Assembly (NCBI RefSeq): GCF_006546735.2
Contig: NZ_VICD02000065.1
Location: 1-32,251 of the forward strand
DNA length: 32,251 bases
Origin: Marilutibacter maris
Lineage (GTDB): Bacteria > Pseudomonadota > Gammaproteobacteria > Xanthomonadales > Xanthomonadaceae
Direction: 5' to 3'
Position numbers and translations under genes: made by a program. Positions 1-32,251 of the stretch are shown piece after piece. Positions within the stretch are counted from its first letter, which is position 1; each line of letters begins with the position of its first letter. Under the pieces are notes generated by a model that saw only the letters and a list, made by a program, of their open reading frames with translations, was not told where the DNA came from and made no database searches.

Positions 1-1131
1 GGCGACGCCCAGCGCGGGCTGCGCGCGGCGCACGCGGCGTTCTGGCTGTCGCCGCAGACGCTGTCGGTCGGCCTGATCGGCCCCGGCAACGTCGGCCGCA
101 CCCTGCTCCAGCAACTGGCCGAGGCGGCGCCGCGCTTCGCCGCCGGCGCCCTGCACGGGCAGAATCTCGACCTGCGCGTGCGCGCGATCGCCAACAGCCG
201 ACAGATGCTGCTGGATCCCAGGACCCTGGATCCGGCCAGCGCCGCTGACGACCTGCGCGACGTCGGCGAACCGCTGGACCTGCAGCGCTTCGTCGCCCAT
301 GTCCGCGCCGAGCACCTGCCGCACGCGATGATCGTCGACTGCAGCGGCAGCGATGCGGTCGCCGCGCACTACGCCGAATGGCTGGCCGCCGGCATCCACG
401 TGGTGACCCCGAACAAGCACGCCGGCAGCGGCCCGTTGCCGCGCTTCCAGGCGATCCGCAGGGCCAGTCGCGGCGGCGGCCAGTTCCGCTACGAAGCCAC
501 CGTCGGCGCCGGCCTGCCGGTGATCCGCACCCTGCGCGACCTGATCGACACCGGCGACGTGCTGCACGAGGTCGAGGGCCTGTTCTCCGGCACCCTGGCC
601 TGGCTGTTCAACCGCTTCGACGGCAGCGCGCCATTCTCCGAGCTGGTGCTGGAAGCGCGAAAGCTCGGCTATACCGAGCCCGACCCGCGCGACGACCTAT
701 CGGGCATGGACGTCGCCCGCAAGCTGGTGATCCTCGCCCGCGAGGCCGGCCGCGAGCTGTCGCTGGAGGATGTCGCGATCGAGAACCTGGTGCCCGAGCC
801 GCTGCGCGCGCTCGACCTCGACGCCTTCCTCGCCCGCATCGACGAGTTGGACGCACCGCTTCAGGCTCGCCTGGAGGCCGCCCGCGCCGACGGCGGCAAG
901 CTGCGCTATCTCGCCCGGCTCGACCGCGACGGCCGCGCCGACGTATCGCTGGTGGTGCCGCCGGCCGGCCATGCCAGCCTGTACGGCCGCCTGACCGACA
1001 ACCTGATCCAGTTCCGCACCCTGCGCTATCCCGACAACCCGCTGGTCGTGCAGGGCCCCGGCGCCGGTCCGGAGGTCACCGCCGCCGGCGTGTTCGGCGA
1101 CATCCTCGCGATCGCGCAGACGCTCAACTGA
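1..1131 (+). CDS. thrA: Bifunctional aspartokinase/homoserine dehydrogenase, C-terminal part (partial at left edge)
   Basis: The frame is open from base 1, so the gene enters from the left and 376 residues are visible. They form the NAD(P)H-dependent homoserine dehydrogenase domain, which reduces aspartate semialdehyde to homoserine for threonine synthesis. Visible marks are the Rossmann loop [10 protein letters not shown] near the start, HVVTPNK, GAGLPVI, the family signature [15 protein letters not shown], and a C-terminal [16 protein letters not shown]. The residues before the Rossmann loop ([14 protein letters not shown]) resemble the interdomain linker of fused ThrA/MetL enzymes rather than the start of a monofunctional Hom. 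I therefore infer an aspartokinase half with an ACT region outside the window. thrB follows within about 10-100 nt depending on its start, giving thrABC order. MetL is the alternative, but the thrB-thrC context favours ThrA. Confidence 0.93.
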
Positions 1132-1141
1132 GCCTGCGCGG

Positions 1142-2197
1142 ATGCACGCCCCCACCGAGAACCGAACGCGGAACCGCCCCATGAACGATGCGATCATCGA
1201 AGACCCGATGGCTCCTGGAGAATCCCGCTTGCCCGCCCAGACTCCGCCCCCGCTGCAGGCCCGCGCGTTCTCGCCCGCCAGCGTCGGCAACATCGGCGTC
1301 GGCTTCGACCTGCTCGGCCACAGCATCGGCGGTCCGCGCGACATCGCCACGGTCCGTCGCATCGACGCGCCGATGGTCCGCATCGCCGGCATCTCCGGCG
1401 ACGTCGCCGGCGTCGATCAACTGCCGCTGCAGGCACCGCGCAACACCGCCGGCCAGGCCCTGATCTGCCTGCGCGAAGCACTGGGACTGGCACACGGTTT
1501 CGAGCTTTCGCTGGAGAAGGGCATCCCGCTCGGCTCCGGGCTGGGCGGTTCGGCGGCCTCCTGCGTGGCGGCCCTGGTCGCCGCCAATGCGTTGCTGGAC
1601 ACTCCGCTGGACCGTGCCGCGCTGTACCGCTTCGCCCTCGATGGCGAGTCGGTGTCCAGCGGCAGCCGTCATGGCGACAACGTCGCGCCGATGCTGCTCG
1701 GCGGCGTGGTGATGGCCACCCACGATCGGATGATCGCGTTGCCGGCGCCGGACTGGCTGCATGCGGTCGTGGTCCATCCCGACCAGGTGCTGGAAACCCG
1801 GCGCGCGCGCGAGGCGCTGGCCGACCCCTACCCGCTTCCGGTGGTGGTACGGCAGAGCGCGCACCTGGCGTTGTTCCTGACCGGCCTGCAGCGCGGCGAC
1901 GCGTCGATGCTGCGCGAAGGTCTGGTCGACCTGCTGGTCGAGCCACGACGCGCGCCGCTGATCCCCGGCTTCGCCGCCGCCAAGGCCGCCGCCCTCGACC
2001 ATCGCGCACTGGGCGCGAGCATTTCCGGCGCCGGGCCCAGCACCTTCGCCTGGTTCGGTTCGCGCGAGGACGCCGAGGCCGCGGCGCCGGCGATGCGTGC
2101 GGCCTTCGTCGATGCCGGCTTCGACGCGCGCGCCTACGTCTCGCCGGTCGCCGGGCCGCGCGCGCAGGTACTGACCGGGCCAGGAGACGCGGCATGA
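1142..2197 (+). CDS. thrB: Homoserine kinase
   Basis: This GHMP-superfamily kinase phosphorylates homoserine with ATP to O-phosphohomoserine, the substrate of the next gene's enzyme. Visible motifs are the N-terminal [13 protein letters not shown] block, the ATP-binding [11 protein letters not shown] loop and the C-terminal [14 protein letters not shown] block. The first ATG (1142) gives 351 residues, about 40 more than usual, and the first 30-odd do not look like the family. In-frame alternatives are ATG 1181, ATG 1208 and TTG 1229. The TTG is the only one with a good ribosome-binding site (GGAG, about 8 nt upstream) and would give 322 residues, close to the usual length. The ATG start is kept as the conservative call. 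The stop overlaps the thrC start (ATGA at 2194), which indicates translational coupling. Confidence 0.95.
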
Positions 2198-3525
2198 GCG
2201 CGCAAGCGATCGCAAGCCTCGGATATGCCAGCACCCGCGGCCAGGCGCCGGTCGCCGGCATCGACGCCGCATTGGTCGCCGGGCTCGCGCCCGACGGCGG
2301 ACTGTATGTCCCGACCGTCATTCCCGAGGTCGCGCCGGACGCGCCCGGCGCATCGCTGGCCGACACCGCGACCGCGGTGCTGGCGCCGTACTTCGCCGAC
2401 TCGCGGCTGGAGGACGCGCTGCCCTCGCTCTGTGCGCAGGCGTTCTCGTTCGACGCGCCGCTGCGACCGCTCGCCGGCGCGGGCGATCACCTGCTGGAGT
2501 TGTTCCACGGGCCGACCGCCGCGTTCAAGGACTACGCCGCGCGCTTCCTGGCCGGCGCCCTGTCGCGCCTGCGCGAGGCCGGGGCACGGCAAGGCGACGC
2601 TCGCCCGGCCACGACGATCCTCGTCGCGACCTCGGGCGACACCGGCGCCGCGGTCGCCGCCGCGTTCCACCGCCGCGAGGGCTTCCGGGTCGCGATCCTC
2701 TACCCCGACGGCCGGGTCTCGCCGCGCCAGGCGCACGGGCTGGGATGCTGGGGCGACAACGTGCGCGCGTTCCGGGTCGACGGCAGCTTCGACGACTGCC
2801 AGCGGCTGGCCAAGCAGGCCCTGGCCGACCAGGCGCTGCGCGCGCGCTGTCCACTGGGTTCGGCCAACAGCATCAGCCTCGGCCGATTGCTGCCCCAGGC
2901 GGCCTACTACGCGCATGCCGCGCTCGCCCACCATGCCCGGCATGGGCGGGCGCTGAACTTCATCGTCCCCACCGGCAACCTCGGCAACGCCTGCGCGGCG
3001 GTGCTGGCGCGGCGGATGGGGCTGCCGGTCGGCGAGGTCCGCCTGGCCACCAACGCCAACGACACCCTGCCGCGCTACTTCGCCGGCGCCGACTATGCGG
3101 CGCAGCCGACCCGGGCCACGCTGGCCAACGCGATGGATGTCGGCGCACCGAGCAACTTCGAACGCCTGCGCCACTGGCACGCCGACGACGCATCGTTGCG
3201 CGCGGCGATGACCGCGACCGCGGTCGACGACGCCACGATCCGGGCGACGATCGCGTCCGCGCCCGCGCGCCACGGCGTGGTGCCCTGCCCGCATACCGCC
3301 ACCGGTCTGCATCTGCTCGAGCAGATCCGGGCCGCCGGCGACGATCGCCCCTGGGCGGTGGTGGCGACCGCGCACCCGGCCAAGTTCGAAACCATCGTCG
3401 AACCGCTGGTCGGACACGAAGTCGAGCCGCCGCCGGCGCTGGCCGAATCGCTGCCCCGTCGCGCACACGCCACACCGATGGCGGCGACGTATTCGACCTT
3501 GGTCGAAGCGCTGGAGGCCGGGTGA
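2194..3525 (+). CDS. thrC: Threonine synthase
   Basis: This PLP enzyme converts O-phosphohomoserine to threonine plus phosphate, the last step of the thr operon. At 443 residues it has full family length. Residues 105-113 (HGPTAAFKD) hold the PLP lysine, K112. TSGDTGAA forms the phosphate-binding loop, and the NSIS, PTGNLGN and TAHPAKFE blocks follow in the expected order. The start is set by the ATGA overlap with thrB and an AGGAG about 8 nt upstream. The threonine made here is the substrate of the ilvA-type deaminase encoded 6 kb downstream, so the two operons are metabolically consecutive. A G+C-rich hairpin follows the stop codon. Confidence 0.97.
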
Positions 3526-3536
3526 CGCGGCAAAGC

Positions 3537-3561
3537 GGGTGCCGGGTCACGACCCGGGCCC
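3537..3561 (+). terminator. Hairpin after thrC, probable end of the thr operon
   Basis: CCGGGT (3542-3547) pairs with ACCCGG (3552-3557) around a 4-nt loop. GGG (3537-3539) and CCC (3559-3561) extend the stem past a small internal mismatch. Only GTTTC follows, so the U-tract is poor and termination may be partial. It lies 12 nt after the thrC stop and 16 nt before the ilv promoter, so it is well placed to separate the two operons. Confidence 0.5.
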
Positions 3562-3577
3562 GTTTCAACGGAAACTG

Positions 3578-3607
3578 TTGACACCGCCGTTCGAGCCGTG
3601 CTTATCT
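3578..3607 (+). promoter_or_regulatory. Promoter of the ilv-leu operon
   Basis: A perfect -35 hexamer TTGACA (3578-3583) is followed after 18 nt by TTATCT (3602-3607) as -10. CTTATC with a 17-nt spacer is an equally possible reading. Transcription would start around 3613-3616, at or just before the ATG of the leader peptide, leaving no room for a ribosome-binding site. It is one of the most consensus-like promoters in the window. Confidence 0.7.
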
Positions 3608-3615
3608 CCAAACCC

Positions 3616-3783
3616 ATGACGCAGCGCAGCAACCACCTGCAGACCGCCATCGCCCGGGCCCAGACCCCGGCCGACGCGCTGCGCGCCGCGCACCCGCTCC
3701 TGATCGCGACCGCATCCGCGGCGCTCATTCTCGTACTCGTACTTATTACCGGGCCAACAAGCGCGGGGTACGGGATTGCGTAG
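3616..3783 (+). CDS. ilv operon leader (attenuator) peptide
   Basis: This short frame of 55 residues ends in ALILVLVLITGPTSAGYGIA. Codons 3724-3747 read Leu-Ile-Leu-Val-Leu-Val-Leu-Ile without a break and are followed by Thr. The operon behind it makes exactly Leu, Ile and Val, so the run is the expected sensor for charged tRNA. The codons are CTC, ATT, CTC, GTA, CTC, GTA, CTT and ATT, whereas the surrounding genes use CTG, GTC/GTG and ATC almost exclusively. Slow codons of this kind would sharpen the response. The peptide is longer than enterobacterial IlvL (about 32 residues). A GTG at 3598 would add six residues but lies within the promoter, so ATG 3616 is preferred. The hydrophobic run could be misread as a membrane segment, but the attenuator argues against that. 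Confidence 0.82.
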   Translation: MTQRSNHLQTAIARAQTPADALRAAHPLLIATASAALILVLVLITGPTSAGYGIA

Positions 3784-3844
3784 GTAACACCAGGCAAACC
3801 CGAAAAGTACCAGGACCCCGCGCCAGAAATGGCGCGGGGTTTTT
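3730..3844 (+). promoter_or_regulatory. Transcription attenuator of the ilv-leu operon, mutually exclusive RNA structures
   Basis: Four segments can be identified. Segment 1 is CTCGTAC, present twice in overlap (3730-3736 and 3736-3742), inside the control codons. Segment 2 is GCGCGGGGTACGGG (3761-3774). Segment 3 is CCCCGCGCC (3816-3824). Segment 4 is GGCGCGGGG (3831-3839) followed by T5. Segment 1 pairs with GTACGGG of segment 2 (7 bp, one G-U). Segment 2 pairs with segment 3 over 8 bp (GCGCGGGG with CCCCGCGC). Segment 3 pairs with segment 4 over 9 bp to form the terminator. Segment 2 and segment 4 share the same eight bases, the hallmark of competing partners. A ribosome stalled on the Leu/Val/Ile codons covers segment 1, frees 2:3 and lets transcription continue. 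A ribosome reaching the stop codon (3781) covers segment 2 and allows 3:4. Confidence 0.85.
3816..3844 (+). terminator. Attenuator terminator hairpin (segments 3:4)
   Basis: CCCCGCGCC (3816-3824), a six-base loop AGAAAT, a perfectly complementary GGCGCGGGG (3831-3839), then TTTTT (3840-3844) and more T-rich sequence. It is a canonical intrinsic terminator lying between the leader peptide stop and ilvD, where it can only work as an attenuator. The ATG within its loop and arm (3829) is in frame with ilvD but is not a credible start. Confidence 0.92.
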
Positions 3845-3897
3845 CGTTTCCAGGCCCAAGAAAACCTCTTCAGACCACCGAGCAAGGACTTCCCACC

Positions 3898-5664
3898 GTG
3901 AGAAGCAACGCGATCAAGCAAGGCCCCGCACACGCACCCGCGCGGGCCATGCTGCGCGCAACCGGCCGCGACGACGACGCCATCGCGCGCCCGTTCGTCG
4001 GCGTGATCCACACCTGGACCGACGTGTCCCCGTGCAACCTGACCCTGCGCGAGCTGGCCGAGGACGTCCGCGCCGGCGTCGAGGACAACGGCGGCACCGC
4101 GGTCGAGTTCAACACCATCGCGATCACCGACGGCATCGCGATGGGCACCGACGGCATGCGCGCGTCGCTGGCCTCGCGCGAGACCATCGCCGACTCGATC
4201 GAGCTGGCGGTCACCGGCCACAGCCTGGACGCGATGGTGCTGCTGGTCGGCTGCGACAAGACCATCCCGGCGGCGGCGATGGCCGCCGCGCGGCTGGACG
4301 TCCCGACCGTGATCCTCTACGGCGGCACGATCATGCCCGGCCATTGTCCCTCCAGGGACGACTCGGCCGAGCCCGGCGACGAGCGGCCGCTGACCGTGCA
4401 GGACGTGTTCGAGGCGGTCGGCGCGCATGCCGCCGGACGCATCGACGACGCCGAACTGCACCGGGTCGAATCGCACGCTTGCCCCGGTGCCGGCGCCTGC
4501 GGCGGCCAGTTCACCGCCAACACGATGGCGATGGTGCTGAGCTTCCTCGGCCTGTCGCCGCTGCAGCTCAACGACATTCCGGCGGTCCACGCCGACAAAC
4601 CGGCCGCCGCCCGCCGTTGCGGCGCCCTGGTCATGCAGCAGTTGCGCAACGGCGGTCCGACACCGCGCACCCTCCTCTCCCCCGCCGCGCTGCGCAACGC
4701 GGCACGCGCGGTGTCGGCCACCGCCGGTTCCACCAACGCGGCGCTGCACCTGCTGGCGATCGCGCACGAGGCCGGCGTCGCCTTCGACCTGGAGGAGTTC
4801 GAGGCGGCCGCGGCGGCGACCCCGGTCATCGCCGACCTCAAGCCCGGTGGACGCTACACCGCGGCGGAGATGTTCGAGCAGGGCGGCACCGCCCTGGTCG
4901 CCCGCGAACTGCGCAGCGCCGGGCTGATCGAGGACATCCCCACGGTCACCGGCCGCTCGCTGTTCGCCGAACTCGACGCGGTGCCCGCGCCGGTCACGCA
5001 GGATGTCGTGCGCCCGGTCGCCGACCCGATCAAGCCGCGCGGCGGCTATTCGATCCTGTACGGCGACCTCGCACCCGAAGGCTGCATCGTCAAGCTGGCC
5101 GGTCACGGCCGCGACCGCTTCGAGGGCCCGGCACGGGTGTTCGATTCCGAGGAGGCCGCGTTCGCCGCGGTGCAGGCGCGCCGGATCGAGGCCGGCGACG
5201 TCGTGGTGATCCGCTTCGAGGGCCCCACCGGCGGCCCCGGCATGCGCGAGATGCTGGCGGTCACCGCGGCCCTGGTCGGCCAGGGCCTGGGCAACGACGT
5301 CGCCCTGATCACCGACGGCCGCTTCAGCGGCGCGACCCACGGTTTCATGGTCGGCCACATCGCCCCGGAGGCCGCGCACGGCGGCCCGATCGCGCGCCTG
5401 CGCGACGGCGACCGCGTGCGCATCGACGTCGGCACGCGCCGCATCGATGTCGATGCCGAGCTCGCCGCGCGCGCGCCGGCGTCGTTCCAGCCGCGCGTCC
5501 GTACCGGTGCGCTGGCCAAGTACGCGCGCATCGTCAGTTCCGCCTCGCGCGGTGCGGTCACCGCGCCGGGTCCGCTCGACGACCGTCGCGCGATCGCCTC
5601 GACCCTGATCGAAACCACAACGGAATCGGCCGCCACCCGAGCGGCCGAAACCGCCCCCGCCTGA
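3898..5664 (+). CDS. ilvD: Dihydroxy-acid dehydratase
   Basis: This Fe-S dehydratase converts the dihydroxy acids made by IlvC to 2-ketoisovalerate and 2-keto-3-methylvalerate. I chose the GTG at 3898 (588 residues) because it has AAGGA 9 nt upstream. An in-frame ATG at 3829 lies inside the attenuator hairpin. Candidate cluster cysteines are C46 (VSPCNLTL), C119 (GCDKTIP) and C195/C201 ([11 protein letters not shown]), followed by [14 protein letters not shown] and ITDGRFSG occur near the C-terminus. The [10 protein letters not shown] form is that of the plant-like IlvD group, for which [2Fe-2S] clusters have been described. The usual CDKTxPGxxMA segment reads [11 protein letters not shown] here. 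The IlvD/Edd family also contains sugar-acid dehydratases, but leading an ilv operon behind a Leu/Ile/Val attenuator makes IlvD the clear call. Confidence 0.93.
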
Positions 5665-5713
5665 TCCGCTCCCTCCGTCCCACCGCCCCATCCACCACCC
5701 ACAGGAACCTGCA

Positions 5714-6694
5714 ATGTCCACCAGCAAACCCCGCATCGCGATCGTCGGCTACGGCAGCCAGGGTCGTGCGCACGCGCTCAACCTTCGCGATTCCGGCTTC
5801 GACGTCACCATCGGCCTGCGTCCGGGCGGCCCGACCGAGATCAAGGCCAGGGCCGACGGCTTCACCGTCAAGACCCCGGCCGAGGCGGTGAAGGACGCCG
5901 AGCTGGTCGCGGTGCTGACCCCCGACATGGTCCAGCCGCAGCTCTACGGCGAGGTCATCGAGCCGAACATCGCCAAGGGCGCCTGCCTGCTGTTCGCGCA
6001 CGGCTTCAATGTGCACTACCAGCAGATCGCCCCGCGCGAGGACCTGGACGTGGTGCTCGTCGCGCCCAAGGGACCGGGCGCACTGGTCCGCCGCGAATAC
6101 GAGATCGGCCGCGGCGTGCCCTCGGTCTACGCGGTTCACCAGGATCGCAGCGGCAACGCCGAACAGCTCGCACTGACCTATTGCGCCGGCATCGGCGGCG
6201 CCCGCCAGAACGCGATCCGGACCACCTTCAAGGAGGAAACCGAGACCGATCTGTTCGGCGAGCAGGCGGTGCTGTGCGGCGGCGCGACCAAGCTGGTCCA
6301 GGCCGGCTGGGAAACCCTGGTCGAGGCCGGCTACCAACCCGAGGTCGCGTACTACGAGTGCCTGCACGAGCTGAAGCTGATCGTCGACCTGTTCTACGAG
6401 GGCGGCATCACCCGCATGCACGAATTCATCAGCGAGACCGCCCAGTACGGTGCGCTGACCCGCGGCGCCTACGTGGTCGACGACAACACCCGCGCGCAGA
6501 TGCGCAAGGTGCTGGAGGAAATCCAGGACGGCACCTTCGCCCGCCAGTGGATCGCCGAGTACGCGGCCGGCAACGCCAACTACAAGGCGATGAAGCAGGC
6601 CGACCTCGAGCACCCGATCGAGACCGTCGGCAAGAAGCTGCGCGCCAACATGAAGTGGCTGGACAACGCCCCCGCCGCCGCCAAAGCGGCCTGA
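5714..6694 (+). CDS. ilvC: Ketol-acid reductoisomerase (NADP+), short class I form
   Basis: The enzyme isomerises and reduces acetolactate or acetohydroxybutyrate to the dihydroxy acid, using Mg2+ and NADPH. The Rossmann loop GYGSQGRAH sits at residues 12-20. [22 protein letters not shown] and [21 protein letters not shown] carry the metal-binding Asp/Glu residues, and the knotted C-terminal domain includes [14 protein letters not shown]. At 326 residues it lacks the roughly 20-residue stretch that precedes the NADPH loop in most class I enzymes. As I recall, xanthomonad IlvC proteins share this feature. A CAGGA about 9 nt upstream supports the start. It follows ilvD after 49 nt. Confidence 0.97.
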
Positions 6695-6719
6695 GCCTTC
6701 CCGCCCCAAGGCCAACAGG

Positions 6720-8561
6720 ATGTCCATGAGCACCCAACCCGCCAGTACCGCACCGCAGGCCGCGGCCCCGAGCAACGGGGCCGCATGGCTCGCGCAGGCC
6801 CTGATCGCCGAGGGCGTCGACACCCTGTTCGGCTATCCCGGCGGCGCGATCATGCCGTTCTACGACGCCCTGCACGGATCGGACCTGAAGCACGTCCTGG
6901 TCCGCCACGAACAGGGCGCGGCGTTCGCCGCCAATGGCTACGCGCGGGCCAGCGGACGCGTCGGCGTATGCGTCGCCACCTCCGGTCCCGGCGCCTCCAA
7001 CCTGGTCACCGGCATCGCCGACGCGATGCTGGACTCGGTGCCGATGGTGGTGATCACCGGTCAGGTCGCGACCCCGCTGATGGGCACGGATGCCTTCCAG
7101 GAGCTGGACGTGTTCGGCATGACCATGCCGATCGTCAAGCACAGCTTCCTGGTGCGTCGGGTCGAGGAGCTGCCGCGGGTGGTCGCCGAGGCCTTCCGCC
7201 TGGCCCGTTCCGGGCGTCCGGGACCGGTGCTGATCGACTTCCCCAAGGACGTGCAGGTCGGCGACGCCTGCGCGCTGCCCGCCCACGTGCCGCTGGACAT
7301 CGACGATGTGCCGCGCGCCACCGATGCCTCGCTGCACGAGGCGCTGGCCCTGGTTTCGCAGGCACAGCGGCCGGTCGTCTACGGCGGCGGCGGCGTCGCC
7401 CTCGGGCATGCGGTCGAGGTGTTCCGCGACTTCGTCAACGCGACCCGGATCCCCACGGTGCTGACCCTCAAGGGACTGGGCGCGTTGCCGCCGGACAATC
7501 CGCTGAACCTGGGCATGCTCGGCATGCACGGCACCCGTGCCGCCAATCTGGCGGTGCAGGAATGCGATCTGCTGATCGTGGTCGGCGCGCGCTTCGACGA
7601 CCGCGCGACCGGCAAGCTGGCCGAGTTCGCGCCGCATGCGCGGGTCATCCACATGGACCCGGATGCCTGCGAGATCGGCAAGCTGCGCCATGCCGATGCC
7701 GCGGTCAACGGCGACATCGCCGCCGCGCTGAAGGCGCTGACCCTGCCGTGCGCGGCGCATGTGCATGGCCGTCACGCGGTCGCGCGGCGGCAGTGGCTGG
7801 AGACCTGCTTCCAGCGCGCCCGCGACCACGCCGCGCGCTACGACGCGCCCGGCGACGGCGTCTACGCTCCGGCCCTGCTGAGGCGACTGTCGCAGATCGC
7901 GCCGGGCGCGGTCGTGTCCTGCGACGTCGGCCAGCACCAGATGTGGGTCGCCCAGCACTGGCGCTTCGAACACCCGCGCCAGCACCTGACCAGCGGCGCG
8001 CTCGGCGCGATGGGCTTCGGTCTTCCGGCGGCGATCGGTGCGCAGCTTGCGATGCGGGCGCAAACCTCACACGACCCGCAGCAGGCCGCCCCCTGCGTGA
8101 TCTGCGTCAGCGGCGATGGCTCGTTCCTGATGAACGTGCAGGAACTGGCGACGGTCGCCCGCTACCGGCTGCCGCTGAAGATCGTGCTGCTCGACAACCA
8201 GGCGCTGGGCATGGTCCGCCAATGGCAGGAGCTGTTCTTCGAACGCCGCTACTCGGAGATCGACCTGTCCGACAACCCCGATTTCGCCGCGCTGGCGGCG
8301 GCATTCGGGATTCCCGCCACCCGCATCGAACGCGCCGAGGACGTCGAGGGCGCGCTGCAAGCGCTGATCGCGGCACCGGGCGCGGCACTGCTGCACGTCG
8401 CCATCGACCAGAAGGCCAACGTCTGGCCGCTGGTGCCGCCGAACCACAACAACGCGCAGATGCTCGATGGCGATCCGGCCGAGGTCCCAGCCGGCGAGAG
8501 CGAAACCGCATCCGCTTCTTCCCCCACATTGGAGAACCCCGACCATGCGTTATCAGCTTGA
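6720..8561 (+). CDS. ilvG: Acetolactate synthase II, large catalytic subunit
   Basis: This thiamine-diphosphate enzyme condenses two pyruvates to acetolactate (Val/Leu) or pyruvate plus 2-ketobutyrate to acetohydroxybutyrate (Ile). The 613 residues contain FGYPGGAIMPFYD, the catalytic glutamate E64 in RHEQGAA, the TSGPGASN loop, a central FAD-binding domain, and the diphosphate motif GDGSFLMN beginning near residue 465 and running into NQALGMVRQW. Residue by residue it follows enterobacterial IlvG more closely than IlvB or IlvI. The next gene is an IlvM-type small subunit, which agrees. ATG 6720 and ATG 6726 are both possible, each with a purine-rich stretch upstream. The 3' end overlaps ilvM by 17 nt. 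Isozyme II is classically insensitive to valine. Confidence 0.96.
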   Translation: MSMSTQPASTAPQAAAPSNGAAWLAQALIAEGVDTLFGYPGGAIMPFYDALHGSDLKHVLVRHEQGAAFAANGYARASGRVGVCVATSGPGASNLVTGIADAMLDSVPMVVITGQVATPLMGTDAFQELDVFGMTMPIVKHSFLVRRVEELPRVVAEAFRLARSGRPGPVLIDFPKDVQVGDACALPAHVPLDIDDVPRATDASLHEALALVSQAQRPVVYGGGGVALGHAVEVFRDFVNATRIPTVLTLKGLGALPPDNPLNLGMLGMHGTRAANLAVQECDLLIVVGARFDDRATGKLAEFAPHARVIHMDPDACEIGKLRHADAAVNGDIAAALKALTLPCAAHVHGRHAVARRQWLETCFQRARDHAARYDAPGDGVYAPALLRRLSQIAPGAVVSCDVGQHQMWVAQHWRFEHPRQHLTSGALGAMGFGLPAAIGAQLAMRAQTSHDPQQAAPCVICVSGDGSFLMNVQELATVARYRLPLKIVLLDNQALGMVRQWQELFFERRYSEIDLSDNPDFAALAAAFGIPATRIERAEDVEGALQALIAAPGAALLHVAIDQKANVWPLVPPNHNNAQMLDGDPAEVPAGESETASASSPTLENPDHALSA

Positions 8562-8781
8562 CCTCACCCTCAGACAGGCCGAGGGCGCGCTCGCCCGCGT
8601 GCTCGGTGCCGCCGAGCGCCGCGGCTTCCGTCCGCTCGCGGTCGACGGCGAAGCCCAGCCCGACGGCGATCGCTGGCATCTGCGCCTGACCGTCGAAGGC
8701 GAACGCGCCGACACCTCGCTGCAGACGCAGCTGGCCAAGCTGTACGACTGCCTCGCCGTGGAGGTGTCGCCGTGCAGCTAG
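8545..8781 (+). CDS. ilvM: Acetolactate synthase II, small (ACT-type) subunit
   Basis: A 78-residue protein with the single ACT-like fold expected of IlvM: hydrophobic strand YQLDLTL, a helix LARVLGAAERRGF, strands around WHLRLTVEGE, and a final helix LQTQLAKLYDCLAVEV. It activates and stabilises the IlvG catalytic subunit. E. coli IlvM is 87 residues, much shorter than the IlvN/IlvH type or the two-domain regulatory subunits. The ATG at 8545 is chosen over an in-frame upstream start (8467) because GGAG lies 10 nt before it and the protein then starts at the conserved strand. It starts inside ilvG and ends 10 nt into ilvE, so subunit synthesis is coupled. Confidence 0.88.
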   Translation: MRYQLDLTLRQAEGALARVLGAAERRGFRPLAVDGEAQPDGDRWHLRLTVEGERADTSLQTQLAKLYDCLAVEVSPCS

Positions 8782-9716
8782 AGGCCGGTTCCACGCACAA
8801 GTCCGCGCATCCGGGAACGGACGCCTCGCAGGAAGGCGCCCAGGCGACGGCGGCGCCCCCGCAGGTCTGGTTCGACGGCCGCATGGTGGCGATCGACTCG
8901 CCGCAGGCGCCGCTGACCACCCATGCGATGCACTACGGCAGCGGCGTGTTCGAGGGCATCCGCGCCTACGCCACCGCCGACGGCGGCGCCGCGGTGTTCC
9001 GCCTGCCCGAGCACATGGAGCGCATGCGCAAGGGTGCCGAGCTGCTGGGCATCGACTTCGACGTCGACGCCGCCAGCGAGGCGGTGCTGCAGACGCTGCG
9101 CGCGAACGGCCATCGCGACGCCTACATCCGTCCGCTGGCCTGGCTGGGCAGCGGCACGATCGGGCTGGACGTGGCGTCGTTGAGCCAGCACCTGATGGTC
9201 GCGACGATGGCGACCGCGGTGCACCTGGCCGGCAAGGCGACCCGACTGGGCGTGTCCGGATGGCGTCGAAGTCCGGCCAGCTCGCTGCCGCCGCTGAAGC
9301 TGTGCGGCGGCTACGTCAACTCGATACTGGCCAAGCGCGAGGCCAAGCAGCGCGGCTTCGACGAGGCGCTGTTCGTCGACGGCGACGGCCGGGTGGTCGA
9401 ATGCACCGGCGCCAACGTGTTCATGGTCGCCGACGGCCAGGTCGTCGCGGTCAGCCACCCGGATGCGCTGGACGGCATCACCCGCGCGACCCTGGTCGAG
9501 CTGTCCGCGGCGCAGTCGCGGCCGGTGACGCTGGAGGAGCTGAAGCAGGCCGACGAGGTGTTCGTCTGCGGCACCGCCGCCGAGGTCGCGCCGATCGCCT
9601 CGCTGGACGGGCGCGAGTTCGGCGACAACCCGGTGACGCGCGAGTTCCAGCAACGCTATGCGGACATCGTCCGCGGCCGCGACGCCGCCTTCGCCCACTG
9701 GCTGACCCGGGTGTGA
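8772..9716 (+). CDS. ilvE: Branched-chain amino-acid aminotransferase
   Basis: A fold-type IV PLP transaminase that performs the last step of Ile, Val and Leu synthesis with glutamate as donor. The 314 residues include [25 protein letters not shown], the predicted PLP lysine K176 in [15 protein letters not shown], then [23 protein letters not shown] and the cofactor-phosphate loop DGITRATL. The start is GTG 8772, inside ilvM, with TGGAGG 7 nt upstream, one of the strongest ribosome-binding sites in the window. The first 30 residues are low-complexity and precede the usual family start. A related D-amino-acid transaminase or aminodeoxychorismate lyase is the alternative, but position and length favour IlvE. 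Confidence 0.94.
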
Positions 9717-9718
9717 CG

Positions 9719-10857
9719 ATGGACGGCAGCCGCGCCAGCGACTCCCCCGGCACCGACGTTTCGGACGTGGCGGTAGGCGTCGCCGACGTGCTGGCCGCGC
9801 AGGCGCGCCTGCGCCGGTACCTGTCGGCGACGCCGCTGCACCACGCCGAGCGTTTCGGCTGCTGGCTGAAGCTGGAGAACCTGCAGCGCACCGGTTCCTA
9901 CAAGGTGCGCGGCGCGCTCAACGCGCTGCTGGCCGCGCGCGAACGCGGCGACGACCGCCCGGTGATCGCCGCCTCCGCCGGCAATCACGCGCAGGGCCTG
10001 GCCTGGGCCGCCTACCGGCTCGGCATGCAGGCGATCACGGTGATGCCACGCGGCGCGCCGGACACCAAGATCGCCGGGGTCGCCCACTGGGGCGCGACGG
10101 TGCGCCTGCACGGCGACAGCTACGACCAGGCCAAGGCCTTCGCCTGCGAGCTGGCGCAGCAGCACGGCTACCGGCTGCTGTCGGCCTTCGACGACCCGGA
10201 CGTGATCGCCGGCCAGGGCACGGTTGGCCTGGAACTGGCCGCGCTGGCGCCGGACGTGGTGCTGGTGCCGATCGGCGGCGGCGGCCTCGCCTCCGGCGTC
10301 GCGCTGGCGCTCAAGTCGCAGGGCGTGCGCGTGGTCGGCGCCCAGGTCGAGGGCGTGGACTCGATGGCGCGCGCGCTCCAGGGCGACGAACGCCTGATCG
10401 AACCGGCGACCAGCCTCGCCGACGGCGTGCGGGTCAAGGAGCCCGGCCGGCTGACCCGGCGCCTGCTCGCCGATCTGCTCGACGACATCGTGATCGTCCG
10501 CGAGGCCGAGTTGCGCGAAACCCTGGTGCGGCTGGCGCTGGAGGAACATGTGATCGCCGAGGGCGCCGGCGCGCTGGCGCTGGCCGCCGGCCGCCGCGTC
10601 GCCGGCAAGCGCAAATGCGCGGTGGTCTCCGGCGGCAACCTCGACGCCGGTGTGCTGGCGACCCTGCTGTCGGAGGTCCGCCCGCGTGCGCCGCGCCGGC
10701 CGCGCCGCCGCAAGCGCGAGCGCCTCGCTACCCAGCTGTCCCAGGAGCCCGCCATTTCCGGCATTTCACCCCGGACCATCCACACCACGATGAAACCTGC
10801 CATCACCCCCGCCCCCGCCGGCGCCACCCGGCGCCGCCCCGAACAGGAAGTCTTCGC

Positions 10858-10861
<4 letters not shown>
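9719..10861 (+). CDS. ilvA: Threonine dehydratase (deaminase), short form without regulatory domain
   Basis: A fold-type II PLP enzyme that converts threonine to 2-ketobutyrate and ammonia, feeding isoleucine synthesis. The PLP lysine is K62 in [23 protein letters not shown] and the tetraglycine loop [10 protein letters not shown] follow, and the catalytic domain ends at [12 protein letters not shown]. The 380 residues match TdcB-type catalytic domains (about 330) plus a roughly 60-residue Arg/Pro-rich tail. The two-part ACT-like domain of enterobacterial IlvA (about 514 residues) is absent, so feedback inhibition by isoleucine is not expected. It could equally be named tdcB, but the biosynthetic operon indicates an anabolic role. 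ATG 9719 has no clear ribosome-binding site. GTG 9713, overlapping the ilvE stop, is an alternative. The 3' end overlaps leuA (ATGA). Confidence 0.92.
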
Positions 10862-13921
<3,060 letters not shown>

Positions 13922-13922
<1 letters not shown>

Positions 13923-14518
13923 TGGCCGCCTTCACCACCCTGACCTCGAAGACCGTGGTCCTGCGCGAACGCAACATCGACACCGACCAGATCATCCCCG
14001 CGCGCTTCCTCACCACCACCGAGCGCGCCGGCCTGGGCCGGCATGCGTTCAGCGACTGGCGCCTGCGCGCCGACGGTTCGCCAAACCCCGATTTTCCGTT
14101 CAACCGCGCCGAGAACGCCGACGCGCAGATCCTCGTCGCCGGCCGCAATTTCGGCTGCGGCTCCTCGCGCGAGCACGCGCCCTGGGCGCTGACCGACCTC
14201 GGCCTGCGCGCGGTGATCAGCGCCGAGATCGCCGACATCTTCCGCAGCAACGCGCTCAAGAACGGTCTGCTGCCGGTGGTGCTGGACGAGGCGATCGTCG
14301 ACGAGCTGATCGACCGGCCCGGCATCGAGTTGAGCATCGACATCGCCCGCCGTCGCGTCACCCTCCCCGGCGGCGCCCAGGTCGAGTTCCCGCTCGACGC
14401 ATTCGCCCGCACCTGCCTGCTGGAAGGCGTCGACCAGCTCGGCTACCTGCTGCGCCAGCAGACGGCCATCGAGCACTACGAACAATCGCAACACGAGGAC
14501 CGCCCCCATGCATGCTGA
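13922..14518 (+). CDS. leuD: 3-isopropylmalate dehydratase, small subunit
   Basis: This 198-residue swivel-domain subunit partners LeuC. Diagnostic stretches are [14 protein letters not shown] near the N-terminus and [17 protein letters not shown], which shapes the substrate-binding site. [11 protein letters not shown] and a C-terminal [12 protein letters not shown] follow. Its length equals the family norm (about 200). The start codon shares one base with the leuC stop. GGAG at 13910-13913 serves as ribosome-binding site. The C-terminus overlaps leuB by 11 nt. Confidence 0.96.
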
Positions 14519-15611
14519 AATCGTCGTACTGCCCGGAGACGGCATCGGCCCCGAGGTCACCGCCGCCGCGGTCGAGGTACTGCGCGCGGTCGGCTACCGC
14601 TATGGCCATACCTTCAGCTTCGACACCCAGCTGATCGGCGGCGCCGCGATCGATGCGACCGGCGAGGCGCTGCCGGCGGCGACCCTCGCCGCGGCAAAGC
14701 GTGCCGACGCGATCCTGCTGGGCGCGGTCGGCGGCCCCAAGTGGTCGGACCCGAAGGCGCCGGTACGCCCGGAACAGGGCCTGCTGGCGATCCGCAAGGC
14801 ACTGGGCCTGTACGCGAACCTGCGGCCGGTCACCCCGCATCCGGCCGCGTTGGGCGCATCGCCGATCAAGCCGCACCTGCTGACCGGGGTGGATCTGGTG
14901 GTCGTGCGCGAGCTGACCGGCGGCATCTACTTCGGCGACAAGACCCGCGATGGCGATTCGGCCAGCGACCTGTGCCGGTACAGCGTCACCGAGATCGAGC
15001 GGGTGGTGCGTCGCGCCGCCGCCCTGGCCCGCAGTCGCCGTGGCCGGCTGACCTCGGTCGACAAGGCCAACGTGCTGGAAACCTCGCGACTGTGGCGCGA
15101 GACGGCGACCCGGATCGTCGCCGAGGAGTTTCCCGACATCCAGCTCGAACACCAACTGGTCGACTCGATGGCGATGCATCTGCTGTCGCGGCCGCGCGAG
15201 TACGACGTGATCGTCACCGAAAACATGTTCGGCGACATTCTCACCGACGAGGCCTCGATGCTGGCCGGCTCGCTGGGCCTGCTGCCGTCGGCGTCGCTGG
15301 GCGATACGGACGGCAGCGGCAGGATCATGGGCCTGTACGAGCCGATCCACGGCTCGGCTCCGGACATCGCCGGACGCGGCGTCGCCAATCCCTACGCGAC
15401 GATCCTCAGCGCCGCGCTGCTGCTGCGCCACTCGCTGGGCCTGGCGGACGAGGCCGAGTGCGTGGAGAAGGCGGTTGCGGCGGCGCTGGACGCCGGCGTG
15501 TTCACCGCCGACATCGCCGGCAGCGGCGGTGGTGTCGGCAGCCGCCAGGCGACCGACGCGGTGATCGAACAACTGCAGTTGGAGTGCCGGCCGGTGATGA
15601 TGCGCGACTGA
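14508..15611 (+). CDS. leuB: 3-isopropylmalate dehydrogenase
   Basis: NAD-dependent oxidative decarboxylation of 3-isopropylmalate gives 2-ketoisocaproate, which IlvE transaminates to leucine. The 367 residues show [20 protein letters not shown], the arginine-rich [31 protein letters not shown], the metal-binding aspartates in VDSMAMHLL and [14 protein letters not shown], and the NAD site [14 protein letters not shown]. The start at ATG 14508 lies inside leuD with GAGGA 9 nt upstream. It is the last gene of the operon. A 68-bp palindromic repeat begins 20 nt after the stop. Confidence 0.97.
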
Positions 15612-15631
15612 CCCTCTCCAGCCGTCCCCCT

Positions 15632-15699
15632 GTAGGAGCGGCGTAAGCCGCGATCGGGCCTTCCCGTGAAAGCTTCATCGCGGCTTGCGCCGCTCCTAC
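15632..15699. repeat. Palindromic repeat (REPIN-like), copy 1
   Basis: Two 23-nt arms, 15632-15654 and 15677-15699, are complementary except for one G-U position. They surround a 22-nt loop. The arm begins GTAGGAGCGGCGTAAGCC. Elements with this core are common between genes in xanthomonads and relatives (recalled, not searched). Its loop is the near-exact reverse complement of the loop of copy 2, so the copies are oppositely oriented. Being 20 nt after leuB, it may also end or protect the ilv-leu transcript. Confidence 0.85.
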
Positions 15700-15730
15700 G
15701 GGGACAGGGTGACGTGGCGACGCCGACGGA

Positions 15731-15759
15731 TTGCCGCGGGGCCGCGGCACGGCTAGGGT
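15731..15759 (+). promoter_or_regulatory. Promoter of the lipoprotein gene, leaderless arrangement
   Basis: TTGCCG (15731-15736), a 17-nt spacer, then TAGGGT (15754-15759). Only 6 nt separate the -10 from the ATG at 15766 and no ribosome-binding site fits, so the mRNA is predicted to begin at or next to the start codon. Confidence 0.55.
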
Positions 15760-15765
15760 GCGCTG

Positions 15766-16410
15766 ATGAATCGATGCCATCACGCCCTTGCCGTCGCCGT
15801 GCTGCTGGCCCTGACCGCCTGCGCCAGGCCGGTGGCCACCGTCTCCGAGGCCGTGCCGGCGGCCGCTGCTTCCACTGCGGAATCGGCGCCCGCCGACGTC
15901 TTCATGGAACGGATGCGATCGCTGTGCGGCCAGGCCTTCGCCGGACGGATCGTCGCCGATCAACCGGCGCCGGCGGCCGGAGACCCGTTCGCGGGCCAAT
16001 CGCTGGTCATGCATGTGCGCGAATGCGACGGCGACACCCTGCGCATTCCCTTCCACGTCGGCGGGGACCGCTCGCGGACCTGGGTGCTGAGCCGCACCGC
16101 CACCGGTCTGCGCCTGAAACACGACCATCGCCACGACGATGGCAGTGAGGACGTGCTGACCCGTTACGGTGGCGACACCGCCGATGCCGGCAGCGCACAG
16201 CGGCAGACCTTCCCGGTCGATGCCGAGTCGCAGGCGCTGTTCAGCCGCGAGGGGCGCAGCGTGTCCAATCGCAATGTGTGGGCGATGGAGATCGTGCCCG
16301 GCCAGGTGTTCGCCTACGAGCTGTCGCGCCCGCAACGGCTGTTCCGGGTCGAGTTCGACCTGAGCCGGCCGATCCAGGCGCCCCCACCGCCGTGGGGGCA
16401 CGAGGACTGA
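15766..16410 (+). CDS. Putative lipoprotein of unknown function
   Basis: I do not recognise a named family. The 214-residue product begins with a short positively charged segment, a hydrophobic core ALAVAVLLA and the lipobox LTAC with the lipidated cysteine at C19, so it should be a lipid-anchored envelope protein. An Ala/Pro-rich linker follows, then a globular domain from about residue 45 with C53 and C88 as a possible disulfide. Charged, aromatic-rich segments (RTWVLSRT, HDHRHDDGSEDVLTRYGGD) come next, and the C-terminal strand pattern is VFAYELSRPQRLFRVEFDLS. It stands alone between leuB and the convergent efflux operon. It is flanked on both sides by copies of the same palindromic repeat. 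The start follows from the promoter position and the signal peptide. Confidence 0.8.
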   Translation: MNRCHHALAVAVLLALTACARPVATVSEAVPAAAASTAESAPADVFMERMRSLCGQAFAGRIVADQPAPAAGDPFAGQSLVMHVRECDGDTLRIPFHVGGDRSRTWVLSRTATGLRLKHDHRHDDGSEDVLTRYGGDTADAGSAQRQTFPVDAESQALFSREGRSVSNRNVWAMEIVPGQVFAYELSRPQRLFRVEFDLSRPIQAPPPPWGHED

Positions 16411-16439
16411 GTCGCACCACGCAGGGGCTGCGGTTTTCC

Positions 16440-16507
16440 GTAGGAGCGGTGTAAGCCGCGATGAAGCTTTCCTGGGAAGGCCCGATCGCGGCTTGCGCCG
16501 CTCCTAC
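16440..16507. repeat. Palindromic repeat (REPIN-like), copy 2, inverted relative to copy 1
   Basis: Arms 16440-16462 and 16485-16507 differ from perfect complementarity at two positions. The 22-nt loop matches the reverse complement of the copy 1 loop at 20 of 22 positions, which establishes opposite orientation. It lies between the convergent lipoprotein and RND genes, where it could act as a two-way transcription stop, though no T-tract flanks it. Confidence 0.85.
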
Positions 16508-16519
16508 GGGACGGCTCTC

Positions 16520-16542
16520 GCGGTCCGCTCCTGCGGGACCGC
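16520..16542. terminator. Second hairpin between convergent genes
   Basis: GCGGTCC (16520-16526) pairs with GGACCGC (16536-16542) around a 9-nt loop that contains GCTCCTGC, reminiscent of the neighbouring repeat arm. It lies 19 nt beyond the 3' end of the minus-strand RND gene. It may be a diverged sub-copy of the repeat serving as that gene's terminator. There is no T-tract. Confidence 0.4.
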
Positions 16543-16561
16543 TACAGGTGACGCGCCGGCA

Positions 16562-19500
16562 TCAGTCCTGCGTCGATGCCGGCACCTTGACCCGGAACCA
16601 GGCCGCGTACAGGGCCGGCAGGAACAGCAGGGTCAGCACGGTCGCGACCAGCAGGCCGCCCATGATCGCCACCGCCATCGGGCCGAAGAACGCACTGCGC
16701 GACAGCGGGATCATCGCCAGGATCGCCGCCAGCGCGGTCAGCACGATCGGTCGGAAGCGGCGCACGGTCGCCTCCACGATCGCCTTCCAGGTCTCCTCGC
16801 CGGCGGCACGGTCCTGCTCGATCTGATCGACCAGGATCACTGAGTTGCGCATGATCATGCCGGCCAGCGCGATCGTGCCCAGCATCGCCACGAAGCCGAA
16901 CGGCACCCGGAACACCAGCAGGAACAGGGTCACGCCGATCAATCCCAGCGGTGCGGTCAGCAGCACCATCACGCTGCGCGAGAAGCTGCGCAGCTGCAGC
17001 ATCAGCAGGGTGAACACCACGAACAGGAACAGCGGCATGCCGGCGTTGATCGAGTTCTGGCCGCGCGCGGAGTCCTCGACGGTGCCGCCGATGTCGATCG
17101 AATAGCCGTAAGGCAGCGTCGCGCGCAGCGCGTCCAGGGTCGGCGAGATCTGCCCGGCCACCGTCGCCGGCTGGGTGCCGTCGTAGATGTCGGCGCGCAC
17201 GGTCATGGTCGGCCGGCGGTCGCGATGCCAGATGATGCCGTCCTCGAAGCCGTACTCCAGGGTCGCGATCTGCTCAAGCGGCACGCTGGCGCCATTGCCG
17301 GTCGGCACCGCCAGGCTGCCGAGCATGTCCAGCTGGAGCCGCTCCTCTTCCGGACCGCGCAGCAGCATCTCGACCAGTTCGTTGCCCTCGCGGTAGGTGC
17401 TCACGTGCGAGCCGGACAGCGAGCTGGTCAGGAAGTGCGCGACCTCGGCCGAGCTGATCCCCAGCGCGCGGGCGCGCTCCTGGTCGATGTTCAGGCGCAC
17501 CACCTTGCTGGGCTCGTCCCAGTCGAGGTTGACGTTGGTGACGTGCGGGTTCTCGCGGATCTTCTCGCGCACCTGGTAGGCGATCTCGCGGATCTGGTCG
17601 ATGTGCTCGCCGGACACGCGGAACTGCACCGGATAGCCGACCGGCGGACCGTTCTCCAGGCGGGTCACGCGCAACTGCAGGTCGGGGAACTGTGGCACCA
17701 CCTCGTCGATGACCCACTCGCGCACCGCTTCGCGTGCCTCGATGTCTTTCGGCATCAGCACGAACTGGGCGAAGTTGGCCGCCGGCAGTTGCTGGTCGAG
17801 CGGCAGGTAGAAGCGCGGCGAGCCGGTACCGACATAGGCGACGTAATTGCTCAGGTCCTCGCGTTCGGCCAGCAGCGCCTCCAGCTTCTTCGCCTGCGCC
17901 TCGGTCGCCTTCAGCGAGCTGCCCTCGGCCAGCTCCATGTCGACCATCAGTTCCGGGCGCACCGAGTCGGGGAAGAACTGCTGCGGCACGAAGCGGAACA
18001 GCAGCACCGAGCCGACGAAGGCGGCAACGGTGATCGCGATGACGGTCTTGCGTCGGCGCACGCACCACACCAGCAGATGCCGGAAGCGGACGTAGAAACG
18101 GGTCGCATACGGGTCGTGGTCGCGGCCGTCGTGCGGCGGCGGACGGATCAAGTCGGCCAGCGCCCCGCTCCTGCCAGCGGCGAGCCGGTCGGCCCAGCGC
18201 TCGCGCTGCGCATGCCAGCGCGCGGCCAGCGAGCCGGGCTTGAGCGCCGCCGAGTGGCCGTGATCGGGCAGCAGCTTGTCGCCCAGGAAGGGAATGAACA
18301 TCACCGCGGCGACCCACGACACCAGCAGGGCGATGGTGACCACCTCAAACAGCGAGCGGGTGTACTCGCCGGTGCTGGAGGCGGCGGTGGCGATCGGCAG
18401 GAAACCGGCGGCGGTGATCAGGGTGCCGGTCAGCATCGGGAACGCGGTGCTCTCCCAGGCGAACGCGGCCGCCTTCAGGCGACTGAAGCCCTGCTCCATC
18501 TTGATCGCCATCATCTCCACCGCGATGATCGCGTCGTCGACCAGCAGGCCCAGCGCCAGCACCAGCGCGCCCAGCGAGATCTTGTGCAGGCCGACTCCGA
18601 AGAACTCCATCGTCGCGAAGGTCATCGCCAGCACCAGCGGGATCGACAGCGCGACCACCAGACCGGTGCGCAGGCCCAGCGACAGGAAGCTGACCAGCAG
18701 CACGATCACCACCGCCTCGGTCAGCACCTTGACGAACTCGCCGACCGACTCGTCGACCGCGGCCGGCTGGTCGGCGACCTTGTGCAGCTCCATGCCCGCC
18801 GGCAGCGTGTCCTGCAGGCGCGCGAACTCCGACTCCAGGGTCTCGCCCAGATCGAGGATGTTGCCGCCGTCGCGCATCGCCACGCCGATGCCGATCGCGT
18901 CCTGGCCCCGGAAGCGCATGCGCGGCGCCGCCGGGTCGGCGAAACCGCGACGGATCTCGGCGATGTCGCCGAGGCGGAAGGTGCGGTCGCCGACCCGGAT
19001 CGGGAAGTCGCGGATTTCCTCGACCGTGCCGAAGCGGCCGTCGACCCGCAGCGGCACGCGGCTGCTGGCGGTCTCGAAGAAGCCCGCCGGGACCATCGCG
19101 TTCTGCTGCTCCAGCGCCTGCTGCACCGCCTGCGCCGGCACCCCGAGGGTCGCCAGCTTGGTGTTCGACAGCTCGATCCAGACCTTCTCGTCCTGCACGC
19201 CGAACAGCTCGATCTTGCCGACGTCGGGCAGGTCCTGCAGCGCCAGCTGTACGCGCTCGGCGTAGTCCTTCAGCACCGCGTAGTCGAAACCCTCGCCGGT
19301 CAGCGCATAGATGTTGCCGAAGGTGTCGCCGAATTCGTCGTTGAAGAACGGGCCGACGACCTCGGCCGGCAGCAACGGACGGATGTCGCCGACCTTCTTG
19401 CGCACCTGGTACCACAGCGGCTCGATCTCCTTGGAGCGCATCGAGTCGCGCGCCATGAAGATCACCTGCGATTCGCCCGCGCGCGAGTACGAGCGGATGA

Positions 19501-19741
19501 ACTCGTACTCGCCGGTCTCCATCAGCTTCTTCTCGATCCGCTCGGTGACCTGGGTGGAGACCTCCTCGGCGGTCGCGCCCGGCCACAGGGTCCGGATCAC
19601 CATCGCCTTGAAGGTGAACTCCGGGTCCTCGCTGCGGCCCAGGTTGAGATAGGAGAAGGTGCCGGCGACCGCCACCACCAGCATCGCGTAGACGACCAGG
19701 CTGCGATGGCGCAGCGCCCATTCGGAAAGATTGAAGCGCAT
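16562..19741 (-). CDS. RND-family efflux pump, inner-membrane transporter
   Basis: A proton-driven exporter of the AcrB superfamily, 1059 residues, normal length. TM1 is at about residues 13-31, followed by a periplasmic porter domain. The TM4 proton-relay aspartates are D402 and D403 in LGLLVDDAIIAVEM. A cytoplasmic loop rich in His and Asp (around 500-540) leads to the second repeat and a final TM bundle ending in LLFLPALYAAW. The N-terminal GRSEDPEFTFK signature places it in the same subgroup as TriC-like pumps rather than AcrB itself, so the substrate cannot be stated. Its adaptor is encoded 7 nt upstream, a TetR regulator is divergent, and no outer-membrane channel belongs to the operon, although a tolC lies 1.6 kb beyond the regulator. 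Confidence 0.95.
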   Translation of the reverse strand: MRFNLSEWALRHRSLVVYAMLVVAVAGTFSYLNLGRSEDPEFTFKAMVIRTLWPGATAEEVSTQVTERIEKKLMETGEYEFIRSYSRAGESQVIFMARDSMRSKEIEPLWYQVRKKVGDIRPLLPAEVVGPFFNDEFGDTFGNIYALTGEGFDYAVLKDYAERVQLALQDLPDVGKIELFGVQDEKVWIELSNTKLATLGVPAQAVQQALEQQNAMVPAGFFETASSRVPLRVDGRFGTVEEIRDFPIRVGDRTFRLGDIAEIRRGFADPAAPRMRFRGQDAIGIGVAMRDGGNILDLGETLESEFARLQDTLPAGMELHKVADQPAAVDESVGEFVKVLTEAVVIVLLVSFLSLGLRTGLVVALSIPLVLAMTFATMEFFGVGLHKISLGALVLALGLLVDDAIIAVEMMAIKMEQGFSRLKAAAFAWESTAFPMLTGTLITAAGFLPIATAASSTGEYTRSLFEVVTIALLVSWVAAVMFIPFLGDKLLPDHGHSAALKPGSLAARWHAQRERWADRLAAGRSGALADLIRPPPHDGRDHDPYATRFYVRFRHLLVWCVRRRKTVIAITVAAFVGSVLLFRFVPQQFFPDSVRPELMVDMELAEGSSLKATEAQAKKLEALLAEREDLSNYVAYVGTGSPRFYLPLDQQLPAANFAQFVLMPKDIEAREAVREWVIDEVVPQFPDLQLRVTRLENGPPVGYPVQFRVSGEHIDQIREIAYQVREKIRENPHVTNVNLDWDEPSKVVRLNIDQERARALGISSAEVAHFLTSSLSGSHVSTYREGNELVEMLLRGPEEERLQLDMLGSLAVPTGNGASVPLEQIATLEYGFEDGIIWHRDRRPTMTVRADIYDGTQPATVAGQISPTLDALRATLPYGYSIDIGGTVEDSARGQNSINAGMPLFLFVVFTLLMLQLRSFSRSVMVLLTAPLGLIGVTLFLLVFRVPFGFVAMLGTIALAGMIMRNSVILVDQIEQDRAAGEETWKAIVEATVRRFRPIVLTALAAILAMIPLSRSAFFGPMAVAIMGGLLVATVLTLLFLPALYAAWFRVKVPASTQD

Positions 19742-19748
19742 GGCCGTC

Positions 19749-20942
19749 TCAGCGTTCCGGAACCTGGACCACCGGCTGCGGACCGGCCTGGTCCGCAGCC
19801 GCCGCCAGCTTGACCGGCCGGTTGTCGCGATCGACCGGCGCGACCTTCAGCCCCTCGCGCAGCAGATGGCCGCCCGCGGTGACCACCCAGTCCGAGGCGC
19901 CGATGTCGCCGCTCACCGCGACACGGTCCTGGCCGTAGGCGCCGGCCTGCACCGGCCGCAGGCGCAGGGTCGAATCCTTCGGGTCGACCACGAACACCGC
20001 GGCGCCTTCGCCGTTCTTCTGCAGCGCTGCCAGCGGCACTCCCAGCTCGGCCTCGCGTCCGCCATCGAGGTAGACCCGGGCGCTCTGGCCCAGTTCGAGA
20101 CTGCCGGCCGGCGCATCGACGGTGACCCGCACCGCGAAGGTGCGCGATGCCGGATCGGCGGCGGGCGAGACCTCGCGCACCCGGCCCGGCCAGCGCTTGT
20201 CCGGACGCGACCACAACTCGACCAGTACCGGTCGACCCGGCGCGACCGTGGCGATCGCGCTTTCCGGTACCGCGAACGCGATCTCGCGCTCGCCGTCCGC
20301 CGCCAGCACGAACACGCTCTGGCCGGCGGCGACCACCTGCCCGGCCTCGGCCTGGCGCGCGGCGATCACGCCAGCGGCCGGCGCCCGCAGACGGGTGTAG
20401 GCGGACTGGTTGTTGGCAACCTGCAGGTTGGCGCGGGCCGCGTCGACCTGGCCCTGGGCGGCGATCGCGGCGGCATCCTGGGCATCGACCGCGGAACGGC
20501 TGACCACCTGTTCGGCCCCCAGCCGGGTGAACCGCGCGCGTTCGTCGCGGGCGCGCTTGAGCTCGGCCTGGGCCGCGCTCAGTTGAGCCTGCGCGGCCCG
20601 CGCCTGCGCGGCGTAGTCGTCGCCGTCGAGCACGGCCAGCACCTGGCCGGCCTCGACCCGGTCGCCGACGTCGACCCGGCGCTCGAGCAGGTTGCCGCCG
20701 ACCCGGAACGCCAACGGGCTCTCCTCACGCGCCCGCACGTCGCCGGCGAACGCATTCACCGACGCGCTCATCGGCTGCGGTTGCGCCACCAGCACCGGGC
20801 GCGGCGCGCCATTGCCGTCGGTGCCGCCGCCGCATGCGGTCAACGCGGCGGCCAGCAACAGCAAGCTCAAAGGACGGCCCAGTGCCCGGCGAACGGGGGC
20901 GGATCGGGGCGCGCGCGTGCCGGTGGGGGACGGGTGGCGCAT
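19749..20942 (-). CDS. RND efflux periplasmic adaptor (membrane fusion protein), lipoprotein
   Basis: A 397-residue HlyD/AcrA-type adaptor that bridges the RND pump and an outer-membrane channel. A signal peptide ends in the lipobox LTAC with C37 followed by Gly-rich spacer residues. A split lipoyl/barrel-sandwich domain follows (VGGNLLERRVDVGDRVEAGQ and later LRAPAAGVIAARQAEAGQVV). Between its halves is an Ala/Gln/Arg-rich helical hairpin of about 80 residues with heptad character, and after it a beta-barrel and membrane-proximal domain. The pump gene starts 7 nt after the stop. GAGG 8 nt upstream serves the start. Transcription begins in the 76-bp gap shared with tetR. Confidence 0.94.
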   Translation of the reverse strand: MRHPSPTGTRAPRSAPVRRALGRPLSLLLLAAALTACGGGTDGNGAPRPVLVAQPQPMSASVNAFAGDVRAREESPLAFRVGGNLLERRVDVGDRVEAGQVLAVLDGDDYAAQARAAQAQLSAAQAELKRARDERARFTRLGAEQVVSRSAVDAQDAAAIAAQGQVDAARANLQVANNQSAYTRLRAPAAGVIAARQAEAGQVVAAGQSVFVLAADGEREIAFAVPESAIATVAPGRPVLVELWSRPDKRWPGRVREVSPAADPASRTFAVRVTVDAPAGSLELGQSARVYLDGGREAELGVPLAALQKNGEGAAVFVVDPKDSTLRLRPVQAGAYGQDRVAVSGDIGASDWVVTAGGHLLREGLKVAPVDRDNRPVKLAAAADQAGPQPVVQVPER

Positions 20943-20974
20943 GGTGGAGGCCTCAGTCGAAATTAATGAACCAG

Positions 20975-21000
20975 GCGGTACTGTATAAATATCAAACCGC
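20975..21000. promoter_or_regulatory. Candidate TetR operator between the efflux operon and its regulator
   Basis: An imperfect 26-bp palindrome: GCGGT (20975-20979) and ACCGC (20996-21000) as outer arms, and 3 further matches (TAT/ATA) near the centre, 8 of 13 positions in all. It is the only A+T-rich spot of the divergent gap. It contains TATAAAT on the plus strand and TATACA and TTGATA on the minus strand. It covers the -35 area of tetR and probably the promoter of the adaptor gene, which fits joint repression and autoregulation. Confidence 0.5.
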
Positions 21001-21006
21001 GTAGTC

Positions 21007-21012
21007 TAGTAT
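21007..21012 (+). promoter_or_regulatory. -10 element of tetR, 6 nt from the start codon
   Basis: TAGTAT ends 6 nt before the ATG at 21019, the same spacing as at the lipoprotein and LpxL genes. No convincing -35 is seen because the operator-like palindrome occupies that position. GAGG lies within the 6 nt, but would be outside the mRNA if transcription starts at the ATG. Confidence 0.45.
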
Positions 21013-21018
21013 TGAGGC

Positions 21019-21681
21019 ATGTCCGAGAACCGCACTTCCCCCCCTGCGCCCCGCCCGACCGGTCCCGGCCGGCCCAAGGACCTGGCCAAGCGGGCCGCGA
21101 TCCTCGACGCGGCCAAGCGCATCTTCACCCTGCAGGGCTTCGACGGCACCAGCATGGACCAGGTCGCCACCGAGGCCGGCGTCTCCAAGCTGACCGTCTA
21201 CAGCCACTTCGGCGACAAGGAAGGGCTGTTCTCGGCGGTGGTGAAGGCCCATTGCGAGCAGCAGATGCCGTCGTCGCTGTTCGTGGAGCGCCCGGAACTG
21301 CCGTTGCGCGAACGCCTGCTGGAGATCGCCCAGGCCTTCTACGCGATGATCTCCAGCCCCGAGGCGGTCGCCGGCCACCGCATGATGTGCTCGCCGCAGA
21401 TGGCCGAATCGCCGATGGTCCAGTTGTTCTGGGAGTCTGGGCCGATGCGGGTGCAGGGCGACTTCGCGCGCCTGCTGGAACGACGGATCGGGGTCGGCGA
21501 ACTGGAGATCGCCCACGTCGAGCGCGCCGCCAGCCAGTTCTTCACCCTGCTCAAGGGCGAGCACCACGCGCGCCTGGTGTTCGGCTGCGCCGGGCCGCCG
21601 CTGGGCAGCGTCGACGAGCACCTGGCCGCCTCGGTGGACATGTTCCTGGCCGCCTATGCGACCGATCGGGGCCGGCACTGA
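21019..21681 (+). CDS. TetR/AcrR-family repressor of the efflux operon
   Basis: A 220-residue regulator with a Pro-rich N-terminal arm and a helix-turn-helix at about residues 25-70. The recognition region GVSKLTVYSHFGDKEGLF is typical of the family. The C-terminal ligand-binding domain carries aromatic and Met residues (FYAMI, MMCSPQM, FWESGPM), as expected for a hydrophobic-ligand pocket. It is divergent from the RND adaptor gene across a 76-bp gap with a palindrome, the standard layout of a local efflux repressor. The inducer is unknown. Confidence 0.92.
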   Translation: MSENRTSPPAPRPTGPGRPKDLAKRAAILDAAKRIFTLQGFDGTSMDQVATEAGVSKLTVYSHFGDKEGLFSAVVKAHCEQQMPSSLFVERPELPLRERLLEIAQAFYAMISSPEAVAGHRMMCSPQMAESPMVQLFWESGPMRVQGDFARLLERRIGVGELEIAHVERAASQFFTLLKGEHHARLVFGCAGPPLGSVDEHLAASVDMFLAAYATDRGRH

Positions 21682-21715
21682 GCGGCGCGGCGACACCTGC
21701 CGTTACTTGTGTACG

Positions 21716-21739
21716 GGTGACTTATGGCACTAAATCACC
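21716..21739. promoter_or_regulatory. Inverted repeat upstream of the pcm-like/tolC genes
   Basis: GGTGACTTA (21716-21724) and TAAATCACC (21731-21739) are complementary at 8 of 9 positions around the 6-nt spacer TGGCAC. It lies 34 nt after tetR, 107 nt before the methyltransferase start and about 70 nt upstream of a TAGAAT (21807-21812) that could be its -10. It is less G+C-rich than its surroundings. It may be an activator or repressor site, or a tetR 3' hairpin. Confidence 0.35.
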
Positions 21740-21845
21740 TTCGGCGCCGCGGCCATCCTTTGGCTTCCGGCGCGCGACCGTCGCCGCCCCTTCGCGGACG
21801 GTCGATTAGAATGTCGCACCTTTTCCGCGCACGACGAAACCCGAC

Positions 21846-22514
21846 ATGACGACGATGGACTTTGCCAAGGCACGCGAACTGATGGTCGAACAACAGGTTC
21901 GGCCGTGGGACGTGCTCGACCCGCGCATCCTTGACGTGCTGTCGACGCTGCCGCGCGAGGCCTTCATCGCCGAGGGCCGCCGCAACCTGGCCTATGCCGA
22001 CATCGCCCTGCCGCTGGCGCACGGCGAGTTCATGATGAAGCCGGTGCTCGAGGGCCGCAGCCTGCAGTCGCTGGCGGTCGAGGCCGGCGACGAGGTGCTG
22101 GAGATCGGCACCGGCAGCGGTTTCCTGACCGCGTGCCTGGGCCGCCTCGCCCGCGAAGTGGTCAGCATCGAGCGCCACGCCGACCTCGCCGACAGTGCCC
22201 GTGCGCGCCTGGCCGAACAGGCGATCAGCAACGCCAGCGTGATCCACGCCGACGCCTTCGAGTGGGACAACGCGCGCCGCTTCGACGCGATCTGCGTGAC
22301 CGGCGCGGTCGCCGATATCCCGCCGCGCTTCATGCACTGGCTCAAGCCCGGCGGCCGCATGTTCGCGATCCGCGGCCGCTCGCCGGTGATGGAAGCCGTG
22401 CTGGTGCATGGCGTCGACGGCGACGCTGTCAACGCCGCGCGCATCCAGTCGTTGTTCGAGACCGACCTCCCCTACCTCGCCGGTGCGGCCCCCGCACCGA
22501 CCTTCGAGTTCTAA
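21846..22514 (+). CDS. Protein-L-isoaspartate O-methyltransferase family protein
   Basis: A 222-residue class I SAM methyltransferase of the Pcm family. It has LMVEQQVRPWDVLDPRIL and LPREAFI near the N-terminus, the SAM loop VLEIGTGSGFLTACLG, then VVSIERHADLA. True Pcm proteins have a conserved substrate loop of the QTISQP kind. Here the equivalent stretch reads GEFMMKPVLEG, so isoaspartate repair activity is uncertain, and a small-molecule or quinone-type substrate is possible. The gene ends 17 nt before tolC and probably shares its transcript. The start is ATG 21846, 8 residues before the first family block. Confidence 0.85.
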   Translation: MTTMDFAKARELMVEQQVRPWDVLDPRILDVLSTLPREAFIAEGRRNLAYADIALPLAHGEFMMKPVLEGRSLQSLAVEAGDEVLEIGTGSGFLTACLGRLAREVVSIERHADLADSARARLAEQAISNASVIHADAFEWDNARRFDAICVTGAVADIPPRFMHWLKPGGRMFAIRGRSPVMEAVLVHGVDGDAVNAARIQSLFETDLPYLAGAAPAPTFEF

Positions 22515-22531
22515 AGGAATAAGGACCCCGC

Positions 22532-23923
22532 ATGATCCGCCGCCCCCTCTTCCTCGCCCTCGCCTTCGTGCTGGCGCCCTCGCTGGCCTCGGCCGAAGAC
22601 CTGATGCAGACCTATGAACTGGCCCGCGCCGGCGACCCGCAGTTCGCCGCCGCCGAATCCAGCCGCCTGGCGACCCGCGAAGGCGCGGTGCAGGCGCGCG
22701 CGGCGATGCTGCCGCAGCTCAGCGGCTCGGCCTCGCTGACGCGCAACTGGAACGACTCCGACGGCGTCAACGTCATCGGAGGCTCCACTCTGCCGTCCAG
22801 CGACACCAGCAACGAGTCCGATACCCGTAGCTACGGCCTGCGTCTGGACCAGATGATCTACGACCACTCGCGGGTTAGCGCCTTCAAGAGCCAGAAAGCG
22901 CTGAGCATGGCCAGCGACTTCCAGCTCGACGCCGCCGGCAACGACCTGATCACCCGCACCTCGGCCGCCTACTTCAACGTGCTGGTGCAGCTGGAGACCC
23001 TGGCCGCCGCGCAGGCCGCCGAGGACGCGGCCAAGAAGCAGTTCGACTACGCCTCCAAGCGCCTGGAGGTCGGCCTGGCGCCGATCACCGACGTGCACGA
23101 GGCCCAGGCCCAGTACGAAAGCGCCCGTGCCAGCACCATCCTGACCCGAAACGCGGTCGAGGACGCCTACCAGGCGCTGGCCGAGATCACCGGCCAGCCG
23201 GTGCGCAACCTGAAGGCGCTGCCGGCCGATTTCCAGCCCTCGCTGCCGAACTCGATGGGCGTCGAGGACTGGGTGCAGACCGCGATCGACAACAACCCGG
23301 CGCTGCAGGCCAAGGAATACCAGCTCGAATCCGCCGAGGCCAATGTCAGCACGGCTCGCGCCGGCCACCTGCCGACCCTGTATCTGGGCGGAAACTACGG
23401 CGACACCAACACCGATGGCACTCAGACCAACAACCTGACCCAGGCCATCTCGGACTACGAGAACAACAGCAAGTCCCGCAGCATCGGCATCACCTTGAGC
23501 GTGCCGATCTTCGCAGGCGGCGCGACCCAGTCCGGCGTGCGCCAGGCGCTGGCCCAGCGCGACGTGACCCAGGACGAACTGGTCCAGCAGCGCCGCGCGC
23601 TCGAGCGCAACGCGCGCAATGCCTACCAGACCCTGGTCGCCGGCATCAGCGAGGTCGAGGCGCGCCGCCTGGCCCTGGTCTCGGCGCAGAGCGCCTACGA
23701 CGCCTCCAACGTAGGCCTGGAAGTCGGTACCCGTACCGTGCTGGACGTGCTGCAGAACCAGCGCAACCTGTTCACCGCGCAGCAGGCCTACGCGCAGGCG
23801 CGCTACAACTACCTGCAGAACCGCCTGCTGCTGCAACAGGCCGCCGGCACCCTGAAGGTCGAGGACCTGCAGGACGTCAACCGCCTGCTGACCGTCGACG
23901 CCGAGGCCCAGGTCGATCTCTGA
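22532..23923 (+). CDS. tolC: TolC-family outer-membrane channel
   Basis: A 463-residue outer-membrane efflux protein that would dock to RND adaptors or type I secretion systems. The signal peptide is MIRRPLFLALAFVLAPSLASA with a likely cut after A21. The mature part starts DLMQTYELARAGDPQFAAAES, as in TolC, and shows the two repeats of long helices typical of the OEP family. The second repeat has an ENNSKSRSIGITLSVPIFAGG strand and LEVGTRTVLDVLQNQRNL. AAGGA about 8 nt upstream serves the start. It is the nearest candidate outer-membrane partner for the RND operon 1.6 kb away, although it belongs to a different transcription unit. Confidence 0.94.
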   Translation: MIRRPLFLALAFVLAPSLASAEDLMQTYELARAGDPQFAAAESSRLATREGAVQARAAMLPQLSGSASLTRNWNDSDGVNVIGGSTLPSSDTSNESDTRSYGLRLDQMIYDHSRVSAFKSQKALSMASDFQLDAAGNDLITRTSAAYFNVLVQLETLAAAQAAEDAAKKQFDYASKRLEVGLAPITDVHEAQAQYESARASTILTRNAVEDAYQALAEITGQPVRNLKALPADFQPSLPNSMGVEDWVQTAIDNNPALQAKEYQLESAEANVSTARAGHLPTLYLGGNYGDTNTDGTQTNNLTQAISDYENNSKSRSIGITLSVPIFAGGATQSGVRQALAQRDVTQDELVQQRRALERNARNAYQTLVAGISEVEARRLALVSAQSAYDASNVGLEVGTRTVLDVLQNQRNLFTAQQAYAQARYNYLQNRLLLQQAAGTLKVEDLQDVNRLLTVDAEAQVDL

Positions 23924-23948
23924 CCCGCTCCTGCACGCGCACGATCGA

Positions 23949-23980
23949 GAAGGGCCGGCTCATGCCGGCCCTTCTTCGTT
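23949..23980 (+). terminator. Intrinsic terminator of the pcm-like/tolC unit
   Basis: Perfect 11-bp stem GAAGGGCCGGC (23949-23959) and GCCGGCCCTTC (23964-23974) with a TCAT loop, followed by TTCGTTT. It lies 25 nt after the tolC stop. Confidence 0.88.
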
Positions 23981-24163
23981 TATGGGGGACGGTGCCGGGA
24001 CCTGTAGGAAACGACACCTGAAAGATGCCGCAGGAAACAGCGGTTCCGCGTTGACGCAACTCGCTTGTCCAAATAGAACGAAGCTGTCCTGACACGTTTC
24101 CAGGGCAGGCATGCCGCCGGCAACACAAGCGCGGCATCGCACTCATTCGACAAGGAGTCCACG

Positions 24164-24427
24164 ATGAAGAAGGCCCTGTTTGGATCGGCGCTACTGGCCC
24201 TGGCGCTGGCGTACCCGGTGGCTTCAAGGGCCGAGTACTTGCTTCTGACTGCCTCGGGGAACGGCCCTACGGAAGAGGCCGCCCGTCAAGCGACCTACGA
24301 GGCCCTCCACACGCAGTGCGTCGTCGAGCGCAATGGAAGCCTGATGAGCATCGACATCGTTGCCTATCCGGGAGCGAATGGCGGCTGGGAATCTTCTGGT
24401 AGTGCGGCTTGCCGCACCGGCCGGTGA
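24164..24427 (+). CDS. Small secreted protein of unknown function
   Basis: An 87-residue protein with a clear signal peptide, hydrophobic from residue 4 to 20, and a likely cut after SRA at residue 23. The mature 64 residues start EYLLLTASGNGPTEEAARQAT, a strand followed by an amphipathic helix. They contain two cysteines (C52, C83) that could form a disulfide in the periplasm or outside the cell. I do not recognise the family. An AAGGAG 9 nt upstream fixes the start. Codon use (TTT, GGA, CTA, TTG, CTT, AGG, GGT) is clearly less G+C-biased than in every neighbouring gene, and the 180 nt upstream share this, suggesting recent acquisition. It is convergent with waaA. Confidence 0.72.
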   Translation: MKKALFGSALLALALAYPVASRAEYLLLTASGNGPTEEAARQATYEALHTQCVVERNGSLMSIDIVAYPGANGGWESSGSAACRTGR

Positions 24428-24450
24428 GACACCTCACCTCGATCAGATAG

Positions 24451-24477
24451 CGAGAGACCGGACCATCCGGCCTCTCG
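24451..24477. terminator. Hairpin between the small secreted gene and waaA
   Basis: CGAGAG-A-CCGGA (24451-24462) pairs with TCCGG-C-CTCTCG (24466-24477) around a CCA loop, with one A-C mismatch. It sits between convergent genes, so it can serve both. The following TATTCTCG is only weakly T-rich. Confidence 0.5.
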
Positions 24478-24513
24478 TATTCTCGACCCCAGCCCTCCGC
24501 TTCTGCACGCCCC

Positions 24514-25845
24514 CTAATACCGGCCAAATGCCTCCACCGGCGGCAGCACCGGCTCGATCAGCGCCATCGTCGCCGCCAGCGCGCCGCGACCGGACTCGAC
24601 CAGCTCCAGGCCGGCCTCGACCATCCGCGCGCGCTCGTCCAGATTGTCGAGCAGATCGCCCAGCGCGCGCCCGACCGCCGCGGCGTCGCAGCCGATCTTG
24701 AGCGCGCCGGCACCGGTGAACAGGCGGCGGATCTCGGCGAAGTTGTGCAGATGCGGACCGGTCACGATCGCGGTGCCGGTCGCCGCCGGTTCCAGCAGGT
24801 TGTGGCCGCCGACCGCTTGCAGGCTGCCGCCGACGAAGGCGACGTCGGCACAGGCGTAGAAGCTGATCAGCTCGCCCAGGGTATCGACCACGAACACCTC
24901 GTCGGCGGCGCCGGGCCAGGTCGCGCGCGAGCGGGTCGCGACCCGCATCCCCGCCATCCGCGCCAGTTCGGCCACCACCCGGAACCGCTCCGGATGCCGC
25001 GGCACCCACAGCAACAGCAGGTCCGGATGCCGTTCGCGCAGGCGGCGATGCATTGCCAGCACCGCCGCCTCCTCGTCCTCGTGGGTGCTGGCGGCGATCC
25101 AGACCGGCCGGCCGCCATGGGCGGCCCGGCACTGCGCGGCAAAGGCGTCGATGCCGTCGGGCAGGGGCACGTCGAACTTCAGATTGCCGGTCCTGACCAC
25201 CTGTCCTGCATCCGCCCCCAACCTGACGAAGCGCTCGGCGTCGGCCTGCGACTGCGCGGCGACCCGGGTGACCGTGCGCAGCGCGCGCGCGACCAGCGGC
25301 GCCAGCACGCGGTAGCCGCGCAACGAACGCTCCGACAGCCGCGCATTGAGGATATAGGCCGGAATCCCGCGGTCGCGGCAACCGAACAACAGGTTCGGCC
25401 ACAACTCGGTTTCCATGATCAGGGCGACCCCCGGCTTGAAATGGGCGAGGAAGCGTCCGACCGCGCCGGGCAGATCGTAGGGCAGGTAGACGTGCTCGAC
25501 CTCGCCTCCCCACAGCGCGTTGACCCGGTCCGAGCCGGTGGGGGTGATCGTGGTGATCAGCAGGCGCAGGTCCGGACGCGCGCGACGCAGCGCGTTGACC
25601 ACCGGCGCGGCGGCGTTGACCTCGCCGACCGAGACCGCATGCAGCCACACCGTGCGTCGGCCCAGTTCGGCATCGGCCGGCGGCTGGTGGTAGACCGCGT
25701 AGCGCTCATGCCAGCGCAAAAGATAGGCCTGATGGCGGAAACCACGCCAGATCAGGTGATACAGGGTGACCGGCACCAGCAGGTAGAGCACCGCCGAGTA
25801 CAGCCCGCGCAGCAGGCGCTCGAGCAGGTCGGGCGAGTCCTTCAT
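24514..25845 (-). CDS. waaA: 3-deoxy-D-manno-octulosonic acid (Kdo) transferase
   Basis: This transfers Kdo from CMP-Kdo to lipid IVA, the first inner-core step of LPS, at the cytoplasmic face of the inner membrane. The 443 residues begin with an N-terminal anchor (about 15-34). The GT30 N-domain follows, with WLHAVSVGEVNAA, where E75 is the predicted catalytic base, then ITPTGSDRV, METELWPNLL and NARLSERS. The C-domain has GNLKFDVP, AASTHEDEE, VPRHPERF and the CMP-binding GGSLQAVGGHNLLEPAA. It is divergent from an LpxL-type acyltransferase, which acts next on the same lipid. kdtA is the synonym. Confidence 0.96.
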   Translation of the reverse strand: MKDSPDLLERLLRGLYSAVLYLLVPVTLYHLIWRGFRHQAYLLRWHERYAVYHQPPADAELGRRTVWLHAVSVGEVNAAAPVVNALRRARPDLRLLITTITPTGSDRVNALWGGEVEHVYLPYDLPGAVGRFLAHFKPGVALIMETELWPNLLFGCRDRGIPAYILNARLSERSLRGYRVLAPLVARALRTVTRVAAQSQADAERFVRLGADAGQVVRTGNLKFDVPLPDGIDAFAAQCRAAHGGRPVWIAASTHEDEEAAVLAMHRRLRERHPDLLLLWVPRHPERFRVVAELARMAGMRVATRSRATWPGAADEVFVVDTLGELISFYACADVAFVGGSLQAVGGHNLLEPAATGTAIVTGPHLHNFAEIRRLFTGAGALKIGCDAAAVGRALGDLLDNLDERARMVEAGLELVESGRGALAATMALIEPVLPPVEAFGRY

Positions 25846-25986
25846 CGGCTTCCCGACCCCAAAGGACCCGGCGCGATCGCCCCGCTACGGTGCGCCTGCC
25901 GCGCGGCGGCGACCGCGGTTCGGGGGCAGCGCGATCTACTGGCAAGCTGACGACGGGGCCTGGGCATCGGGGAAGGATAGCGAAGG

Positions 25987-26022
25987 GGCGCGCGATCCGC
26001 GCGTGCGGCGCGCGATCCGCGC
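25987..26022. repeat. Tandem 16-bp direct repeat in the waaA-lpxL gap
   Basis: GGCGCGCGATCCGCGC occurs at 25987-26002 and again at 26007-26022, a 20-bp period (two helical turns), each unit nearly palindromic itself. It is in the 239-bp divergent gap between waaA and the acyltransferase, 51 nt upstream of the acyltransferase -10. Two same-face binding sites for a regulator are possible, but chance is not excluded in such G+C-rich sequence. Confidence 0.5.
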
Positions 26023-26072
26023 CGTGCTGCTCCGCCACGGCCGCATCGCGCAGGGCGCCTCCGGCGTTGCCT

Positions 26073-26078
26073 TAGAAT
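26073..26078 (+). promoter_or_regulatory. -10 element of the LpxL-type gene, leaderless arrangement
   Basis: TAGAAT ends 6 nt before the ATG at 26085. There is no ribosome-binding site between them and no recognisable -35. It is the third occurrence in the window of TANNNT-N6-ATG. Confidence 0.45.
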
Positions 26079-26084
26079 TCGTGG

Positions 26085-27002
26085 ATGCGCGACGACACTC
26101 CGCTTCCCCGCCCGCCGCTCGGGCCCCGTCATTGGCCGATGTGGCTCGCACTGGCGTCGATGATGGTCGCCGCGCGCCTGCCGTGGACACTGCAGCGCCT
26201 GCTCGGCCGCGGACTGGGCGCGCTGGCGTTCGCCCTGGCCGGCAGCCGCCGACGTGCCGCGGCGACCAACCTGGACCTGTGCCTGCCGGAGCGGTCCCCG
26301 GCCGAGCGCGCGACCCTGCTGCGCGACAGCTTCCGCGACCTCGGTGTCGGCTTCCTCGAGTTCGCGCGCGCGTGGTGGGGCGACGCGACCCCGATGCGCA
26401 GGACCGCGAGGATCGAGGGCGTGGAGGCGATCGAAGCGATCCTCGCGCAGGGGCGCGGCGTGCTGCTGGTGTCGGGTCACTTCATGACCCTGGAGATGTG
26501 CGGGCGGCTGATGTGCGACCGGCTGCCGCTGGCCGGCATGTACCGCCGCCACCGCAGCCCGGTATTCGAGTGGGCGGTGCGCCGCGGACGCCAGCGCTAC
26601 GCGGTGGCGATGTTCGCCAACGAGGAGGTGCGTCCGGCGATCCGTCACCTCAAGCAAGGCGGCATCCTGTGGTACGCCCCCGATCAGGACATGCGCGGCA
26701 AGGACACCGTGTTCGCACCGTTCTTCGGGGTGCCGGCGGCGACGATCACCGCGACCCACCAGTTCGCGCGGCTGTCGGGCTGCGCGGTGGTGCCGTTCTT
26801 CCATCGCCGCGAGGGCGCCGACTACGTGTTGCGACTGGGCGAGCCGCTGGCGGACTTTCCATCGAAGGACGTCGCCGCCGATACCGCGCGGGTCAATGCC
26901 GCGATCGAGGCGATGGTGCGCGAGGCGCCGAGCCAGTACCTGTGGATCCACCGCCGCTTCAAGCGGCGCCCGGACGGCGAAGCGCCGCCCTACGACAACT
27001 GA
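26085..27002 (+). CDS. LpxL/HtrB-type lipid A acyltransferase
   Basis: This inner-membrane enzyme adds a secondary acyl chain from acyl-ACP to Kdo2-lipid IVA. The 305 residues start with PLGPRHWPMWLALASMM, a membrane anchor at about 18-35. The catalytic HX4E motif is SGHFMTLE (H132, E137). GMYRRHRSPVFEW, LKQGGILWYAPDQDM and a C-terminal QYLWIHRRFKRRP are all typical of the family. It could be LpxL, LpxM or LpxP, and acyl specificity cannot be read from the sequence. The motif set and the Kdo transferase next door favour LpxL. The start is supported by its N-terminal family block and by the -10 six nucleotides upstream. Confidence 0.92.
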   Translation: MRDDTPLPRPPLGPRHWPMWLALASMMVAARLPWTLQRLLGRGLGALAFALAGSRRRAAATNLDLCLPERSPAERATLLRDSFRDLGVGFLEFARAWWGDATPMRRTARIEGVEAIEAILAQGRGVLLVSGHFMTLEMCGRLMCDRLPLAGMYRRHRSPVFEWAVRRGRQRYAVAMFANEEVRPAIRHLKQGGILWYAPDQDMRGKDTVFAPFFGVPAATITATHQFARLSGCAVVPFFHRREGADYVLRLGEPLADFPSKDVAADTARVNAAIEAMVREAPSQYLWIHRRFKRRPDGEAPPYDN

Positions 27003-27027
27003 CCGCGGCGGCTCATTGCCGTCGCGG
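27003..27027. terminator. Hairpin between convergent lpxL-type and O-antigen ligase genes
   Basis: CCGCGGCGGC (27003-27012) pairs with GCCGTCGCGG (27018-27027) over 10 bp including one G-U, with a TCATT loop. It starts right after the acyltransferase stop codon and 18 nt from the ligase stop. No T-tract is seen on either side. Confidence 0.45.
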
Positions 27028-27044
27028 CCTCTGCGCGATCGCGC

Positions 27045-28379
27045 TCAGCCCTCCTCGCGCGCCAGCAGGCTGCCGGCATACAGCGCGGCCAGCAGCAGGG
27101 TCAGCCCGCCCCAGAAGGTCGAGTAGAACGCGAGGTGGGTATTGAACGGGAACACCGTCACCGCCAACGCCAGCATCGCCGGACGCGCGTTCTCGCGCGC
27201 CGCGGCACCGGCGAAGCGCCAGGCGCGCCAGGCCAGCGCGGCGCCGGCCAGCCACAACAGCAGTCCGAAACCGCCGGTCTCGCTGAGTACCTCCAGCACC
27301 AGCTGATGGGCATGGAAGGCCGGGCCCTCGCCCCAGGCCGCCATCTCGTCCGGGGTCGGATCGCAGGCCGGGAACGCCTCGCGGAAGCCGCGCGCGCCGA
27401 CCCCGTTGAACGGATGCTCGCGCGCCATGCAGGCGGCCGCGCCCCAGATCCGCGCACGCCCGGACAGGGCCGTGTCGACGCCGGCCTCGTCGCCGGTCAG
27501 CGCGTGCAGGGTCCGCTCCACGCGCTGGCTGACCTGCGGCGAGGTCAGGCTCAACACCAGCAGCAACGCGGCGCCGAACGCGAATACCCCCAGCAGCTTC
27601 TTCCAGCCCAGCAGGCGCCAGCCGGAGAACAGCAGCACCAGGCCGAAGGTGATCCAGGATGCGCGCGAGCCGGCCAGCACGACCACCACGCCGACCGCGG
27701 CGGCGGCCAGCAGCCAACCGGCACTGCCGAAGCGGCGCCCGGCGGCATACAGCGCGAACGGCGACAGGCTGGCCAGCACCAGGCCCAGCTTGAGGTTGCA
27801 GGGGCCGAGGATGCCGCTGAGGCGATCGACACCGGCGATCTCCTCCGCCGTGCACATGCCATGTCCGCTGATCATCTGCTTGATGCCGTCGATGCCGGCG
27901 AACAGCGGGCTGGTGCCGCTCGCCGCCTGGATCAGCGCGTCGACGGTCCAGATGCCGACGATCGCCGCCAGTCCACCGAAGGTGATCCGGCGTCCGCGAC
28001 GGTCGGCCACGGCCGACGCCGCCAGCCACAGGAACGGCAGGTAGCGCAGGTCGCCGGCCGCCTCCTTCAGCGCGCGCCCCACGTCGACCGCATCGAACGA
28101 GGACACCAGCTCCGGCAGCCAGTAGGCGAAGAACAACACGCTGGTCAGCGCCCAGGCCTGGTGGCTGAGCAGGCCGGCGCCGCCACGGAAGCGCGAGACG
28201 GTCAGCCGGAACAGCGCGGCCAGGGCGCCCAGCACCAGCATCGCCTCGGCATAGCCCGGCGCCGGCCACAGCGCCACGTAGGCGAGGATCCAGGCCGGTG
28301 CCCAGCGCCAGCCCGGCGCGGCATCGTGTGGCGCCGCCGGTGCGGTCGCGGAACGGGTTTCAGTCGAGGAGTTCGTCAT
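27045..28379 (-). CDS. O-antigen ligase (WaaL/Wzy_C family) membrane protein
   Basis: A polytopic protein of 444 residues with about ten hydrophobic segments, which should transfer or polymerise O-polysaccharide at the periplasmic face. The Wzy_C region includes LAGSRASWITFGLVLLF, then a large periplasmic loop with SGRARIWGAA and HPFNGVGARGFREAFP. Next comes FHAHQLVLEVLSETGGFGLLLW, whose His-rich motif precedes a TM as in O-antigen ligases. I start at ATG 28379, which overlaps the upstream glycosyltransferase by 20 nt. The open frame continues to 28487, but that extra part is Arg/Cys-rich shadow sequence. WaaL (ligase) and Wzy (polymerase) cannot be told apart here with certainty. Confidence 0.85.
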   Translation of the reverse strand: MTNSSTETRSATAPAAPHDAAPGWRWAPAWILAYVALWPAPGYAEAMLVLGALAALFRLTVSRFRGGAGLLSHQAWALTSVLFFAYWLPELVSSFDAVDVGRALKEAAGDLRYLPFLWLAASAVADRRGRRITFGGLAAIVGIWTVDALIQAASGTSPLFAGIDGIKQMISGHGMCTAEEIAGVDRLSGILGPCNLKLGLVLASLSPFALYAAGRRFGSAGWLLAAAAVGVVVVLAGSRASWITFGLVLLFSGWRLLGWKKLLGVFAFGAALLLVLSLTSPQVSQRVERTLHALTGDEAGVDTALSGRARIWGAAACMAREHPFNGVGARGFREAFPACDPTPDEMAAWGEGPAFHAHQLVLEVLSETGGFGLLLWLAGAALAWRAWRFAGAAARENARPAMLALAVTVFPFNTHLAFYSTFWGGLTLLLAALYAGSLLAREEG

Positions 28380-29544
28380 AGACGGCAAGTGTGGCGTCCT
28401 GCATCGCGCGCAGGGTATAGCGCGACATCGTAACGGCTGCGACAGGGGGCTGCGCGAGCAGCGTCCGCGCACGGCTGTGCAGCGCATGGGTGTCGAACGG
28501 CGGCGCCGCGCCGGCCGGTTGCAACTCCGCCAACAGCTCGCCGACCCCGCCGTGCGCCCAGCCCAGCACCGGCCGGCCGCAGGACAACGCCTCGATCACG
28601 GTCCGCCCGAACGCCTCGGGTTTGCGCGAAAGCTGCAGCACCAGATCGCTGGCCGCGTAGGCACGGGCGATCGCGTCGGTGGGCGCGGAGAACGCCACCG
28701 CTTCCGTGATGCCCAGTCGTCCCGCTTCGGCCTCCAGCTCGGCGATGTACGCCTCGCGACCCTGTTCGCGCGCGCCGGGCAGCCACAGACGCACGTCGTC
28801 GCCGTCGCCGCGCAACGCCGCCAGCAGCGCCAGCGCATCGGCATGCCCCTTCAGGCGGGTGCCGCGGCCGGGCAACAGCAGCAATGGGCCGTCCCCGGCC
28901 AGTTGCGGATGCAGGGCCGCCGCCCAGGCGCGCGCGGCCGGATCGGGGTACGCGGCGGGCGGGAACGCCGACGGCTCGATCCCGCGCGGAATCACCCGCA
29001 GCCTGGCCGCGTCGGTGGCCGGGTAGTGCCGCAGCACGTAGTCGCGCACCGTCTCCGACACGCAGACGACCCGCTCGCCGCGGGTCATCACCGCGGAGTA
29101 GCGCGAAGGCGAGTTCAGGCCGTGCACGGTCGTGACCAGGCGCGGCCGGCTCCTGGGCGGCAACCCACGCAGCGCCAGCACCGCCAGCCACGCCGGCAGC
29201 CGCGAGCGCGCGTGCACCAGGTCGACCCGCTGCTCGACGATCAACCTGCGCAAGGCGCGCGCGCGCAGCAGGGTCAGCGGCGACTTGCGGCCGATGTCGA
29301 GTTCGAGGTGTTCGGCGCCCAGCGCCCGCAGTCGCGGCACCAGCCGACCGCCGGCGGACACCACCAGCGCACGGTGCCCGGCGCGCACCAGCGCCTCGGC
29401 GACTTCCAGGGTCGAACGCTCGACCCCGCCCGAATCCAGCGCCGGCAGCAGCTGCATCACCGTGCGCCGATGCCCCGGACGCCGGCGCGCCTGTCCGGCG
29501 CCGGCATGCTCCGCATTGGCACGCTCCACGTCGGCATGGTCCAT
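28360..29544 (-). CDS. GT4-family glycosyltransferase
   Basis: A GT-B fold retaining sugar transferase, 394 residues. The N-domain begins VMQLLPALDSGGVERSTLEVAEAL, with the Gly-rich loop typical of LPS or exopolysaccharide transferases, then LVHARSRLPAW and TVHGLNSPSRYS. The C-domain has PRGIEPSAF, LLLPGRGTRLKGH and the nucleotide-sugar EX7E motif in KPEAFGRTVIEALSCGRPVLG. The first ATG (29568) has no ribosome-binding site. ATG 29544 has AGGG about 7 nt upstream and is preferred. Downstream the gene overlaps the O-antigen ligase start, and waaA lies nearby, so LPS assembly is the likely pathway. Donor and acceptor are unknown. Confidence 0.9.
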   Translation of the reverse strand: MDHADVERANAEHAGAGQARRRPGHRRTVMQLLPALDSGGVERSTLEVAEALVRAGHRALVVSAGGRLVPRLRALGAEHLELDIGRKSPLTLLRARALRRLIVEQRVDLVHARSRLPAWLAVLALRGLPPRSRPRLVTTVHGLNSPSRYSAVMTRGERVVCVSETVRDYVLRHYPATDAARLRVIPRGIEPSAFPPAAYPDPAARAWAAALHPQLAGDGPLLLLPGRGTRLKGHADALALLAALRGDGDDVRLWLPGAREQGREAYIAELEAEAGRLGITEAVAFSAPTDAIARAYAASDLVLQLSRKPEAFGRTVIEALSCGRPVLGWAHGGVGELLAELQPAGAAPPFDTHALHSRARTLLAQPPVAAVTMSRYTLRAMQDATLAVYDELLD

Positions 29545-29629
29545 GCGTTCACCCTGCATGGCGGTCATCGTGTACGGCGGCCGTCACCCGGACCGGGAAC
29601 GGCGCGGCGGGCGCCAGCGGCTTCGCCGC

Positions 29630-29830
29630 TCAGCCCTCGAGCACGAAGTGCGCGCCGCAATACGGGCACTGCACTTCGCCTTCGGCCTCGATCGGCAGGT
29701 AGACGCGCGGATGCGAGTTCCACAACGCCATCGACGGCGTCGGGCAGCTCAGCGGCAGGTCGGCACGCGTCACGGTGTAGCGCTGCTCGGCGTTGGCCTG
29801 GGTGGTGTGGGTGCTGGCGGCTGCGGTCAT
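29630..29830 (-). CDS. CHCC-type zinc-finger protein
   Basis: A 66-residue protein whose C-terminal half holds C29, H40, C55 and C58, spaced as in the zf-CHCC family (the Ndufs6-like domain), in LSCP, WNSHPRVYLPIE and VQCPYCGAHFVL. Proteins of this kind bind one Zn2+. Bacterial roles are unknown, and the mitochondrial relatives are complex I assembly or accessory subunits. It is first in the minus-strand unit with the glycosyltransferase and ligase, 61-85 nt upstream depending on the transferase start. A TAGAAT on the minus strand (29862-29867) is a plausible -10. Confidence 0.88.
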   Translation of the reverse strand: MTAAASTHTTQANAEQRYTVTRADLPLSCPTPSMALWNSHPRVYLPIEAEGEVQCPYCGAHFVLEG

Positions 29831-29831
29831 G

Positions 29832-29857
29832 GGTCGCGGGGGATCGGTCGCGGGGGA
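29832..29857. repeat. Tandem 12-bp duplication in the zinc-finger gene 5' region
   Basis: GGTCGCGGGGGA occurs at 29832-29843 and 29846-29857 (14-bp period). It lies between the putative -10 and the start codon of the minus-strand zinc-finger gene and would be in its untranslated leader, probably a small slip duplication. Confidence 0.5.
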
Positions 29858-29920
29858 GGCAATTCTAGCAGCCGCGGCCGCCTCTCGAGACGATCGGCCG
29901 GCGCAGCGTCAGCGGCGACC

Positions 29921-29962
29921 GGGCTTTCCCGGGAAGGCCCTCGCGGCTTACGCCGCTCCTAC
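29921..29962. repeat. Palindromic repeat, copy 3 (half element)
   Basis: The loop and right arm match copy 2: GGGCTTTCCCGGGAAGGCCC, then an arm (29941-29962) ending GCCGCTCCTAC. The GTAGGAGC left arm is missing, so this is a truncated copy in the same orientation as copy 2. It lies in the 155-bp gap between the divergent or adjacent ends of the zinc-finger gene and the pirin gene. Confidence 0.75.
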
Positions 29963-29985
29963 GGTCTTTCCGGCGGTCGTGTGGC

Positions 29986-30690
29986 TCAGCCCGGCAGGTC
30001 GAACAGCAGGGCCAGGGCCTCGCCGTCGGCCCGCAACCGCAAGGCGCCGGTCTCGTCGCTGAAGCCCAGCGCATCGCCGGCCCGCAGTTCGCGCGCACCG
30101 ACCCGGGCGCCGCCTCGGGCCAGATGCAGCCAATAGCGGCGGGCGGGATCGAGCGCGTATTCGGCCCCCTCCCCGTCATCGAGCCGGGCCTCGAGCACGC
30201 GCGCATCCTGGCGCATCGCCACGCTGCCCTCGGCGCCGTCGGGCGAGGCCAGCAGGGTCCAGCCGCCGCCAGGCACCGCCGCCGCGGCCTCGCGCTGGGC
30301 GTAGCCGGGCGCCGCGTTGACCCGGTCCGGCTGCAGCCAGATCTGCAGGAAATGCACCGGCTCGGTCTTCGATGCGTTGAACTCGCTGTGTTCGACGCCG
30401 TGCCCGGCGCCCATCCACTGCAGTTCGCCGGGACGGATCACGCCACCGCCGCCGCTGCTGTCCTTGTGCGCCAGCGCGCCCTCGAGCACGTAGCTGAGGA
30501 TCTCCATGTTGGCGTGGCCATGGGTCGGGAAGCCGGCGCCGGGATCGACGCGGTCCTCGTTGATGACCCGCAGCACGCCGAAGCCCATCCACGCCGGGTC
30601 GTAATAGTGCCCGAACGAGAAGGTGTGGCGGCTGTCGAGCCAGCCGGCCTGGACATGGCCGCGGTCCTGCGAGCGACGTTCGATGATCAT
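29986..30690 (-). CDS. Pirin family protein (YhhW-type quercetinase-like dioxygenase)
   Basis: A bicupin of 234 residues. The N-terminal cupin holds a mononuclear metal site with H57 and H59 (PTHGHANME) and H101 and E103 (GVEHSE). These positions and residues coincide with my recollection of E. coli YhhW, a protein with quercetin 2,3-dioxygenase activity. TFSFGHYYDPAWMGFG and ELQWMGAGHGVEHSE are the family signatures. The start at ATG 30690 matches the family N-terminus, but lacks a clear ribosome-binding site. It lies 77 nt downstream of a YceI gene on the same strand. The physiological substrate is unknown and a stress role is only an inference. Confidence 0.93.
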   Translation of the reverse strand: MIIERRSQDRGHVQAGWLDSRHTFSFGHYYDPAWMGFGVLRVINEDRVDPGAGFPTHGHANMEILSYVLEGALAHKDSSGGGGVIRPGELQWMGAGHGVEHSEFNASKTEPVHFLQIWLQPDRVNAAPGYAQREAAAAVPGGGWTLLASPDGAEGSVAMRQDARVLEARLDDGEGAEYALDPARRYWLHLARGGARVGARELRAGDALGFSDETGALRLRADGEALALLFDLPG

Positions 30691-30734
30691 GGTGATGGCT
30701 GGGGGTGGGGGACGGAGATGGGATGACAGCGGCG

Positions 30735-30759
30735 CCGGGGCCCGATGTCCGGGCCCCGG
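30735..30759 (-). terminator. Hairpin between yceI and the pirin gene
   Basis: CCGGGGCCCG (30735-30744) and CGGGCCCCGG (30750-30759) form a perfect 10-bp G+C stem with a 5-nt loop, 8 nt after the yceI stop on the minus strand. No T-tract follows, so it may limit read-through or stabilise the yceI 3' end rather than fully terminate. Confidence 0.5.
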
Positions 30760-30767
30760 ATTCTGCC

Positions 30768-31349
30768 TTATTCCGCCTTCGGCACCATCGCCTCGACGGT
30801 GATCCGGATCTCGACCTCGTCGCTGACGTTGGGCGCGTACTTGCCGACGCCGAAGTCGCTGCGCTTGATCATGGTGCGGGCGTCGAAGCCGGCGGCCTCG
30901 CGCTTGCCCAGCGGATGCACGCCCAACTTGTTGATGGTGGTGTCCAGCAGCACCTGCTTGGTCACGCCATGCACGGTCAGCTCGCCCCAGATGCGCAGCT
31001 TGCTGTCGCCGGCGGCCTCGACCTTGCTGCTCTTGAAGGTGATCTCGGGGAACTGCCCGGCGTCGAAGAAATCGGCGCTGAGCAGGTGGTCGTTGAAGTC
31101 CGGCACGTGCGACTCCAGCCCGCTCAGGGGAATGGTGACGTTCACCGAGGACTGGCCGACGTTGTCGGCGTCGTAGACGATCGTGCCGTCGACATCGCCG
31201 AAGTGGGCGACCGGATGCGAGAAGCCGAAATGGCTCCAGGACGCGATCACGTCGGTGTGGTTGGGATCGATGTCGTAGGTGACCGGGGCCGCGAACGTGG
31301 CGGCGCTGGCGACCGACAAGGCGGCGGCAAGGACGATCTGCTTGAACAT
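30768..31349 (-). CDS. YceI-family periplasmic lipid-binding protein
   Basis: A 193-residue protein with a signal peptide (MFKQIVLAAALSVASAATFA, mature part from APVTYDID). The lipocalin-like YceI barrel follows, with YDIDPNHTDVIASWSHFGFSH, a GDVDGTI strand, SADFFDAGQFPEITFKS, GELTVHGVTK and a C-terminal VEIRITVEAMVPK. Family members bind polyisoprenoids in the periplasm. I start at 31349, where GGAG lies 6 nt upstream. The in-frame ATG at 31361 would add MEPV and lacks a ribosome-binding site. It follows the RutE-like gene by 72 nt. Confidence 0.94.
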   Translation of the reverse strand: MFKQIVLAAALSVASAATFAAPVTYDIDPNHTDVIASWSHFGFSHPVAHFGDVDGTIVYDADNVGQSSVNVTIPLSGLESHVPDFNDHLLSADFFDAGQFPEITFKSSKVEAAGDSKLRIWGELTVHGVTKQVLLDTTINKLGVHPLGKREAAGFDARTMIKRSDFGVGKYAPNVSDEVEIRITVEAMVPKAE

Positions 31350-31421
31350 GACAGGCTCCATCGGAGGTTGGGCGGAGGGGCTGGGGTGAGCGTGAGACGG
31401 AATCGGGTGACGGCGCCGCGA

Positions 31422-32009
31422 TCAGAGGATCCGCGCGGCCTCGTCGAACGACAGCCGCGGCGAGCGCGGGAACAGCTTGGCCGGGTCGCCATGACCGAGG
31501 TTGATGAGGAAGTTCGACTTGATCGCGGTGCCGGCGAAGAACGCCGCGTCGACCCTGGCGTTGTCGAACCCGGACATCGGGCCGCAGTCCAGGCCGAGCG
31601 CGCGCGCGGCCAGCAGCACGTAGGCGCCCTGCAGGCTGCCGTTGCGGAACGCGGCGTCGTGGCGGTTCTCGCGCGGGCCTTCGAACCAGCTCTTGGCGTC
31701 GGTATGCGGGAACAGGTACGGCAGCTTGTCGTGGAAATCCTGGTCGAAGGCGACGATCGCGGTGACCGGCGCGGCCATGGTCTTGGCGTAGTTGCCCTTG
31801 TCCAGGGCCGGCCCGAGCTTGGCCTTGGCCTCGGGCGACTTCACGAACACCAGCCGCAGCGGGCTCATGTTGGCGCTGGTCGGACCCCACTTGGCCAGTT
31901 CGTACAGCTGGCGCAGGGTGTCGTCGCTGACCTCGCCGCCGAGCTCGTTGTGGGTGCGGGCGGTGCGGAACAACTGGTCGAGGGCGGCGTCGGGCAGGGT
32001 CCTGGACAT
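31422..32009 (-). CDS. RutE-type nitroreductase family protein (probable malonic semialdehyde reductase)
   Basis: An FMN-dependent oxidoreductase of 195 residues, the same length as E. coli RutE (196). It aligns closely by memory: [94 protein letters not shown] and [12 protein letters not shown]. RutE reduces malonic semialdehyde to 3-hydroxypropionate in pyrimidine breakdown. No other rut genes are here, so a general aldehyde or nitro reductase role is equally possible. GGAGA 7 nt upstream of ATG 32009 fixes the start. The frame continues upstream to 32210, but without family sequence. Confidence 0.92.
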
Positions 32010-32185
32010 CAAGGGTCTCCAATTGCGGTGGTGTCGGCATGAGGCCCGCGCAGGCGCCGGGCCAACCATCGGCCCATTCGGGCGATGGGGCCCGGACGTT
32101 ACAGGCGTCCGCGGCGGGCAGGGCAAGTGTAGAGTCTCGGAAATCAGCTCACCGTCTTCACGCCCGGAACGGATTGGCGCCACTC

Positions 32186-32251
32186 GTGCAACAAAGAGAC
32201 AGCCAGACACCGAAAAACACCACCACGTGGACGCTCAGCGACGGCCACGCC
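32186..32251 (+). CDS. Probable ELM1-family (GT-B-like) protein, N-terminal fragment at right edge
   Basis: The last 66 bases can be read from GTG 32186 as 22 residues ending [12 protein letters not shown] associate W-x-L-[ST]-DG-x-AGN near the N-terminus with the mitochondrial fission ELM1/DUF1022 family, glycosyltransferase-like proteins often found near LPS core genes in proteobacteria. Only the first half of the motif is in the window. The frame is open further upstream without an ATG, and TTG 32174 is another start. TAGAGT (32130-32135) could be the -10, in the gap shared with the divergent RutE-like gene. Confidence 0.4.

Follow-up and report, generated by a model that had tools for sequence, protein, structure and literature searches.

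A predicted leaderless or nearly leaderless attenuator leader before the ilvD operon of Marilutibacter maris, with counterparts at thr, ilv and leu genes in its order

The stretch of DNA analysed here, hereafter the window, is 32,251 nucleotides of the forward strand of Marilutibacter maris contig NZ_VICD02000065.1. It contains an ilv operon whose first structural gene is ilvD, identified by its match to NF002068 (716 bits, cut-off 644); the match to TIGR00110, at 601 bits, is just below the cut-off of 618. On the 3′ side of ilvD the gene order is ilvC, ilvG, a gene for an ilvE-like aminotransferase, a gene for an ilvA-like dehydratase, and leuA. Upstream are thrB and thrC. The end of thrC, at position 3525, is 52 bases before the −35 hexamer of a putative promoter, and a terminator scan of that gap reported none, though the same scan also missed the attenuator terminator described below. 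Upstream of ilvD lies a short ORF with a run of Leu, Ile, and Val codons (LILVLVLIT), and this run is conserved in relatives. The features of the locus are collected in Table 1.

Table 1. Features of the window between thrC and ilvD. Counts refer to the analysed set of 80 loci (see text).
Feature	Position	Strand	Remarks
−35 hexamer TTGACA	3578–3583	+	TTGACA in 79 of 80 loci; the remaining locus has TTGACT
Extended −10 region TGn-TTATCT	3599–3607	+	18-base spacer; TTATCT at 3602–3607
Leader start codon ATG	3616–3618	+	A is the predicted transcription start; predicted 5′ UTR of 0–3 nt
Start element ATGACGCAGCGCAGC	3616–3630	+	Consensus over 80 loci: ATGnnGCAnCGCAnC
Leader peptide ORF, 55 aa	3616–3783	+	Stop codon TAG at 3781–3783; peptide MTQRSNHLQTAIARAQTPADALRAAHPLLIATASAALILVLVLITGPTSAGYGIA
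Control codons CTC ATT CTC GTA CTC GTA CTT ATT ACC (LILVLVLIT)	3724–3750	+	
Antiterminator strand GCGCGGGGT	3761–3769	+	Within leader codons S-A-G-Y; partner at 3815–3823
Intrinsic terminator	3814–3844	+	GC-rich hairpin with arms 3814–3825 and 3830–3841, loop GAAA, T run 3840–3844
ilvD, first structural gene	3898–5664	+	GTG start; AAGGA at 3884–3888

An earlier note on this DNA proposed that the TTGACA-N18-TTATCT sequence is a promoter that starts transcription at, or within a few bases of, the leader ATG, so that the leader peptide would be read from a leaderless mRNA. The hexamers, the spacer, and the ATG are exactly where that note placed them, with the sequences it gave. Taken by itself, the window says little about promoter function. 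TTATCT agrees with TATAAT at two of the six positions, and a sigma-70 promoter scan of positions 3200–4300 returned 0 sites. The pattern TTGACA-N28..32-ATG occurs 19 times in the genome of the window, versus 16 occurrences for the reversed control, and the corresponding counts in three relatives are 23 versus 19, 23 versus 36, and 16 versus 27. That is, the TTGACA-to-ATG geometry by itself is at chance level in a single genome. It follows that the original argument was thinly based, though comparison among relatives supports it, as follows. The −10 hexamer is poor in the family of the window, with T or C in place of the usual A, and the promoter may therefore depend on some additional factor.

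A single-sequence query with the leader peptide gave matches in 31 of 198 genomes of the family. A leader profile has matches in 90 of 398 genomes of the order, representing 28 of the 98 genera sampled, and at least one of these matches (L101) was judged false; the profile has no match in the other 308 order genomes. Outside the order, the start pattern matched in 4 of 274 genomes of the class, one being that of the window itself. The other three matches belong to ORFs of 8, 28, and at least 200 aa, and do not read as leaders. An Rfam scan of positions 3400–4100 gave 20.5 bits for RF00512 (Leu_leader; cut-off 50) and 15.1 bits for RF00506 (Thr_leader; cut-off 55), and no family in Rfam, NCBIfam, or Pfam matched the leader above its cut-off. 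Among the literature matches listed, none describes attenuator leaders of the leaderless type in relatives of Xanthomonas. Some of the attenuators considered here may reportedly have been predicted already by Vitreschak et al. in 2004.

Loci for comparison were read from part of the 90 matching order genomes. The false match L101 was dropped, and L032–L039 are genomes already in the set. Of 83 loci read, counting that of the window, the control motif was recognised automatically in 80, and these 80 (the window and 79 relatives) are the analysed set; 12 of them belong to two other families of the order. The motif search skipped L129, L133, and L134, which are outside the 80 for that reason and were inspected separately. 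L010, L012, and L029 each have two copies of the control motif, and their distances and folds are based on the upstream one.

The attenuator switch is considered first. A hairpin with a T-rich tail precedes the first structural gene in all 80 loci. In the window, the antiterminator strand pairs with ACCCCGCGC, in the 5′ arm of the terminator, in folds that represent a stalled ribosome. When folding is begun 15 nt past the control motif, to mimic the stalled ribosome, an antiterminator of at least 5 bp is found in 79 of the 80 loci; the sole exception is L099, in which the terminator arm that was found is too short. When the ribosome is placed at the stop codon, the antiterminator appears in 0 of 80 folds, as must be so since the strand is masked in that fold. 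The duplex fits its own partner better than those of other loci, with a mean of −20.4 kcal/mol versus −18.5 kcal/mol for swapped partners. None of 2000 permutations was as good, but relatedness is uncontrolled in this comparison. Because the loci share ancestry, the 80 do not count as independent events, and the permutation results here and below should not be read as probabilities. The duplex strands also carry matched changes across loci, for example, GCGCGGG/CCCGCGC and GTGCGGG/CCCGCAC. Several of the control codons are rare in seven genes of the window: GTA makes up 2.9% of Val codons, CTT 2.1% of Leu codons, and ATT 3.3% of Ile codons. CTC (15%) and ACC (80%) are not rare.

Folding of the leader with no ribosome predicts the antiterminator in 40 of the 80 loci, the window among them. 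In 33 loci the antiterminator strand pairs mainly elsewhere in the leader, and in 2 it pairs mainly with the first 24 nt. For the window, these folds suggest that an untranslated leader would be read through. The first 24 nt were considered as a protector that would pair with the antiterminator strand. The energies favour it to a degree, with a mean of −14.3 kcal/mol for own pairs versus −13.2 kcal/mol for permuted ones, and none of 2000 permutations reached the mean of the own pairs. Stronger pairing is given by later segments of the leader (−16.9 and −19.3), and the first 24 nt are the main partner in only 2 of 80 folds; the protector pairing was not adopted.

The reading of the element as a ribosome-mediated transcription attenuator, as the earlier note assumed, is well supported by sequence comparison and by folding models, and a response to charged tRNA is predicted. 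It might be argued instead that the transcript is leaderless but that control is exerted through translation, through Rho, or through a peptide acting in trans. Trans-acting leader RNAs and peptides are indeed described for S. meliloti trpL (PMC7298713). Against such a scheme stand the T-tailed terminator at every one of the 80 loci and the alternative antiterminator whose strands change together, and we consider it very unlikely.

Intrinsic attenuation being the preferred reading, we turn to the start of the leader. Counted from the first T of TTGACN, an in-frame ATG lies 36–38 nt downstream in all 80 loci (36 nt in 33 loci, 37 in 38, and 38 in 9; sd 0.66 nt). In 52 loci this is the single in-frame ATG within the stretch searched, and in the 28 loci with several in-frame ATGs the script chose one 30–45 nt after TTGAC. 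The distance is unchanged whether the next gene is an ilvD match (43 loci), an ilvC match (28 loci), or a gene that reads as leuA (9 loci). Other distances in the same leaders vary. The interval from the ATG to the control codons ranges from 22 to 50 codons, with 24 distinct values and an sd of 23 nt, and the non-coding spacer between the stop codon and the terminator ranges from 27 to 51 nt (sd 4.9 nt). Since the TTGACN-to-ATG distance is nearly constant while the others vary, the start codon tracks the promoter. The bases at −3 to −6 vary among loci, and the region is not simply frozen. The three loci inspected outside the set, L129, L133, and L134, have TTGAC-to-ATG distances of 38, 37, and 36 nt among them. 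Two loci found later by pattern, L207 (ilv) and L205 (thr), have a distance of 35 nt, which counts against a fixed range of 36–38 nt. Six later ilv-type loci (L194 and L206–L210; 35–37 nt) were kept out of the 80 because the search pattern itself required a spacing of 34–38, and the thr leaders found by pattern (35–38 nt) are likewise not counted as evidence about distance. As a separate observation, the middle of the leader ORF, positions 3637–3720 in the window, is highly variable in length and sequence among relatives.

The −1/+1 dinucleotide at the leader ATG is CA in 76 loci, TA in 3, and AA in 1, so that a pyrimidine-A step, as at an initiator, is present in 79 of 80. This bears on the proposal that the attenuator is leadered, the main transcript coming from an upstream promoter or from thrC read-through and the leader being translated without a Shine–Dalgarno sequence, for example, by 70S scanning or by reinitiation after thrC. 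The short gap behind thrC in the window and the empty terminator scan, with the reservation about that scan noted above, would suit such a transcript. However, only 26 of the 80 loci show thrC in the 700 nt before the leader (some of the 80 hold only about 400–600 nt of upstream sequence), yet the TTGACN-to-ATG distance remains 36–38 nt. A leadered transcript would also leave unexplained why the start codon tracks the −35 hexamer and why pyrimidine-A is near-universal. We regard this alternative as unlikely.

The −10 region is less uniform. The extended −10 TG is present in 62 of 80 loci. TAnnnT can be read as the −10 in 13 loci when spacers of 16–19 are tried. The two other families, with 12 loci in the set, supply 10 of these 13; in those 10, it lies 17–18 bases after the −35 hexamer and ends 7–8 bases before the ATG. 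Some relatives (L008, L014, and L028) have an inverted repeat, ACAyGGCC-N5-GGCCrTGT, in the promoter spacer, with matched changes between the arms; the repeat is weak in the window (3581–3600). The dyad was examined as a candidate operator and set aside, as it is striking in few loci and over the 80 loci no centre rises above z 1.6. These observations enter into a further alternative, namely, that TTGACA-N18-TTATCT resembles a promoter by accident or is an inactive one, and that it is conserved because a regulator binds over the start region. The weak −10 in the family of the window and the operator-like dyad at loci such as L014 and L028 speak for such a proposal. The TAnnnT sequence at the −10 position in the two other families speaks against it, and covariation of the dyad over the 80 loci is not clearly beyond what composition gives. 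We judge this explanation to be very unlikely.

With an active promoter as the preferred reading, the initiation signals of the leader deserve attention. Anti-Shine–Dalgarno pairing of −4 kcal/mol or stronger is found at 9 of 80 leader starts versus 28 of 28 script-located ilvD starts; the other 71 leader starts are without a strong Shine–Dalgarno match, and the AUG of the window leader has an energy of +0.6 kcal/mol. There is a conserved sequence at the start codon itself. The start consensus is complete in 52 of 80 loci, and ATGnnGCAnCGC, extending through CGC, is found in 71. Third codon positions are nearly fixed, with G at +6 in 77 loci, C at +12 in 78, and C at +15 in all 80; position +9 is freer, with G in 55. 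These third positions hold although the peptides vary (MTQR, MLQR, MPHR, and others). In codons 2–5 (3619–3630), the near-fixed third positions of codons 2, 4, and 5 suggest an element conserved partly at the nucleotide level. Leaderless translation is reportedly stimulated by CA repeats that follow the AUG (PMC9031893). The first 15 nt of the leader are predicted to be less paired than nt 31–45, the unpaired fractions being 0.61 versus 0.42.

The leaderless leader peptide of the earlier note is thus well supported, at the level of sequence comparison, by the promoter-to-ATG distance, the pyrimidine-A initiator, and the weak or absent Shine–Dalgarno sequence in most loci; a 5′ UTR of 0–3 nt is the best reading.

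The same geometry is found at operons other than ilv. In G065 (L141), thrA (905.6 bits to NF006959) is preceded by a leader, MTQRNNPLPT...ITTTTSITTTGTGTS, whose ATG is 37 nt after TTGACA. Fourteen thr regions were chosen by position; the pattern search had already turned up one of them, L253 (G105). A thrA start is present in 11, and in 11 of 11 a Thr-rich leader precedes it. The first suitable ATG in these leaders is 36 or 37 nt after TTGAC, some having further in-frame ATGs. The remaining regions could not show a leader because they have no thrA start: L243 and L244 lack a thrA match, and L251 begins inside thrA. Seven of the 11 leaders begin MTQRN or MTHRN, and the other four begin MHAAP, MPVTF, MHAAL, and MHAPS. 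Since these four peptide starts differ, conservation of the peptide cannot be what fixes the distance. Thr/Ile-rich thr leaders with the ilv-leader geometry include those of L141, L242, L245, L250, L252, and L254, among others. Leaders before a gene reading as leuA are those of L050, L053, L054, L094, L095, L099, L124, L125, and L131, the leuA assignments of L050 and L125 having been checked by profile. His leaders with the same start were also sought; 7 of 30 loci with a CAY5 match were inspected, and their open frames are long and were judged not to be leaders. For RF00514, 3 of 14 genomes gave matches with E values up to 1, and no match exceeded the cut-off.

We propose that the ilvD-ilvC-ilvG... 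operon is controlled by a ribosome-mediated attenuator with a 55-aa leader encoded at the 5′ end of a leaderless or nearly leaderless (0–3 nt) transcript. On the sequences compared, we consider this proposal very probable as a whole, and the attenuator itself is likelier than the leaderless reading. From geometry, conservation, and alternative pairings, which come from sequence comparison and folding, we infer the transcript start, the mode of initiation, and the regulation, as follows. RNA polymerase would initiate at, or just before, the A of the leader ATG, and a ribosome would load on the 5′-terminal AUG without a Shine–Dalgarno site and translate towards the LILVLVLIT run, with its partly rare codons. 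When charged Leu-, Ile-, or Val-tRNA is scarce, the ribosome would stall at the control codons, leaving the antiterminator strand free to pair with its partner in the terminator arm; the antiterminator would then block the terminator, and ilvDCG... would be transcribed. When charged tRNA is sufficient, the ribosome would reach the stop codon and cover the antiterminator strand, so that the terminator would form and transcription would end. Initiation may be by 70S ribosomes, and leader translation may be tightly coupled to promoter escape, as the earlier note suggested.

It is possible, though on balance doubtful, that one gammaproteobacterial order has a dedicated leaderless start cassette for thr, ilv, and leu attenuators, in which the first codons aid ribosome loading and the lack of a protector makes read-through the default. 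The cassette would consist of TTGACA, about 18 bp, a weak extended −10, a pyrimidine-A initiator, and, commonly, AUGnnGCAnCGC. Attenuation requires a ribosome close behind RNA polymerase from the start, and the usual site for ribosome loading is missing from a leader whose first codon is at or near the first base. If the cassette reading is true, attenuation would also report the capacity of the cell for leaderless initiation, and an untranslated leader without a protector hairpin, as is predicted for the window, would default to read-through. Leaders that begin at or near the first base would make leaderless initiation the gate for biosynthetic operons in many members of the order, given the genera with profile matches. 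Such leaders would offer a natural system in which termination could report leaderless translation, and the shared nucleotide motif after the AUG could help define what makes a good leaderless start.

Classical enterobacterial ilv, leu, and thr leaders are preceded by a 5′ UTR that carries a ribosome-binding site. In common with them, the window leader is predicted to use stalling at codons for the end-product amino acids to choose between antiterminator and terminator; unlike them, the window stretch scores below the Rfam cut-offs for RF00512 and RF00506.

Closer parallels are found among leaderless systems. In the ilvBNC attenuator of C. glutamicum, transcription is reported to begin one nucleotide away from the ATG of the leader, and loss of the start codon cut expression by 80% (PMC11857589); the title of Morbach et al. 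2000 states that there is no ribosome-binding site. As in the window, a branched-chain leader peptide precedes ilv genes, and the hairpins include a terminator. The C. glutamicum leader has 15 aa and belongs to an actinobacterium, whereas the window leader has 55 aa (41–63 among the leaders listed). The effect of start-codon loss also runs contrary to the folds of the window, which suggest read-through. In S. meliloti, the rnTrpL transcript begins with the trpL ATG (PMC7298713), so that an attenuator leader transcript starts together with its ORF, which is also the prediction for the window; that leader concerns tryptophan, has 14 aa, is alphaproteobacterial, and has an RNA and a peptide with functions in trans. 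Leaderless cysteine uORFs of mycobacteria (Canestrari et al., cited in PMC9031893) are described as acting by an attenuation mechanism that regulates translation of the downstream genes. They share with the window a leaderless short ORF with amino-acid-sensing codons that affect downstream genes, the amino acid being cysteine in their case.

Given these published examples, the novelty implied by the earlier note was overstated, and the window leader adds to an existing kind. What appears to be new is the spread of such leaders in one gammaproteobacterial order, the nucleotide start motif, and the geometry that thr, ilv, and leu operons have in common; the conserved motif and the single geometry at all three kinds of operon set these leaders apart from C. 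glutamicum ilvBNC.
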